This document shows, one piece after another, positions 1 to 64,000 of a stretch of 64,000 nucleotides of DNA. The DNA is taken from positions 1 to 64,000 of the forward strand of contig JARGPL010000024.1 of NCBI GenBank assembly GCA_029210175.1, written 5' to 3'. Origin of the DNA: Minwuia sp. Its GTDB lineage: Bacteria; Pseudomonadota; Alphaproteobacteria; Minwuiales; Minwuiaceae. The notes beneath the pieces are model-generated. The model did not search any database, had not been told where the DNA came from, and saw only the letters and a program-made list of their open reading frames with translations. Both the position numbers and the translations under genes were made by a program. How positions within the stretch are numbered: the stretch's first letter is position 1; the number at the start of each line of letters is the position of its first letter.

Positions 1-530
1 TCGAGGAGATCGACCCCAGCCTGCCGCCCGCCGCCCGCTCCGCCGCCCGCAAGACGGAGGGGCTGAAGAACTTCCTGGCCGCCAATCCCTTTGACGGCAT
101 CTTTGCCGGCATCCGCCGCGACGAGCAGGCGACCCGCGCCAAGGAACGCGTGTTCAGCCCGCGCGGTGCCACCGGCGCCTGGAACTTCCGCGACCAGCCG
201 CCGGAGTTCTGGGACCAGTTCAACACCGACTTCCCCCCCGGCACCCATGTGCGCATCCACCCGCTGCTGCACTGGACCGAGATGGATATCTGGCTCTACA
301 CCAAGCGGGAGAAGATTCCCGTCATCGACCTCTATTTCGCCAGGGACGGCAAGCGCTACCGCTCGCTGGGGGACAAGGACATCACCAATCCGGTGGACTC
401 GAACGCGGAGACGCTGGACGAGATCATCGAGGAACTGCGGACCACCAGGGTTTCCGAACGCTCCGGCCGGGCCATGGATCACGAGGCCGAGGACGCGTTC
501 GAGCGTCTGCGCGCCGATGGCTACATGTAA
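1..530 (+). CDS. cysD: Sulfate adenylyltransferase subunit 2 (CysD), 3' part
   Basis: This is the C-terminal part of the ATP-sulfurylase catalytic subunit, which forms adenylyl sulfate (APS) from ATP and sulfate. The gene starts before the window, and its reading frame is set by codons beginning at base 3. Family features seen are GIRRDEQATRAKERVFSPR, the WNFRDQ-PEFW stretch, LLHWTEMDIWLY and the C-terminal DEIIEELRTTRVSERSGR segment. The N-terminal PP-loop lies outside the window. The stop at 528-530 is followed after 12 bp by cysNC, the usual cysDN operon arrangement. Identity is clear. Confidence 0.96.
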   Translation, partial: EEIDPSLPPAARSAARKTEGLKNFLAANPFDGIFAGIRRDEQATRAKERVFSPRGATGAWNFRDQPPEFWDQFNTDFPPGTHVRIHPLLHWTEMDIWLYTKREKIPVIDLYFARDGKRYRSLGDKDITNPVDSNAETLDEIIEELRTTRVSERSGRAMDHEAEDAFERLRADGYM

Positions 531-542
531 GGGGTCCGGACC

Positions 543-2405
543 ATGAGCAACCATCGCGAATCCCTGAAGACCGTCTTCGTCGGCCATGTGGACCACGGCA
601 AGTCCACCCTGGTCGGGCGTCTGTTCCATGACACCGACTCACTGCCCGACGGCCGGGTGGAGGAAATCCGCAAGATGTGCGAGCGGCGCGGCATGCCGTT
701 CGAATATGCCTTCCTGATGGACGCGCTGCAGGCGGAGCGTGACCAGGGCATCACCATCGACACCTCGCAGATCTGGTTCAAGACGGCCAAGCGCGACTAC
801 GTCATCATCGACGCGCCGGGCCACAAGGAATTCCTGAAGAACATGATCACCGGTGCGGCGGCGGCAGACGCGGCCATCCTGGTGATCGACGCCAATGAGG
901 GCGTGCGGGAACAGTCCCGCCGGCATGGCTATCTGCTGCATCTGATGGGCATTGGTCAGGTCACGGTCTGTGTCAACAAGATGGATCTGGTGGATTATTC
1001 CCAGGCCCGGTTCGAAGCCATCGAGCAGGAATTCCGCGCCTATCTGACCAGCATCGGCGTTGTGCCAAACCACGTGATCCCGGTTTCGGGCCGCGAAGGC
1101 GACCTGATCACCGGTCCGTCCCGCCGCATGCCCTGGTACATGGGGCCGAGCCTGACCCAGGCGCTGGACGGGTTCAATGTACCGCTGCCCGCGACCGACC
1201 AGCCGCTGCGGTTTCCGGTGCAGGACGTCTACAAGTTCGATGAACGGCGGATCATTGCGGGCCGGATCGAAAGCGGCACCATCCGGGTCGGTGACACGCT
1301 GCTGTTTTCCCCCACCAACAAGACATCGAAGGTCCGGTCCATCGAGGCATGGAATGTTGACCGGTTGCCGCTGAAGGCCTCGGCCGGGCAGTCCGTCGGG
1401 ATCACGCTGGAGGACCAGCTGTTCATCGAACGCGGCCACATGGCGAGCCACGAGAACCAGCCGCCTGTCGAAACGGACGTGTTCCGGGCGCATGTCTTCT
1501 GGCTCGGCAATGATCCGCTGGTGCCGGGCAAGACCTACAAGATGAAGCTGGCGAATGCGGAGGCGCGGGTCACCGTGCAGTCCATCGACCGGGTCATCGA
1601 CACCGGCGACCTCAGCCATTCCGAGGCTTCCGGCGTGGAACGCAACGCGGTGGCGGAGATCACCATCCGGTCACGCCAGATGCTGGCGCTCGACGAATTC
1701 CGCCATAACCAGAAAACCGGGCGATTCGTGCTGGTGGATGGCTATGACATCGCCGGTGGCGGCATCATCTCCATGGAAGGCTATGCCGACCAGCGCAGCC
1801 TGATCACCGTCCGCGCCACCAATGTGACCAAGGTCGAGGCCGCGATCGGGGAGCCGGAAAGGGCCAAGCGCAATGGCCACAAGGGTGGCGTGCTCTGGTT
1901 CACAGGCCTGTCCGGTGCGGGCAAGTCCACCATTGCGGTGGCGACCGAGCGGCGGCTGTTCGACAAGGGCTATCAGGTCTATGTGCTGGATGGCGACAAC
2001 GTCCGCTTCGGCCTCAACGCGGACCTGGGCTTCAGCCCCGAGGACCGGGCGGAGAACATCCGCCGGGTCGGCGAGGTCGCAGCCCTGATGGCCAAGGCTG
2101 GTTTCATCGTGGTGACGGCCTTCATCTCCCCCTATCGCTCCGACCGGGACCGCGCACGCGCGGCGGCGGGGGAGGATTTCCACGAGATCCACATCGATGC
2201 CGACGTCGCCATCTGCGAAAGCCGCGATCCCAAGGGCCTCTACAAGAAGGCGCGTGCGGGCGAGATCAAGGGCTTCACCGGCATCTCCGCCCCCTATGAA
2301 GCCCCGGAAGCGGCGGAACTGAAGGTCGATACCTCCGACCTGACTGTCGATGAAAGCGTTGCCCGCGTCTCCGCCTATGTCGACCGGACCTTCGCCCAGA
2401 CCTGA
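543..2405 (+). CDS. cysNC: Bifunctional sulfate adenylyltransferase subunit 1 / APS kinase
   Basis: A 620-residue fusion. Residues 1 to about 440 are the CysN GTPase, which drives APS formation by CysD. Residues about 448-620 are CysC, which phosphorylates APS to PAPS. In CysN the P-loop GHVDHGKS is at residues 14-21, and DAPGHKEF and NKMD follow. In CysC the P-loop is GLSGAGKST, followed by [13 protein letters not shown] (holding the serine of the phospho-intermediate region) and KGLYKKAR. The ATG at 543 lies 12 bp after cysD, so the two are surely one operon. CysN-CysC fusion is common in Alphaproteobacteria and suggests channelling of APS. Confidence 0.97.
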
Positions 2406-2467
2406 AGATCTCCCCACGACGCCCGCTGACCTGATCCGCGCGCCCAGCCTTTCAGTGGCACGCTTGT

Positions 2468-2542
2468 CCTGGCGACCGGTCTTCTGGCCACCGGTCGTCT
2501 GGCCACCGATCTTCTGGCCACTGGTCGTCTGGCCACCGGTCA
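2468..2542. repeat. 15-bp tandem repeat, about 5 copies
   Basis: Four good copies of a 15-bp unit (consensus TCTGGCCACCGGTCG) run from 2483 to 2542, and a more diverged copy precedes them at 2468-2482. The array lies in the convergent gap after cysNC. Its last copy contains the stop codon (2540-2542) of the minus-strand CMD gene. Each unit holds an internal TGGCCA palindrome. It looks like slippage-type expansion; no function is evident. Confidence 0.9.
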
Positions 2543-3091
2543 GTCCGTCGGCAGGGGCCAGCGTTCGAGGAACTTCCGAGCTTCCGGTTCCAGATCCAGC
2601 TGCAGCGTCTTCAGCACCCGTGTGATGGCGCAGTAGAACGCGATGGCGCCGGTCAGTTCGATCATCTTTTCGGTGCCCAGGTCCGGGGCCAGGGCATTCC
2701 ATGTCGCATCGCCCATGGCGCCTTCACGCGTGATTTCGCGTGCGGCGGCAATGACGTGGCGCGCCATGGGGTCCAGATCGGTCTGCTGGCCCTCCAGTTC
2801 CTGGATCAGACGCCCGATATCGTCGTCCGTGACCCCGAACTGATAGCCCAGCTCGATATGATGCGCCCATTCGTAGGCGGCGCGCTCGACATAGCCGACG
2901 GTCAGGATCGCCAGTTCCCGCAGCCGGGTGTCCAGCGTTGAATCGAAGCGCAACCACAGACCCATCTGGCTGAACGCCCTTGCCACACCGGGCACGTGAC
3001 CCAGCGCGTAGTACAGATTGACGTCGCGCTGCAGCACGTCGCGGTTGCTGTCATTGGCATCGGCAGCAGTCAGCATTGGAATGCGAGGCAT
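2540..3091 (-). CDS. Carboxymuconolactone decarboxylase (CMD/AhpD-like) family protein
   Basis: A 183-residue protein with the all-alpha CMD fold pattern: LDTRLRELAILTVGYVERAAYEWAHH, then a helical region ending in YCAITRVLKTLQLDLEP. Proteins of this type are often annotated as peroxidase-related or carboxymuconolactone decarboxylase-like. The CxxC pair of redox-active AhpD is absent; the equivalent helix reads YEWAHH, so AhpD-type peroxidase activity is not expected. The ATG at 3091 is preceded by AAGGAG at good spacing. The stop lies inside a 15-bp repeat array. The substrate is unknown. Confidence 0.8.
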   Translation of the reverse strand: MPRIPMLTAADANDSNRDVLQRDVNLYYALGHVPGVARAFSQMGLWLRFDSTLDTRLRELAILTVGYVERAAYEWAHHIELGYQFGVTDDDIGRLIQELEGQQTDLDPMARHVIAAAREITREGAMGDATWNALAPDLGTEKMIELTGAIAFYCAITRVLKTLQLDLEPEARKFLERWPLPTD

Positions 3092-3180
3092 GGGCGAACG
3101 CTCCTTGATATTCAGGCTGGGCGGGTTTCGCCAGATTGAGGGGGGGGGGTGGTCAGGTATTCAGGCTCGGGCCGAAACCG

Positions 3181-3615
3181 CTATTTCATCCGGGTCCAGG
3201 TCTGCTCCTGACAGAAGAACAGCACGCAGCCTTCGACGCCCAGGGTGTCGGGGCCCCTGGCTTCCATGTTGGAATCATAGGTCTTGCCACTTTCGGGATC
3301 GTAGATCTCGCCATCTTCCCAGATGCCGGGCTTTTCCTTCTTGAAGCCCTTGATCATCTGCAGGCCGATGATCGGGTTGCCGTGGTTGGCTTCCTCGGGG
3401 TTGTTGATGTCGCGTTTCGGCGTGCCGTCTTCCCGCAACGGTTCCTTCAGCCAGATGATGGTGCCGCACATGGATCCGCCGCAGGGCGCGATCTCGATAT
3501 GGGCACCGCCGTTTTCCGTCAGCCAGGTGCCTTCGACCGGGTCCGTTGCCGCCTGCGCGGCCAGGCTGATGAAAGGCAGTGCCGCGAGGGCGAGGACAAG
3601 GGGGCGTATGCGCAT
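3181..3615 (-). CDS. DUF2147 family exported protein
   Basis: A 144-residue exported protein. The signal peptide is residues 1 to about 22 (MRIRPLVLALAALPFISLAAQA). The mature part begins ATDPVEGTWLTENGGAHIEI, carries a Cys pair around CGGSMCGTI, and contains DNNPEEANHG-like and KTYDSNMEARGPDTLGVEGC stretches that are typical of DUF2147. A longer in-frame ORF begins upstream, but the ATG at 3615 has GGAGA before it and starts a perfect signal peptide, so I chose that start. DUF2147 proteins are periplasmic or lipocalin-like, with no settled function. Confidence 0.85.
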   Translation of the reverse strand: MRIRPLVLALAALPFISLAAQAATDPVEGTWLTENGGAHIEIAPCGGSMCGTIIWLKEPLREDGTPKRDINNPEEANHGNPIIGLQMIKGFKKEKPGIWEDGEIYDPESGKTYDSNMEARGPDTLGVEGCVLFFCQEQTWTRMK

Positions 3616-3734
3616 CGGTATCTCCGTTGATGTCCGATATCGGCAGGGCGGGCCTGCCTGTCTGATCGTCTGTGCCGCGATCATAGTCCCGACCGGGCAG
3701 GTGCGGAAGTCGCCAGACCCGTGATCCCGTCCGC

Positions 3735-4403
3735 TCATTCCATTTCCCGCAGCACGGCGATCACCATGTCGCGCGAGACCCGCCGTCGTTGCTGGCCCAG
3801 TGCGACCCGGTCCAGGCGCCGCACCGTTTCCTCCACCCCGGCGAAGGACCGCACCATCCGCGGCAGCAGATAGGCGAAGGCGGATTCAGTCAGGTCAAGC
3901 TGGCGGTCGGCGGCATATTTCAGGATCAGGGCTGAAAGCAGCGTGTCGTCCGGTTCCGCGATCTCCACGGCGGGTGCGGTGGCCAGCCGCGATGCCAGGT
4001 CGGGCAGCCCATGGGTCCAGTGCGCGGGCGGGGTCCGGGCCGCCAGCAGCAGATGCGCCCCGGCATCGCGCTGCATGTTGTAGAGGTGGAACAGGGGTTC
4101 CGGGTCGGCCATCGCGTCCGCCCGGTCGATGGCAACCGGCTGCCCGGCCAGCGCATGCGCCGTGTCCATGTCCAGGTCCGGCCCCTGCAGCAGTGTGCCG
4201 CCACTGGTGTCGCGCCAGATGTGCAGCAGGTGTGTCTTGCCTGACCCGGCGGGGCCATGCAGCGCCAGTGCCGGTCCGGGCCAGTCCGGCCAGGCGGCGA
4301 TCCAGGCCAGCGCGTCGGCATTGCACGGGGCGGGCATGAAATCCTGCCGCCCGAAGCGCGGCCGCTGGGTGAGGTCAAGGGGGTCCTGGGGCCTGTGCCT
4401 CAT
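3735..4403 (-). CDS. hdaA: DnaA-related regulator HdaA
   Basis: A 222-residue DnaA-homologous AAA+ protein without a DNA-binding domain. Hda proteins stimulate hydrolysis of DnaA-bound ATP when attached to the replication clamp, preventing re-initiation. The Walker A motif GPAGSGKTHL is at about residues 50-59, and a degenerate Walker B, VAIDRAD, follows. The C-terminal lid helix ends VSRDMVIAVLREME. Near the N-terminus QDPLDL could act as a clamp-binding peptide. The gene lies downstream of the PerM-like permease, as in many Alphaproteobacteria. Its target dnaA and the clamp dnaN are both about 52 kb away in this window. Confidence 0.88.
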   Translation of the reverse strand: MRHRPQDPLDLTQRPRFGRQDFMPAPCNADALAWIAAWPDWPGPALALHGPAGSGKTHLLHIWRDTSGGTLLQGPDLDMDTAHALAGQPVAIDRADAMADPEPLFHLYNMQRDAGAHLLLAARTPPAHWTHGLPDLASRLATAPAVEIAEPDDTLLSALILKYAADRQLDLTESAFAYLLPRMVRSFAGVEETVRRLDRVALGQQRRRVSRDMVIAVLREME

Positions 4404-4424
4404 GCCGGGTGGCGCGCCACCGCG

Positions 4425-5507
4425 CTACTCCGGGTTGGCCGGGTCGTAGAACCGGCTCTGCAGGTACTGCTCCAGCCCGAAACGGGCGACGACGCCGATC
4501 ACCGCGCTGACGGGCAAGGCCAGCAGCATGCCGACAAAGCCGAACAGCACACCGCCTGCCAGGACGCCGAACATGACCCAGACCGGATGCAGGCCAATGC
4601 GGTCGCCCACCAGATTTGGCGTCAGGAAATAGCCTTCGGCCACCTGACCGACGGCGTAGATGCCGACAACAATGGCCACACGCACCATGTCATCGGGCCA
4701 GAACTGCACGATGGCCAGGCCGATGGAGGCGATGGCGCCGAAGATCGCGCCGACGAAGGGAATGAATGACAGCGCACCGGACAGGATGCCGATCAGGAAA
4801 CCGAAGCTGAGGCCGGACATGCTCAACGCCGTGGCATAATAGACCATCAGCACCAGGCAGACCGTGCCCTGCCCCCGGACAAACCCGGCGAGTGTCCGGT
4901 CGATGTCAACGACCAGCTTGCGGATCGTGCCTGCATAGCGCTTCGGCAGCCAGCCATTGATCAGGGCCACCAGGCGGTCCCATTCCAGCAACAGGTAGAA
5001 GGTGACGATGGGGGTGATGACCAGCAGTGCCAGGAAGTTGGCCAGCGCCGCGCCGCCGCGTACCACGTTGCCAGCCAGCTGCGTGAAGAACTGTACCGCC
5101 TGACTGGCGTAGTTCTTCAGCGCCTGCGCGCCCTCGTCGCGGCTGACATCGACGCCGCGATCCGATGCGGCTTCCAGCAGGTTGGCCACGATCGGCTGCA
5201 GCAGCCGGGTCGCGCGCTCGATATATTCCGGCAGCTGCACCAGTAGCGCCCCGGACTGGCGCACGACCAGCGGCACCAGGATCAGCAGACCCAGCAGGAA
5301 GATGATCACGAAGCCAGCGGTGATGATGATGGTGGCCTGATTGCGGCTGAGGCGCATCTTCTCCAGCCAGTCCGCCAGCGGATCGGTCAGATAGGCCACG
5401 GCCATGGCCACCACGAAGGGCAGCAGCATGTCGCGCAGCAGGAATACCACCAGCCCGAGGGCGATGATGCAGATGAACCAGAAACTGGCCTGACGTTGCG
5501 GGCTCAC
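4425..5507 (-). CDS. AI-2E family (PerM-like) membrane permease
   Basis: A 360-residue polytopic membrane protein of the AI-2E/PerM transporter family. Hydrophobic segments cluster near residues 8-40, 60-90, 150-180 and 210-330. The family C-terminal pattern is visible: SFGFLIGILSGALSFIPFVGAIFG, then NLVGDRIGLHPVWVMFGVLAGG. The start is GTG (5505-5507), which overlaps the upstream DUF2066 stop as GTGA and implies translational coupling. The substrate is not known for this subfamily. The DUF2066-permease-hdaA order suggests one transcript. Confidence 0.9.
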   Translation of the reverse strand: MSPQRQASFWFICIIALGLVVFLLRDMLLPFVVAMAVAYLTDPLADWLEKMRLSRNQATIIITAGFVIIFLLGLLILVPLVVRQSGALLVQLPEYIERATRLLQPIVANLLEAASDRGVDVSRDEGAQALKNYASQAVQFFTQLAGNVVRGGAALANFLALLVITPIVTFYLLLEWDRLVALINGWLPKRYAGTIRKLVVDIDRTLAGFVRGQGTVCLVLMVYYATALSMSGLSFGFLIGILSGALSFIPFVGAIFGAIASIGLAIVQFWPDDMVRVAIVVGIYAVGQVAEGYFLTPNLVGDRIGLHPVWVMFGVLAGGVLFGFVGMLLALPVSAVIGVVARFGLEQYLQSRFYDPANPE

Positions 5508-6790
5508 TGGCGGGCTCCGGCGGGGCGGTTCAGCAGGGTAGCATTCTGGCCTGATGCCCCCGGGGCAGTGGAATCCCTCTGCCCGTCCGACAGACCCTGG
5601 CGATCCGAGACATTCTGTTGGCCTGGGGCATTCTGTTGGCCTGGGGCATTCTGGCGGCCCGCGGCATTCTGGCGGCGCACCGTCCAGAACCCGTCGCGTT
5701 CCTCCAGAGCCAGGTTCTGCTGGGTCAGCGCCCGGGCCAGCAGCGCGGTGTCGCCGACATGGTGCAGCACCATGATCGCGTCACTGACCGAGATCTGTGC
5801 CAGTTCAACCCGGCGCACCAGCGACACGGCACCAATCGCGCGCTCCAGATCCTGCCAGTCGGCCAGACCGGTGATGCGGACAAGCGCGCTCAACCGTCGC
5901 TGATCCCCGAAACTCTGGATGCTGCGCTGCTTCCACAGATCCTCGATCTCCACCACCATCTGATCGACGGCGGCATTCATGAACGCCACGACGTCGGCGT
6001 CGGGGGTGCTGTCAAAGGCCCGGATGACCACGGGATAGGGGTCGGGCCCAAAGCTGTAGAGCACGATGTCCAGCCGGGCCGTCTGCTGTTCGGCGTCGAC
6101 CAGAAGCGAGGCGTCAGCCACCAGCACGCCTTCGGTCCGGTACCGCTCCGCCACTGCGGCCAGCGGCTCCGCCGCGCCTGTGACGGCCTGTTCGGCGGTG
6201 ATCGTCAGGACGTCATCCACATCGCCGAACGGTGCCACGATGGGGACCAGACGGTCGCGCCCTTCGAACCGTGCCCAGGCGTCGAGCCAGGGGTTGGGGT
6301 CGGCCCAGAGCACCATGTCCCCGCCGGCGCGCAGCACGGGCAGGATCAGGGCGGGCAGGGCGCGGGTTTCGGTAAAGGCGATACCGGCACGATTCAGCAG
6401 CGACCGGACGGCGGCAGGCTGGAAGGTGAATGTCAGGTCGGCGATATAGCGGTCCGGTGCCGTCTTTTCGTTCGCGACCCGCAGGGACACCACCATGTCC
6501 GACAGGGTGGCGTCATCCGGTAGCGGCAGGCCGGGCCAGTCCGCTTGCCGGGTCAGGCGTTGCAGCATGATCCGGGCGGCCTGCAACCGGGCGGTCGCGA
6601 CACCCTGCTGCTTGGCAGTTGCCGCACTTTCGGCCACCACATCCACCGGCACGGCGGAAACGGTGTAGATATCGGATGCGGTCGCGCCAAGTACCGGCAC
6701 GCAGATCAGGAACAGGCTCAGGACAAGACCCAGGACCGTCTCTGACAGGGCAGGCAGGCGCGACAGATGGCGCAGGACGTGGCCAGGCAT
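5504..6790 (-). CDS. DUF2066 family exported protein with repeat tail
   Basis: A 428-residue protein with an N-terminal hydrophobic signal or anchor (residues about 14-40, [21 protein letters not shown]). A DUF2066 core follows ([26 protein letters not shown] at the start, [16 protein letters not shown] in the middle). The last about 60 residues are low-complexity and contain six-residue repeats of the type NAPGQQ, encoded by an 18-bp DNA repeat. DUF2066 has no established function. Its start overlaps the divergent purM start by 24 bp. It is the first gene of the DUF2066-permease-hdaA operon. Confidence 0.82.
5611..5680. repeat. 18-bp in-frame tandem repeat in the DUF2066 gene
   Basis: Two exact copies of an 18-bp unit starting CATTCTGTTGGCCTGGGG (5611-5628, 5629-5646) are followed by two diverged copies up to about 5680. 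The unit is a multiple of three, so it adds six residues (NAPGQQ-type) per copy to the C-terminal tail without breaking the frame. Confidence 0.9.
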
Positions 6791-7915
6791 TGCAATCAGA
6801 CTCCGTTGGCGGCATCGTCGGCCCCCACCTTAGCCGAGCTGTTGGAGGGCGTCATCACGAACGGGCTCACATACCGCGATGCAGGCGTCGATGTCGATGC
6901 CGGCAACGCACTGGTCGACCGCATCAAGGCCGATACGGCTTCCACCAACCGTGCCGGATCGCTGGGGGCGATTGGCGGGTTTGGCGGACTGTTCGACCCG
7001 AAGGCGGCCGGTTATGTCGATCCCCTGCTGGTCGCGGCCACCGACGGTGTCGGCACCAAGCTGACCCTGGCGGCGGACGTCGGACGACATGACACGGTGG
7101 GCCAGGACCTGGTCGCCATGTGTGTCAACGACCTGATCGTGCAGGGGGCGGAGCCGCTGTTCTTCCTCGATTATTTCGCCACCGGCGCGCTTTCGGTGGA
7201 CCAGGCGGCAGCTGTTGTGTCCGGCATCGCGGAGGGCTGTCGCCAGTCCGGCTGTGCCCTGATTGGCGGTGAAACGGCGGAAATGCCGGGTCTTTACCGG
7301 CCGGGCGAGTATGACCTGGCGGGGTTCAGTGTCGGCGCCGTGGAACGCGATGGCCTGCTGCCCCGCAGTGACGCGATCCGCCCCGGTGACCGCATTCTGG
7401 GCATCGCGTCGTCCGGCATCCATTCCAACGGCTTCTCGCTGGTGCGGCGAATCGTTGAACGCAGCGGTGCCGATCTTGCGGCCCCCGCACCCTGGGATCC
7501 GGCGGTCAGTCTGGGCGAAAGCCTGCTCACGCCAACGCGCATCTATGTCCGCAACCTGCTGGCCACGATCAAGCTGGGCAGCATTTCGGCGCTGGCGCAC
7601 ATCACCGGCGGCGGCCTGACGGAGAACATTCCGCGCGTGCTGCCTGACGGTCTGGGGGTCCATCTGGATACCGCATCCTGGGACCTGCCGCCCGTGTTCG
7701 GCTGGCTGATGCGCGAAGGCGGCGTTGCGGCGGCCGAAATGGCGCGCACGTTCAATTGCGGCATCGGCATGATTGCCGTGGTCCCGGCAGCCGAGGCGGA
7801 GAAGGTCATCGCCTTCCTGACCTACAAGGGTGAGGGGGTCCACGACATCGGTGAAGTTGTCGAGGATGCCGAAGGCGCCGTGGTGATTGCGGGGCTCGAC
7901 CGTTGGCAAGGCTGA
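6767..7915 (+). CDS. purM: Phosphoribosylformylglycinamidine cyclo-ligase (AIR synthetase)
   Basis: AIR synthetase, the fifth step of purine synthesis, closing FGAM to AIR with ATP. The PurM signature is clear: [17 protein letters not shown] near the N-terminus, [52 protein letters not shown] and [16 protein letters not shown]. The ATG at 6767 gives 382 residues, about 30 more than usual, and overlaps the divergent DUF2066 start. A shorter start, for example the TTG at 6842, is possible but has no good ribosome-binding site. The purN gene overlaps its end, so the two are one operon. Confidence 0.95.
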
Positions 7916-8568
7916 AACTCGGGGTACTGATCTCCGGCCGTGGCAGCAATCTGCAGGCCCTGATCGACGCCGCTGCTGATCCGGCGTTTCCCGCCCAGAT
8001 CGCCGTGGTGATTTCCAACATCGCGGACGTACAGGGGCTGGCGCGGGCGCAAGCGGCCGGAATCCCCACCGCCGTGGTCGATCACAAGGCGCATGACGGC
8101 CGCCCGGCGTTCGAATCCGCCCTGACCGAGGCGCTGGACGCCCATCAGGTGCGGCTGGTCTGCCTGGCCGGTTTCATGCGCCTGCTGACCAAGGGCTTCG
8201 TCGACCACTGGCGGGACCGGATCATCAACATTCACCCGTCGCTGCTGCCGGCCTTCAAGGGGCTGAACACCCATGAGAGGGTGCTGGACAGCGGCGTGAA
8301 GTTCACCGGTTGCACCGTGCATTTCGTCCGTGCGGAGATGGATGAGGGGCCGATCGTCGTGCAGGGCGCGATCCCCGTGCTGTCGGGCGATACCCCGGAC
8401 AGCCTGGGTGCCCGTGTCCTCGCCGTGGAGCACCGGATCTACCCGCTGGCCGTGAAGCTGGTGGCGGAAGGCCGCGCCCGGGTGGTGGGCAACGCCGTCC
8501 GTGTGGACATGCCGGACGGCGATCACGACACCGCAGCACAGACGGTTGTCATCAACCCCGCAGGCTGA
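7903..8568 (+). CDS. purN: Phosphoribosylglycinamide formyltransferase
   Basis: GAR transformylase, which uses 10-formyl-tetrahydrofolate in purine synthesis. The 221-residue protein shows [14 protein letters not shown] at the N-terminus, the catalytic stretch [13 protein letters not shown], and [15 protein letters not shown] with the catalytic aspartate. The start is TTG at 7903, 13 bp inside the end of purM, which indicates coupled translation. No in-frame ATG lies at a sensible place, because the family N-terminus [12 protein letters not shown] begins right after it. Confidence 0.95.
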
Positions 8569-8574
8569 CCCGCC

Positions 8575-8645
8575 CCTTCTTCCCCTTCGCCCTCGACGGG
8601 AGAAGGTCAGGTAGGGCGTGAGCGCTGGAGGCGAAGGGTCAGGGC
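8575..8645. repeat. Dispersed intergenic repeat, copy 1
   Basis: A non-coding stretch between convergent purN and bolA. It contains CCCTCGACGGG, AGAAGG and GGGCGTGAGCG, in the same order as a second copy at 31171-31231. Palindromic intergenic elements with this core occur widely in Alphaproteobacteria (recalled from general knowledge). It may act as a transcript-end hairpin. Confidence 0.6.
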
Positions 8646-8926
8646 CGTGCCTGGGATGCAGCCTCCGTCGGGGTCAGGGTTTCCAGGGCCAGGGCGTGGA
8701 CGCGTTCGTCCATCTCCGCCTTCAGCAACCGGTAGACACTGCGCTGGCGGGTGACGCGGTTCTGCCCTTCAAAGGCGACGGACACGACGCGCACATGGAA
8801 ATGTGTCTCGCCTTCCGGCCGGGCGCCGACGTGACCCTTGTGCTTGTGCGATTCATCCTCGATCTGCAGCTGTTCGGGGGCCAGTCCCTCGGTCAGGCGC
8901 TGCTGGATGCGTTCGGCGTAGGTCAT
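8639..8926 (-). CDS. BolA family protein
   Basis: A 95-residue BolA-like protein. The core includes ERIQQRLTEGLAPEQLQIEDESHKHKGHVGA, FHVRVVSVAFEGQNRVTRQRSVYRLL and the C-terminal VHALALETLTPTEA. BolA proteins pair with monothiol glutaredoxins and take part in iron-sulfur and iron handling. The chosen ATG (8926) has AGGAG before it; the longer upstream ORF shows no homology. The conserved His in the VHAL motif, a cluster ligand in BolA-glutaredoxin pairs, is present. Confidence 0.92.
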   Translation of the reverse strand: MTYAERIQQRLTEGLAPEQLQIEDESHKHKGHVGARPEGETHFHVRVVSVAFEGQNRVTRQRSVYRLLKAEMDERVHALALETLTPTEAASQARP

Positions 8927-9074
8927 GAAGACTCCTGCTGCATGTGTCTGACCGCGTGATCTGCAGCCAAGGGGTGTGGCGGACATTATCGCCGACGGAA
9001 CGTGAACGATCTTTGGTGCTTTGTCGCGCCTGTCAAGCTTGCCCCTGCCGGTGCGCGTCACCATAATCCGCCGC

Positions 9075-9665
9075 ATGGCACGGACCCAGCAGAGAAGCCG
9101 CACGCGATACGCGGGGCGGATCATCGCGGATGACCCGTCGGCACGGCCCTGCGAAATGCCGGGCTGTCTCGAGGCGGGGGAATTCCGTGCGCCGAAGTCG
9201 CGTGACGGCGCTGCGGGCTACCACATGTTCTGCCTCGACCATGTCCGGGAATACAACAAGTCCTACAACTACTTCGCCGACATGGAGCCGGATGAGGCGG
9301 AGACGTTCCAGCATTCCGCCGCCTATGGCCATCGCCAGACCTGGCCCATGGGGCATCGCACGGCGACGATGCGCACGGATGTACCGTTCCAGGACCCGTT
9401 CGGATTCTCCGATGAAGTGGCGCGAAAGAAGGCAGTGCGGGAGGCGGAAAAGGCCCGCCAGGGCCGCCAGTACACCGCCGAGCAGAGGGCTGCGTTCAGA
9501 ACACTGGACGTAGATCCGACCGATGACTTGCACGCGCTCAAGAGACACTATAAGCAACTGGTCAAGCGGTTTCATCCGGATGCCAATGGCGGTGATCGCC
9601 GCGCCGAGGACCGGCTGAAGAACATCAACCAGGCCTTCAGCGTGCTCAACGCCGGTCTTTCCTGA
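9075..9665 (+). CDS. J-domain (DnaJ-like) protein
   Basis: A 196-residue protein with a C-terminal J domain (residues about 130-196). The DnaK-contacting motif HPD is in [20 protein letters not shown]. The N-terminal half has [20 protein letters not shown] and [19 protein letters not shown], a Cys-rich pattern that may bind metal and is typical of a conserved alphaproteobacterial DnaJ-like family lying beside cobS. It probably acts as a dedicated cochaperone for DnaK. The ATG at 9075 was preferred over an earlier GTG-type start because the family begins MARTQQR-like. Confidence 0.85.
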
Positions 9666-9726
9666 CGACCCTTGCCCCGGCATCGCCCGTGGTATCCAGC
9701 GGTCCCTCCATATCCAGGGGAAACGA

Positions 9727-10728
9727 ATGACTTCAAGGGATTTTGACGACCTGCCGACACTGCCTTCGGGCAATCCGGACAAGGTTGTTTCCGCGCGCCA
9801 GGCTTTCGGGATCGACAGCGACATGGAAGTGCCCGCGTTTTCGGAACCGACCGACCGCGTGCCGCCGATCGACCCGTCCTACCTGTTCGACCGGGAAACC
9901 ACGCTGGCCATCCTGGCCGGGTTCAAGCACAACCGCCGTGTCATGATCCAGGGCTTCCACGGCACCGGCAAGTCGACCCATGTGGAACAGATCGCGGCGC
10001 GGCTGAACTGGCCCTGCGTCCGCGTCAACCTGGACAGCCACATCAGCCGTATCGACCTGGTGGGCAAGGACGCGATCGTCCTGCGCGACGGCCAGCAGGT
10101 CACCGAGTTCAAGGACGGCATCCTGCCCTGGGCGCTGCAGAACCCTGTCGCCATGGTGTTCGACGAATATGATGCCGGGCGTCCGGACGTGATGTTCGTG
10201 ATCCAGCGCGTGCTGGAACATGACGGCAAGCTGACCCTGCTGGACCAGAACCGCGTGCTGCATCCGCACAAGTGCTTCCGCCTGTTCTCCACCACCAACA
10301 CCATTGGCCTGGGTGACACGACGGGGCTGTATCACGGCACCCAGCAGATCAACCAGGGTCAGATGGACCGCTGGAACATCGTCACCACGCTGAACTATCT
10401 GGAACATGATGCGGAGGCCGGGATCGTTCTGGCCAAGGCCCCGTCCTATGACACGGCGGAGGGCAGGAAGCTGCTCAGCGCCATGGTCAATGTGGCGGAC
10501 CTGACCCGCGCCGGTTTCGTGTCCGGCGACATTTCCACGGTCATGTCGCCGCGGACCGTGATCACCTGGGCGGAGAATACCGAGATCTTCGGCGATGTCG
10601 GCTTCGCGTTCCGGGTCACGTTCCTGAACAAGTGCGATGAGACCGAACGCAGCATCGTTGCCGAATATTACCAGCGCAGCCTGGGCATGGATCTGCCCGA
10701 GTCTGCCGCCATGGCGACGGTGAGCTGA
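9727..10728 (+). CDS. cobS: Aerobic cobaltochelatase subunit CobS
   Basis: A 333-residue AAA+ ATPase subunit of the aerobic CobNST cobaltochelatase, which inserts cobalt into hydrogenobyrinic diamide during cobalamin synthesis. The Walker A motif [10 protein letters not shown] is at about residues 76-85, and Walker B is [22 protein letters not shown] and the C-terminal [13 protein letters not shown] are typical. CobT follows after an intergenic hairpin. The large CobN subunit is not in this window. Cobalamin is needed by Ecm, encoded about 19 kb downstream. Confidence 0.95.
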
Positions 10729-10747
10729 TCGCGATGTAAAGCCTGTT

Positions 10748-10817
10748 CCGGCCCTCTCCCCCACCCGACCACCCACGTGAGTATCCTGATGGGTGGTCGG
10801 GTGGGGGAGAGGGCCGG
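10748..10817. repeat. Large palindromic element (28-bp arms), copy 1
   Basis: Two perfect 28-nt complementary arms (10748-10775 and 10790-10817) flank a 14-nt loop containing GTATCCTGA. It lies between cobS and cobT and ends about 40 bp before the cobT start. The loop matches, in reverse complement, that of the hairpin at 17971-18042. Both are therefore members of one REP-like family inserted in opposite orientations. Confidence 0.9.
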
Positions 10818-10857
10818 AGCCGACTGCGGAGCCACAAAGAGTGAGGATTCCTGCCAC

Positions 10858-12699
10858 GTGAGCAAGGGTACGGAAGGGCCGACAGAACCGTTCAAGCGTG
10901 CCGTTGCCGCGGCAATGCGGGCCATGTCGGGGGAAAGGGAGCTTGAGGTCAGCTATGGCCCCGAGACGCCGACCCTGCGTGGCAAGCGGGCGCGGCTGCC
11001 GGTTCCCGGACGGCAGATGGACAAGGCCGAACTGGCTCAGGTCCGGGGCACATCGGACGCCTTTGCCCTGCGCATCCGCCACCATGACCGCGCGGTGCAT
11101 CTGCGCAACATGCCCCAGGGCGGCACCGCCCGGGCGATCTTCGAATCCATCGAACAGGCCCGGGTGGAGGCCATTGGGGCCCGCCAGATGACGGGCGTGT
11201 CGGACAATCTGCATGCCGCCCTGGAAGAACGGTGCCGCGTGCGCGGCTATGGCCGCCTGCGCGATCAGGCAGAGGCCCCGCTGTCGGAGGCCGTGGGCCT
11301 GCTGATGCGCGAAGCCCTGTCGGACCGCGAACTGCCCGCAGACGGGCGCAACCTGCTCAACCTCTGGCGCGATGATCTGGTGGAAAAGGCGGGTGGCGAC
11401 CTAGACGGTCTGCTCGGCAATCTCGATGACCAGATGGCCTTCGCCAAGGCGGCGCGGCAGCTGATCCGCGACCTTGGCTACATGGAAGACGAGCAGACGG
11501 ACGGCGATGAAGACGAGGACGAGGAATCCGACGAGAGCGCCGAACAGCAGCAGCAGGGCGAGGAAGAGGGCCAGGACGGCAGCCAGGACGCCGCCGAACC
11601 ACAGTCGGCGGAAGCCGGTGAGGGGGAAGATGCCGCTGACCAGCAGGGCGAGCAGGTCCAGTCCAGCGGTGAAGATGAAATGGAAGGCGAAGGCGATGAC
11701 GCCGGCAAGGGCCGTCGCCCGCTCTACCCCGACGATTTCGCCAATGAACCGGCGCGTCCCGCCTATCGTCCCTTCACCACCGATTTCGACGAGATCGTGG
11801 AAGCGGCCGACCTTTGCGACAATGAGGAACTGACCCGGTTGCGCGCCCAGCTCGACCAGCAGCTGCACCACATGCAGTCTGTCGTCAGCAAGCTGGCCAA
11901 CCGGTTGCAGCGCCGCCTGATGGCGAAGCAGAACCGGTCCTGGGATTTCGATCTGGAAGACGGCTATCTGGACACCGCCCGACTGGCCCGTGTGGTCGCC
12001 AACCCGTCGCTGCCGCTGTCCTACAAGATGGAACGCGACACGGACTTCCGCGACACCGTCGTCACCCTGCTGGTGGACAATTCAGGCTCCATGCGCGGGC
12101 GGCCGATCACGGTTGCCGCCATGTGTGGCGACATCCTGGCCCGCACGCTGGAACGCTGCGCGGTGAAGGTGGAGATTCTCGGCTTCACGACACGCGCCTG
12201 GAAGGGCGGGCAGTCCCGCGAACGCTGGCTCGCCGCCAGCAAGCCGCTCAATCCCGGCCGCCTGAACGACCTGCGCCACATTGTCTACAAGCCTGCCGAC
12301 ATGCCCTGGCGCCGGGCGCGCAAGAACCTCGGCCTGATGCTGCGTGAAGGGCTGCTGAAGGAAAACATCGACGGTGAGGCCCTGCTCTGGGCGCATGACC
12401 GCATCATCGCCCGCCCCGAACAGCGGCGCATCCTGATGGTGATCTCCGACGGCGCGCCGGTGGATGATTCGACCCTGTCGGTGAATACCGGCAACTATCT
12501 GGACCGCCACCTGCGCGAAGTCATCGAACATATCGAGGGCCGGTCCCCCGTCGAACTGATCGCCATCGGCATCGGCCACGACGTCACTCGCTATTATCGC
12601 CGTGCCGTCACCATCGTCGACGCGGAACAGCTGGGCGGCGTGATGATGGACAAGCTGGCCGAACTGTTCCACGACGATCCGGGCGTGAAGCCGAACTAG
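10858..12699 (+). CDS. cobT: Aerobic cobaltochelatase subunit CobT
   Basis: A 613-residue CobT, the partner of CobS in the ATP-dependent CobNST chelatase. Residues 1-200 are the CobT N-domain ([19 protein letters not shown]). A strongly acidic Glu/Asp/Gln tract at about 212-290 is followed by a von Willebrand-type domain with the MIDAS motif DNSGSM near residue 407 and [12 protein letters not shown]. The GTG at 10858 was chosen because an earlier ATG lies inside the palindromic element. CobT and the following AraC remnant overlap by 4 bp tail to tail. Confidence 0.93.
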
Positions 12700-13361
12700 G
12701 GCCGGTCCGCCGCAAGGCCGGATCGCCGGAGATCGCGATAGTCCCGTGCCGCCTGTCCGAAGAAGTTGCGGAACGCGCGCGAGAAGGATGATGGCGACTG
12801 GTAACCGCACGCGAACGAGATCATCTCGATGGTCTCATCACTGCGGACCAGCATCTGCGCCGCGTTGAGCAATTTCCAGCGCACTGCATATTCCCCCGGA
12901 CCGAAACCGAGATGCCGCTTGAAGGTCAGGGCGAGGGATGAACGCGACATGCCTGCCGTCCGGGCCAGTGCCTCCAGTGACGGGGTCTGCGGAAACGCGC
13001 TGTGGATTGCGGCGATACACTGGGCAAGACGCGGATCGCTCAACGCTGCGAGGAATCCCGGCGTTGGCGTCGACCGGGTGATATGGGCGCGCAGGATGGC
13101 GACAAGAACCGCGTCCGAAAGCCGCTGGACAATGGTCTCAGACCCGAGATTCGGCTGGTTGGTTTCGGTGATGATGAGCCGGAGCAGTGCCAGCAGCGTC
13201 TCGTTCCCCAGAATGTCCGATGATCGCAGCACAAGCTGATCCGGCAGTTCCGCCACCAGGGGGTGGCGGTGTGACAGGTCGTAGCTGAAATGACCGCAGA
13301 TCAGCCGGGTCCGTCGACCGTCGCCGGTGAAGACGGGTAGGGCGTTCGCGCGCGTCGGCAA
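12696..13361 (-). pseudogene. 5'-truncated AraC-family regulator
   Basis: The C-terminal about 100 residues form a clear AraC-type double helix-turn-helix (LEALARTAGMSRSSLALTFKR, then IEMISFACGYQSPSSFSRAF). The N-terminal part begins in the middle of a cupin-like sensor domain (RRTRLICGHFSYDLSHRHPL). Full-length relatives run to about 300 residues, whereas this ORF has 221. The first in-frame codon is TTG, and an in-frame stop lies about 50 bp upstream, next to a 14-bp repeat array. The missing sensor start suggests a 5' deletion. It may still make a short DNA-binding protein, but normal ligand control looks lost. Confidence 0.65.
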
Positions 13362-13398
13362 TGATGGCCACCCGTCGGGGTGTCTGCCCGGTCAACAG

Positions 13399-13440
13399 CC
13401 CATCCTCACCGGCCCATCCTCACCGGCCCGTCCTCACGCT
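13399..13440. repeat. 14-bp tandem repeat, 3 copies
   Basis: Units CCCATCCTCACCGG at 13399-13412 and 13413-13426 are identical, and a third diverged copy covers 13427-13440. The third copy includes the stop codon of the Mpo1-like gene (13434-13436). The array sits exactly where the 5' part of the AraC gene is missing. Confidence 0.9.
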
Positions 13441-13817
13441 GCCTTCTTCTGCTCCGGCTTCGGGGCCGGGTCTTCGATATCGATCTCGGCCAGGCAGCCG
13501 GCGCGCTTCAGTTCGGGTTGCAGGCGGTCGGCGATCCACATGAAGAACATGCGGAAATCGCTGATCAGCGACCAGAAGGGATAGCGGAAGGTCGCGGGGC
13601 GGTTCTTTTCAACGAAGAAATGCGCCGACCAGGCCGGGATGTAACCGCCCAGTGCCGCGGCCAGCAGGAACCAGAGGTTGCCCGTGGCAACGGCCCCGAT
13701 GATGGCGATCAGCGCCACGCCGGTGCCGAAATAGTGGATGCGCCGGGTCAGGATGCGCGAGTGTTCGCGCAGGTAATACGGCCAGAACTGTCGGTAGTTG
13801 GTTGGCTGGCTGGACAT
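13434..13817 (-). CDS. Mpo1-like (DUF962) membrane protein
   Basis: A 127-residue protein with two hydrophobic segments (about residues 29-62). The DUF962 pattern is visible: YYLREHSRILTRRIHYFGTG near the N-terminus and ALGGYIPAWSAHFFVEKNRPATFRYPFWSLISDF after. The yeast member Mpo1 is a dioxygenase of fatty acid alpha-oxidation, and the His residues (REH, RRIHYFG, SAHFF) that would bind iron are present here. The ATG at 13817 is preferred to a longer ORF start with no homology. The fatty-acid link suits the neighbouring beta-oxidation genes. Confidence 0.85.
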   Translation of the reverse strand: MSSQPTNYRQFWPYYLREHSRILTRRIHYFGTGVALIAIIGAVATGNLWFLLAAALGGYIPAWSAHFFVEKNRPATFRYPFWSLISDFRMFFMWIADRLQPELKRAGCLAEIDIEDPAPKPEQKKAA

Positions 13818-13906
13818 CTTCGGGCCTCGGGGCATCGGGGAAGCGGAATCGCGCGGCAAGGACTGTCTGAAAGAAATCGGCAGGTGAGGGCACCGGACGG
13901 TGCTTG

Positions 13907-13922
13907 ACGTTGACGTCAACGT
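13907..13922. promoter_or_regulatory. Palindromic operator, probable MerR/LiuR-type site
   Basis: A perfect 16-bp palindrome, ACGTTGACGTCAACGT, lies in the divergent space between the Mpo1-like gene and the merR-type gene. It sits 69 bp before the regulator ATG. MerR-family fatty- and branched-chain acyl catabolism regulators (LiuR group) are known to bind palindromes of the ACGTNNACGT type. Autoregulation, and perhaps control of the Mpo1-like gene, is the natural inference. Confidence 0.6.
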
Positions 13923-13990
13923 AACTTAGGTATCTGTGCAACCGGCGCGAACGCTGCGTCACCCACCGGACGGCCAGAGATTACACCATC

Positions 13991-14395
13991 ATGAGCGAAA
14001 CAAAAACCTACTCCATCAGGGACCTGTCGCTGGAATACGACATCACCCCGCGCACCCTGCGATTCTACGAGGACAAGGGGCTGTTGAGCCCGTTGCGCCG
14101 CGGCACCCAGCGCATCTATGACCGGCGCGACAAGGGACGGCTGGCGCTGATCCTGCGTGGCAAGCGCCTGGGCTTCAGCCTCGCGGAAATCCGCAACTGG
14201 CTTGATCTCTATGACGTCCGCGACGGCCAGGTTGCCCAGGCGCGGATGCTGCTCGACGCGTCCGAGGACCGGATGACCGCGTTGCTGCTGCAGCGTGAGG
14301 AGCTGAACGAAACCATCGAGGAACTGAAACTGCAGATGCAGCAGGTCGAAGGCTGGCTGGATGATCAGGGCCTGGCAGCCGAGGCCGCCGACTGA
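13991..14395 (+). CDS. MerR-family regulator of acyl-CoA catabolism (LiuR-like)
   Basis: A 134-residue MerR protein. The winged helix is at residues 7-75 (YSIRDLSLEYDITPRTLRFYEDKGLLSP, RIYDRRDKGRLALILRGKRLGFSLAEI). A C-terminal dimerisation coiled coil follows (about 90-125, LQREELNETIEELKLQMQQVEGWL). There are no effector-binding Cys residues, so metal or oxidant sensing is unlikely. It resembles the LiuR/fatty-acid group. It lies just before a thiolase-HADH-dehydrogenase set in the same direction and behind a palindromic operator, so it probably controls that set and itself. Confidence 0.87.
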   Translation: MSETKTYSIRDLSLEYDITPRTLRFYEDKGLLSPLRRGTQRIYDRRDKGRLALILRGKRLGFSLAEIRNWLDLYDVRDGQVAQARMLLDASEDRMTALLLQREELNETIEELKLQMQQVEGWLDDQGLAAEAAD

Positions 14396-14467
14396 AACTG
14401 CGGCACACCTGACTGATTGACCTGACCGGTCCACAAACAAGATACCAACCGAGGGAGTTCACCCGAC

Positions 14468-15604
14468 ATGACCAACGTGGTTATCGCTGGCTACCAGCGC
14501 TCACCCTTCACATTCGCTTACAAGGGCGCTCTGGCGAAGGTCCGCCCTGATGAGATGACCGCACAGGTGGTCAAGGCCCTGGTCGCGAAGACCGGTGTCG
14601 AGGCGGCGGATCTGGAAGACCTGATCGTCGGCTGTGCGTTCCCCGAAGGCGAGCAGGGTCTGAACGTCGCGCGCCTGATCGCGTTCCTGGCGGAGCTGCC
14701 GCAGACCATTGCGGGCACCACCGTCAACCGGTTCTGCGGATCGTCCATGACGTCGATCCACATGGCCGCCGGTGCCATCGCCATGGGTGCGGGCCGGGCC
14801 TTCATCTGTGCCGGTATCGAGAGCATGAGCCGCGTGCCGATGGCAGGCTTCAACCCCGCGCCGCATCCGGGCCTCTACCAGCGCTACCCGGAGGCCTATG
14901 TGGGCATGGGCATCACCGCCGAGAATCTGGCGAAGAAGTACGACATTTCCCGCGCCGATCAGGAAGCGGTCGCCGTTGAAAGCCACGCCCGTGCCGCCAA
15001 GGCGCAGGCCGAGGGCAAGCTGAGTGACGAGATCGTGCCGATTGTCGATGGCAACATCCGTGTCGAACAGGACGGTTGCATCCGCCCCGGCACCACCGGT
15101 GACGACCTGTCGGGCCTGAAGCCCGCATTTGACCAGGCCGGTTCGGTGACCGCAGGCACGTCGTCCCCGCTGACCGACGGCGCATCGGCCGTGCTGGTCT
15201 GTTCGGAGGAATACGCCGACGCCCACGGGCTGGAGAAGCTGGCCCGCATCCGCTCCGTCGCCGTTGCCGGCTGCGCGCCGGAAATCATGGGCATCGGCCC
15301 GGTTCCGGCGACCGAAAAGGCGCTGAAGCGTGCCGGTCTGACGGTGGCCGATCTGGACATCATCGAACTGAACGAGGCGTTCTCGGCGCAGGCGCTGGCG
15401 GTTATGAAGGAAACCGGCATCACCTTCGACAATACCAACATCGATGGCGGCGCACTGGCGCTGGGCCATCCGCTGGGCGCGACCGGTGCGCGCATCACGG
15501 GCAAGGCCGCCGCGCTGCTGAAGCGTGAGGGCAAGGGCCTGGCGCTGGCCACGCAGTGCATCGGCGGCGGTCAGGGCATCGCCACGGTCCTGGAGGCCTG
15601 CTGA
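14468..15604 (+). CDS. fadA: Acetyl-CoA C-acyltransferase (3-ketoacyl-CoA thiolase)
   Basis: A 378-residue degradative thiolase that cleaves 3-ketoacyl-CoA in the last step of beta-oxidation. The active-site Cys is in TVNRFCGSSM (about residue 91). The C-terminal catalytic His is in GGALALGHPLGATGAR, and the second Cys is in LATQCIGGGQG. NEAFSAQAL is also present. The spacing to the next gene is one base, so it is operonic with the HADH/ECH gene. GAGGGAG lies before the ATG. Confidence 0.94.
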   Translation: MTNVVIAGYQRSPFTFAYKGALAKVRPDEMTAQVVKALVAKTGVEAADLEDLIVGCAFPEGEQGLNVARLIAFLAELPQTIAGTTVNRFCGSSMTSIHMAAGAIAMGAGRAFICAGIESMSRVPMAGFNPAPHPGLYQRYPEAYVGMGITAENLAKKYDISRADQEAVAVESHARAAKAQAEGKLSDEIVPIVDGNIRVEQDGCIRPGTTGDDLSGLKPAFDQAGSVTAGTSSPLTDGASAVLVCSEEYADAHGLEKLARIRSVAVAGCAPEIMGIGPVPATEKALKRAGLTVADLDIIELNEAFSAQALAVMKETGITFDNTNIDGGALALGHPLGATGARITGKAAALLKREGKGLALATQCIGGGQGIATVLEAC

Positions 15605-15605
15605 T

Positions 15606-17942
15606 ATGGCTGAGATCAGGAAAGTCGCGGTCATCGGCGCGGGCGTGATGGGGGCCGGCATTGCCGCCCACATCGCCAATGCCGGTGTGCCGGTGGTGCT
15701 GCTCGACATCGTGCCAAAGGGTGCGAACGACCGCTCCACCATCGCCAACGGCGCGGTCGCCAGGATGCTGAAGACCAACCCCGCTCCGTTCATGCACAAG
15801 CGCAATGCCAGGCTGATCGAGACCGGCAATCTGGAAGACGATCTGGGTGCCCTGTCCGATTGCGACTGGATCTGCGAGGCGATCATCGAGAACCCGCAGA
15901 TCAAGCGCGATCTCTATGCCCGTCTGAACGAGGTTCGCAAGCCGGGGTCGGTGGTGACATCGAACACCTCGACGATCCCGCTGAACGTGCTGACTGACGG
16001 GCTGGGCGACGCCTTTGCCGGTGATTTCGCCATCACGCATTTCTTCAACCCGCCGCGCTACATGCGGCTGCTGGAAGTCGTGAAGGGTGCCCATACCCGC
16101 GATGACGCCTTCGATGCGCTGAAGCGCTTCGGCGATGAGAAGCTGGGCAAGGAAGTCGTCGACTGCAAGGACACGCCGGGCTTCATCGGCAACCGCATCG
16201 GCATCTTCTGGTCCACTGTTGCCACCCGGTCCGCCTATGACCTGGGCCTGACGGTCGAGGAAGCGGATTCCATCGTCGGCCGTCCCACGGGCGTGCCGAA
16301 GACCGGCATCTTCGGTCTGGGTGACCTGACGGGCATCGACCTGGGTCCGCATGTCATCGCCTCGATGATCGACCTGGTGCCCGCCAATGACCCGCTGCGC
16401 GACTTCGTCGATGCGGAACATCCCCTGACCAGGCTGACGCAGAAGATGATTGCGGACGGCTATACCGGTCGCAAGGGCAAGGGCGGTTTCTATCGCCGCA
16501 CGAAGATCGACGGCCAGACCGTGAAGCAGGCGATCGATCTGAAGACCGGTGAATACCGTGCCGAGCAGCGCTCCACTCTGGAAAGCGCCCGTGCAGCCAG
16601 GAAGGGCCTGCGCGCCCTGGTGGAGCATCCCGACAAGGGCGGCCAGTACGCCTGGACCGTGCTGAGCCACGTCCTGAGCTATTCCGCGGATCTGGTGCCG
16701 GAGATTTCCGACGACATCCGGGGCGTCGATCTGGCCATGAAGACGGGATACGCCTGGAAATGGGGCCCGTTCGAGATGATCGACATGCTGGGTGCCGACT
16801 GGCTGGCTGACAAGCTGGCCGCCGAAGGCCGCCCCGTCCCGGCGCTGCTGGAAGCCGCCCGTGGCAAGACGTTCTACAGGCAAGAGGGCGGCAAGGCCTA
16901 CATCCTGACCACGTCCGGCGACTATGCCGAGATTCCCGTGGCCCAGGATGCCTGGACCCTGGCCGACAAGAAGCGCGGCAAGGAACCGGTCAAGTCCAAC
17001 GCCTCCGCATCGCTATGGGATGTGGGTGACGGTGTCGCCTGCCTGGAATTCCATTCCAAGATGAACAGTCTGGACGAGAACTCGATCGCGATGATCGTGG
17101 CTGCGGCGAAGATCGACAAGCTGGGCTTCAAGGCGCTGATCATCGGCTCGGATGCCGACAATTTCTCCGTCGGTGCCAATGTCGGTGTGGCGCTTTTCGG
17201 TGCCAATGCCGCGATGTGGCCGGTGATCGAGAATGGTGTCGCCAGTGGCCAGAAGGCCATGCAGGGCCTGAAGAATGCCCCGTTCCCCGTTGTCGCGGCA
17301 CCTGCCGGGATGGCGCTGGGTGGTGGCTGCGAGGTCTGCCTGCATTCGGACGCCATCCAGGCGCATGCCGAAAGCTACATGGGTCTGGTGGAGGTCGGTG
17401 TCGGCCTGTTGCCGGGCTGGGGCGGCTGCAAGGAGCTGACGATCCGCAACATCGCCAACAAGCGCCGTCCGCAGGGGCCGATGCCGGCCCTGTCGGCAGC
17501 GTTCGAGGCGATTTCCACCGCCAAGGTGGCGACCAGTGCGCAGGAAGCGCGTGACATGCAGATCCTGCGCGAAGGCGACGGTATCTCCATGAACCGCAAC
17601 CGGGTGCTGGCCGATGCCAAGAAGAAGGCGCTGTCCATGGTCGAAGGCTACGCGAAGCCGGAACCGATCGAGGTCAATCTGCCGGGCCCGACCGCCGCAA
17701 CCGCATTTCAGATGGCTGTCGAAGGCTTCGCCCAGCAGGGCAAGGCCACGCCATACGATGTGGAAGTCGCGGCGCAGGTGGGGCGCGTCCTCTCCGGCGG
17801 TGACACCGACATCACGGAAGTGGTGACGGAAAAGCAGCTGCTGGCGCTGGAACTCGAAGGCTTCATGCACCTGATCCGGCAGGAAAAGACCCTGCAGCGG
17901 ATCGAGCACATGCTGACCAAGGGACGCCCGCTGCGTAATTGA
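15606..17942 (+). CDS. 3-hydroxyacyl-CoA dehydrogenase / enoyl-CoA hydratase
   Basis: A 778-residue bifunctional beta-oxidation enzyme. The 3-hydroxyacyl-CoA dehydrogenase part is N-terminal (NAD motif VIGAGVMGAGIA at residues about 7-18; DTPGFIGNRIG; FGLGDLTGID). The enoyl-CoA hydratase/crotonase part is C-terminal (KMNSLDENSI, APAGMALGGGCEVCLHSD, VEVGVGLLPGWGG). This is the reverse of the E. coli FadB order and matches the FadN-like type of many Alphaproteobacteria. The ATG at 15606 was chosen because VAVIGAGVMG must start close to the N-terminus. Confidence 0.93.
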   Translation: MAEIRKVAVIGAGVMGAGIAAHIANAGVPVVLLDIVPKGANDRSTIANGAVARMLKTNPAPFMHKRNARLIETGNLEDDLGALSDCDWICEAIIENPQIKRDLYARLNEVRKPGSVVTSNTSTIPLNVLTDGLGDAFAGDFAITHFFNPPRYMRLLEVVKGAHTRDDAFDALKRFGDEKLGKEVVDCKDTPGFIGNRIGIFWSTVATRSAYDLGLTVEEADSIVGRPTGVPKTGIFGLGDLTGIDLGPHVIASMIDLVPANDPLRDFVDAEHPLTRLTQKMIADGYTGRKGKGGFYRRTKIDGQTVKQAIDLKTGEYRAEQRSTLESARAARKGLRALVEHPDKGGQYAWTVLSHVLSYSADLVPEISDDIRGVDLAMKTGYAWKWGPFEMIDMLGADWLADKLAAEGRPVPALLEAARGKTFYRQEGGKAYILTTSGDYAEIPVAQDAWTLADKKRGKEPVKSNASASLWDVGDGVACLEFHSKMNSLDENSIAMIVAAAKIDKLGFKALIIGSDADNFSVGANVGVALFGANAAMWPVIENGVASGQKAMQGLKNAPFPVVAAPAGMALGGGCEVCLHSDAIQAHAESYMGLVEVGVGLLPGWGGCKELTIRNIANKRRPQGPMPALSAAFEAISTAKVATSAQEARDMQILREGDGISMNRNRVLADAKKKALSMVEGYAKPEPIEVNLPGPTAATAFQMAVEGFAQQGKATPYDVEVAAQVGRVLSGGDTDITEVVTEKQLLALELEGFMHLIRQEKTLQRIEHMLTKGRPLRN

Positions 17943-17970
17943 TGCTGAGGCGGTTTCATTGAGGACTGCT

Positions 17971-18042
17971 CCGTCCCTCTCCCTCTCCCGGCCACCCATT
18001 TCAGGATACTTGCGTGGGTGGCCGGGAGAGGGAGAGGGGCGG
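17971..18042. repeat. Large palindromic element (28-bp arms), copy 2
   Basis: Arms 17971-17998 and 18015-18042 are complementary with a single G:T-type mismatch, around a 16-nt loop containing TCAGGATACT. This is the same family as 10748-10817 in opposite orientation. Stem bases differ between the copies but pairing is kept, and the loop is nearly constant. It ends 36 bp before the dehydrogenase ATG. Confidence 0.9.
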
Positions 18043-18078
18043 AACGGTCAACAGACAAGATAGACAGGAGAAACGCGC

Positions 18079-19875
18079 ATGCCCGCGACCTATCAGGCCC
18101 CTGTAAATGACTTCAAGTTCCTGCTGCATGAATTCATCGACCTGCAGCGCTATTCCAACCTGCCCGGCTTTGCCGACGCGACGCCGGATCTGGTGGACGC
18201 GATACTGGAAGAGGGCGCGAAGTTCTTCGAGAACGAGCTGGCGCCGCTGAACGCCGTTGGCGACACCGAAGGCTGCGTCCGCCACGATGATGGCACGGTG
18301 ACCACGCCGACCGGGTTCAAGGAAGCCTACAAGTCCTACATCGAAGGGGGCTGGGGCGGTTTGACTGCCGATCCGGAATATGGCGGCCAGGGCCTGCCGC
18401 ACGTGCTGGGCTTTGCCGTGTCGGAAATGGCGTCGTCGGCCAACATGGCGTTTGCCATGTATCCGGGCCTGACCCATGGCGCCTATGAGGCGATTCACCA
18501 TTGGGGCGATGACGCCCAGAAGCAGGCGTACCTGCCGAAGATGGTATCGGGCGAATGGACCGGCACCATGAACCTGACAGAGCCGCATTGCGGCACCGAT
18601 CTGGGCCTGATGCGCACCAAGGCAGAGCCGCAGGACGACGGCAGCTATGCCATCACCGGGCAGAAGATCTTCATTTCCGCCGGTGAACACGACATGTCCG
18701 AAAACATCATTCATCTGGTGCTGGCGAAGATTCCCGGCGGGCCGGAAGGGATCAAGGGCGTCAGCCTGTTCGTCGTGCCGAAGTTTGTCCTGGATGAGAA
18801 TGGCGAACCGGGGGAGCGCAACAGCCTTCAGTGCGGGGCCATCGAGCACAAGATGGGCATCCACGGCAACTCCACCTGCGTCATGAACTATGATGGGGCG
18901 AAGGGGTGGCTGCTGGGAGATCCGCACAAGGGCATGCGCGCCATGTTCACCATGATGAACGCCGCCCGTCTGGGTGTCGGCATCCAGGGTCTCAGCCAGG
19001 CCTCCGCCGCCTATCAGAACGCCGTGATCTACGCCAAGGACCGCATTCAGGGCCGGTCCCTGACCGGTGTGAAGGCCAAGGACAAGGCCGCTGATCCGAT
19101 CATCGTGCATCCGGACGTGCGCCGCATGCTGATGAAGCAGAAGGCGTTCGTCGAAGGGTCCCGCGCGCTGGCACTGTGGACCGGTCTGATGATCGACTTT
19201 GCCGCCAAGCATCCGGACCCGGAAGAACGCCAGAAGGCCGATGACTTCGCAGCCTTCATCACTCCGGTGGTGAAAGCCTATCTGACCGACATGGGTTTCG
19301 AGTGCGCGGTGGACGCCATGCAGGTCTATGGCGGACACGGCTTCATCCACGAATGGGGCATGGAACAGTACGTGCGTGATGCGCGTATCACCATGATCTA
19401 CGAAGGCGCGAACGGCGTGCAGGCGCTGGATCTGGTGGGGCGGAAACTGCCCGACGGCATGGGGCGGCTGATGCGCCGGTTCTTCCATCCGGTGGATGCC
19501 TTCATCCAGGCCAACATGACCAATCCGGAGATGAAGGATTTCGTCATGCCCATGGCGAAGGCCTTTGCGCGGCTGCAGTCGGTGACCGCCGATCTGGGAC
19601 CGAAGATGATGGCCAATGCCGATGAGGCCGGTGCCGCATCGACGGATTACCTGCGCTGCGTGGCACTGGTCGCCATCGGCTTCATGTGGGCGCAGATTGC
19701 CGAGAAGGCCCAGGCCCGTCTGGCCGCAGGCGAAGGGGATGCGGCGTTCTATGAAACCAAGCTGGCAACGGCGCGGTTCTTCATGGAACGGATGCTGCCC
19801 GACGTGCACGCCCATGCCGCGAAGGCCATGTCCGGTGGTGCCACCCTGATGGCCCTGTCAGAAGACGCCTTCTGA
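18079..19875 (+). CDS. Acyl-CoA dehydrogenase with C-terminal extension (FadE-type)
   Basis: A 598-residue FAD enzyme for the first step of beta-oxidation. MNLTEPHCGTDLGLMRTKAEP and ITGQKIFISAGEHDM are the flavin and substrate region. QVYGGHGFIHEWGMEQYVRDARI and IYEGANGVQALDLVGRKL mark the C-terminal dehydrogenase domain, with the catalytic Glu in YEGAN. The last about 130 residues are the extra Acyl-CoA_dh_C-type domain of long-chain enzymes. It follows fadA and HADH/ECH on the same strand, with a hairpin element between. Confidence 0.93.
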   Translation: MPATYQAPVNDFKFLLHEFIDLQRYSNLPGFADATPDLVDAILEEGAKFFENELAPLNAVGDTEGCVRHDDGTVTTPTGFKEAYKSYIEGGWGGLTADPEYGGQGLPHVLGFAVSEMASSANMAFAMYPGLTHGAYEAIHHWGDDAQKQAYLPKMVSGEWTGTMNLTEPHCGTDLGLMRTKAEPQDDGSYAITGQKIFISAGEHDMSENIIHLVLAKIPGGPEGIKGVSLFVVPKFVLDENGEPGERNSLQCGAIEHKMGIHGNSTCVMNYDGAKGWLLGDPHKGMRAMFTMMNAARLGVGIQGLSQASAAYQNAVIYAKDRIQGRSLTGVKAKDKAADPIIVHPDVRRMLMKQKAFVEGSRALALWTGLMIDFAAKHPDPEERQKADDFAAFITPVVKAYLTDMGFECAVDAMQVYGGHGFIHEWGMEQYVRDARITMIYEGANGVQALDLVGRKLPDGMGRLMRRFFHPVDAFIQANMTNPEMKDFVMPMAKAFARLQSVTADLGPKMMANADEAGAASTDYLRCVALVAIGFMWAQIAEKAQARLAAGEGDAAFYETKLATARFFMERMLPDVHAHAAKAMSGGATLMALSEDAF

Positions 19876-19995
19876 TCCGGCATTCGCCTGAACCAGCGGC
19901 ACGAAATCGAGGGCCGGTCACGTGACAACACGTGGCCGGCCTTCTGTGTTTCGCCGGGTCTCGCGCCGTGGGTGGTGGCGAAGCAATGCCCCGCC

Positions 19996-20095
19996 CGTCA
20001 TCCCGGGCAAGCGCAGCGCAGACCCGGGACCCACGCTTTGCAGCGCGTGCATTCTCCCGAAAGCGTGGACCCCGGGTCTCGCGTTCGGGGTGACA
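19996..20095. repeat. Dispersed palindromic repeat in a 274-bp gene-free stretch
   Basis: The gap between the dehydrogenase and the aldolase holds an imperfect palindrome: 20021-20039 pairs with 20060-20078, with CCGGGTC-rich arms. It is preceded by CGTCATCCCGGGCAAGCGCA and followed by a GGGGTGAC segment. Sequences of this type are a familiar intergenic repeat of high-GC Alphaproteobacteria (general knowledge). It lies between convergent genes and may serve as a transcript end. I see no gene in the gap. Confidence 0.65.
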
Positions 20096-20149
20096 GCCAT
20101 TCTGCAGACGGCGTGGCCTTCAAACGCTGAACACGTGCATCGGGTCGGC

Positions 20150-20806
20150 CTAAGGTTTCGGTTGCTGGCCGTAGGTGCGGAACTTTTCCAGCACGGTGGC
20201 CATCTCTGCGTCGGGCAGGATCACCGTATCGCCGATCTGGCGCGACAGGATGTACTGCTGTGCCAGCACCTCGACCTCCTGCGCCAGGGTCAGCGCCCTG
20301 GCGACACTGGGGCCGAGCGCGATGACGCCATGGTTGGCCAGCAGGCAGGCGCGCCGGTCGGTCAGCGCGGTCAGGGCCACGTCCGACAGGTCCTGGGTGC
20401 CGAAGGTCCGATAGGGTCCACAACGGATGTCCTGCCCCCCCGCCGCCGCGACCATGTAGTGAAACGCGGGGATGGCCTGTCGGCTGCAGGCCAGGGCCGT
20501 GGCATGGATCGAATGGGTGTGGCAGATGCCATGGGCGTCGGATCGCGCCTGATAGATGTCCAGATGGAACCGCCATTCGCTGGACGGCTTCAGGGCACCG
20601 GACCAGTCACCCGTCATGTCCATGAATACCATCATGCCGGTTTCGAGCTGGTCATAGGGTACGCCGGACGGGGTGATCCAGAACCCGTCGCGCGCGTCAC
20701 CGGTGGCGCTGGCCCTGACGCTCAGATTGCCGGATGTACCGGGTGACAGGCGGACGGCGGCCATGGTCCGGGCGGCGGCGAGCAGATCGGCGCGCGGGTC
20801 AGTCAT
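20150..20806 (-). CDS. Class II aldolase, probably methylthioribulose-1-P aldolase (Ald2-like)
   Basis: A 218-residue zinc-dependent class II (fuculose-type) aldolase. Visible motifs are [38 protein letters not shown] (catalytic Glu), [12 protein letters not shown] (two Zn His) and [11 protein letters not shown] (third Zn His). Annotation tools may call it MtnB dehydratase, but the fuculose-aldolase-type tail ([15 protein letters not shown]) and coupling to mtnA fit the aldolase of the DHAP shunt better. That enzyme splits 5-methylthioribulose-1-phosphate into DHAP and an aldehyde. Its ATG overlaps the mtnA stop as ATGA. The exact substrate is inferred. Confidence 0.75.
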
Positions 20807-22002
20807 GTGTTTGATCCTCTGCTTTCCCCGGATCCAGGCCCGTCTTTCTCCGGATACAGGCCCGTCTTTCTCCGGATACAGGCCCGTCTTTCTCCGGATC
20901 CAGGCCCGTCTTTCTCCGGATACAGGCTTGTCAGACCGGCTTCGGTCGCCGGACAGAGACCACGCTCCGTGATCAGGCCGGTGACCAGTCGCGCGGGCGT
21001 GACGTCGAACGCCGGATTGGCCGCCCGTGCGCCGGGGGACAATACGTCAATGGCAGCGATGCGGCCATCATCCAGCCGACCCGTGATCCGTCCGACTTCA
21101 TCGCCGCCCCGTTCCTCGATCGGGATCTCGCGGACTCCGTCACGCACGGTCCAGTCAATGGTGGGGCCGGGCAGGGCGACATGGAACGGAATGCCGTTGT
21201 CATGTGCCGCCAGCGCCTTCAGATAGGTGCCGATCTTGTTGCAGACGTCGCCGGTTCGCGTGGTGCGGTCCGTGCCGGTGATGCACAGGTCGACCATGCC
21301 ATGCTGCATCAGGTGACCGCCTGCATTGTCCACGACGACGGTTGCCGGAACCCCGTGGGCACCCAGTTCCCAGGCGGTCAGGGATGCGCCCTGATTGCGG
21401 GGGCGGGTTTCATCGACCCAGACATGGACGTCGATCCCCGCGTCATGCGCCTTGTAGATCGGGCTGAGGGCGGTGCCCCAGTCAACCGTCGCCAGCCAGC
21501 CGGCGTTGCAGTGGGTCAGGATGTTCAGCGGCCCGCTGCCCGCAGGCCTTGCAGCGACAGCCGCCTCGATCAACGCCAGTCCGTGGTCGCCGATCGCGGA
21601 ATTGATCGCGACATCTTCCTCGGCGATCTCCGCCGCCTTTGCCCAGGCGATGGCGGCCCGTGCCGCCGGGGCGTGATTGTGCAGGGCCGCCCGCATCCGC
21701 TCCAGCGCCCAGAACAGGTTGACCGCCGTGGGGCGGGTCTGGCGCAGGGTGTCGATGGCGCTGGCCAGGCCACTGTCCGACGCATCCTCGCGCATCGCCA
21801 GGGCCATGCCGTAGGCGGCGGTGGCACCGATCAGCGGGGCACCGCGCACCAGCATGGCGCGGATCGCATGCGCGGCCTCTGCCATCGTGGTCAGGTTCAC
21901 GGTCACGAATTCATGCGGCAACCGGGTCTGGTCGATGATCACCACCGTGGCGCCATCGCTGGCGACTTCGATGGGACGCCGGGAAATGCCGTCGACTTTC
22001 AC
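20803..22002 (-). CDS. mtnA: S-methyl-5-thioribose-1-phosphate isomerase
   Basis: A 399-residue sugar-phosphate isomerase that converts methylthioribose-1-P to methylthioribulose-1-P. Family motifs are [61 protein letters not shown] and [27 protein letters not shown]. The GTG at 22002 has GGAGG at ideal spacing. A longer TTG-started ORF has no such site. The last about 40 residues are not family sequence but the translation of a 22-bp DNA repeat. The stop overlaps the aldolase start by 4 bp. Confidence 0.92.
20828..20937. repeat. 22-bp tandem repeat, 5 copies, in the mtnA 3' end
   Basis: Four near-identical 22-bp units (starting CCGGATACAGGCCCG) at 20828-20915 are followed by a partial fifth to 20937. 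Because 22 is not a multiple of three, successive copies are read in different frames, giving alternating peptides such as [12 protein letters not shown] and [11 protein letters not shown] in the MtnA tail. Changes of one or two copies would shift the frame and move the stop that couples mtnA to the aldolase gene. Confidence 0.93.
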
Positions 22003-22371
22003 TGCGGTATCCTCCAAGCCGGGAAACAGCGGCGAAGATAGCCGCTGCACCGGGTCAGACAATCTGTTTTGCCACCGAAATTGCCGGGCAGGACCGGGTT
22101 GCCCGCCATCAACTGAACGTGAGCAACATGCTATCTGCCAATCTGGTGTCGGACAGGGACACGCATACCATATTGATATTGTTGAATTTAATTTGTGGAT
22201 TCAGAACGAGCTGGTTCACAGGGACACCTGCGCAGGTGCATCGATCACGAAAACTCACGCAATCGCGTGTAACCCTTTGGCCCCGAGCGGCATCATATCC
22301 CCGACAGCGGCACCGGAAAGCCAAGGGCACGGCCCGCGACAGGACACGGCGTTTCTAGGGAGTATGAAACA
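22003..22371. other. 369-bp divergent intergenic region with an AT-rich patch and a palindrome
   Basis: No credible gene lies here. It holds the mtnA ribosome-binding site (22011-22015), an unusually AT-rich patch at about 22168-22200 that could be promoter core, and a perfect 14-bp palindrome CACCTGCGCAGGTG at 22225-22238. The YHS-protein ATG follows at 22372 behind a TAGGGAG-type site. Confidence 0.6.
22225..22238. promoter_or_regulatory. 14-bp palindrome, possible operator
   Basis: CACCTGCGCAGGTG is perfectly self-complementary and lies 134 bp before the YHS-protein start, just downstream of the AT-rich patch. The binding protein is unknown. It is reported as a candidate only. Confidence 0.35.
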
Positions 22372-22908
22372 ATGATCAAGTATCTCAAGGCAGGCATGTT
22401 CAGTGCCGCGCTGCTGACCGGCGGCCTGATGGCCAGCACCGCTTTCGCGGGTGAGCAGTACGTCGACGGCACCGGCTTTGCCGCCAGCGGCTACGATGTC
22501 GTCGCCTACCGCAGCCTGGAACAGGTGCCGGTCGGCCAGAAGCAGACAGCTGCCGTGCCGGGCAAGGCATCCATCACCGCTGACTACAACGGGGCCACCT
22601 GGGCCTTCGCCAGCGAAGCCAACCGCGATACCTTCCTCGCCGACCCGGCGAAGTATGCCCCCGGCTATGACGGGCATTGCGCCTATGGCATTTCCCAGGG
22701 CGGCAAGGTTCCGGCGAACCCGAACCTCTGGCGCATCGTCGACGGCAAGCTGTATCTGAACATCACCCGCACCGTCGTCGGCTTCTGGGAAGCCGACATT
22801 CCGGGCAATCTGCAGCAGGCCGAAGTGAAGTGGACCAGCCTGGAGCAGAAGAATTCTCCGGACAGCCCGGTGCCACAGTTTGACCCCAGCCAGGCACCGG
22901 TGAACTGA
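22372..22908 (+). CDS. YHS domain-containing exported protein
   Basis: A 178-residue exported protein. The signal peptide is residues 1 to about 26 (ending ASTAFA). The YHS-like domain spans residues about 35-110: ASGYDVVAYRSL, ATWAFASEANRDTFLADPAKYAPGYDGHCAYGIS. One Cys and one His (GHCAYG) sit where YHS domains hold metal-binding residues. YHS domains occur in copper and heavy-metal handling proteins. Here it precedes a bufferin operon on the same strand by about 200 bp, suggesting a shared metal-stress role, though a separate transcript is likely. Confidence 0.85.
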   Translation: MIKYLKAGMFSAALLTGGLMASTAFAGEQYVDGTGFAASGYDVVAYRSLEQVPVGQKQTAAVPGKASITADYNGATWAFASEANRDTFLADPAKYAPGYDGHCAYGISQGGKVPANPNLWRIVDGKLYLNITRTVVGFWEADIPGNLQQAEVKWTSLEQKNSPDSPVPQFDPSQAPVN

Positions 22909-23108
22909 ACCGCCCTGCCTGAACCCCCGGTTTCCCTCGCTTTGCCGCGGTGGAACAGGGATCAGGGCCACCCGGTTGCGTGATCACATTCGCGCCAGAT
23001 TTCGTGAAGGCGATTGGCCATTGCGAAGGTGTCGATACAGTATGACGCAGCGGGTTGCAGGGATCCCGTCATTTGAACCAAGTTGATCAGTACCTGAAGG
23101 AGATCACC

Positions 23109-23405
23109 ATGAAGACCACATCACTCAAGAGCCTTTCCGTTGCCGCTGCCCTGATGGGTGCCGTTGGCATGGCCGCCGCGCTGGCCCCGGTCGAAGCGAC
23201 CGCCGCCGACAAGGTGAAGTGCTATGGCATTTCCAAGGCTGGCCAGAATGACTGCGCCAACAAGGCTGGTACGCATTCCTGCGCCGGTCAGTCCACGGTC
23301 GATTACGACGGTGGCGAATGGAAGCTGGCGACCGCCGACAAGTGTGCGGAAATGGGCGGCCAGCAGACCGCTTTTGATGGCGTCAACGATAAGCTGAAGG
23401 GCTGA
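23109..23405 (+). CDS. bufA: Bufferin-family precursor peptide (DUF2282)
   Basis: A 98-residue DUF2282 protein. Its signal peptide is residues 1 to about 32 (SLSVAAALMGAVGMAAALAP). The mature part has four conserved Cys: VKCYGISKAGQNDCAN, THSCAGQSTV and DKCAEMGG. Recent work describes such proteins as bufferins, in which some Cys become thiooxazoles under a DUF692 (MNIO) enzyme and bind copper in the periplasm. The ATG at 23109 has AAGGAGAT before it. The modifying enzyme genes bufB and bufC follow directly. The family is clear; the metal bound is inferred. Confidence 0.92.
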   Translation: MKTTSLKSLSVAAALMGAVGMAAALAPVEATAADKVKCYGISKAGQNDCANKAGTHSCAGQSTVDYDGGEWKLATADKCAEMGGQQTAFDGVNDKLKG

Positions 23406-23424
23406 TCCTCGCCATTATCGGATC

Positions 23425-23454
23425 CGGGACGTCGGCAGTGCTGTCGACGTCCCG
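23425..23454. promoter_or_regulatory. Intercistronic hairpin between bufA and bufB
   Basis: A 10-bp perfect stem, CGGGACGTCG (23425-23434) with CGACGTCCCG (23445-23454), extends inward by CAG/CTG after one mismatch. No T-run follows, so it is not an ordinary terminator. It could protect the upstream bufA mRNA or partly attenuate transcription, giving more precursor peptide than enzyme. Confidence 0.55.
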
Positions 23455-23480
23455 AAACCGAAGCGCGGACATGCCATGTC

Positions 23481-24371
23481 ATGAAAGGGCCCTTCACCAG
23501 TTTGCCGCCGACGGCCGGTTTCGGACTGCGTCACCCGCACGTCCTTGACATCATCGACCGGCCGCCCGCGATTGACTGGGTGGAAGTCCATACAGAGAAC
23601 TACATGGTGGCCGGTGGTCCCCGCCTGCGCCAGCTGGATGCGATCCGCGAAAGCTTTGCCCTCAGTTTCCATGGGGTTGGACTGTCGCTCGGGTCCGTCG
23701 ATGAGCCTGATCGGGCTCACCTGAAACGCATCCGCGACCTGGTCCGGCGCTATCGGCCCGCGGCGCTGTCCGACCACATCGCCTGGGTTCGCGCACCTGC
23801 TGCGATGGATGGAAATCCGTCCGGCGGACCCAGCCTGAACGATCTCTTGCCCCTGCCATGCACGGAGGAAGCGGTGAACATTCTCGCCCGCAACATCGCC
23901 ATCTTCCAGGACGCCACCGGCTGTCAGGTGATGGTGGAGAACCCGTCGATGTATGCCGCCTTCGCCGGGGCCGAACTGGACCACGCTGCCTTTGTCGCCG
24001 AGACAGTCAGCCGCGCGGGCTGCGGCCTGCTGCTGGACGTCAACAACATCCATGTCAGCGCCCACAACCTGGGCTTCGACGCTGCCGGATACCTGGCGGA
24101 GATGCCGTTCGACGCGGTGGGGGAAATTCACCTCGCCGGGCATGCGGAACGTGAGGACGCAGCGGGCACCCTGCTGATCGATGATCATGGCAGCCGGGTC
24201 CGCGATGCCGTCTGGGACCTGTATGATCAGGCGATCGGGGTCACTGGCCCCGTGCCGACCCTGGTCGAATGGGATACCGAGATCCCGGCCCTCGACGTGT
24301 TGCTGGCGGAGGTCGCCACGGCACAGGCGCGGCTGGATGCGCTGCCCGGCGCGCCGCAGGTGGCGTCATGA
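23481..24371 (+). CDS. bufB: DUF692 (MNIO-type) bufferin-modifying enzyme
   Basis: A 296-residue TIM-barrel, multinuclear iron-dependent oxidase family protein. Seen motifs are GFGLRHPHVLDIIDRPPAIDWVEVHTENYM, LSFHGVGLSLGS, ALSDHIAWVRA, MVENPS, LLLDVNNIHVSAHNLGFD and GEIHLAGHAE, whose His, Asp and Glu residues are the expected iron ligands. It is predicted to convert Cys of BufA to thiooxazole. It sits 75 bp after bufA and overlaps bufC by ATGA, as expected for a maturation pair. Confidence 0.93.
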   Translation: MKGPFTSLPPTAGFGLRHPHVLDIIDRPPAIDWVEVHTENYMVAGGPRLRQLDAIRESFALSFHGVGLSLGSVDEPDRAHLKRIRDLVRRYRPAALSDHIAWVRAPAAMDGNPSGGPSLNDLLPLPCTEEAVNILARNIAIFQDATGCQVMVENPSMYAAFAGAELDHAAFVAETVSRAGCGLLLDVNNIHVSAHNLGFDAAGYLAEMPFDAVGEIHLAGHAEREDAAGTLLIDDHGSRVRDAVWDLYDQAIGVTGPVPTLVEWDTEIPALDVLLAEVATAQARLDALPGAPQVAS

Positions 24372-25120
24372 CCGGTCTCGCCGACATTCAGGCCCGCTTC
24401 GCGGCAGGGGTGTTTCAGGGCAGTGACGCCCCCCTCGCCGATCTGGTCGATGACGGACGGCAGGCGGCCCGCTTCGCGGTCTATCGCAACAATACCCATG
24501 CCTCCATCCTGGACGTGCTGGCCGACGCCTTCCCGACACTTCAGACCTTGCTGGGTGATCGCCTGTTCACCCGTCTGGTCACCGCCTTCATCCGCAATGC
24601 CCCGTCACGGGCCAACCACCTGCTGGACTATGGCGCGGAACTGCCTGGCTTCATCGCTCTGTCCGAGCCGCTGGCTGACCGGCCCTGGCTGGTCGATGTC
24701 GCGCGCCTCGACTGGACGCGCAATGCCGCCTATGCGGCAGCAGATGCAACACCGCTCGGTCCGTCCGCCCTGCAGGGACTGACCCCGGAAGCACTGATGG
24801 ACCTGCGGCTGTCGCTGATCCCGTCCGCCGTGCCGCTGGCGTCCGGCTGGCCGGTCCATGCCATCTGGATGAATGCCGCGGCCTTCGCCGATGAACAGAT
24901 CCGGCCCCGTGATGAACATGTGCTGGTGGCCCGCCCCGGCATGCAGGTGGAAACCCTGCTGCTGCACCCGGCCGAGCACGCGCTGCTGGCGGCCCTGCAC
25001 GGTTGCGGCAGCCTGGGCGAGGCCGCGATGGCCGCGCAGGAAGCCGACCCGTCCTTCGATCTCATGACCGCGTTTGCCGGACATCTTTCCGGCGGTCTGT
25101 TCACTGCGTCCGAACCCTGA
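24368..25120 (+). CDS. bufC: DUF2063 bufferin maturation partner
   Basis: A 250-residue protein with the N-terminal DUF2063 (putative DNA-binding) domain: LADIQARFAAGVFQG, FAVYRNNTHASILDVLADAFPTLQTLLG and FIRNAPSRANHLLDYGAELPGF. In peptide-modification systems this protein partners the DUF692 enzyme, probably in substrate recognition. The ATG at 24368 overlaps the bufB stop by 4 bp. The C-terminal half (about 110-250) is less conserved. A DNA-binding role is only a domain name here, not evidence. Confidence 0.9.
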   Translation: MTGLADIQARFAAGVFQGSDAPLADLVDDGRQAARFAVYRNNTHASILDVLADAFPTLQTLLGDRLFTRLVTAFIRNAPSRANHLLDYGAELPGFIALSEPLADRPWLVDVARLDWTRNAAYAAADATPLGPSALQGLTPEALMDLRLSLIPSAVPLASGWPVHAIWMNAAAFADEQIRPRDEHVLVARPGMQVETLLLHPAEHALLAALHGCGSLGEAAMAAQEADPSFDLMTAFAGHLSGGLFTASEP

Positions 25121-25173
25121 CACCGGGCTTTGCAGTCCACACCACCTGTCTCAAACAGAGGGGAGGCCCCACC

Positions 25174-25650
25174 ATGGCCAACACCACCGACACCGCTCCC
25201 AGCAACGCCATCGCCCGTCTGGTCAGCGCCATCACCCGCCCGCTGGATGCCTTCGGCGGCCCGGCAGCCGTGCTGTTCCTGCGCATCGTCATCTTCCTGA
25301 CGTTCTATCGCGCAGGCATGACCAAGATTGCGGACTGGGACAACACGCTGCTGCTGTTCGAGTATGAATACATGGTGCCGATCCTGCCGGTCGCCGTCGC
25401 GGCCTTCCTTGGCACGGTGTTCGAACTGGGCGCGTCCGTGCTGATCCTGCTGGGGCTGTTCACCCGCCTGGCGGCCGTGCCGCTGCTGGTGATGTCACTG
25501 GTGATCCAGTTTGTCCTCGGCGCCCGCGCTGCCGCTTATGACAATTTCGAGCACTATTTCTGGATGGCGATCCTCTGCTATCTGATCGCGAAGGGTGCCG
25601 GTGTACTGTCGATCGATCATTTGCTGGCGAAGCGTTTCGGCCTGAAGTGA
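25174..25650 (+). CDS. DoxX family membrane protein of the bufferin operon
   Basis: A 158-residue membrane protein with four hydrophobic segments (about residues 28-46, 62-86, 92-113 and 122-145) and the DoxX pattern FLRIVIFLTFYRAGMTKIADWD. DoxX proteins are common last members of bufABC-type operons, where an accessory redox or quinone-linked role has been suggested. It lies 53 bp after bufC with GGGGAGG before the ATG, and is followed directly by a strong terminator, so it ends the operon. Confidence 0.9.
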   Translation: MANTTDTAPSNAIARLVSAITRPLDAFGGPAAVLFLRIVIFLTFYRAGMTKIADWDNTLLLFEYEYMVPILPVAVAAFLGTVFELGASVLILLGLFTRLAAVPLLVMSLVIQFVLGARAAAYDNFEHYFWMAILCYLIAKGAGVLSIDHLLAKRFGLK

Positions 25651-25670
25651 TCCCCCGTCCATAACCGACA

Positions 25671-25708
25671 AAAAAGGCCCCCGGGTACGTTCCCCCGGGG
25701 GCCTTTTT
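25671..25708. terminator. Strong bidirectional terminator
   Basis: An inverted repeat, AAAAAGGCCCCCGGG with CCCGGGGGCCTTTTT, encloses a short loop. It is T-rich on both strands at its ends. It serves the bufferin operon on the plus strand and the converging acyl-CoA dehydrogenase gene on the minus strand. Confidence 0.9.
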
Positions 25709-25734
25709 CGTTCAGGTTCGCCAGCAGATGCCGA

Positions 25735-27435
25735 TCAGTTGGCACCTTCCAGCAGACGCCGCGCAATCACCTGGGCCTGGATCTCGCCGGCGCCTTCGAA
25801 GATGTTCAGGATGCGGGCATCGCAGAGGATGCGGCTGATGTCATATTCCAGCGCGAAGCCGTTGCCGCCATGGCTCTGCAGGGCATTGTCCGCATTCGCC
25901 CAGGCGACGCGGGCGCCCAGCAGCTTGGCCATTCCGGCCTCCAGATCGCAGCGGCGACCCTCGTCCTTGGTGCGGGCGGAGAAATAGGTCAGCTGGCGGG
26001 CGATCATGGTCTCCACAGCGGCCCAGGCGACCTTGCCGTGCACACGGGGAAATTCATAGATCGGGCGACCGAACTGCACCCGGTCCTTGGCATAGCGCAT
26101 GCCGGTTTCCATGGCATTCTGGGCCACGCCGATGGCGCGGGCCGCGGTCTGGATACGGGCGGACTCGAATGTGGCCATCAGCTGCTTGAAGCCGTTGCCT
26201 TCTTCCCCGCCCAGCAGATTGTCGGCGCCGACCTCGAAATTGTCGAAGCCGAGTTCATATTCGCGCATGCCGCGATACCCCAGCACCTCGATCTCGCCGC
26301 CGCTCATGCCCTCGGCGGGGAATTGGTTGCCTTCCTCGCCGCGCGGTTTCGGTGCGAAGAACATGGACAGGCCGCGATAGCCCGCCTCATCGGGGTTGGT
26401 GCGGGCCAGCACGGTCATCACGTCGGCGCGGGCCGCGTGGGTGATCCAGGTCTTGTTGCCGGTGATGCGATAGCTGTCGCCGTCCTTCACCGCGCGGGTG
26501 CGCAACGACGCCAGGTCGGACCCGGTGTTGGGTTCGGTGAAGACTGCCGTCGGCAGGATCTCGCCGGAACAGATGCCGGGCAGCCAGCGCTGCTTCTGTT
26601 CCTCGGTTCCGCCGGTCAGTAGCAGTTCCGCCGCAATCTCCGAGCGGGTGCCGAGGGAGCCGACACCGATGTAGCCGCGCGAAAGTTCTTCCGACACCAC
26701 ACACATGGCCATCTTGCCCATGGCATGTCCGCCGTATTCTTCCGGCACGGTCAGGCCGAAGACGCCCAGCTCACCCATTTCCTTCACGACTTCCATGGGG
26801 ATCAGTTCGTTGTCCAGATGCCACTTGTGGGCATGCGGTGCGACCTTGTCGTCGGCGAACTTGCGGAACTGGTCACGCACCATGCCATAGGTCTCGTCCA
26901 GCCCCGGATCACCGAAGTTGCCGGTTTCCAGTGCATTGTCGAGCAGGGTGGCGATGCGGGCACGGACAGCAGCGGTATTGCCGTTGAAGATCAGGCGGCG
27001 CACTTCCGGCGTGCCGAGGCGCTGCACCTGGGTCATGTCGATGTTCAGGTCCTGCGGCCGGACGACCTCCCCCTGGTTCATCGGGATGCCGTTGCCAAGC
27101 TGGGCCAGATATTCGCCGAAACCGGCCTGCAGCATCAGCTGTTCCAGCTCGCCGAGCTTGCCGTCCGCATTCAGGCGGTTGGCCCAGTTCAGCAGCTCCC
27201 GCAGGCTCTCGACATAGGTCGCAACCCAGGCGAGACCGTGGCTGGCGTACTGATTGACTTCCAGCAGCTTCGTGTCGATCCGCCCTTCGTCGTTGCGGAC
27301 CATCGTGGCGACGGAATTGATCGCGACCTGCTTGTAGCGGTCGGCAGCGTCCAGCGCGCCCTGACACAGGCGCAGCAGATCGGACAGGACAGGGGATTCG
27401 TCAGTGGCACTCAGAACAGGTGCGGAATCGGGCAT
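25735..27435 (-). CDS. Acyl-CoA dehydrogenase
   Basis: A 566-residue FAD-dependent acyl-CoA dehydrogenase. The N-terminal about 160 residues form an extra helical domain (LSDLLRLCQGALDAADRYKQ). The usual fold follows (FGLTVPEEYGGHAMGK, FTEPNTGSDLASLRTRAV, ITGNKTWITHAARADVM, QSHGGNGFALEYDISRILCDARILNIFEGAGEIQAQVIARR). The catalytic base is probably the Glu in IFEGAGE. The ATG at 27435 has GGGAGG. It resembles the methylsuccinyl-CoA dehydrogenase (Mcd) group of the ethylmalonyl-CoA pathway, and it lies beside ccr and ecm. I think Mcd is likely but cannot prove it. Confidence 0.88.
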   Translation of the reverse strand: MPDSAPVLSATDESPVLSDLLRLCQGALDAADRYKQVAINSVATMVRNDEGRIDTKLLEVNQYASHGLAWVATYVESLRELLNWANRLNADGKLGELEQLMLQAGFGEYLAQLGNGIPMNQGEVVRPQDLNIDMTQVQRLGTPEVRRLIFNGNTAAVRARIATLLDNALETGNFGDPGLDETYGMVRDQFRKFADDKVAPHAHKWHLDNELIPMEVVKEMGELGVFGLTVPEEYGGHAMGKMAMCVVSEELSRGYIGVGSLGTRSEIAAELLLTGGTEEQKQRWLPGICSGEILPTAVFTEPNTGSDLASLRTRAVKDGDSYRITGNKTWITHAARADVMTVLARTNPDEAGYRGLSMFFAPKPRGEEGNQFPAEGMSGGEIEVLGYRGMREYELGFDNFEVGADNLLGGEEGNGFKQLMATFESARIQTAARAIGVAQNAMETGMRYAKDRVQFGRPIYEFPRVHGKVAWAAVETMIARQLTYFSARTKDEGRRCDLEAGMAKLLGARVAWANADNALQSHGGNGFALEYDISRILCDARILNIFEGAGEIQAQVIARRLLEGAN

Positions 27436-27638
27436 GGTAGCCTCCCGGAAAGAATAAACTCGATTGGTGGCTGCCTTATAGGACAGCGCCACCGGCGATG
27501 AAACCGCCAGAAGCGCAGATCACTCAGTACTGACCACCACGCATGGATCACACGGGACCCATCAACATATACCGCACCGACGCCCATCTGGATGGTGCGC
27601 CGGTGCGGATTCCGTTCGATTCAGTCTGGTGCGCCGTC

Positions 27639-28937
27639 TCAGCCGTTGCCGGCCTCGATCGCGTCTTCGATGGTGCGCAGGCCGGGCAGGCGCGATGACA
27701 CCAGCACGGCCATGTTGCCGGGCTTGTGCTCATTGGCCTGCATCTTCATGTGCGCGCGGGGAATGTCGTCCCACGAGAAGACTTCCGACATGCAGGGGTC
27801 GACGCGACGTTCGATCACCATCTGGTTGGCCTGGCTGGCCTGCTTCAGATTGGCGAAATGGCTGCCCTGAATGCGCTTCTGGCGCATCCAGACAAAGCGC
27901 GCGTCCATGGTCAGGTTATAGCCGGTGGTGCCGGCACAGAACACGACCATGCCGCCACGCTTCACAACGATGCAGGACACGGGGAAGGTCGACTCACCGG
28001 GGTGTTCAAAGACGAAATCGACGTCGTTGCCCTTGCCCGTGATCTCCCAGATCGCCTTGCCGAACTTCCGCATTTCCTTTGTCCAGGCGTTGTATTCGTC
28101 GGAGTTCACGGTCGGCATCTGACCCCAGCAATTGAAGTCCTTGCGGTTCAGTACCGCCTTGGCCCCCAGCGACATGACGAATTCGCGCTTGGTCTCGTCG
28201 GAAATGACGCCGATGGCATTGGCCCCTGCTGCGGCACACAGCTGCACGGCCATGGAACCGATGCCGCCGGAGGCACCCCAGATCAGCACGTTGTCGCCGG
28301 GACGCAGGATGTGCGGGCGATGGCCGAACAGCATGCGGTACGACGTGGCCAGCGTCAGCGTGTAACAGGCGCTCTCTTCCCAGGTCAGGTGGCGCGGGCG
28401 CGGCATCAGCTGGCGGTCCTGCACGCGCGCGAACTGGGCGAAGGACCCGTCCGGCGTCTCGTAGCCCCAGATCCGCTGCGAGGTGGAGAACATCGGGTCG
28501 CCGCCGTTGCATTCCTCGTCATCGCCGTCGTCCTGATTGCAATGCACCACGACCTCGTCACCGATCTTCCAGCGCTTGACGCGGGACCCGACGGCATAGA
28601 CCACGCCCGAGGCATCGGAACCGGCAATGTGATAGGGCTGCTTGTGGCTGTCGAAGGGGGAAATCGGGGTGCCGAGGGAAGCCCAGACGCCGTTGTAGTT
28701 GACGCCCGCTGCCATCACCAGGATCAGCACGTCATGGCTGTCCAGTTCCGGGGTCTCCACGACTTCGCACTGCATCGCGGTGTCGGGGTTGCCATGCCGC
28801 TCACGACGGATGGCCCAGGCGTACATCTTCTTCGGCACATGACCCAGCGGCGGAATCTCGCCGACTTCATAGAGGTCACGACGGTCGCCTTCGGCGGGGT
28901 CGATCGGGCTGTTTTCGACGGGCTGGATCTCGGCCAT
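27639..28937 (-). CDS. ccr: Crotonyl-CoA carboxylase/reductase
   Basis: The 432-residue key enzyme of the ethylmalonyl-CoA pathway, which reductively carboxylates crotonyl-CoA to ethylmalonyl-CoA with NADPH and CO2. It is a medium-chain dehydrogenase/reductase: VMAAGVNYNGVWASLGTPIS, HIAGSDASGVVYAVGSRVKRWK, TLTLATSYRMLFG, WGASGGIGSMAVQLC (NADPH-binding loop) and FEHPGESTFPVSC. The ATG at 28937 was chosen because GGAG lies 8 bp before it, whereas the ATG two codons earlier is only 2 bp from it. Divergent from ecm, with a shared operator-like palindrome between. Confidence 0.95.
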   Translation of the reverse strand: MAEIQPVENSPIDPAEGDRRDLYEVGEIPPLGHVPKKMYAWAIRRERHGNPDTAMQCEVVETPELDSHDVLILVMAAGVNYNGVWASLGTPISPFDSHKQPYHIAGSDASGVVYAVGSRVKRWKIGDEVVVHCNQDDGDDEECNGGDPMFSTSQRIWGYETPDGSFAQFARVQDRQLMPRPRHLTWEESACYTLTLATSYRMLFGHRPHILRPGDNVLIWGASGGIGSMAVQLCAAAGANAIGVISDETKREFVMSLGAKAVLNRKDFNCWGQMPTVNSDEYNAWTKEMRKFGKAIWEITGKGNDVDFVFEHPGESTFPVSCIVVKRGGMVVFCAGTTGYNLTMDARFVWMRQKRIQGSHFANLKQASQANQMVIERRVDPCMSEVFSWDDIPRAHMKMQANEHKPGNMAVLVSSRLPGLRTIEDAIEAGNG

Positions 28938-29029
28938 GCTCATTACTCCATTAAGTGCGGCACTGCGCCAGATGACTCGTCTCCGCCGGCTGGTCAATGC
29001 GCTGGACCACCTGCCGGCAACGGGTTTAT

Positions 29030-29067
29030 GTTGCAGGGCCGCAAAACGCGTTTTGCAGCGCGGCAAC
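29030..29067. promoter_or_regulatory. Compound palindromic operator between ccr and ecm
   Basis: A perfect 16-bp palindrome GCAAAACGCGTTTTGC (29041-29056) is flanked at exactly symmetrical positions by GTTGC (29030-29034) and GCAAC (29063-29067), sharing one dyad centre. It is placed to control both divergent genes. Regulators of this pathway (CcrR of Methylobacterium; the RamB/PccR group) are known to use palindromic or TTGCAAA-like sites. Which one acts here is unknown. Confidence 0.6.
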
Positions 29068-29159
29068 TGATATGATATTTCCACGGTCGCACGCAAGACA
29101 TAATTTTCGTGCGCAAACGAACAATGTGACGGAATAATGTGATGAATAAGGGCGACAGC

Positions 29160-31163
29160 ATGACGCGAACGGAAACCTCTGGGACGGCACCGGCTGCCGC
29201 AACCCGCGACAAGCCCTGGCTGATCCGCACCTATTCCGGCCACAGCTCGGCCACGGCATCGAACGAACTCTATCGCACCAACCTGTCGCGCGGGCAGACC
29301 GGCCTTTCCGTGGCCTTCGACCTGCCGACCCAGACCGGCCATGACAGCGACGACGCGCTGGCCAAGGGTGAAGTGGGCAAGGTGGGCGTGCCGATTTCCC
29401 ACATCGGCGACATGCGGGCGCTGTTCGACCAGATCCCGCTGGAGCAGATGAACACCTCCATGACCATCAATGCCACCGCGCCCTGGCTGCTGGCGCTCTA
29501 TGTCGCCACCGCCGAGGAGCAAGGTGCCGACCGCACGAAGCTGATGGGCACGGTGCAGAACGACATCGTGAAGGAATATCTCTCGCGCGGGACCTATATC
29601 TTTCCGCCCGCGCCGAGCCTGAAACTGATTTCCGACGTCATCGGCTTCACGGTGACGGAAATGCCGAAGTGGAACCCGACCAACATATGTTCCTACCACC
29701 TGCAGGAAGCCGGTGCGACGCCGCAGCAGGAACTGGCCTTCGCGCTGGCCACGGCCATCGCCGTGCTGGACACGGTGCGCGACCGGGGCGAGGTGCCGTC
29801 GGAGATGTTCAGCGCCGTCGCCGGGCGCATCAGCTTCTTCGTCAATGCCGGCATCCGCTTCATCGAGGAAATGTGCAAGATGCGCGCGTTCGTCGACCTG
29901 TGGGACGAACTGCTGGCCGACCGCTACCGCGTGGAGGAGGAAAAGTTCCGCCGCTTCCGCTATGGCGTGCAGGTCAACAGCCTCGGCCTGACCGAGCCAC
30001 AGCCGGAAAACAACGTCTACCGCATCCTAATCGAGATGCTGGCCGTGGTGCTGTCGAAGAACGCCCGCGCCCGCGCCGTGCAGCTGCCCGCGTGGAACGA
30101 AGCCCTGGGCCTGCCGCGCCCATGGGACCAGCAGTGGAGCCTGCGTCTGCAGCAGATCGTGGCCTATGAGACCGATCTGCTGGAATATGGCGACATCTTC
30201 GACGGCTCCCCGGTGATCGAGGCCAAGGTGCAGGCGCTGAAGGATTCCGCGCGCGCCGAACTGGCCACCATCGAAAAGCTGGGCGGCGCGCTGGCCGCCG
30301 TGGAGAGCGGTTACATGAAGGAAGCGCTGGTGGAGAGCAATGCCCGCCGCGTGCAGGCCATCATGAAGGGCGACATTCCGGTCATCGGCGTCAACCGCTT
30401 CACCGAAAGCGCGCCGTCACCGCTGGCCGATTCCGCCGATGCCATCATGACGGTGGATGCGGCGGCGGAGACCGACCAGATCGCCGCCCTGCAGGCCTGG
30501 CGCGAAGGCCGCGACAGTGCGGCGGTGGCGCAGGCGCTGGCCGACCTCGACCAGGCCGCACGCGAAGACCGCAACATCATGGAAGCTTCCATCGCCGCCG
30601 CCAGGGCCGGGGTCACCACGGGTGAATGGGCCAATACGCTGCGCCGGATCTATGGCGAGTATCGCGCGCCGACCGGCGTTGGCGGGGCCGTCGGTGTCGC
30701 TGCCGCCAGCCTGGTGGACGTGCGCAAGCGGGTCGAGGAAGTCTCCGCCCGCCTGGGGCGCCGGATCAAGATCCTGGTCGGCAAGCCCGGCCTCGACGGC
30801 CATTCCAACGGTGCCGAACAGATCGCCGTCGCCGCCCGCGATGCCGGGATGGAAGTGGTCTATGAAGGCATTCGCCTGACACCGCAGCAGATCGTCGATG
30901 CGGCGCTGGAGGAAGCGGTCCACCTGGTTGGCCTGTCGATCCTGTCCGGCAGCCACGCCGCCCTCGCCCGCGACGTCATGGTCGGCCTGCGCGCCGAAGG
31001 CCTGGGCGACATCCCCGTGGTCGTCGGCGGCATCATCCCCGAAGCCGACGCCACCAGCCTGAAGGCCGCCGGCATAGCCGGCATCTACACCCCGAAGGAC
31101 TTCGACCTGTCCGCCATCATGGCCGACATCGTGGAAATCGTGGACGCAAGGACGGCGGCGTAG
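29160..31163 (+). CDS. ecm: Ethylmalonyl-CoA mutase
   Basis: A 667-residue cobalamin-dependent mutase that converts ethylmalonyl-CoA to methylsuccinyl-CoA. The substrate barrel opens DKPWLIRTYSGHSSATASNELY and contains TGLSVAFDLPTQTGHDSD, CSYHLQEAGATPQQELAFALA and VQVNSLGLTEPQPENNVYRI. The C-terminal B12 domain has PGLDGHSNGAEQIA with the DxHxxG cobalt-ligand motif, and SILSGSHAAL. The sequence looks closer to Ecm than to methylmalonyl-CoA mutase, and it faces ccr. The start at 29160 has AAGG upstream; an ATG at 29139 is possible. Confidence 0.93.
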   Translation: MTRTETSGTAPAAATRDKPWLIRTYSGHSSATASNELYRTNLSRGQTGLSVAFDLPTQTGHDSDDALAKGEVGKVGVPISHIGDMRALFDQIPLEQMNTSMTINATAPWLLALYVATAEEQGADRTKLMGTVQNDIVKEYLSRGTYIFPPAPSLKLISDVIGFTVTEMPKWNPTNICSYHLQEAGATPQQELAFALATAIAVLDTVRDRGEVPSEMFSAVAGRISFFVNAGIRFIEEMCKMRAFVDLWDELLADRYRVEEEKFRRFRYGVQVNSLGLTEPQPENNVYRILIEMLAVVLSKNARARAVQLPAWNEALGLPRPWDQQWSLRLQQIVAYETDLLEYGDIFDGSPVIEAKVQALKDSARAELATIEKLGGALAAVESGYMKEALVESNARRVQAIMKGDIPVIGVNRFTESAPSPLADSADAIMTVDAAAETDQIAALQAWREGRDSAAVAQALADLDQAAREDRNIMEASIAAARAGVTTGEWANTLRRIYGEYRAPTGVGGAVGVAAASLVDVRKRVEEVSARLGRRIKILVGKPGLDGHSNGAEQIAVAARDAGMEVVYEGIRLTPQQIVDAALEEAVHLVGLSILSGSHAALARDVMVGLRAEGLGDIPVVVGGIIPEADATSLKAAGIAGIYTPKDFDLSAIMADIVEIVDARTAA

Positions 31164-31170
31164 TCCTGCC

Positions 31171-31231
31171 CTTGCTTCCCCTTCCCCCTCGACGGGGCAA
31201 GGCCGGGATGGGGGTGAGCGGCGGAGCCGAG
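31171..31231. repeat. Dispersed intergenic repeat, copy 2
   Basis: This fills the gap between convergent ecm and the CoA-transferase gene. Segments TTCCCCTT, CCCTCGACGGGG, AAGGCCGGGATGGGGGTGAG and GGAGCCGA match in order the copy at 8575-8645. It is probably an old palindromic element. Confidence 0.65.
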
Positions 31232-31245
31232 TTTGCCGCGGTGTT

Positions 31246-32451
31246 CTACCCCTCCCAGGGCAGTCCCCCGCCATTCAGTGCGGCGCGGATCGCGTCGCCG
31301 TGTTCATCCGGGCCGGGGGCGCGGCGGGGCCGGGCCTTTTCCTGGCCCGAGACCCAGATCGGGGTGTCAATCTGCTGTGACAGCAGGGCACCGTCTGCCG
31401 TGTCGGTGATGACGCCGATGGCGCGGGCCTGGCTGTCGTCGGCGGCTTCTTCCGGGGTCAGGACGGGACCGACGGCGAGGCGGGTTTCCCCCAGCCGGAC
31501 GCGCCATTCGGCCCAGTCGCGCTGCAGGAACGCGGCGTCGAAGATCCGCGTCAGGGCGGCGGCATTCTGCGACCGGGCTTCCACCGTGGCGAAGCGCGGG
31601 TCGTCCAGCAGGTCGGGGCGTTCGATCACCTGCACCAGACGGGTGAAGTCCCGCTGCGGATCCAGCGCGGAGACGATGAACCAGCGCCCGTCGCGGGTTT
31701 CGTAATAATTGACCATCGCCGTCCAGGGGTCGTTGCGCGGGCGACGGTTCTGCAACGGGGCACCGGCCAGTACCGCCGTGGCCAGCACCGCATTGGACCA
31801 GAGACCGTTGGCGATCAGGGACGTATGCACCTCCCGCCCGCGCCCGGTCATGGTGCGTTCGTACAGGCCCAGCATCACCGCCCCGAACAGCGCAATGCCC
31901 GTCGGATGATCGCCCTGTCCCGCGACCGAAAGGGCGGGCGGCCCGGCCATGTCCGGGCGGACCAGATGCATCAGCCCCGACCGCGCCCAATAGGTTGTCA
32001 TGTCGAAGCCGGAGCCGTCGGCTTCCGGCCCCACCTCCCCCTTCGCGGTCAGGGAGGCATAGATCAGCCGCAGGTTGATCGGCGACAGTTCATCCCAGGT
32101 CAGGCCGAACTTGCGGCGCACCGGCAGCGGATGGTTGGTGATGAAGACGTCGGCGGAGGCGACCAGTGCCCGCATCCGCGCCCGGTCGGCGTCCTGCCCC
32201 AGATCCATGATGATGCCGCGCTTGCTGTGGTTGTCGAGCTGCCAGGCATAGTCGGTGTCGCCCTTCGGGAAGCCCGGCGTGTCGTTCAGTCGGCGGAACC
32301 CGTCACCCCCCGGTGGCTCCACCTTGATCACGTCGGCGCCGAAGTCCGCCATCACCGTCGCGGCGGTCGGTCCGGCAATCCAGGTCGCCGCATCGATCAC
32401 CCGGACGCCGGACAGGATCGGGCGGGGTTCTTCTTGGCGGGCCGTGGTCAT
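31246..32451 (-). CDS. CaiB/BaiF family (class III) CoA-transferase
   Basis: A 401-residue class III CoA-transferase. The family opening is seen in LSGVRVIDAATWIAGPTAATVMADFGADVIKVEPPGGD, then NHSKRGIIMDLGQDADR, DVFITNHP and SLIANGLWSNAVL. The catalytic Asp of the family normally follows the N-terminal third. Start ATG (32451) overlaps the upstream hydratase stop by 4 bp. Donor and acceptor are unknown. The pairing with an enoyl-CoA hydratase suggests degradation of a carboxylic acid such as carnitine-, bile- or terpenoid-like acids. Confidence 0.87.
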   Translation of the reverse strand: MTTARQEEPRPILSGVRVIDAATWIAGPTAATVMADFGADVIKVEPPGGDGFRRLNDTPGFPKGDTDYAWQLDNHSKRGIIMDLGQDADRARMRALVASADVFITNHPLPVRRKFGLTWDELSPINLRLIYASLTAKGEVGPEADGSGFDMTTYWARSGLMHLVRPDMAGPPALSVAGQGDHPTGIALFGAVMLGLYERTMTGRGREVHTSLIANGLWSNAVLATAVLAGAPLQNRRPRNDPWTAMVNYYETRDGRWFIVSALDPQRDFTRLVQVIERPDLLDDPRFATVEARSQNAAALTRIFDAAFLQRDWAEWRVRLGETRLAVGPVLTPEEAADDSQARAIGVITDTADGALLSQQIDTPIWVSGQEKARPRRAPGPDEHGDAIRAALNGGGLPWEG

Positions 32452-33323
32452 CCGGCATCCCTGTCCTGCGCATCCAGCCAGGCATTGAAGGTCGGGCGAC
32501 GTTTCTCCCTGAATGAATTGCCGCCTCCCTTCGCATCCGGGTGGTGGTCGACAACGGCGGTCTTGCCTGCGATGTCATCCAGCGACTGTGCCCAGGTCAT
32601 CTCGGCGGCGTTGTAGACGGACCGTTTCAGCAGCCGCATGGCGACCTGCGGCCCCTCCGCCATTTCCCGCGCCAGTGCCTCGGTTTCGGATTTGAGATCG
32701 GCGGGGGCGACAGCGGCGGTGACCAACCCCATTTCCGCCGCCTCCAGACCGGTGACGATGCGCTTGCGCATCAGGAAATCCATGGTCTTCGCCAGCCCCA
32801 GATGCTGTACCAGCAGGGCCTGCCCGCCCTCATCGGGCAGCAGGGCAAAGCGCAGGGTGGCGCTGCCCATCCGCGCGGTGGTCGCGGCAATGCGGAAATC
32901 ACAGGCCAGCGCCAGGGAGAACCCGGTCTGGATCGCGACACCATTGATCGCGGCGATGGTGATCTTGTCGATCTGGCGCACGGTGGTGTTCAGCTGCTGG
33001 GAAATCCAGCGCAAGCCATCATAGGTGCCGATGCCGGTGTCATGGCCCGGCGGGATCAGCGGCACCTCCCCCGCCTCTTCGCGCATGTTGGTGGCATAGC
33101 CCTTCAGATCGTCCCCGGCGGAGAACGAATCCCCGCTGCCGATGAAGACAATGACCCGGACGCTGTCGTCCATCTGCGCATGGGTCAGGGCCTCGATCAG
33201 GTCCCGCTTCATGGCCGATGTCATGCCGTTCTTGCGTTCCGGCCGGTTCAGGGTCACCCACAGGATACCCGGATCACTCATTGAAAGTTCGAAGCCCTTC
33301 CAGGCACCCATGCGCATGATCAT
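32448..33323 (-). CDS. Enoyl-CoA hydratase/isomerase family protein
   Basis: A 291-residue crotonase-fold protein. The CoA-binding and oxyanion features are LWVTLNRPERKNGMTSAM, GSGDSFSAGDDLKG and AAINGVAIQTGFSLALACDFRIA. The second catalytic acid region is FALLPDEGGQALL with MDFLMRKRIVTGLEAAEMGLV. It is first in a two-gene operon with the CaiB-type transferase (4-bp overlap). Three ATG codons lie close together at the start (33323, 33317, 33311), and GGGCAGGG precedes the first. The exact substrate is unknown. Confidence 0.87.
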   Translation of the reverse strand: MIMRMGAWKGFELSMSDPGILWVTLNRPERKNGMTSAMKRDLIEALTHAQMDDSVRVIVFIGSGDSFSAGDDLKGYATNMREEAGEVPLIPPGHDTGIGTYDGLRWISQQLNTTVRQIDKITIAAINGVAIQTGFSLALACDFRIAATTARMGSATLRFALLPDEGGQALLVQHLGLAKTMDFLMRKRIVTGLEAAEMGLVTAAVAPADLKSETEALAREMAEGPQVAMRLLKRSVYNAAEMTWAQSLDDIAGKTAVVDHHPDAKGGGNSFREKRRPTFNAWLDAQDRDAG

Positions 33324-33389
33324 CCCTGCCCAGGAAAACAGGGGAGGGATGTTAGTCCTAACCGCTGCGATGGGAAAGCCGGTGGGCCG

Positions 33390-33968
33390 TCAGCCCTGTT
33401 TCAGGGCCCCGGCAACCACCGCGACCCGGTTGCCAACCAGCTCGATGGACTTCCGCTGCGCCTCATCCTGCATGGCACCTTCCGCATCGAAGGTGTCTGC
33501 ATTGCAGGCCAGCGCACGTTGCTGCGGCACCACCAGAACGCCGATGTTGCCCAGGATCGACCGGACGTGCACCAGGCCACGCAACCCGCCAAGCCCGCCG
33601 CCGGAGCCGGCGACCAGACCCGCCACCTTGCCCTGGAACGCGTGCAGCGGGGGGCGGCCTTCGATCGGGCGCGACACCCAGTCAATGGTATTCTTCAGCA
33701 GCGGCGTGATGGAGCTGTTGTATTCCGGGCAGCCGATCAGCAGACCGTCCTGGGCATCGAACAGGTCTTTCAGCGCGATCACATTGTCGGGGAAACCGCT
33801 GTCCGCCTCCAGGTCGCCGTCATAGAGCGGCAGGGGATAGTCCGCCATTTCCAGCCAGGTCACGTCGGCACCCGCCGCCTCTGCCCCGCGTGCCGCGGCC
33901 CTGGCCAGGCGACGGTTGATGGAATCGCGGCGGATGCTGCCGGCGAAGGCCAGAATGCGTGCTGTCAT
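33390..33968 (-). CDS. NADPH-dependent FMN reductase
   Basis: A 192-residue flavodoxin-fold oxidoreductase. The FMN-phosphate loop is FAGSIRRDSINRRLA at the N-terminus. The mid region has GCPEYNSSITPLLKNTIDWVSR, and the flavin edge loop is VAGSGGGLGGLRGLVHVRSIL. Family members reduce FMN or quinones with NAD(P)H. The ATG is at 33968. Just upstream the leader contains an 18-bp tandem repeat. It has no clear operon partner. Confidence 0.88.
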   Translation of the reverse strand: MTARILAFAGSIRRDSINRRLARAAARGAEAAGADVTWLEMADYPLPLYDGDLEADSGFPDNVIALKDLFDAQDGLLIGCPEYNSSITPLLKNTIDWVSRPIEGRPPLHAFQGKVAGLVAGSGGGLGGLRGLVHVRSILGNIGVLVVPQQRALACNADTFDAEGAMQDEAQRKSIELVGNRVAVVAGALKQG

Positions 33969-33992
33969 GGTCGGACCTGTCTTTCATTTCTG

Positions 33993-34046
33993 TGAAGCCG
34001 GACTTGCCTGTGAAGCCGGACGTGCCCCTGAAGCCGGGGTCTCGGT
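33993..34046. repeat. 18-bp tandem repeat, 3 copies
   Basis: Units of the form TGAAGCCGGACNTGCCCN at 33993-34010 and 34011-34028, with a diverged third at 34029-34046. They lie in the 5' leader of the FMN reductase gene, about 25 bp before its ATG. The expansion is non-coding and may alter leader length. Confidence 0.85.
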
Positions 34047-34207
34047 CATAGTGCCAAGCCTCCCGACATAGGGCGCGGCTGTCATCCGAAAACTGCCCGG
34101 CGGCGTAAAGCGTTTGCACGGTCCGGGCTTTTCGCGGAGTCTCGCCGAAGCAATGGCACCCGACCAGCTGACCGGCACAAGAACAACATTTGGCAGGAGA
34201 CGCCCCA

Positions 34208-34609
34208 ATGATCCCCATCATCACCATGCTTTACGGTGGCCTGCTTGGCCTGTTGCTCATCGTTCTCTCGTTCCGGGTGGTCGGCTACCGACGGTCTTCC
34301 GGCGTGGGGATCGGTGACGGGGGCAATGAGGCGGCCTCGCGGCTGATCCGCGTCCAGGCCAACTTCGTCGAATATGTGCCCTTTGCGCTGATCATCATGC
34401 TGCTGCTGGAAATGAACGGCGAGAACCCGGTCGCGCTGCACATCTTCGGCGCGCTGCTGTTCCTCGCCCGCGTGGCGCACGCCAGCGGCCTGTCGCAGAA
34501 CCCGGCCTATTCGCGGGGCCGGTTTGGCGGTGCGCTGGTCACATTCCTGCTGCTGATCATCGGGTCGGTCTGGCTGATCGTGCGCAGCGTGATCGGGCAG
34601 ATGGGCTGA
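34208..34609 (+). CDS. MAPEG family membrane protein
   Basis: A 133-residue membrane protein with four hydrophobic helices (about residues 3-23, 52-70, 76-92 and 108-127). The MAPEG pattern is ANFVEYVPFALIIMLLLEMNG with HIFGALLFLARVAHASG, resembling YecN-like bacterial proteins. MAPEG members act in glutathione and eicosanoid chemistry, but the bacterial ones are mostly uncharacterised. The ATG at 34208 has AGGAG. It converges on the aldolase gene. Confidence 0.9.
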   Translation: MIPIITMLYGGLLGLLLIVLSFRVVGYRRSSGVGIGDGGNEAASRLIRVQANFVEYVPFALIIMLLLEMNGENPVALHIFGALLFLARVAHASGLSQNPAYSRGRFGGALVTFLLLIIGSVWLIVRSVIGQMG

Positions 34610-34689
34610 AGCAGCTTCCGGCGCTGGCTCGTGTCCAGTCCGTCGGCGGGCCCGCCGCTGAACGGCGGACCCGTCATTGCCGGTTCAGA

Positions 34690-35709
34690 TCAGGCGGCGT
34701 CTTCCATGCCGGCTTCCCATGCGCCACGGGCGGCAAGGGCGTTCATGCGGGCGCGGTGCAGGTAGGCGGCCTGTGCGGCCGGGACATTGGCGGTCTTGCC
34801 GACCCAGGCCTTCAGCGCAGACTGCTGCAGGGCGCGGCCATAGGAAAAGCTGAGTGCCCAGGGCAGCGGGCCCATGCGGTTCATGGCATCCAGATGGGCC
34901 GTCGCCTCGACTTCTGACTGGCCACCGGACAGGAAGACAATCCCCGGCACGGCGGATGGCACACAACGCTTCAGCGTGGCGACGGTGGCTGCGGCAACGG
35001 CCTGCACGTCGGCGCGGTTGGCGGCGTCCTGACCGGAGATCACCATGTTCGGCTTCAGCAGGATGCCTTCCAGTTCCACGCGCTGGGCATAGAGTTCGTT
35101 GAAAACCGCATCCAGCGTATCCTCGGTCACCTGCTGGCAGCGGGCCAGATCGTGGCTGCCGTCCATCAGCACTTCCGGTTCCACGATCGGCACGATGCCG
35201 GCTTCCTGGGACAGCTTGGCATAACGCGCCAGGGCGTGGGCGTTGGTGTCGATGCAATAGGCGGACGGAATATCATCCGCGATGGCGATGACCGCACGCC
35301 ACTTGGCGAAATCGGCACCCAGCTGGCGGTATTCGGCGAAGCGTTCACGCAGGCCGTCGAGGCCTTCGGTCACGGTCTCGCCTTCGGCCCCGGCCAGCGG
35401 CTTGGCGCCCATGTCGACCTTGATGCCCGGTGCCACGTTCTCGGCGCGGATCAGGTCGACCAGCGGCGTGCCGTCGGCTGCCTTCTGGCGCAGGGTCTCG
35501 TCATACAGGATCACACCACCGGTGTGCTGGCCGTGGCCTGCGGTCCGGAACAGCAATTCGCGGTAATCGCGGCGATGATCCTCGGTGTTCTCGACGCCGA
35601 TGGAATCGAACCGCTTCTTGATGGTGCCGGTCGATTCATCGGCGGCAAGCACACCCCGGCCATTCGCCACGATGGCGCTGGCAATGGCATTCAGATCACG
35701 GTCAGACAT
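34690..35709 (-). CDS. fba: Fructose-bisphosphate aldolase, class I
   Basis: A 339-residue class I aldolase using a lysine Schiff base. Family features are GVLAADESTGTIKKRFDSIGVENTEDHRRDYRELLF, VPIVEPEVLMDGSHDL, GILLKPNMVISG (Schiff-base Lys in LLKPN) and VFLSGGQSEVEATAHLDAMN. It reversibly splits fructose-1,6-bisphosphate into GAP and DHAP. The ATG at 35709 has GGAGG upstream. It is the last gene of tkt-gap-pgk-fba. Confidence 0.95.
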   Translation of the reverse strand: MSDRDLNAIASAIVANGRGVLAADESTGTIKKRFDSIGVENTEDHRRDYRELLFRTAGHGQHTGGVILYDETLRQKAADGTPLVDLIRAENVAPGIKVDMGAKPLAGAEGETVTEGLDGLRERFAEYRQLGADFAKWRAVIAIADDIPSAYCIDTNAHALARYAKLSQEAGIVPIVEPEVLMDGSHDLARCQQVTEDTLDAVFNELYAQRVELEGILLKPNMVISGQDAANRADVQAVAAATVATLKRCVPSAVPGIVFLSGGQSEVEATAHLDAMNRMGPLPWALSFSYGRALQQSALKAWVGKTANVPAAQAAYLHRARMNALAARGAWEAGMEDAA

Positions 35710-35789
35710 CACTTCCTCCAAACATACTCTCGGGTCAGGGGTCTTCAGCCCTGATCGCGAACATCACGCCAGGTCGCGGGGACCCGGCC

Positions 35790-36995
35790 TCATTCCTGGT
35801 TCATCAGCACGGCGACGCCGGGCAGTTCCTTGCCCTCGATCCATTCAAGGAACGCACCACCTGCGGTCGATACATACGAAAAATCATCCGCGACACCGGC
35901 ATGGTTCAGCGCGGCAACCGTGTCACCGCCCCCGGCGACGGATCGCAGCTTGCCCGCCCGGGTCTGTCTGGCCACGGCGCGGGCCACGGCAACCGTTGCG
36001 GCATCGAAAGGCGGGAACTCGAACGCGCCCATGGGGCCATTCCACATCAGGGTGCGGCACTCGCCGATCCGGCGAACTGCCTCTGCCGTGCTTTCCGGAC
36101 CGACGTCCAGGATCATCCGGTCGGCGGCAACATCCTCGATCGCCACGGTTTCGGTGGCGACACCCTGTTCCAGCTTCGCCGCCACGACGGCGTCACTGGG
36201 CAGCAGCACCGCGCAACCGTTGGCTTCGGCCTGTTTCAGGATGCGGGCGGCGACATCCACCAGGTCCGGTTCGGCCAGCGATGCGCCGACACCCTTCCCC
36301 TGGGCCAGCAGGAACGTGTTGGCCATGGCCCCGCCGATGATCAGCAGGTCGACCTTTGCGGTCAGGTTGGTCAGCACATCCAGCTTGGTCGAGACCTTTG
36401 CCCCGCCAACCAGGGCGGCGGCGGGCCGTGCCGGATCTGCCAGGGCGGCCTGCAGTGCTTCCAGTTCGGCCTGCATGCAACGCCCGGCGGCGCTGGGCAG
36501 ACGGCGCGCCAGACCTTCGGTCGAGGCATGGGCACGATGGGAACAGGAAAAGGCGTCAGCGATGAACAGGTCACCCAGCGCGGCAAGCCGGTCGGCAAAG
36601 CCCTTGTCGTTCTTTTCCTCGCCCGTGTGGAAGCGGGTGTTTTCCAGCAGCACGACATCGCCATTGTCCATGGCGGAAATCGCGGCCTCTGCCTTGGCAC
36701 CGATGCAATCCTCGCCAAAGCCCACATCCTGGCCCAGCAGACGCTGTACCGCGTCGGCCACGGGCCTGAGCGACATGGCAGGCACGACCTTGCCCTTCGG
36801 GCGGTCGAAATGGGCCAGCAGGATCACCTTGGCACCGCGTTCCGACAGGTCGCGGATCGTGGGCAGCACCCGTTCGATCCGCGTCGTGTCGCCAACCACG
36901 CCATCCTGCACCGGTACGTTCAGGTCGACCCGTACCAGCACCCGCCGACCCGCGACTTCTAGATCATCGATGGTCTGGAATGCGCTCAATGCCAC
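35790..36995 (-). CDS. pgk: Phosphoglycerate kinase
   Basis: A 401-residue phosphoglycerate kinase. The substrate loop is [33 protein letters not shown] and [15 protein letters not shown]. The hinge and ATP domain show [32 protein letters not shown] and the C-terminal [12 protein letters not shown]. The start is GTG (36993-36995) after a GGGGG-type site. It lies 16 bp after gap and 80 bp before fba, so it is probably co-transcribed. Confidence 0.96.
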
Positions 36996-37011
36996 GTTCA
37001 GTCCCCCCGGC

Positions 37012-38019
37012 TCAGATCAGGGCACCCATGGCGATGGCGGTGTCGCCCATGCGGTTGGAGAAGCCCCATTCATTGTCATACCAGCTGAGGACGCGCACGA
37101 AGGTGCCGTCGATCACCTGGGTCTGGGTCAGGTCGAAGGTGGAGCTGGCCGGGCAATGGTTGAAGTCGATGGAAACGAGAGGTGCATCATTGACATCCAG
37201 CACGCCCTTCAGGCGGCCATTCGATGCCTCGATCATGGCCTGATTGATCTCCTCCGCCGTGGTCGCGCGACCGGCGGTGAAGGTCAGGTCGATCAGCGAG
37301 ACATTGTTGGTCGGTACCCGGACAGACGTGCCGTCAAGCTTGCCCGCCAGTTCCGGCAGCACCAGGCCCACGGCCTTCGCAGCGCCCGTGGTGGTCGGGA
37401 TCAGCGATGACGCCGCGGCTCGGGCACGACGCATGTCGCTGTGCAGGGTATCGACGGTCCGCTGGTCGCCGGTATAGGCATGAATTGTCGTCATGAACCC
37501 CTGCTTGATGCCCACCAGATCATTCAGCACCTGCGCCACGGGGGCCAGGCAGTTGGTGGTGCAGGACGCGTTCGACACCACCGTGTGGTCGGCTGTCAGC
37601 TGGTCATGATTGACACCATAGACAACGGTCAGGTCGGCATTGCTGGCCGGGGCGGACACCAGAACCCGCTTGGCACCGGCGGCAAGATGGGCGGCGGCCT
37701 TGTCGCGGCTGGCGAAGATGCCGGTGCATTCGAACGCGATGTCGACGCCCATTTCCCCCCAGGGCAGCTTGGCCGGGTCACGTTCCGCTGTCACACGCAC
37801 GTTGCCTGAACCGTAGTTCATGCTGTCTGCGGTGGTGGTGATCTTCGTCGGGAAACGGCCATGCACCGTGTCGTACTGCAGCAGGTGGGCATTGGCCTCG
37901 ACGGAACCCAGGTCGTTGATCGCCACGATCTCGATATCGTCGCGGCCCGACTCGGCGATGGCCCGCAGCACCAGGCGTCCGATACGCCCGAACCCGTTGA
38001 TTGCAACACGTACTGTCAT
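37012..38019 (-). CDS. gap: Glyceraldehyde-3-phosphate dehydrogenase, type I
   Basis: A 335-residue GAPDH. The NAD fold opens [18 protein letters not shown]. The catalytic Cys is in [17 protein letters not shown], and [13 protein letters not shown] closes the protein. It oxidises glyceraldehyde-3-phosphate to 1,3-bisphosphoglycerate. The ATG at 38019 is preceded by AAGGAGA. It sits 13 bp after tkt, so it is in the same operon. Confidence 0.96.
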
Positions 38020-38032
38020 GATCTCGTCTCCT

Positions 38033-40009
38033 TCAGGAAAGCTTGTCCCGCACGGCGGCGGCAATATGCGCGGCCGTTATACCAAAATGTTCATAGAGTT
38101 CCGGCGCCGGGGCCGAGGCACCGAAGCTGTCCATGCCGATCACCACACCATCGGTGCCGACATAGCGTTCCCAGCCCCAGGCTGCGGCGGCTTCCACCGC
38201 GACCTTCAGCGTGTCCTTGCCCAGCGTCGCCACGCGATAGTCGGCGGCCTGCGCATCGAACAGTTCCGTGCAGGGCATGGAGACGACACGTGTCGGCACC
38301 CCTTCGGCCTGCAGCAGCTTGCGGGCATCCAGGGCTGTCTGCACCTCGGTGCCCGTGGCGATGATCGTGACCTTCGCGTCGTCGCTGGCTTCTTCCATGA
38401 CGTAGCCACCGCGGGCGGTCAGGTTGTCGTTCACGCGGGTCCGCAGCGTCGGTGTGCCCTGGCGTGACAGGGCCAGCAGCGACGGCCCATCGCGATGTTC
38501 GACAGACAGTTTCCAGGCTTCCGCCGTTTCCACCGCGTCGGCGGGGCGGAACACGCGCAGGCCGGGCATGGCGCGCAGCGACGCCAGATGCTCTACCGGC
38601 TGATGCGTCGGGCCGTCCTCGCCCAGGCCGATCGAATCATGGGTCATGACATAGATCACCTGGATGCCCATCAGGGCCGCCAGGCGAATCGACGGGCGGC
38701 AGTAATCGGTGAAGACCAGGAATGTCGCGCCGAAGGGCATGATGCCCCCGTGCAGCGCCATGCCGTTCATGATTGCGGCCATGCCGTGTTCGCGGACGCC
38801 GTAATAGACGTAGGAGCCGCCGAAATCGGCTGCCGAGACCGGCGTCATGCCCCCGGTGCGGGTCAGGTTCGACCCCGTAAGATCGGCGGAACCACCGACC
38901 ATTTCCGGCAGGTGCGGCTGGATCACGGCAATGGCGTCCTGGGACGCCTTGCGGGTGGCCAGCTTCGGCTTGTCGGCAACCAGGTGATCCAGATGCGCCT
39001 TCAGCGCCTTGTCCCAGCCAGCAGGCAGCTTGCCGGCCAGCACGCGCATCAGTTCATCACGCCGCTCCCGATCCATGCCGGCAACGGTCTCTTCCCAGGC
39101 GGCGCAGCGGGCGCCGCCCCGGGCACCCACCAGACGCCAGGCGTCCAGCACGGCATCGGGGATCTCGAACGGTGCGGCAGACCAATCGAGGCGCGTGCGG
39201 GCGGCGGCAATCTCGTCCGCGCCCAGCGGTGCGCCATGGGTGGCGGCGGTGCCTTCCTTGTTGGGGGCGCCATAGCCGATGATGGTGCGGCAGGCGACCA
39301 GCGACGGGCGCGGATCATTCTTCGCGGCCTCGATGGCTTCCTCGATGGCCTTCGGATCATGTCCGTCACAGTCCAGGACGTGCCAGCCGGAGGCGGCGAA
39401 GCGGGCCAGCTGATCGTCGGATACCGACAGATCGGTCGGCCCGTCGATGGAAATGCGGTTGTCATCGAACAGCACGACCAGCTTGCCCAGCTTCAGATGC
39501 CCGGCAAAGCTCGCCGCCTCATGGCTGATGCCTTCCATCAGGCAACCGTCACCGGCGATGCAGTAGGTGTAATGGTCGATCACCTTCGGCCCGAAGCGGG
39601 CGGCCAGGATGCGCTCGGCCAGCGCGAAGCCGGCGGCGTTGGCGATGCCCTGGCCCAGCGGCCCCGTGGTGGTCTCGATACCGCTGGCATGGCCGAATTC
39701 GGGGTGACCAGCGGTCTTCGCGCCCATCTGGCGGAAATTCCGCAGCTCCCCGATCGTCATGTCGGGATAGCCGGTGAGGTGCAGCAGCGAATACAGCAGC
39801 ATGGACCCGTGCCCCGCGCTCAGCACGAAGCGGTCGCGGTTGGCCCAGTCGGGGCGGCGCGGATCGAAGTGCAGGAACTTCGAGAACAGCACCGTCGCCA
39901 CGTCGGCCATGCCCATGGGCATGCCCGGATGGCCGGAATTTGCCTGCTGGACAGCATCCATCGACAGGGCACGAATGGCATTGGCCATTGCGCTGTGTTC
40001 AACTTTCAT
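38033..40009 (-). CDS. tkt: Transketolase
   Basis: A 658-residue thiamine diphosphate enzyme of the pentose phosphate pathway. It shows [75 protein letters not shown] (ThDP motif), [20 protein letters not shown] and [25 protein letters not shown]. The ATG at 40009 was chosen because the homology starts there. It is first in tkt-gap-pgk-fba, so the promoter should lie in the divergent region 40010-40321. Confidence 0.96.
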
Positions 40010-40321
40010 GACGGGCCTCGAAGGAAACTGAAGTCTTTGGGCGGTAGTCTTCTGTAGGGATGCTCTCTCGGATCCCGGCCACGCAAGCCGGCTTGGTCTC
40101 GGACATAGGCAACTGTGCACGGGGCGCAAGGCTGACGGTGTCGTCGCGGCGTGGTGTACTGCTTTCCCGCCGCTGGCGCAAATATTGGCAGCTTCCGGCG
40201 GCCATTATCGTGGCCCGTGCCCCGGCGGCGATCCGCTATCTGCATGGCTTGCTGTCAGCTGATATTGACGCTCTGCCCAAGCTGTTTCTATAGTCACCAG
40301 TCAACGACGCGATGTAACTGC
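40010..40321. other. 312-bp divergent intergenic region
   Basis: No credible gene is seen between tkt and the coiled-coil gene. It holds a near-consensus promoter for the plus-strand zapA operon (40265-40294) and presumably a tkt promoter on the other strand, which I could not place with confidence. Confidence 0.6.
40265..40294 (+). promoter_or_regulatory. Sigma-70 promoter for the coiled-coil/zapA operon
   Basis: The -35 box TTGACG (40265-40270) and the -10 box TATAGT (40289-40294) are 18 bp apart. Transcription would start near 40301, giving a leader of about 20 nt to the ATG at 40322. Confidence 0.65.
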
Positions 40322-40627
40322 ATGACGGGCAAACAGGTTTTGAGTTCCGAAACTGATCAGGGCGATGATGAGGCGACGCTGGCGCGGATCGAAGCCGCGC
40401 TGGACAGGCTTGACCATCTGACCGACCCGGAAAGCTTGCGGCGAACAGCCGCAGATTCGGGGGCGGACAGCAGCGATTCTGCGGTTCTGGCCGCAGAGAA
40501 TGCAGAGATGAAGGCCCGTCTTGACGCTCTTCTGGCGCAGGAAAGCGCGCAGCAGGCCGCCCTGGGTGATGCGGCGGCGCGCGTTGACCGTGCCATTGGC
40601 ACCCTCGACACCGTGCTGAAAGGCTGA
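40322..40627 (+). CDS. Small coiled-coil protein upstream of zapA
   Basis: A 101-residue acidic protein rich in heptad-like helices: ATLARIEAALDRLDHLTD, then [41 protein letters not shown]. It resembles the DUF4164-type small coiled-coil proteins that precede zapA in Alphaproteobacteria. A structural or division-linked role is only inferred from position. It is 7 bp from zapA and shares its promoter. Start ATG (40322) fits the expected leader. Confidence 0.75.
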   Translation: MTGKQVLSSETDQGDDEATLARIEAALDRLDHLTDPESLRRTAADSGADSSDSAVLAAENAEMKARLDALLAQESAQQAALGDAAARVDRAIGTLDTVLKG

Positions 40628-40634
40628 ATCGACC

Positions 40635-40985
40635 ATGGCAACAGTCACTGTTTCCGTTGGCGGCCAGAGCCACACCATCGGCTGTGGTCCGGGGGAAGAG
40701 GCCCGGGTGGCCGAACTGGCCGAATATGTCGATTCCCGGGCGGTGGAACTCGCGGCGGGTGCTGCGCAACCAACCTATAACCGCCTGCTGCTGATGACCG
40801 CCTTGATGATCGCCGACGATCTCGCCACAGCGCTGGACGATGTGGAACGGGCCAGGGAATCGGCGGCCGCGGACACGACCGATGCCTCAGCGGCGCCTGC
40901 CACCGCAGCCAGCGCCGATCCGGTGCGGATGCGCGCAATCGCCGAACGGCTGGAAGCCTACGCCGACAGGCTTGAACAGGCTTGA
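40635..40985 (+). CDS. zapA: Cell division protein ZapA
   Basis: A 116-residue ZapA, which crosslinks FtsZ filaments at midcell. The globular N-part is TVTVSVGGQSHTIGCGPGEEARVAELAEYVDSRAVELA, followed by LLLMTALMIADDLATALDDVERARE in the coiled-coil stalk. An Ala/Thr-rich linker leads to a final helix. The stop codon is made within a 10-bp tandem repeat, so the last four residues (LEQA) come from it. It is followed by 6S RNA, a conserved order. Confidence 0.92.
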   Translation: MATVTVSVGGQSHTIGCGPGEEARVAELAEYVDSRAVELAAGAAQPTYNRLLLMTALMIADDLATALDDVERARESAAADTTDASAAPATAASADPVRMRAIAERLEAYADRLEQA

Positions 40986-41000
40986 ACAGGCTTGAACAGG
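40966..41000. repeat. 10-bp tandem repeat at the zapA stop, about 3.5 copies
   Basis: CTTGAACAGG occurs exactly at 40971-40980, 40981-40990 and 40991-41000, with ACAGG before it. The zapA stop (TGA, 40983-40985) falls in the second copy because the 10-bp unit shifts the frame. Confidence 0.93.
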
Positions 41001-41070
41001 CCTGAGTGGCGGGTTCGCCCCTGCGGCGGTTCATTGCAGACCCCCCATTTCAATCCGACCCGTCAGGCGC

Positions 41071-41076
41071 TATATA
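41071..41076 (+). promoter_or_regulatory. Likely -10 box of the 6S RNA promoter
   Basis: TATATA at 41071-41076 lies about 7 bp before the predicted 6S RNA 5' end. The -35 region (about 41048-41053) is weak. Confidence 0.5.
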
Positions 41077-41082
41077 CCCCGT

Positions 41083-41250
41083 TCGGGCGGGTTCTGTAGG
41101 GTACGTCAGGCACGCATAGCCCCTGGGCCAATATCGCTCTCTCGGGAGCTGTCCCTCGCTGGAACCGTGGTTCCAATGACACGGCACCCACCTGGTAACC
41201 CAGGTCCAAGAGGCGCTTTCAAGCCGACGGCCTGAATGGTCCCGCCCGAG
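41083..41250 (+). ncRNA. ssrS: 6S RNA
   Basis: A 168-nt non-coding RNA candidate directly after zapA, the known alphaproteobacterial position of 6S RNA. The ends pair: TCGGGCGGG (41083-41091) with CCCGCCCGA (41240-41248), and TCAGGC (41106-41111) with GCCTGA (41230-41235). CCCCTGGGCCAATATCG resembles the conserved 5' side of the 6S bubble. Inner hairpins are GGAACC/GGTTCC (41161-41174) and ACCTGG/CCAGGT (41190-41205). 6S RNA binds the sigma-70 holoenzyme by mimicking an open promoter. Exact ends are estimated. Confidence 0.83.
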
Positions 41251-41273
41251 CTTCTGCCTTCCTCGCCGCCTGC

Positions 41274-42563
41274 TCAGTCGCTGGCGTCTTCGCGGGCGAT
41301 GGCGCGCCAGCCGATGTCGCGGCGGCAGAAACCTTCCGGCCATTCCAGGCGATCGACGGCGTCATAGGCGCGGCCCTGCGCTTCCCGCACGGTCTTGCCC
41401 AGGGCGGTGATGCCCAGCACGCGGCCACCGTTGGCGCGGACAGTCATGCCGTCTTCGCGGGTGCCGGCGTGGAAGATCGTGACACCGTCCACCAGCCCGG
41501 CGTCGAACAGGCCGCCGATGGCACTGCCCTTCTGCACCGCGCCGGGATAGCCGTCCGCCGCCATCACCACCGTCAGCGCGGCATCGCTGTCCCAGCGCAG
41601 GTCGAAACGGTCCAGCACTCCGTCCATGGTGGCGATCAGGGCGGCCATCAGGTCGGATTTCAGCCGCACCATCAGGGCCTGGCATTCCGGGTCGCCGAAG
41701 CGGATGTTGTATTCGATCAGTTGTGGCCCGGTTTCGGTGATCATCAGTCCGGCGAACAGCACGCCGCGAAACGGACAGCCATCCGCCGCCATCCCGGCGA
41801 TGGTGGGGCGAATGATCTCGTCCATGGTGCGCGCGATCATGGCGTCGGTCATCACCGGCGCAGGGGAATAGGCCCCCATGCCGCCGGTGTTCGGCCCGGT
41901 ATCGCCTTCGCCGACGGCCTTGTGATCCTGCGCGGTGGCCAGCGGCAGGGCGTTCACACCGTCGGTCAGGACGAAGAAGCTGGCTTCCTCTCCCTCCAGG
42001 AATTCCTCCACCACCACTTCGGCACCGGCTGCGCCGAAACGGCCGCCGAAGGCATCGTCGATGGCGGCAATCGCCTGCGCTTCCGTCATGGCGACGGTGA
42101 CACCCTTGCCCGCGGCCAGCCCGTCGGCCTTCACCACGATGGGCGCACCCTTCTCGGCGACGTAGGCGCGGGCGGCTGCGGCATCCGTGAAGCGGCCATA
42201 GGCTCCGGTCGGAATGTTGTGGCGGGCGCAAAGGTCCTTGGTGAAGCCCTTCGACCCCTCCAGCCGGGCCGCAGCGGCGTCCGGACCGAAGGCGCGAATG
42301 CCGGCCGCCTGCAGATCATCGACCAGCCCGGCGACCAGCGGTGCCTCCGGCCCCACCACCACCAGATCGATCTTTCGGTCCTGACAGAAGTCGATGATGG
42401 CGGCATGGTCGGCAATGTCCATGTCGATGCATTGCGCTTCCTCGGAAATGCCGCCATTGCCCGGCGTGCAGTAGAGGTTGCCCAGCAGCGGTGACGCCGC
42501 AAGTTTCCAGCACAGCGCGTGTTCCCGCCCGCCGGACCCGATCACCAGAACGTCCATGCCCAT
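41274..42563 (-). CDS. purD: Phosphoribosylamine-glycine ligase
   Basis: A 429-residue ATP-grasp ligase that makes GAR from phosphoribosylamine, glycine and ATP. Motifs are [95 protein letters not shown] and FNIRFGDPE-like [11 protein letters not shown]. The ATG at 42563 follows a GGGGGCGG stretch; a second ATG two codons on is also possible. It stands alone, tail to tail with 6S RNA. Confidence 0.95.
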
Positions 42564-42766
42564 AACCGCCCCCAACAGCCAACCGATCAACCGAATTGTG
42601 CCCTGTCTCTTACGTCGCCGGGCGCGGGGGGACAAGCGGGCCGATGATGCATCCGGCACCTGACCGGTCTGACCGGCATGTCTGCGACCTGGCCCGGCTC
42701 TGTCGCTTGATTGACGGCAGCCTGCCCGCTTGCGAATGTAGCCGCGCAACCTACAGGCTGGATTTC

Positions 42767-43075
42767 ATGATTTTCTTTCGCTTGCTCGGCTACCTGCTGC
42801 TCTTCCTGGCGATTGCCGCGCTGGGGGCGGAGATATTGACGTCCGTGCAGGCGGGGGAATGGATTGTCCTGACCGCTGGCGACGTCTGGGCCGAGATCGA
42901 TCGCGAGAGCATCGGGCTGGTGCAGGTGGGGCTGGAACGCTACGTCCACCCGTTCCTGTTCGATCCGCTGTTGCTGACCGTGCTGCTGTGGCCTGCCTGG
43001 GCGGTCGCCGGGGTGCCCGCACTGCTGATTCTGGTGCTCGCCCGCCGCCGTCGCCAGCGCCGGATGTTCACCTGA
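42767..43075 (+). CDS. Small two-helix membrane protein
   Basis: A 102-residue protein I do not recognise by name. Two strong hydrophobic segments are seen (about residues 2-22, FFRLLGYLLLFLAIAALG, and 64-90, LLLTVLLWPAWAVAGVPALLILVL). They flank a loop containing LTAGDVWAEIDRESIGLVQVGLERYVHPFLFDP. The tail RRRRQRRMFT is very basic and would lie in the cytoplasm. The loop pattern recurs in small alphaproteobacterial membrane proteins. The start is chosen at MIFFR because the upstream ORF is not hydrophobic. Function unknown. Confidence 0.75.
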   Translation: MIFFRLLGYLLLFLAIAALGAEILTSVQAGEWIVLTAGDVWAEIDRESIGLVQVGLERYVHPFLFDPLLLTVLLWPAWAVAGVPALLILVLARRRRQRRMFT

Positions 43076-43122
43076 AGCGGTCCATCAGATGATGGAATCC
43101 CGTGTGCCTGCTTCACACCCGC

Positions 43123-43839
43123 TCAGCCCGGCAGCCAGCCTTCGAAGATGATGTTCGTCGCGTGGTGTGCCGCCACCTGCTGTTCGCGCGGGCTGCGGAC
43201 GGTCCAGGTCAGCACGGGCAGGTCGCCCGCGATGCGCGGCGCCACGGGCAGGCTCTTCACGTGCCAGGCGAGGAAATCCGGGCGGGCGATCTCCAGGAAC
43301 GCTGGACTGAAACGCGGCTCCACGGTCTTGTGGCCAATGCCGCGGCGCTGATAGGCGATCAGTCCGCGGGTGATGTCGGGGGCATGATCGGCGAACCAGC
43401 CGACCAGCGCGGGGTCGAAGCTCTGCACCGCCACCGGCCCTGCATGCCCGGCGAGCACCTGCGCCACGGCGGGGGCCAGCGCGAGGCTGCCGTCGGTTGC
43501 CATCTTCAGTTCGATCAGCAGCGGCAGGTCCGGGAACATCTGCAGGGCCTGGCTCAGGGTGGGAATGCGCTGATCCCCGCCCGGCAGGCGCAGCCGCGCC
43601 AGGTCGCGGGCGCGCCGGTCGGACAGCCGCCCCGGCACACCGGTCAGGCGACGGAGGTCGCGGTCATGAAACACCATGACCACCCCGTCGGCGGACAGCT
43701 GCACGTCGACCTCCGCACCGAAGCCCTCGGCCTCCGCCGCTGCCAGCGCGCCCAGACTGTTCTCCGGGCAGGCACCGCCCGGCACGTGCAGCCCGCGATG
43801 CGCCAGCGGCAGTGTCGTCAGCCAGTCCTCAGCGTGCAT
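43123..43839 (-). CDS. Glycerophosphodiester phosphodiesterase
   Basis: A 238-residue GDPD with a TIM-barrel fold that hydrolyses glycerophosphodiesters to glycerol-3-phosphate and an alcohol. The active-site opening is LAHRGLHVPGGACPENSLGALAAAEAEGFGAEVDVQLS, with the catalytic His in HRG and metal-binding Glu/Asp in EVDV. DGVVMVFHDRDLRRLTG contains the second catalytic His. No signal peptide is seen, so it is cytoplasmic (UgpQ-like). It follows the RidA gene by 12 bp, probably in one transcript. Confidence 0.92.
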   Translation of the reverse strand: MHAEDWLTTLPLAHRGLHVPGGACPENSLGALAAAEAEGFGAEVDVQLSADGVVMVFHDRDLRRLTGVPGRLSDRRARDLARLRLPGGDQRIPTLSQALQMFPDLPLLIELKMATDGSLALAPAVAQVLAGHAGPVAVQSFDPALVGWFADHAPDITRGLIAYQRRGIGHKTVEPRFSPAFLEIARPDFLAWHVKSLPVAPRIAGDLPVLTWTVRSPREQQVAAHHATNIIFEGWLPG

Positions 43840-43851
43840 CGCGGGTCAGGC

Positions 43852-44319
43852 TCAGTCGATTTCGACGACGGCATCGATCTCGACCGCGACGCCCATCGGC
43901 AGGACGTTGCTGCCCACGGCAAAGCGGGCATGCCGGCCGGCATCACCGAAGATCTCCACCAGAAGATCCGACGCGCCATTGGCGACGATGGGCTGCTTGT
44001 TGAAGTCCGGGGTGGAATTGATGAAGACGCCGATCTTGGCGATGCGCTTCACCCGATCCAGATCACCACCGCAGGCGGCGCGGACCTGGGACAGGATGTT
44101 CAGGGCGCAGGTGCGGGCGGCGGCCTGGCCGGTCTCGATGTCGGTGTCCTCGCCCAGGCGGCCAATGTACTTCAGCTCGCCATTCCAGAACGGCACCTGG
44201 CCGGACACGAACACCAGATTGCCGGTGACCGTATAGGGTACGTAATTCGCCGCCGGGGTCGATGCCACGGGCAATTCGATCCCCAGTTCCTTCAGCCGTG
44301 CGTCGATCCTGCCTGCCAT
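43852..44319 (-). CDS. RidA family (YjgF/UK114) protein
   Basis: A 155-residue RidA-like protein. Family features are AGRIDARLKELGIELP, NYVPYTVTGNLVFVSGQVPF, AARTCALNILSQVRAACGGDLDRVKRI and PILVEIFGDAGRHARFAVGSNVLPMGVAVEIDAVVEI. RidA enzymes hydrolyse reactive enamines and imines such as those from threonine and serine dehydratase. The Arg of the canonical catalytic pair is not evident at its usual position (FAVGSN in place of a typical R-containing stretch), so it may be an atypical subgroup. Confidence 0.9.
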   Translation of the reverse strand: MAGRIDARLKELGIELPVASTPAANYVPYTVTGNLVFVSGQVPFWNGELKYIGRLGEDTDIETGQAAARTCALNILSQVRAACGGDLDRVKRIAKIGVFINSTPDFNKQPIVANGASDLLVEIFGDAGRHARFAVGSNVLPMGVAVEIDAVVEID

Positions 44320-44342
44320 GATCGTCTCTCCCGTTGAATGGT

Positions 44343-44390
44343 GCCGGTCTATCTGTTGGCCGGTCTATCTGTTGGCCGGATCTGCCTATT
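44343..44390. repeat. 16-bp tandem repeat, 2-3 copies, before the RidA gene
   Basis: GCCGGTCTATCTGTTG occurs exactly at 44343-44358 and 44359-44374, and a diverged copy follows. The array lies in the divergent gap between the RidA and BMP genes, about 25 bp before the RidA ATG. Confidence 0.88.
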
Positions 44391-44548
44391 GGTCAGATCC
44401 GGTCGCTGAGCTCCAGTCCGGTTTATCGCCGATCGCACGGCGGGCGGCAATGCGGGTCGTGACCTGCGGGGGCAGGAATGGTACGACGGGTGCCGGTCTG
44501 GAACACAGACACATGACAGGGAACATCAATGTACAGGGGGCTTCGGGC

Positions 44549-45646
44549 ATGACGTTGTTGCGGAATCTGGCGGTCGGTCTCTCGGCTGCGGTGGCCATGG
44601 TTGCAGTGGCCATGGTTGCAGCGGTCGGCACGGCCAAGGCGGAAGAGAAGCTGAAGATCGGTTTCGTCTACTGCTGTCCGGTTGGCGATCTGGGCTGGAG
44701 CTATGAACACGACAAGGGCCGCAAGGCCGTGGAAGCGGCTTTTGGCGACAAGGTCGAAACCAGCTTCGTCGAAAGCGTGTCCGACGGTCCCGATGCGGAA
44801 CGGGTCATCCGGCAGCTGGCGCAGGCCGGCAACCACATGGTCTTCACCACGTCGTTCGGTTTCATGAACCCGACGGTCAAGGTCGCGAAGACCTTCCCCA
44901 AGGTGAAGTTCGAACATGCCACCGGCTTCAAGCGGGCAATGAATGTCGCCAACTATTCGTCGCGGTTCTATGAGGGGCGGCACATCCTGGGCCTGATCGC
45001 CGGTCGCATGACGACGTCGAACACGGTCGGCTATGTGGCGTCGTTCCCGATCCCCGAGGTCGTGCGCGGCATCAATGCGGCCTTCCTGGCGGCGCGCAGC
45101 GTCAACCCGGACGTCCGCTTCAAGGTGATCTGGGTCAACAGCTGGTTCGACCCGGGCAAGGAAGCCGATGCGGCCCGCGCCCTGATCGATCAGGGTGCCG
45201 ACATCCTGATGCAGCACACCGATTCCCCGGCGGCGATGAAGATTGCCGAGGATGCGGGCATCCGCGCCTTCGGCCAGGCATCCGACATGTCCCGTTTCGG
45301 CCCCACGGCGCAGATGACGGCGATCATCGATGACTGGGCACCCTATTACGTGATGCGTGTGAAGGCGGCGCTGGAAGGCACGTGGGAATCCGCCGACACC
45401 TGGGGCGGCTTCGACACCGGCATGGTGGCGCTGGCCCCCTACAACGCCAACCTGCCCGCCGATGTGGTGGCGGAAGCGGAGGCCGCGCGCAAGGCCATCG
45501 CCGCCGGAACGCTGCACCCCTTCACCGGCCCGATCAACAAGCAGGACGGCTCTGCCTGGCTGAAGGCCGGCGAAACCGCGCCCGACGGCGACCTGCTGGG
45601 CATGAACTTCTACGTCGAAGGCGTCGAAGGCAGCGTGCCCCAGTAA
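44549..45646 (+). CDS. BMP-family ABC transporter substrate-binding protein
   Basis: A 365-residue periplasmic solute-binding protein of the BMP (basic membrane protein) family, whose members bind purine nucleosides or related solutes. The signal peptide is residues 1-32 (NLAVGLSAAVAMVAVAMVAAVGTAKA) and holds a duplicated block. The mature part shows LKIGFVYCCPVGDLGWSYEHDKGRKAVE, FTTSFGFMNPTVKVAKTFP, YEGRHILGLIAGRMT and DSPAAMKIAEDAGIRAFGQASDM. The ATG at 44549 has AGGGGG at good spacing; an earlier in-frame ATG is at 44513. No permease or ATPase gene is nearby. Confidence 0.88.
   Translation: MTLLRNLAVGLSAAVAMVAVAMVAAVGTAKAEEKLKIGFVYCCPVGDLGWSYEHDKGRKAVEAAFGDKVETSFVESVSDGPDAERVIRQLAQAGNHMVFTTSFGFMNPTVKVAKTFPKVKFEHATGFKRAMNVANYSSRFYEGRHILGLIAGRMTTSNTVGYVASFPIPEVVRGINAAFLAARSVNPDVRFKVIWVNSWFDPGKEADAARALIDQGADILMQHTDSPAAMKIAEDAGIRAFGQASDMSRFGPTAQMTAIIDDWAPYYVMRVKAALEGTWESADTWGGFDTGMVALAPYNANLPADVVAEAEAARKAIAAGTLHPFTGPINKQDGSAWLKAGETAPDGDLLGMNFYVEGVEGSVPQ
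44591..44620. repeat. 15-bp in-frame duplication in the BMP signal peptide
   Basis: GTGGCCATGGTTGCA occurs twice in direct succession (44591-44605, 44606-44620), lengthening the hydrophobic core of the signal peptide by five residues (VAMVA). Confidence 0.93.
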
Positions 45647-45677
45647 GCGGGAACGCCGACGCCTCTCGAAACGATGA

Positions 45678-45716
45678 AAGCCCGCGTCCCTGCATGATCA
45701 GGGTGCGGGCTTTTTC
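45678..45716 (+). terminator. Rho-independent terminator of the BMP gene
   Basis: A stem formed by AAAGCCCGCGTCCCTG and CAGGGTGCGGGCTTT encloses a short loop, and TTTTT follows at 45711-45715. Confidence 0.88.
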
Positions 45717-45739
45717 GTTGGCGGGTGGACGTGGCCGGA

Positions 45740-46717
45740 TCAACCCACCTCCAGTACCATCTTGCCGATGACGCCGCGGCTGGAAATGACGTCCAGGGCG
45801 GCGACGGCGTCGGACAGGGGCATGGTCTGGTGGACGGTGGGGCGCAGCGTGCCCTCTTCGGCCATGGCCAGCATGCCATCGATCATGCGGCGGGCGGCGG
45901 CGGGGTCGCGGCGGGCGTATTCGCCGGCGCGGACACCGATCAGGGAACAGCTTTTCAGCAGGGCATAGTTGGCAGGCACATCGGGGATGGTGCCGGACGC
46001 GAAGCCGATGACCAGAAACCGCCCGCCCCAGGCAATGCAGCGCAAAGACTGGAACAGCACGTCACCGCCGACAGGGTCGTAGATCACATCGGCGCCCTGG
46101 CCGCCGGTGATTTCCAGCACACGGTCGCGGAAGGTCTCGGTCCGGTGATCGATCACGTGTGCGGCGCCCTTGGCCCGCACCGCGTCCGCCTTGGCGTCGC
46201 TGCCGACCACGGCGATCACCTTCGCCCCCAGTGCGACACCCAGTTCGACGGCGGCCAGGCCGACACCGCCGGCGGCCCCGTGCACCAGCAGCGTCTCCCC
46301 CGCCAGCAGGTGGCCCCGTTCCACCAGCGAGACCCAGGCGGTGCAATAGGCCGACCAGAAGGCCGCGCCCTCCGCATAGCTCCATGGATCCGGCAGGTGC
46401 ACGGCCCAGGCGGCGGGCAGGGTCTTTTCCTCTGCGAACATGCCGCCCTTGGAATGGATGATGACCCGGTCGCCGACGGCGAACCCGGTCACGTCGCTGC
46501 CGATTTCCAGCACCTGACCCGCAGCTTCCATGCCTGGAATGAAGGGCAGCGGCGGCTTGTGCTGATACCTGCCTGCTATCATCAGGATGTCGGGAAAGTT
46601 CAGCCCCACGCCCCGGATCGCGACACGGATGTCGTCCGGCCCCGGGGGCACTGATGGCCATTCTTCCGCCTGCATGATGTCCGGTGTGCCCAGTTCGTTG
46701 ACAACCAGTGCCTTCAT
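45740..46717 (-). CDS. NADPH:quinone oxidoreductase family protein
   Basis: A 325-residue zinc-free medium-chain reductase of the quinone oxidoreductase type. The opening is MKALVVNELGTPDI, then VGLNFPDILMIAGRYQHKPPLPFIPGMEAAGQV. The dinucleotide motif LVHGAAGGVGLAAVELG follows, and the protein ends VISSRGVIGKMVLEV. It probably reduces quinones or enals with NADPH. The ATG at 46717 has GGAGGG. Divergent from ccdA with about 170 bp between. Confidence 0.93.
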   Translation of the reverse strand: MKALVVNELGTPDIMQAEEWPSVPPGPDDIRVAIRGVGLNFPDILMIAGRYQHKPPLPFIPGMEAAGQVLEIGSDVTGFAVGDRVIIHSKGGMFAEEKTLPAAWAVHLPDPWSYAEGAAFWSAYCTAWVSLVERGHLLAGETLLVHGAAGGVGLAAVELGVALGAKVIAVVGSDAKADAVRAKGAAHVIDHRTETFRDRVLEITGGQGADVIYDPVGGDVLFQSLRCIAWGGRFLVIGFASGTIPDVPANYALLKSCSLIGVRAGEYARRDPAAARRMIDGMLAMAEEGTLRPTVHQTMPLSDAVAALDVISSRGVIGKMVLEVG

Positions 46718-46890
46718 GACAATTTCCCTCCCCAGGGTATCCGTTGCGTGGTGGCGCAATATGCCACGGATCAGTGACGGTCAGTTGATTGGCCTTGCGC
46801 CCCGTTGCGCGTAAACAGGAACGCAGCAGCGGGTCCGCTGATCCCGGATCCGACGGACACGATACTAGCAGGTTGGGAAGCACGCGAGAC

Positions 46891-47631
46891 ATGGCAGCAG
46901 AAATCAACTTTGCCTGGGCGCTCCTGGGCGGTTTCGTCTCCTTCCTCAGCCCCTGTGTGCTGCCGCTGGTGCCCGCGTACCTGAGCTACATGGCCGGCAC
47001 CAACTTCGACGAGATGAAGGAGAAGGCGGGCAAGGACCCGGCCCTGACCCGCCGCGTGGTCCTGATGGCCGTGTTCTTCATCCTGGGGTTCTCCACCGTA
47101 TTCGTGGCGCTGGGGGCATCGGCCAGTGCCATCAACGAACTGATCCGGCCCTGGATGGATGTGCTGGCCAAGGTGGCGGGCGGTGTCATTGTCCTCTTCG
47201 GCCTGCACATGATCGGCCTGTTGCGGATCGGCGTGTTCTATCGTGAAGCGCGCTTCGCCGCCGGGACCAGGAACCTGAAGGCCCCGGGGGCCTATCTGCT
47301 CGGCATGGCCTTCGGTTTTGGCTGGACCCCGTGCATCGGCCCGATCCTGGCCACCATCCTGGCGCTGGCCGCCAGCGAGCAGAACGTGGCGACGGGCGCG
47401 GCCCTGCTGGCGGTCTATGCGCTGGGGCTGGGCATTCCGTTCCTGCTGGCGGCGCTGGCGGTGCGGGCGTTCCTGGGCTTTCTCGTCAGGTTCCGCCGTC
47501 ACCTGCGCAAGGTGGAGATCGGCACGGGTGTTCTGCTGATCGTGACCGGCATCCTGATCTTCACCAATGATCTGCAGATCCTGGCAATCTGGCTGCTGGA
47601 CCTGTTCCCCGGCCTGGCGACGATTGGCTGA
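46891..47631 (+). CDS. ccdA: Cytochrome c biogenesis protein CcdA
   Basis: A 246-residue membrane thiol-disulfide transporter that carries electrons from cytoplasmic thioredoxin to periplasmic partners in cytochrome c maturation. Six hydrophobic segments are visible. The two key Cys are in FLSPCVLPLVPAYLSYM (N-terminal part) and GFGWTPCIGPILAT (fourth segment). The ATG at 46891 was chosen at MAAEINFAWALLGGFVSF. Downstream it is followed by an esterase gene. Confidence 0.93.
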   Translation: MAAEINFAWALLGGFVSFLSPCVLPLVPAYLSYMAGTNFDEMKEKAGKDPALTRRVVLMAVFFILGFSTVFVALGASASAINELIRPWMDVLAKVAGGVIVLFGLHMIGLLRIGVFYREARFAAGTRNLKAPGAYLLGMAFGFGWTPCIGPILATILALAASEQNVATGAALLAVYALGLGIPFLLAALAVRAFLGFLVRFRRHLRKVEIGTGVLLIVTGILIFTNDLQILAIWLLDLFPGLATIG

Positions 47632-47748
47632 CCGCGGCGGTGCGGGACGCTATGCTTGACCGCGTCACCGGTGGCGGCAGTCGTCACCGTGTGGTTCAAG
47701 CCGCTATCCCATGCCTGCCATTGCTTCAACGCACAAAGGTTCCCGCCC

Positions 47749-48495
47749 ATGTCGACCCCCCTTGATGGTCCCCGTCATCCCCAGGCCCGGGGCGACAGCC
47801 CGAAGCAACTGATTGTCCTGCTGCATGGCTATGGTGCCGATGGTCAGGACCTGATCGGCCTTGCCCCCTATCTGGCCCGCAGCCTGCCTGACGCGGCGTT
47901 CGTCGCCCCGGATGCGCCGGAAGCCTGCGAGATGTCGCCGGCCGGGCGGCAGTGGTTCGGCATCAATCTGGATGACCCGGCGCGGGCCAGCGGTGACCCC
48001 GAAAAGATGGTGCAGCGCTATGGCGCGATGGGCAGCCGCGCCGATGCCGTGGCGCCCCTGCTGCATGATTTTCTGGATGCGGAGCGGGATCGCCACAGGC
48101 TGCAGGACCGCGACATCGCGCTGATCGGATTCAGTCAGGGCACGATGCTTTCCCTGCATGTGGGTCTGCGTCGCGCCCGGCCGCTTGCCGGTATCGTCGG
48201 CTTTTCGGGCGCCCTGCTGGGGGGGGAGACGCTGGCGGCGGAGATCACCTCGCCCGCGCCGGTGCAACTGATTCACGGCGACCGCGATGAAATGGTGCCT
48301 GCGCTGGCGATGTTCCACGCCGCAGGTGCCCTTGGCCGCGCCGGGCTGCCGGTGGGGTTTCATGTCAGCAATGGCACCGGCCATGGCATTGCCCAGGACG
48401 GCATAGAGGTCGCGGCCGGTTTCCTGACCCAGGTCCTGTCTGGCAGGTTCACTGCTGGCGGCGGCATTTCCAGCCCGCTGCCCGACCCCGGCTGA
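47749..48495 (+). CDS. Alpha/beta hydrolase (phospholipase/carboxylesterase family)
   Basis: A 248-residue serine esterase similar to bacterial carboxylesterase EstB. The oxyanion motif is LLHGYGADGQDLIGLAPYL, the nucleophile is in GFSQGTMLSLHVGLR, and the Asp and His are in IHGDRDEMVPALAM and NGTGHGIAQDG. It is cytoplasmic, with no signal peptide. The ATG at 47749 is preceded by AAAGGTT. The natural substrate is unknown. Confidence 0.92.
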   Translation: MSTPLDGPRHPQARGDSPKQLIVLLHGYGADGQDLIGLAPYLARSLPDAAFVAPDAPEACEMSPAGRQWFGINLDDPARASGDPEKMVQRYGAMGSRADAVAPLLHDFLDAERDRHRLQDRDIALIGFSQGTMLSLHVGLRRARPLAGIVGFSGALLGGETLAAEITSPAPVQLIHGDRDEMVPALAMFHAAGALGRAGLPVGFHVSNGTGHGIAQDGIEVAAGFLTQVLSGRFTAGGGISSPLPDPG

Positions 48496-48540
48496 CAGCC
48501 GCCAGCACGACCCGCGCGGTGCGCCGCCCGCAAACGAAAA

Positions 48541-48564
48541 TGCCCCGGCGAAGACGCCGGGGCA
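48541..48564 (-). terminator. Terminator of the cold-shock gene
   Basis: TGCCCCGGCG pairs with CGCCGGGGCA around AAGA, and on the minus strand the stem is followed by a T-rich stretch. It lies 31 bp after the csp stop. Confidence 0.83.
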
Positions 48565-48594
48565 ATCCGTTGAAACAGACTGTCGATCAGCCCG

Positions 48595-48798
48595 TCAGAG
48601 CAGTTCGAGATTGCCTGCCGCGCTCTTCCCGCGATCAGGAATGATATCGAAGCTGATCTTCTGGCCATCGTTCAGGCCACGCAGGCCTGCTTTCTCTACC
48701 GCGGTGACGTGGACAAAGACATCCTTGCCGCCGTCATCGGGCTGAATGAAGCCGTAACCCTTGGTCGTGTTGAACCACTTTACCGTACCGGTCGCCAT
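48595..48798 (-). CDS. Cold-shock domain protein (CspA family)
   Basis: A 67-residue single cold-shock domain protein that binds single-stranded RNA or DNA. RNP1 is KGYGFIQPDDGG, RNP2 is DVFVHVTAVEKAG, and TVKWFNTTKGYGF is the usual start. ATG (48798) follows AGGGAGAA with an A/T-rich spacer. A long leader of about 280 bp that includes a hairpin suggests post-transcriptional control as in other csp genes. Confidence 0.96.
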   Translation of the reverse strand: MATGTVKWFNTTKGYGFIQPDDGGKDVFVHVTAVEKAGLRGLNDGQKISFDIIPDRGKSAAGNLELL

Positions 48799-49084
48799 AA
48801 AAGATTCTCCCTGGCGCAACTAGCTCGGGGCAGCCGCAAGATCAGCCCATGCATGGCGACCGAGTGCCTCGACCGATCGTCCCGCTGACAATCCCGTGAA
48901 GCACGGAAGATCATCCGAACGTGGACAGGGCCGCAGGCGCTTGCGGCGCGAGCCTGTCCAGTGTCGCAAAAACGACAACCGGAGCAACCACGCGTCGGTC
49001 GCAACCTGCAATCTATCACAGAGAGGGTTTTTCGTCGAACGCTTTTGCGGTGCCCCCCCATTGCGCCACCCCCGTGCCAGTCAA
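48799..49084 (-). promoter_or_regulatory. Long 5' leader region of the cold-shock gene with hairpin
   Basis: No gene in these 286 bp. On the csp strand a strong hairpin is at 48922-48960: TGGACAGG with CCTGTCCA, plus inner GCCGCA/TGCGGC arms. A small stem (CCGTG/CACGG) occurs at about 48894-48906. Cold-shock mRNAs often have structured leaders that control stability or translation. The transcript start was not located. Confidence 0.5.
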
Positions 49085-49999
49085 TCAGCCCTGCGCGGGT
49101 GTCTCGGTGCGGGCAAGCAGCCATTGCCGAAGCGCCGTGAGGAAACCGGGCATGGACTTGTAGTGGCGCATTGCCTCCGGCATTTCCCGAATCGATGCCA
49201 GCAGATCGCTTGCCTGCGACACCGTCCTGACCTGATCCGACAGGGTTGCCTGATGGATGCGGACGGTGAAGACAGCGGTGGCGGTTTCGGGCAGCAGGCT
49301 CAGCGTCTGGCGCTCCACCCGGAACCAGAGCCGGTCGCCGATGGTGTCTGCGGTGAGCGTCCTTCCGGCATCACCAGCCCCATGGCCGCCGGGTTGATGC
49401 AGCGCCGGGTCGTCCAGCAGGGACCAGTTGGCGCGCCAGAGCAGACGGCCGGGAACCAGCCTGTCGAAAAGCCGGTCCATCGGTCGCGCCAGATGAGTGT
49501 CATAGCCGGGTACGGGGGCGTGGATGGCGGCCAGCGGTCGGCCCATCTTCTCTGCCAGCGACCAGCGCGTCGGAAAGGCAAGCAGTCCGGCCACCAGGTG
49601 AAAGGCACCGTCGCGCCGCTGCAGCAACAGGACGTCTTCCTGTATCAGGGATGCTGCGGCTCGCAGCGGGCTTGCGGGATCGGGCACCACATCGACGCCG
49701 GTCGGCCGCACATGCAGCCTTTCGGGTGTACCGGTGAACCTGTCCCCGTGATGGGCCAGCAGGTGCCGCCCCAGATGGTCGATGAATTCCTGCTGCGCCG
49801 GTTCGCTGCCCGGCAGCATGCGGAAGACCGCGTCCGGGGCGCTGTCCAGCAGCCGCCGCTTCTCGGCCAGATCGCTGGCAAGGGCGGCATCGATCTCGAT
49901 CCAGTCCGATTCCGGGAGGACCTTCAGCCCCAGTGTCAGGCGGAACCGTCCGCCCTCCGGCGGGAAATAGGGAACGTCAGGCCGGGCGGTTGCCGTCAT
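49085..49999 (-). CDS. DUF3445 family protein (heme-dependent N-demethylase-like)
   Basis: A 304-residue DUF3445 protein. Family features are LGLKVLPESDWIEIDAALASDLAEKRRLL, LIQEDVLLLQRRDGAFHLVAGLLAFPTRWSLAEKMGRPLAAIHAPVPGY and WRANWSLLDDPALHQP, followed by the conserved LWFRVERQTLSLLPET and FTVRIHQATL. The best-known relative is the heme-dependent oxidative N-demethylase alpha subunit. The function of this member is unknown, and no partner beta or gamma subunit is nearby. The ATG at 49999 overlaps the yciB end by 23 bp. Confidence 0.85.
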   Translation of the reverse strand: MTATARPDVPYFPPEGGRFRLTLGLKVLPESDWIEIDAALASDLAEKRRLLDSAPDAVFRMLPGSEPAQQEFIDHLGRHLLAHHGDRFTGTPERLHVRPTGVDVVPDPASPLRAAASLIQEDVLLLQRRDGAFHLVAGLLAFPTRWSLAEKMGRPLAAIHAPVPGYDTHLARPMDRLFDRLVPGRLLWRANWSLLDDPALHQPGGHGAGDAGRTLTADTIGDRLWFRVERQTLSLLPETATAVFTVRIHQATLSDQVRTVSQASDLLASIREMPEAMRHYKSMPGFLTALRQWLLARTETPAQG

Positions 50000-50648
50000 T
50001 TTCCCCGGCTCCGCCAGACTGACCAACCGCTCCGCCAGACTGGCCAGCGGCTGCGTCGGCCTCGGCCTCGTCTTCCAGCCCCCGGATGCTGCCGTACTTC
50101 TTCACCACGGACAGCTGTGCCAGGGCGAAGATGAAGGTGATCGGCATGATGCCGAAGACCTTGAAGTTGACCCAGGTGTCGGTGTCGAAGTTGCGCCAGA
50201 TGAGTTCGTTGGTGAGCGCCAGAAAGATGAAGAACATCGACCAGCGGATGGTCAGCACGCGCCAGCCGGCGTCCTGCAGGCTGAAGGCGGCCCCGAAGAC
50301 AAAGCGCAGGAACAGCTTCCCGAAATACAGCCCGCCGAGCAGGATCGCCGCGAACAGCAGGTTGGTGATCGTCGGCTTGATCTTGATGAACAGATCGTCC
50401 TGCAGGTAGAGCGTCAGGCCGCCCATCACCAGCACGAAGACCCCGGTCACCAGCGGCATGGTCGGCAGCTTGCGCTCGATGGCATAGTTCGCGGCCAGCG
50501 AGATGACGACCGCGCCCATGAACGCCGCCGTCGCGGTGAAGATGTCGAACCGGTTGTTGGCGAAGAAGAAGACGCCGAGCGGCCCGACCTCGATCAGGAA
50601 CTTGGCGAATGGACTGACACGCCGCGCCGATCTGCCCTCTGCTGTCAT
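49977..50648 (-). CDS. yciB: YciB (IspZ) family inner membrane protein
   Basis: A 223-residue multi-span membrane protein affecting envelope integrity and division in E. coli (intracellular septation protein A). The start is SPFAKFLIEVGPLGVFFFANNRFDIFTATAAFMGA, followed by DDLFIKIKPTITNLLFAAILLGGLYFGK and RWSMFFIFLALTNELIWRNFDTDTWVNFKVFGIMPITFIFALAQ. The C-terminal tail of about 30 residues (GQSGGAVGQSGGA) is encoded by a 21-bp tandem duplication and is unlike the family. Confidence 0.92.
   Translation of the reverse strand: MTAEGRSARRVSPFAKFLIEVGPLGVFFFANNRFDIFTATAAFMGAVVISLAANYAIERKLPTMPLVTGVFVLVMGGLTLYLQDDLFIKIKPTITNLLFAAILLGGLYFGKLFLRFVFGAAFSLQDAGWRVLTIRWSMFFIFLALTNELIWRNFDTDTWVNFKVFGIMPITFIFALAQLSVVKKYGSIRGLEDEAEADAAAGQSGGAVGQSGGAGENDGNRPA
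50008..50049. repeat. 21-bp in-frame tandem duplication in yciB
   Basis: Two copies of a 21-bp unit starting GCTCCGCCAGACTG (50008-50028 and 50029-50049) code for a repeated seven-residue GQSGGAV-type block in the YciB tail. Confidence 0.9.
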
Positions 50649-50650
50649 GC

Positions 50651-51400
50651 CTATTCCTCCACCGGGGTGCCACCCAGTGTGATGATCTCGGCGGACAGCG
50701 CCTGCACCGCGCTTTCCAGCTGCGCAGCGTCGGTCGACCGCATCACCAGTGAGGACCCGAAGCGACCGTCGCGAACGAACGGGTAGGATCCGGCCTCCAG
50801 CCCCGGGTGGTTCTTCTCCACCTGCTCCAGCGGCGCGGCGATGATGCCTTCCGGCAACATCGACGTCACGGTGCGCGACAGCACCGGATCGCCACCGGCC
50901 AGTTCATGCGCGATCTCCTTGAACATGGCCTGCATGACAGCGGGGATGCCGGCGAAGGTATAGACGTTCTCGACCCGGAACCCCGGCGCCGTGCTGACCG
51001 GATTGCGTACCAGCACGCCGCCGTGCGGAATGCGGGTCATGCGCCGGCGCGCGGCGGTGAATTCGCCGGGCTTGTAGCGCTTGTCCATCAGGGCGACGGC
51101 TTCCTCGTTTTCCGAGATATCGACACCGAAGGCGACGGCGATGGCATCTGCGGTGATGTCGTCGTGGGTCGGGCCGATGCCGCCGGTGGTGAAGACGTAG
51201 TCATAGCGGGCACGCAGCGCGTTCACCGCATCGACGATTTCCCTCTGGATGTCGGCCACGACCCGGACCTCCATCATGCGCACGCCGCGCGCGGTCAGTT
51301 CCTCGGCCAGGAACCCCATGTTCCTGTCCTTGGTGCGGCCCGACAGGATCTCGTTGCCGATGATGATCAGGGCGGCGGTTACAATCTTCGGCTCAGCCAT
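50651..51400 (-). CDS. Molybdopterin-binding (CinA N-terminal type) domain protein
   Basis: A 249-residue protein with the MoCF-binding fold of CinA, without the C-terminal nicotinamide-nucleotide amidase domain. It shows AALIIIGNEILSGRTKDRN, VFTTGGIGPTHDDITADAIAVAFG and FAGIPAVMQAMFKEI. Related short proteins are annotated competence/damage-inducible protein A or ADP-ribose/FAD pyrophosphatase-like. The exact reaction is uncertain. The ATG at 51400 is chosen over a GTG at 51409. It lies 2 bp from yciB, so the pair is an operon. Confidence 0.88.
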   Translation of the reverse strand: MAEPKIVTAALIIIGNEILSGRTKDRNMGFLAEELTARGVRMMEVRVVADIQREIVDAVNALRARYDYVFTTGGIGPTHDDITADAIAVAFGVDISENEEAVALMDKRYKPGEFTAARRRMTRIPHGGVLVRNPVSTAPGFRVENVYTFAGIPAVMQAMFKEIAHELAGGDPVLSRTVTSMLPEGIIAAPLEQVEKNHPGLEAGSYPFVRDGRFGSSLVMRSTDAAQLESAVQALSAEIITLGGTPVEE

Positions 51401-51501
51401 GTCTGTCACGTGCTCCCGCGCTGCTTCAAGGGCGTCGATGGTGTTCGGATCAGGGGGTCGTCACCGGATGCAACACCACTCTATACGGCGCTGGACCCGG
51501 A

Positions 51502-52389
51502 TCAGGCCACCTGCGTCAGCGGCACGTGGTTCTGCAGGAAATCCAGGACTGCATCGGTGAAGATGTCGTTGCGGTCGCCCGCCACCATATGTCCGGCGCC
51601 GGAAACGTCAACGCAGACCGCGTCGGGGCGCAGCGACAGCAGGTGCTCCGCCGATGCCGGGCTGGCAACATCGGAATGCCGCCCCCGGACCAGCAGGATC
51701 GGGCAATCGGCGGCCTGGACCCCGGCGCACAGCCGGTCATGCAGGCTCGTCATGTCCTCGATGTCCTCATCCTTCAGGCAGGCAGGGTCCCAGTGCCAGT
51801 ACCAGCGGCCATCGCGGTGTCGCAGGTTCTTGCGAATGGAATTCAGGTCCACCGCGCGCTTGCGCTCCGGCGTATAGGCCCGCACTTCCTCCGCGGCCTC
51901 TTCCAGGGTGGCGAAGCCGCTGACCATGTTGCGGCGCATGAAGGCGATGATGCGGTCGGTGCCGCTCTGCTGCATCAGGGGCGCGATATCGACCAGCACC
52001 AATGCCCGGGCCTTCACCTGCGGTGCATGTCCCAGCGCCAGCATCCCCGCGATGCCGCCCAGCGAGGCACCGATGACGACCGGCGGGCGGGGCATGGACG
52101 CCGCCCAGGCGCGCAGGTCGCTGGCATTGTCATCGAAGGCGTAGGCCTGGTCCGGCGACCAGTCGCTGTCGCCGTGCCCCCGGTGATCACAGGTGAAGGC
52201 CGAACAGCCACGACGCGCCATGGCAGCTGCCGTGCCGCCCCAGCTGTGGCGGGTCTGGCCACCGCCGTGCATGAAGATCACCGGCTGCCCGTCTGGCGCA
52301 CCATAGCGGTCGGCGACGAGGCTCAGGCCATCATGGGTGCGGATGCGCACCAACTCGGGTGTGTCGTCAGAAGAAGGTTCGCGCGTCAT
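51502..52389 (-). CDS. Alpha/beta hydrolase
   Basis: A 295-residue alpha/beta hydrolase. The oxyanion region is PVIFMHGGGQTRHSWGGTAAAM, the nucleophile is in VVIGASLGGIAGMLALG, and the Asp and His are in ILLVRGRHSDV and VSGAGHMVAGDRND. ATG at 52389. Such proteins include peroxidase-like esterases and epoxide hydrolases, and the substrate cannot be told from sequence. It stands alone between the MoCF gene and the diguanylate cyclase. Confidence 0.88.
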   Translation of the reverse strand: MTREPSSDDTPELVRIRTHDGLSLVADRYGAPDGQPVIFMHGGGQTRHSWGGTAAAMARRGCSAFTCDHRGHGDSDWSPDQAYAFDDNASDLRAWAASMPRPPVVIGASLGGIAGMLALGHAPQVKARALVLVDIAPLMQQSGTDRIIAFMRRNMVSGFATLEEAAEEVRAYTPERKRAVDLNSIRKNLRHRDGRWYWHWDPACLKDEDIEDMTSLHDRLCAGVQAADCPILLVRGRHSDVASPASAEHLLSLRPDAVCVDVSGAGHMVAGDRNDIFTDAVLDFLQNHVPLTQVA

Positions 52390-52492
52390 GGTCCTGCCCG
52401 GTCAGTTCGAGGGTCATGACGCTACACTATGCCGACGCCCCGTTCGGACACCAGTGGTCAGGGATGGATACGTGGCAGGCGCTGACTGCGGG

Positions 52493-53305
52493 TCACGCTG
52501 TGACAGTGCGGGGCTGTGCGGGCGGATCTGAACCAGCTGAGGCGTCGTCGGATGAATCCTCAGCCGCAGCGGCCTTCATTTCCCGCTTGCGGTCGTACAT
52601 GCGCCGGTCGGCCTCTGCCAGGGCGGAGGTCGTCGTGTCGCCCTTGCCGAACGGAAAGATGCCGTGGGCGACATCCACGTGAAAAGTCGTACCGTCGAAC
52701 GCCACGGGGAGTGCCTTGATGGCGTCCACCAGTTGCTGCGCCTTGACGCGTGCCACATCTTCATCCGCCTGAGCCAGGATGACACCGAATTCGTCGCCAC
52801 CGATCCGGCCGACGATGTCCGTATCGCGAATCTGCTCGCCCAGGGTCGTGGCGACCGCCAGCAATGCCTTGTCACCGGCTGCGTGGCCAAGGCTGTCGTT
52901 GATCTGCTTCAGGCCATTGACGTCAAAGAATACTAGGCTGGACGGCACGCCGTAGCGTTCCGTGTAGGACATCATGCGCGACATTTCCCGCACGAAGGCC
53001 CGCCGGTTTGCGACGGGCATCAGCGGGTCCCTGTCGGCCAGTTCCTCCAGACCCTCGATCTTGCCTTTGGCAATTTGCAATTCGCGACGCAGTGAATCCA
53101 CTTCGTCCATCAACCCCATCAGGGCCTCACGCACCTTGGGTGTCAGTTCGCCCTCCGGCACACCGAAGAAGTCACTCACTTCCACCGCAGGACCGGCACC
53201 AGACGCGGGCGCCGCTGCATCTGTGCTGCGCCCGGTACGTGCGCCCGGTCGCACCCGATCTGCCGCACGAACTGCGGTTTGGGCTGAATATCCGCCGATC
53301 TTCAT
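52493..53305 (-). CDS. Diguanylate cyclase (GGDEF protein)
   Basis: A 270-residue protein that probably makes cyclic di-GMP. The C-terminal GGDEF domain starts LADRDPLMPVANRRAFVREMSRMM and contains SLVFFDVNGLKQINDSLGHAAGD and the intact active-site loop RIGGDEFGVIL. Before it lies a short coiled coil (SLRRELQIAKGKIEGLEELADRD) but no known sensor or membrane segment, so it is cytoplasmic. The N-terminal about 60 residues are Ala/Arg-rich. The ATG at 53305 has GAGAGGGA. An RxxD inhibitory site is not obvious. Confidence 0.92.
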   Translation of the reverse strand: MKIGGYSAQTAVRAADRVRPGARTGRSTDAAAPASGAGPAVEVSDFFGVPEGELTPKVREALMGLMDEVDSLRRELQIAKGKIEGLEELADRDPLMPVANRRAFVREMSRMMSYTERYGVPSSLVFFDVNGLKQINDSLGHAAGDKALLAVATTLGEQIRDTDIVGRIGGDEFGVILAQADEDVARVKAQQLVDAIKALPVAFDGTTFHVDVAHGIFPFGKGDTTTSALAEADRRMYDRKREMKAAAAEDSSDDASAGSDPPAQPRTVTA

Positions 53306-53505
53306 GCGGTCCCTCTCAAAATTTTTTTCGCAATCTGCCACATCGGTGCCAAACATCGGCCGATCATGCGGATCACAAGCAAGTATGACTCCAGTCCGGG
53401 GCGCAAGATGGCGACGACTGGTTAAGAAAGCCTTCCCGTGTCTGAAGCTCGACCGCCAGTCGGTGTCGGTCACAGGCCCGATTTGAAGTCGGCTGTGGTC
53501 GCGGG

Positions 53506-53533
53506 TTGTGGTCGCGGGGTCCATCCCTATAAT
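53506..53533 (+). promoter_or_regulatory. Sigma-70 promoter of purEK
   Basis: The -35 box TTGTGG (53506-53511) and the -10 box TATAAT (53528-53533) have a 16-bp spacer. Transcription would begin near 53540, a short leader before the purE ATG at 53574. Confidence 0.6.
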
Positions 53534-53573
53534 CCGCGGCCTGTTTTTCAGGGTGACGTCCAGGGACCAGCCA

Positions 53574-54071
53574 ATGCCAGATACGACAATGCCTGCACAG
53601 GTCGGAATCATCATGGGGAGCCAGTCCGACTGGGAAACCATGCGTGAGGCCGTCGCGGTGCTGGAGGAACTGGGCGTTGCGCATGAAGTGCGCATCGTGT
53701 CCGCCCATCGCACGCCCGACCGCATGGTCAGCTATGCCACGACTGCCGCGGACCGTGGTCTGCAGGTCATTGTCGCCGGTGCCGGCGGCGCGGCTCACCT
53801 GCCCGGCATGGTGGCGGCCATGACGATCCTGCCGGTGCTCGGCGTGCCGGTGGAGAGCAAGGCCTTGAGCGGCATGGACAGCCTGCTGTCGATTGTTCAG
53901 ATGCCCGGGGGTGTCCCTGTCGGCACGCTGGCGATCGGCAAGCCTGGTGCGCGCAACGCGGGCCTGATGGCGGCATCGATCATCGCATTGCAGGACCGGG
54001 CCCTGTCACAACGGCTGGCGGCCTGGCGCGCGGCCCGGACCGAATCCGTGGCTGAAGAGCCACAGCGGTGA
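53574..54071 (+). CDS. purE: 5-(carboxyamino)imidazole ribonucleotide mutase
   Basis: A 165-residue class I PurE, which turns N5-CAIR into CAIR in purine synthesis. Motifs are [34 protein letters not shown] and [20 protein letters not shown], then [32 protein letters not shown]. The active-site His is in SAHRTP. The start at 53574 has AGGGA upstream; the ATG at 53589 is possible. It overlaps purK by 4 bp (GTGA). Confidence 0.95.
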
Positions 54072-55195
54072 CGGCGGATCCGGCCACACCGGACGCCATG
54101 CCCCCCGGATCGACGCTTGGCGTGCTGGGCACCGGCCAGCTGGGGCGCATGCTGGCGCTGGCTGCGGCGCGGCTGGGCTATCGGGTGCATGTCTACGGGC
54201 CGGAGGCGGACTCGCCTGCGGCGCAGGTTTCCGACGCGGCCACAGTCGCGGGCTGGGACGATCTGGATGCCCTGGACCGGTTCGCTGCCAGCGTCGATGC
54301 CGTGACCCTGGAATTCGAGAATGTGCCTGTCGCCGCCGTTGAGCGGCTGGCCGCGCGGGTGCCGGTACGGCCCGGGGCGCGGGTTCTGGCTGTGGCGCAG
54401 GATCGGCTGGCGGAAAAGCGGACGGCACAGGATGCCGGTGTGCCTGTCGCCCCGTTTGCGGAGGTCAATGACAGCGCCGACCTCGCCCGCGCCGTGGCCG
54501 GCATCGGTGTGCCTGCCGTGCTCAAGACCCGACGGGAAGGTTATGACGGCAAGGGGCAGCGGATCATCCGCGATCCGGCCCGGGCCGCCGACGCCTTCGC
54601 CGAACTGGGCAGCAAGCCTGCGATCCTCGAAACCTTCGTACCGTTCGTTGCCGAGGTGTCGGTCATTGCCGCCCGGGGCACCGACGGAACCCTGCTGACC
54701 TGGCCGGTGGTGGAAAACCGCCACCGGGATCACATCCTTGACCTGACCGTCGCACCCGCGGCGCAGCCGACATCCGTCACCGAAGCAGCAACCGCCGCCG
54801 CCCGCACCCTGGCGGAGGGCCTGGATCTGGTGGGGCTGCTGGCAGTGGAGTTCTTTGTCACGGTGGACGGCGGCATCCTGTTCAACGAGATGGCTCCGCG
54901 ACCGCACAATTCCGGTCACTGGACGATGGAGGCCTGTCGCGTCAGCCAGTTCGAGCAGCAGGCGCGCGCGGCCCTGGGGCTGCCGCTCGGGTCGACCGCG
55001 CCGCACCACAGGGCCGTGATGCGCAATCTGATCGGTGCGGACAGCGATGCCTGGGCGGCGCTGCTGGCCGGGCCGGGCAGCCTGCACCTCTATGGCAAGG
55101 CCGAAAGCCGCGCGGGCCGCAAGATGGGGCATGTGACCAGGCTCTATTCGCTGGACGCGGCAACATGGCCACCGGACGGCAGTGATCTGCCCTGA
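54068..55195 (+). CDS. purK: 5-(carboxyamino)imidazole ribonucleotide synthase
   Basis: A 375-residue ATP-grasp enzyme that makes N5-CAIR from AIR, bicarbonate and ATP. Motifs are [65 protein letters not shown] and [33 protein letters not shown]. The GTG start overlaps the purE stop (GTGA), giving coupled translation. purEK form one operon. Confidence 0.95.
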
Positions 55196-55208
55196 TGACT
55201 TCCATTGC

Positions 55209-55237
55209 TTGACGCGCCCCGGACGCTTCTCTATAAG
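55209..55237 (+). promoter_or_regulatory. Sigma-70 promoter of rpsT
   Basis: TTGACG (55209-55214) and TATAAG (55232-55237) are separated by exactly 17 bp, an almost ideal promoter. The start would be near 55244, about 40 nt before the rpsT ATG. Confidence 0.75.
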
Positions 55238-55281
55238 CCCGGCCTTCAGAACACCCTATTCAATGCACGGAATTCACAGGC

Positions 55282-55551
55282 ATGGCCAATATCAAGTCAG
55301 CGCTGAAGCGCATCCGCCAGGATGTAAAGCGCACTGAACGCAACAAGGCACGGCGCAGCCGCATGCGGTCCCAGGTGAAGCAGGTCGAGGTCGCACTCGC
55401 TGCCGGTGACGCCGAGAACGCGCGTGCTGCCATGCTGGCAGCGCAGAAGGAACTTGATCGCGCGGCGAGCAAGGGCCTGATCAAGCGCAACAATGCATCC
55501 CGCAAGGTCTCGCGTCTGAATGCCCGCGTGAAGGCTCTGGTCGCAGCCTGA
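55282..55551 (+). CDS. rpsT: 30S ribosomal protein S20
   Basis: An 89-residue basic protein binding the 5' and 3' minor domains of 16S rRNA. The start [29 protein letters not shown] and the helical repeats ending [20 protein letters not shown]-like ([16 protein letters not shown]) are typical. A strong promoter precedes it and a terminator follows. rpsT next to dnaA is a common alphaproteobacterial order. Confidence 0.97.
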
Positions 55552-55621
55552 CCGGGATGCAGCAGATCTGACCCTGCCCCCTGATGCGGTCGTGGGCGGG
55601 TCACTGAAATACAACCAAAAA

Positions 55622-55654
55622 GGGCGCTGTCACCAACTGGTCACAGCGCCTTTG
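55622..55654 (+). terminator. Rho-independent terminator after rpsT
   Basis: GGGCGCTGT pairs with ACAGCGCC around the loop CACCAACTGGTC, and TTTGTTGT follows. Confidence 0.85.
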
Positions 55655-55712
55655 TTGTGTCTGTCACAGACCGTTCCGGGGCAGAAAAAAAACTGTCATT
55701 TATGATTTGGTG

Positions 55713-55788
55713 GATTCCCGTTTGATTCCGCTGTCTTGGCTCAGGCGCCTCGCAGATCGGTCCACCGATTCGGTCAATTACCCGATTC
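55713..55788. promoter_or_regulatory. Cluster of four GANTC sites upstream of dnaA
   Basis: GATTC occurs at 55713, 55724, 55767 and 55784. GANTC is the target of the alphaproteobacterial cell-cycle methylase CcrM, and methylation state is known to affect dnaA transcription in Caulobacter. Regulation here is inferred, not shown. Confidence 0.5.
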
Positions 55789-56030
55789 GTTCCGCTTGCA
55801 CACTGCCCCCAGAACGATCTATGTTCTGTCGCGTTGACCGGGCGACGGTTGTCCAAGAAAAAGCGTGCGAAATGACAAACAAGAATGCACGGCTTTTGGG
55901 CTAACCTGACTGGTTTGACGCTAATTGTAGCCTGTTGTGATGAGTTATCACGCGTATGTTGTTGAAATATGCGCGACGGGAAAGTCTTGTTCTTTCCTGT
56001 TTCAGGGAATTGGTTTTGGGGGAGGCTGCT

Positions 56031-57569
56031 TTGGGGGACGGGGATTTGCCAGGCACGCCACAGTCGGACAAGGCGATCAGCGACGACAGTCAGGCGGCCC
56101 TCGATCTTCTCTGGCTCGGCGTGTCCCAGCGTGCTGCCCTGACCATCGGGGAGGCGTCCTACAACAGCTGGTTGCGTCCGTTGCGTCCTGTCGCGTTACA
56201 TGACACGCACGTTGTCCTGCTGGCACCCACGGCTTTCCTGAGGGACTGGATATCCAGCAAGTACCGGGCGGTTCTTGAGCGGGAGTTCCGCGTGGACATC
56301 CCGCACCTGCGCGAAGTGGTGATCGAGGTCGGGCTCGATGCCCGGCTGGAGGCGATGACCAGCGACCGCAAGGCGGTGCAGCGTGCCGCTGACAGGCCCG
56401 GCTCCGCTGACAGGCCCGGCTCCGCCGATGTGGCGTGCCGTGATGCTTCGGGTCTGGATGCCGGAACCCCGATGGCCGCGCCGGCGATCATCTCACCCGC
56501 CGATGCGGCCCCCGGGGGCAACGGCAGTGACACCGGTCAGGCCCGGGCCAATGTGCTCGACCGGAACCTCACGTTCGACAATTTCGTGGTCGGCAAACCC
56601 AACGAACTGGCCTATGCCGCCGCCCGTCGCGTCGCCGATGCCGAAGGTGTCGCATTCAACCCGCTGTTCCTCTACGCCGGGGTCGGCCTTGGCAAGACCC
56701 ATCTGATGCATGCGATCGCCTGGCACATCCGGCAGCTGCGACCGGAGCGGAAGGTGCTCTACGTCACTGCCGAGATGTTCATGTATCATTTCATCAAGGC
56801 GGTCCGGTTTCGCGACACGGTGTCGTTCAAGGACCGTTTCCGGTCGGTTGACGTGCTGATGATCGATGACCTGCAGTTCATTTCCGGCAAGGAATCGACG
56901 CAGGAGGAATTCTTCCACACCTTCAACGAACTGATTGACCGCAATCACCAGATCGTGGTGTCGGCTGATCGCTCCCCGTCCGATCTCGAGGGGATGGAGG
57001 AGCGGGTCCGTTCGCGTCTGGCCTGGGGTCTGGTGGCCGACATTCACCCGACCGACTTCGAGCTGCGGGTCGGCATTCTGGAACAGAAACTGGTGTCGCA
57101 GCCCGAGGTGAAGGTGCCGCGCGAAGTGGTGGAGTTCCTGGCCCATCGCATCACGTCCAACGTCCGCGAGCTGGAAGGCGCCATGCGCCGCGTCATCGCC
57201 TATCACGCCCTGATGGGCCGCGCGATCTCCCTCGACATGGTGCAGGAAGTGCTGGCCGACGTGCTGCGCGCCCATGCCCGCAAGGTGTCGATCGACGATA
57301 TCCAGCGCAAGGTCGCCGAACACTACAACATCCGCATGGCGGAAATGTCGTCGGCCCGCCGCGCCCGCGCCGTTGCCCGGCCCCGCCAGGTGGCCATGTT
57401 CCTCGCCAAGCGCCTGACCAGCCGCAGCCTGCCCGAGATCGGGCGCAAGTTCGGCAATCGTGACCACACGACCGTGCTGCACGGGGTGCGCCGGATCGAG
57501 GAACTGATCCAGTCCGACATGACACTGGCCGAAGACGTGCGCCTGCTGGAAGCGGCCCTGTCCAACTGA
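56031..57569 (+). CDS. dnaA: Chromosomal replication initiator DnaA
   Basis: A 512-residue AAA+ initiator. Domain I (about residues 12-90) has LGVSQRAALTIGEASYNSWLRPL. A low-complexity linker (domain II) includes repeated DRPGSA (about 120-131). Domain III has NLTFDNFVVGKPNELAYAAARRV, Walker A GVGLGKTHLM (about 218-227) and Walker B DVLMIDDLQF (about 274-283). Domain IV has the signature RDHTTVLHGVRRI. The TTG at 56031 was chosen because GGGGGAGG lies 5 bp before it; the longer ORF start has no such site. It binds origin DNA and is countered by HdaA. Confidence 0.94.
   Translation: MGDGDLPGTPQSDKAISDDSQAALDLLWLGVSQRAALTIGEASYNSWLRPLRPVALHDTHVVLLAPTAFLRDWISSKYRAVLEREFRVDIPHLREVVIEVGLDARLEAMTSDRKAVQRAADRPGSADRPGSADVACRDASGLDAGTPMAAPAIISPADAAPGGNGSDTGQARANVLDRNLTFDNFVVGKPNELAYAAARRVADAEGVAFNPLFLYAGVGLGKTHLMHAIAWHIRQLRPERKVLYVTAEMFMYHFIKAVRFRDTVSFKDRFRSVDVLMIDDLQFISGKESTQEEFFHTFNELIDRNHQIVVSADRSPSDLEGMEERVRSRLAWGLVADIHPTDFELRVGILEQKLVSQPEVKVPREVVEFLAHRITSNVRELEGAMRRVIAYHALMGRAISLDMVQEVLADVLRAHARKVSIDDIQRKVAEHYNIRMAEMSSARRARAVARPRQVAMFLAKRLTSRSLPEIGRKFGNRDHTTVLHGVRRIEELIQSDMTLAEDVRLLEAALSN
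56388..56423. repeat. 18-bp in-frame duplication in the dnaA linker
   Basis: GCTGACAGGCCCGGCTCC occurs twice in tandem (56388-56405 and 56406-56423), adding one ADRPGS block to DnaA domain II, a length-tolerant linker. Confidence 0.93.
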
Positions 57570-57626
57570 CGGCAGGCCGGTGCCGTCAACTGTGGCCGGG
57601 ACCTGTCCGCGCCTGCCGGTTTCACT

Positions 57627-57716
57627 GGCGAATCCGGATTCGCCCGTGCTATAGGGAGTCTCTTGCCCAAGGTCCAAGTCGGGCAAGATTCCTGGCAACG
57701 ACACCTGGCAAGAATC
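57627..57716. promoter_or_regulatory. dnaN promoter region: 18-bp palindrome and five GANTC sites
   Basis: GGCGAATCCGGATTCGCC (57627-57644) is perfectly palindromic and contains two GANTC sites (57630, 57637). Others are GAGTC (57656), GATTC (57687) and GAATC (57712). A -10-like TATAGG lies at 57650-57655. No clear -35 is seen, as is usual for promoters driven with the help of GcrA at methylated GANTC sites. The arrangement suggests cell-cycle control of dnaN. Confidence 0.5.
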
Positions 57717-57720
57717 CACG

Positions 57721-58833
57721 ATGAAACTTACCATTGAACGTACCGCGCTGCTGGTCTCCCTCAACCATGTGCAGAGCGTGGTCGAGCGCCGCAACACGAT
57801 CCCCATTCTCAGCCATGTGCAGATCGAGGCGACCGCCGATGGCGTGCGCTTCCGCGCCACGGATCTGGAGCTTGCCGTGGTGGAGAACTGTGCCGCCATG
57901 GTGGAAACGCCGGGCATGGCGACCGCCCCTGCGCATACGCTCTATGACATCGTGCGCAAGCTGCCCGACGGTTCCGACATCCAGATGAGCCTGGATGTGG
58001 AGCGGCGGCGGCTGAACCTGCAGGCGGGCCGGTCCCGCTTTGCGCTGGCGTGCCTGCCGAATGAGGATTTCCCGACCATCGAGGATGATGAGCTGCCGCA
58101 CCGGTTCAATCTGCCGGTGGCGACGGCGCGGACCCTGCTGGAGCGGACCAAGTTCGCGATCTCGACGGAAGAAACCCGCTATTACCTGAACGGCATCTAT
58201 GTGCATGCCACGGAAGATGGCGGGCATGTCCGCGCCGTGGCGACGGACGGCCATCGCCTGGCCCGGTTCGAGATGGAGGCCCCGGCCGGTGCGGAAGCCC
58301 TGCCCGGCGTCATCATTCCGCGCAAGGCGGTGAACGAGATTCACAAGTTGCTGGGTGATGCCGGTGGCGAGATGGAAGTTTCGGTTGGGGAAACCCGCAT
58401 CCGGTTCAGTATCGGTGACACGGTGCTGACGTCCAAGCTGATCGACGGCACCTTCCCCGACTATGAACGCGTCATTCCGTCGGGCAATGACAAGCGCATG
58501 GATGTGGATGCAAAGGTGTTCCTGTCGGCGGTGGACCGGGTGTCCACCATCTCCACCGAGAAATCCCGCGCGGTGAAGATGGCGCTGCAGAACGAGCGGA
58601 TGACCCTTTCGGCGAACAGCCCCGACGCGGGCAGCGCCTCGGAAGAGGTCATTGTCAGCTATGAATCCGACGACATGGAGATCGGTTTCAACTCCAAGTA
58701 CCTGATGGATGTTGCCAGCCAGATCGATGGCGAGACCGCCATCTTCGAACTGGCGGATGCCAACTCACCGACCCTGATCCGGGATGCGGATGACGCGTCG
58801 GCGCTCTATGTGCTGATGCCCATGCGGGTCTGA
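57721..58833 (+). CDS. dnaN: DNA polymerase III beta subunit (sliding clamp)
   Basis: A 370-residue clamp subunit that tethers polymerase to DNA as a ring dimer. It opens MKLTIERTALLVSLNHVQSVVERRNTIPILSHVQI, with ATDLELAVVENCAA, FPTIEDDELPHRF, YYLNGIYVHATEDG, RAVATDGHRLARFE and the final LYVLMPMRV, the usual clamp end. It is the third gene of rpsT-dnaA-dnaN-recF-gyrB and starts 151 bp after dnaA, so it may have its own promoter. Confidence 0.96.
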   Translation: MKLTIERTALLVSLNHVQSVVERRNTIPILSHVQIEATADGVRFRATDLELAVVENCAAMVETPGMATAPAHTLYDIVRKLPDGSDIQMSLDVERRRLNLQAGRSRFALACLPNEDFPTIEDDELPHRFNLPVATARTLLERTKFAISTEETRYYLNGIYVHATEDGGHVRAVATDGHRLARFEMEAPAGAEALPGVIIPRKAVNEIHKLLGDAGGEMEVSVGETRIRFSIGDTVLTSKLIDGTFPDYERVIPSGNDKRMDVDAKVFLSAVDRVSTISTEKSRAVKMALQNERMTLSANSPDAGSASEEVIVSYESDDMEIGFNSKYLMDVASQIDGETAIFELADANSPTLIRDADDASALYVLMPMRV

Positions 58834-58841
58834 CGCGGGCG

Positions 58842-60002
58842 GTGGTGGCAACGGCAACCAAAGACACGGCAATAATTGACCCTGTCACCCGTGGTGCCGG
58901 GGTCCGGCGTCTGATGGTGACGGACTTTCGCTCCTACACCTCGGCGGTGCTGGAATCCGATGTCGGTCCCATCGTGCTGACGGGTCCGAACGGTGCGGGC
59001 AAGACCAACCTGCTGGAAGCCGTGTCGATGCTGTCCCCGGGCCGTGGCCTGCGCCGCGCGACGCTCTCGGCGATGGTGCGCAATGGCGCCACCCGGTGGG
59101 CCATCGCGGCGGAAGCTGAAACAACCGAAGGGGCCTGCGCCATCGGCACGGGCCTGAACACCGACAATGGCATGGAACGGCGTGTGGCGCGGATCGATGG
59201 TGAAACGGTTGGTCCTGCAGCGCTTGGCGGGCTGCTGCCGGTGTCCTGGCTGACGCCGCAGATGGACCGACTGTTCCTGGATGGCGCCTCCGCCCGGCGC
59301 AGGTTCGTGGACCGGCTGATCTTTGGCTTCGACCCTGGTCATGCAACCCGCTCGAACGCCTACGAGAAGGCCATGCGTGAACGGCTGCGGCTGTTGAAGG
59401 ACGGGCGCATGGACACCGCCTGGCTGAGCGCGCTGGAGGCGCAGATGGCGGAGCATGGCGTCGCCATTGCTGCCGCGCGCCGGGCCTGGTCGTTGCGGAT
59501 CGGCGGTGCCTTGCGGCAGATGACCGGCGCGTTCCCGGCGGCCGAGATAGCGCTGCAGGGGCTGGCGGAAGAGGCGCTGGCCACACAGCCGGCGGTGCAG
59601 GTGGAAGAGGACCTGGCAACGCGATGGCGCGATGGCCGGGGCCTGGACCGCCATGCAGGCCGGACCGCGGCCGGACCGCATCGCAGTGACCTGCTGGTGC
59701 GGCACGTGGCCAAGGACATTCCGGCGGAGCAATGCTCCACAGGGGAACAGAAGGCGCTGCTGATCTCGCTGATCCTGGCGGATGCACGGATGCAGCTGGC
59801 GGAGCGGGGCGTGGTGCCGATCCTGCTGCTGGATGAAGTGGCGGCACACCTGGACAGCGCGCGGCGCAGCGCCCTGTTCGACGAGATTTCAGAGCTGGGC
59901 GGACAGGCCTGGCTGACCGGTACCGACCGGCAACTGTTCGCGACCTTCGGGACGCGGGCACAATATTTCGGGATCGACGGCTCGCTGGTGACGCCGGGGT
60001 AA
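58842..60002 (+). CDS. recF: DNA replication and repair protein RecF
   Basis: A 386-residue SMC-like ATPase for loading RecA at gaps. Walker A is LTGPNGAGKTNLLEAVSMLSPGRGLR. The signature HRSDLLVRH and CSTGEQKALLISLILADA precede Walker B ILLLDEVAAHLD. The start is GTG at 58842 (a second GTG follows), 8 bp after dnaN, so they are co-transcribed. Confidence 0.94.
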   Translation: MVATATKDTAIIDPVTRGAGVRRLMVTDFRSYTSAVLESDVGPIVLTGPNGAGKTNLLEAVSMLSPGRGLRRATLSAMVRNGATRWAIAAEAETTEGACAIGTGLNTDNGMERRVARIDGETVGPAALGGLLPVSWLTPQMDRLFLDGASARRRFVDRLIFGFDPGHATRSNAYEKAMRERLRLLKDGRMDTAWLSALEAQMAEHGVAIAAARRAWSLRIGGALRQMTGAFPAAEIALQGLAEEALATQPAVQVEEDLATRWRDGRGLDRHAGRTAAGPHRSDLLVRHVAKDIPAEQCSTGEQKALLISLILADARMQLAERGVVPILLLDEVAAHLDSARRSALFDEISELGGQAWLTGTDRQLFATFGTRAQYFGIDGSLVTPG

Positions 60003-60021
60003 TGCCCCGGGTGTCGGGCGG

Positions 60022-60045
60022 CAGGCCGGATGACAGGCCGGATGA
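60022..60045. repeat. 12-bp tandem repeat between recF and gyrB
   Basis: CAGGCCGGATGA occurs twice (60022-60033, 60034-60045), followed by CAGGAAAG, so it forms a sequence just before the gyrB ribosome-binding site. Confidence 0.9.
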
Positions 60046-62496
<2,451 letters not shown>

Positions 62497-62560
62497 TCGG
62501 TCGGGTGACGGAAGGGCCGGTGCAACCCTCAACTGTTGAACAGGCCCGGGGTCCGCGCCC

Positions 62561-64000
62561 ATGATTCGCCACATCCTGAAATGGGGCCTGCTGCTGGCGC
62601 TGGCGGCGACAGTCGTGGTTGCGGTGATCCTGTTGCACGACCTGCCTGCGCCGCATGAACCGGTCAGCAGCGGCACGGTCACCATTCTGGATCAGTCGGG
62701 CCGGGAGATCGCGATCTATGGTGGCCCCGGATCGCGGGCGATTCCGATCGAACGGCTGCCCCGGCATGTGCTGGATGCCGTCATCGCCACGGAGGACCGG
62801 CGGTTCTACAGCCATTTCGGCATTGATCCGATCGGCATTGTCCGGGCCGCCTTCATCAACCTGACATCAGGGCGGGTGGTGCAGGGGGGCAGTACCCTGA
62901 CGCAGCAACTGGCCAAGAATCTCTATCTCGGCCCGCAGCAGACCCTGAAACGCAAGGCGCAGGAGGCGGTGCTGGCGCTGGGGCTGGAAAGCCGCTTCAG
63001 CAAGGACGAAATCCTGGAGATGTATCTGAACCGGGTCTATTTCGGCGCCGGGACCTATGGCATCGAAGCGGCGTCGGAACGGTACTTCGCCAAGTCGGCG
63101 TCCGATCTGACCTTGCGCGAGGCGGCGCTGATCGCCGGATTGCTGAAGGCGCCCAGCCGCTATGACCCGACGCGAAACCCGCAAGGGGCGGCGGCACGGA
63201 TGCGTATTGTCGTCAACAACATGGTGGACGCCGGTCTGCTGGACCCGGGGCAGGCCAGGGCCGTGCTGGATGCACCCGCAATTCCGGTCGGTCGCCCGCG
63301 CGGGACCGTCATCCGCTATGCCACGGACCGCGCCCGCGATGAGGTTGCGGACCTGATCGGGACGCCGGACGGCGACATCCGGGTGCGTACCACCATCGAC
63401 GGCGCCATGCAGGATGCGGCTGGCCAGGCCCTGTCGGAAAGCCTGCGCCGCAATGGCAGCAAATCCCGTGTGGGCCAGGGCGCTGTGGTCATACTGGATA
63501 CCACCGGGGCCATTCGTGCCCTGGTCGGCGGCAAGGACTACGGTGAAAGCCAGTACAACCGCGCCATCCTCGCCCGGCGGCAGCCCGGATCGGCCTTCAA
63601 GCCATTCCTCTATCTGGCCGCCCTGGAAGCCGGTTTCACGCCAACCGACACGGTGCTGGACGAACCCATCGAGATCGATGGCTGGAAACCCGCCAATTTT
63701 GCCAACAGGTATCTTGGCCGCATCACCTTGACGGAGGCGCTGGCCCGGTCGGTCAACGCGGGCACTGTCTGGCTGGCGCGTGAAGTGGGGTGGGGCAAGG
63801 CCATCGAGATGGCGCACAGGCTGGGGATCAATGCCGACCTGCCCGACAACCCGTCCATCGTGCTGGGCACGACCGAGATCACGCCGCTGGCCATGGCCGG
63901 GGCTTTCGTGCCGCTGGCCAACGGCGGGCGCGCGGTGGTGCCACACCTGATCACCCGCATCGATGATGCTGACGGCGACGCCATCTGGCAGCGCCGTGGC
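62561..64000 (+). CDS. Penicillin-binding protein 1A-type, class A (3' end missing)
   Basis: The first 480 codons of a class A peptidoglycan synthase, cut by the window end. Residues about 8-27 are a membrane anchor (LKWGLLLALAATVVVAVILL). The glycosyltransferase (GT51) domain has VIATEDRRFYSHFGIDPIGIVRAA, GRVVQGGSTLTQQLAKNLYLG and RKAQEAVLALGLESRFSKDEILEMYLNRVYFGAGTYGIEAASERYF. The transpeptidase domain has the SxxK serine in QPGSAFKPFLYLAALE and SVNAGT as the second motif. The KTG box is beyond the window. Confidence 0.92.
   Translation, partial: MIRHILKWGLLLALAATVVVAVILLHDLPAPHEPVSSGTVTILDQSGREIAIYGGPGSRAIPIERLPRHVLDAVIATEDRRFYSHFGIDPIGIVRAAFINLTSGRVVQGGSTLTQQLAKNLYLGPQQTLKRKAQEAVLALGLESRFSKDEILEMYLNRVYFGAGTYGIEAASERYFAKSASDLTLREAALIAGLLKAPSRYDPTRNPQGAAARMRIVVNNMVDAGLLDPGQARAVLDAPAIPVGRPRGTVIRYATDRARDEVADLIGTPDGDIRVRTTIDGAMQDAAGQALSESLRRNGSKSRVGQGAVVILDTTGAIRALVGGKDYGESQYNRAILARRQPGSAFKPFLYLAALEAGFTPTDTVLDEPIEIDGWKPANFANRYLGRITLTEALARSVNAGTVWLAREVGWGKAIEMAHRLGINADLPDNPSIVLGTTEITPLAMAGAFVPLANGGRAVVPHLITRIDDADGDAIWQRRG

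Follow-up and report, generated by a model that had tools for sequence, protein, structure and literature searches.

Introduction

In Caulobacter crescentus, the methylation state of GANTC affects the transcription of ctrA, dnaA, ftsZ and mipZ, and both the scarcity of this word and its enrichment between genes are already known (PMC3973325). The promoters that respond to CcrM and GcrA in this species, such as ctrA P1, mipZ and podJ, carry GANTC within or beside the −35 and −10 elements (PMC4287350, PMC3667746). In ctrA P1 the site lies at about −29, and position relative to −10 and −35 goes with timing class: start sites that have GANTC between the two elements switch on at 40-60 min, and start sites that have it outside them are at their lowest during that time (PMC4287350). 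Only 11 of the 96 cell-cycle start sites with GANTC have more than one within 50 bp upstream, and the available text mentions dnaN for its multiple promoters and not for GANTC (PMC4287350). An earlier note on the DNA studied here took the effect of CcrM, with GcrA and CtrA, on Caulobacter dnaA expression as established. That precedent holds in part: dnaA is listed among the methylation-responsive genes (PMC3973325), but mutation of its putative methylation site caused no significant promoter change (PMC3885167), steady-state DnaA levels are unchanged in a ΔccrM strain (PMC3667746), and CcrM is reported as not required for the control of initiation (PMC3973325).

In a comparative study of GcrA, ccrM was a core target; the extended motif YGAKTCK had been proposed for GcrA in Caulobacter, and no such preference was seen in Brevundimonas (PMC7987155). 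This study omitted the Minwuiales, for which there were no high-quality assemblies, and the word dnaN is absent from its main text, the part covered here (PMC7987155). We found no link between dnaN and GANTC in the literature searched, which lay mostly outside subscription journals. Among other replication genes, the promoter PA of Agrobacterium repABC-Ch2 contains three GANTC sites, two of which are critical for replication of the module (PMC11514494).

The locus described here lies in a window of 64,000 nucleotides, the whole stretch of DNA that was analysed, from a genome that, based on DnaA, has among its closest named relatives Minwuia MAGs and strain IMCC3096, whose genome is complete. 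As in C. crescentus, ccrM, gcrA and ctrA are present, and GANTC is scarce overall and enriched between genes; as in the responsive Caulobacter promoters, GANTC would lie within or beside the −35 and −10 positions predicted for dnaN. Unlike in those promoters, up to five sites occur in one short gap, at dnaN. GANTC precedes dnaA in both organisms, but Caulobacter dnaA has one putative site of disputed effect (PMC3885167), whereas four lie within 76 bp here, upstream of the predicted −35. The Agrobacterium promoter is similar in having several sites before replication genes, but it drives a secondary-replicon operon and not dnaA or dnaN. Finally, the Minwuia ccrM gene, like the core GcrA target, has a conserved three-site cluster in its promoter.

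GANTC clusters upstream of dnaA and dnaN

The open reading frames around the clusters read, in this order, as purE, purK, rpsT, dnaA, dnaN, recF and gyrB, with 57721-58833 as dnaN. The earlier note had reported four GANTC sites spanning 76 bp before dnaA and five spanning 87 bp before dnaN, and both clusters were confirmed. The features are as follows (strand is given where it applies; genome counts include our own genome):

55713-55717: GANTC site 1 before dnaA; GATTC, predicted −119; same place in G005, 1-base-shifted GANTC in G002 and G003
55724-55728: GANTC site 2 before dnaA; GATTC, predicted −108; aligned in G005, G002 and G003
55767-55771: GANTC site 3 before dnaA; CGATTCG, predicted −65; fits YGAKTCK; common to G005 only
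55784-55788: GANTC site 4 before dnaA; CGATTCG, predicted −48; aligned and fitting YGAKTCK in 4 of 4 close genomes
55796-55825, + strand: predicted dnaA promoter, from conservation by eye; −35 TTGCAC at 55796-55801, 18-nt spacer, −10 TATGTT at 55820-55825
56031-57569, + strand: dnaA; probable TTG start at 56031 in a conserved start region; the frame opens at 55956
57627-57644: 18-bp palindrome with dnaN sites 1 and 2; not conserved
57630-57634: GANTC site 1 before dnaN; GAATC, predicted −32, −91 from the ATG; 7 of 7 genus members
57637-57641: GANTC site 2 before dnaN; GATTC; not conserved
57647-57655, + strand: predicted extended −10 of dnaN; TGC TATAGG, with TGCTATA identical in 9 aligned family members
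57656-57660: GANTC site 3 before dnaN; GAGTC, predicted −6 to −2, −65 from the ATG; 5 of 7 genus members
57687-57691: GANTC site 4 before dnaN; GATTC, in the leader; not conserved
57712-57716: GANTC site 5 before dnaN; GAATC, −9 from the ATG; 5 of 7 genus members, with either A or T in the middle
57721-58833, + strand: dnaN, DNA polymerase III sliding clamp (open reading frame)

The start of dnaA is more likely the TTG at 56031 than the ATG at 55956, given that this start and a Shine-Dalgarno-like sequence appear, by eye, conserved in four genomes. With this start, the dnaA cluster would lie about 250-320 bp before the start codon. A scan with the sigma70 consensus picked up neither the dnaA nor the dnaN promoter, and the predicted positions of both rest on conservation. 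At dnaA, the stretch GAACGATCTATGTTCTG (55812-55828), which contains the predicted −10, is identical in four genomes. If TATGTT is the −10 and TTGCAC the −35, the GANTC sites, four in number, would all fall upstream of the latter, from −48 to −119. At dnaN, TATAGG as −10 predicts a transcription start near 57662 and places one conserved GANTC site at −32 to −28 and another at −6 to −2, so that they bracket the predicted extended −10. Elements resembling this extended −10 precede dnaN in many alphaproteobacteria. If the position rule of Caulobacter were to apply, dnaN and dnaA would be predicted to fall into different timing classes. The extended GcrA motif YGAKTCK fits two of the four dnaA sites in this genome (55767 and 55784) and none of the five dnaN sites, and the −9 site of dnaN fits it in four relatives.

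We also looked at the further elements that the earlier note mentions. No TTAA-N7-TTAA CtrA box with up to one mismatch was found in the window, and a part for CtrA is not supported. The 18-bp palindrome does exist and holds two GANTC sites, but it is absent from relatives, and we rejected it as an operator together with the weight placed on it. As a separate observation, GAACGATCTATGTTCTG also holds GAAC-N7-GTTC at the predicted dnaA −10, a possible repressor site; the only other such match in the window is at 5687.

Rarity of the clusters

From base composition, GANTC is expected at 3.34/kb, in agreement with the earlier estimate of about one in 300 bp. The actual density is 1.51/kb in 359 kb of the genome, about half of that prediction, and the window contains 94 sites versus a mean of 268 in dinucleotide shuffles. 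Given that the real density is below the compositional expectation, clusters are rarer than had been assumed. A larger sample of 759,223 bases (18.6% of the genome), in which genes were called by a simple script in place of a standard predictor, gave 1.46/kb in coding and 2.43/kb in noncoding DNA. This sample has 460 noncoding gaps that are 25 bp or longer, and three of them contain at least four GANTC within 87 bp, namely those at dnaN (five), at the end of an IS630-like element (five) and at dnaA (four); two others have three sites, 18 have two, 105 have one and 332 have none. A smaller sample of 221 gaps contained no third gap with at least four sites, and the IS630-like end appeared in the larger one. 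Thus, within the sampled 18.6%, unrelated genes do not often have such clusters, and one of the three belongs to an insertion sequence. A further four-site cluster, at L136:12409-12486, lies partly within a weakly scoring called gene.

Random placement of the 190 gap sites produced a pair of gaps with four or more sites, one of them with five or more, with P = 0.0006, and a single gap with four or more with P = 0.12; by this test, the dnaA cluster taken by itself is only moderately unusual. In local dinucleotide shuffles, none of 20,000 reached the observed count in the dnaN gap (five sites versus 0.5 in shuffles), and the corresponding value for the dnaA gap was P = 0.002. The GC content is 52% in the dnaA gap and 64% in the dnaN gap, the latter being like that of the genome sample.

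Conservation in relatives

The region upstream of dnaN was compared among seven genus members (our own genome and G001-G006). GANTC occurs at −91, −65 and −9 from the dnaN ATG in five of the seven, our own included, and at −91 in all seven. The −9 site reads GAATC in two genomes and GATTC in three, so that GANTC persists there despite a change in its middle base. The sites at 57637 and 57687 are, like the palindrome, private to this genome. Upstream of dnaA, for which G001 and G007 are left out of the comparison because of contig ends, four GANTC within 87 bp are present in all four close genomes (our own, G005, G002 and G003), with some turnover of individual sites. In G004 and G006, which are more distant within the genus, no 87-bp stretch at either gene holds more than two GANTC. 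Within the wider family, G008 has three GANTC in 87 bp before dnaA, and G007 has none before dnaN.

GANTC words were kept more often than other four-of-five words in all 11 pairwise comparisons, which share ancestry and are not independent. Between our genome and G002, for example, two of four GANTC were retained at dnaA, versus 0.17 of other words, and three of five at dnaN, versus 0.33. In a comparison at ccrM, three of three were retained, versus 0.62. The bases neighbouring conserved GANTC sites are also conserved. Conservation within the genus supports a function of the clusters.

CcrM, GcrA and CtrA

The frame preceding ccrM reads by eye as rnhB. The earlier note had asked for ccrM and gcrA to be confirmed, and both proved to be encoded in the genome. 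CcrM (361 aa; C38:97610-98692, 33.6 kb past the end of the window) has PF01555 and PF18755 with a C-terminal RAMA domain and matches the solved CcrM structure PDB 6pbd at 2.9e-156; ccrM was found in all eight family relatives searched. The gcrA gene (PF07750, 119 bits; match to 7ye1 at 8.4e-22) and hemE lie some 7.5 kb apart on contig C2, and a CtrA-family gene scores 417 bits against a cut-off of 350. In the ccrM promoter region (L003:1288-1430), three GANTC lie within 70 bp and are conserved in five of five close genomes, in each of which the third reads, by eye, YGAKTCK; in the family member G007, seven GANTC occur in the 200 bp before ccrM. Within about 300 bp upstream there are two GANTC at gcrA, one each at ftsZ and mipZ and none at hemE, and ctrA has two in 400 bp.

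Two side observations concern other loci in this genome. A prophage-like region with portal and terminase genes (L137; C15:34001-54000) carries a second GcrA-like gene, which adjoins an N6/N4 methylase gene and a C5 methylase gene. In addition, a 6S RNA is found at 41088-41246 (Rfam RF00013, 65 bits).

Survey across the class

At 74 distinct loci outside the genus, GANTC was 2.33 times as dense in the 200 bp before dnaN as in the rest of the locus, where seven control motifs gave ratios of 0.68-1.67; at least one GANTC is present before dnaN in 51 of these loci. A class-wide cluster at dnaA was rejected, with a ratio of 0.89 in the 350 bp before dnaA at 76 loci outside the genus.

We then divided dnaN upstream regions by CcrM state. 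The set comprised 138 regions, mostly one genome per genus with five genera represented twice (g6, g28, g37, g95 and g147); two regions (G013 and G025), neither in the CcrM-positive group, had no start codon at the expected place. GANTC density before dnaN was 4.54/kb in 109 genomes with a strong CcrM match (controls 1.83-3.72) and 4.44/kb in a small group of 18 with none (seven) or a weak one (11), several of them draft assemblies (controls 0.83-4.72). The latter group includes G101, whose genus mate has CcrM, and G156, counted as without CcrM from its absence among the CcrM matches. Ten genomes of undecided state were kept apart, including G007 and G008, both later found to have ccrM. Given that the two groups do not differ, this control does not support a class-wide role of methylation at dnaN.

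Among 84 CcrM-positive genomes with a strong −10, nine have a GANTC that starts 19 to 17 nt upstream of the −10, counted from its first T, an offset that was noticed before it was counted, in sets that overlap in part. This is the strongest 3-bp peak of eight motifs: the seven control motifs give 0-2 there and reach at most 5 anywhere from −60 to +40. A GANTC fixed at about −30 of dnaN therefore exists in a minority of genomes.

Possible function of the clusters

We lean towards the explanation that the dnaA and dnaN promoters are methylated by CcrM and that their activity depends on methylation state, which is probably read by GcrA. The clusters are then most likely a further case of the known CcrM/GcrA methylation clock and not a new kind of system. 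CcrM would methylate the sites at both genes late in the cycle, the moving fork would then leave them hemimethylated, and promoter strength would be altered until CcrM acts again. One conserved dnaN site would overlap the −35 position (−32 to −28) and another would follow the −10 immediately (−6 to −2), and GcrA bound to sigma70 RNA polymerase could act directly at these places. The dnaA sites are all upstream of the predicted −35, so their timing may be different. A promoter with several sites could respond more sharply. Of the methylation-timed control proposed in the earlier note, the presence of ccrM, gcrA and a CtrA-family gene, the rarity of the clusters and their conservation in the genus stand, a part for CtrA and weight on the palindrome are not supported, and the control itself is what we infer. 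The evidence weighing against our explanation is that none of the five dnaN sites fits YGAKTCK, that two of the five and the palindrome are private, that G004, G006 and G007 have few or no such sites, that dnaA shows no enrichment outside the genus, that the effect of methylation at Caulobacter dnaA is contested, and that genomes poor in CcrM have a similar GANTC density before dnaN.

That last result speaks for the alternative that the GANTC letters are kept as sigma70 promoter or leader sequence, with methylation incidental. The −91 and −65 sites of dnaN directly flank the predicted −10, and adjacent bases are conserved as well, which agrees with such an explanation. However, the −9 site stays GANTC while varying its middle base, none of the four dnaA sites falls within the predicted core promoter, and the dnaN gap holds far more GANTC than its shuffles, so that we regard conservation as promoter letters as somewhat unlikely. 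It is also conceivable that the sites act via methylation without GcrA, through another reader or a bound protein that keeps them unmethylated. Some GANTC sites are unmethylated in Caulobacter and Brevundimonas, with MucR bound at some Caulobacter sites (PMC7987155), and the misfit of the dnaN sites to YGAKTCK points the same way; but the genome encodes GcrA, which is known to read GANTC methylation at promoters, and dnaA sites 3 and 4 do fit the motif. We consider action without GcrA quite unlikely.

Chance, or a by-product of AT-rich intergenic sequence, might account for one gap with at least four sites, and the dnaA gap is only 52% GC. This was already disfavoured and is very improbable, given the P-value for both clusters together, the ordinary GC content of the dnaN gap and the recurrence of sites at fixed places in relatives. 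Least credible of all is a replication origin at dnaA that includes the clusters and whose firing is controlled by GANTC methylation. The repABC loci, with origins inside repC, are often rich in GANTC (PMC11514494), but no DnaA box TTATCCACA with up to one mismatch occurs near dnaA, the only one in the window being at 6213. Moreover, the complete relative G003 has hemE and a weak MipZ (ParA-like) match at 1.77-1.79 Mb and dnaN at 1.53 Mb, and its GC skew, from a sparse and noisy sample, has no clear switch at dnaA. In G003, hemE is 0.26 Mb and the MipZ/ParA-like match 0.24 Mb from dnaN; if the origin lies near hemE, as we suppose, dnaA and dnaN would be replicated early.

Returning to methylation by CcrM with GcrA as the probable reader, the finding would extend this clock to an order omitted from the comparative study, and it points to dnaN as a GANTC-bearing promoter. 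The differing placement of sites at dnaA and dnaN offers a direct test of whether position relative to −10 and −35 sets timing, and if multi-site promoters behave unlike single-site ones, the disputed role of dnaA methylation becomes testable again. A broader and rather doubtful reading is that the Minwuiales have a methylation clock on the replication machinery, in which dnaA, dnaN, gcrA and ccrM are linked in a loop by their multi-site GANTC promoters, each passing fork would reset the supply of initiator and sliding clamp jointly, and the number of sites would set a sharp switch. As part of this same doubtful reading, the GANTC at about −30 of dnaN may go back to an old feature of the whole class that a minority of lineages have retained.

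A GANTC cluster at an insertion sequence

Transposons under the control of Dam methylation may offer a parallel to the third cluster found among the gaps, which belongs to an IS630-like element. Its five GANTC sites lie within 58 bp at the element end (L312:14630-14687; C24:284630-284687), apparently just before the transposase, which has a DDE_3 domain. In two other copies with 85% identity, the corresponding stretch contains four GANTC.
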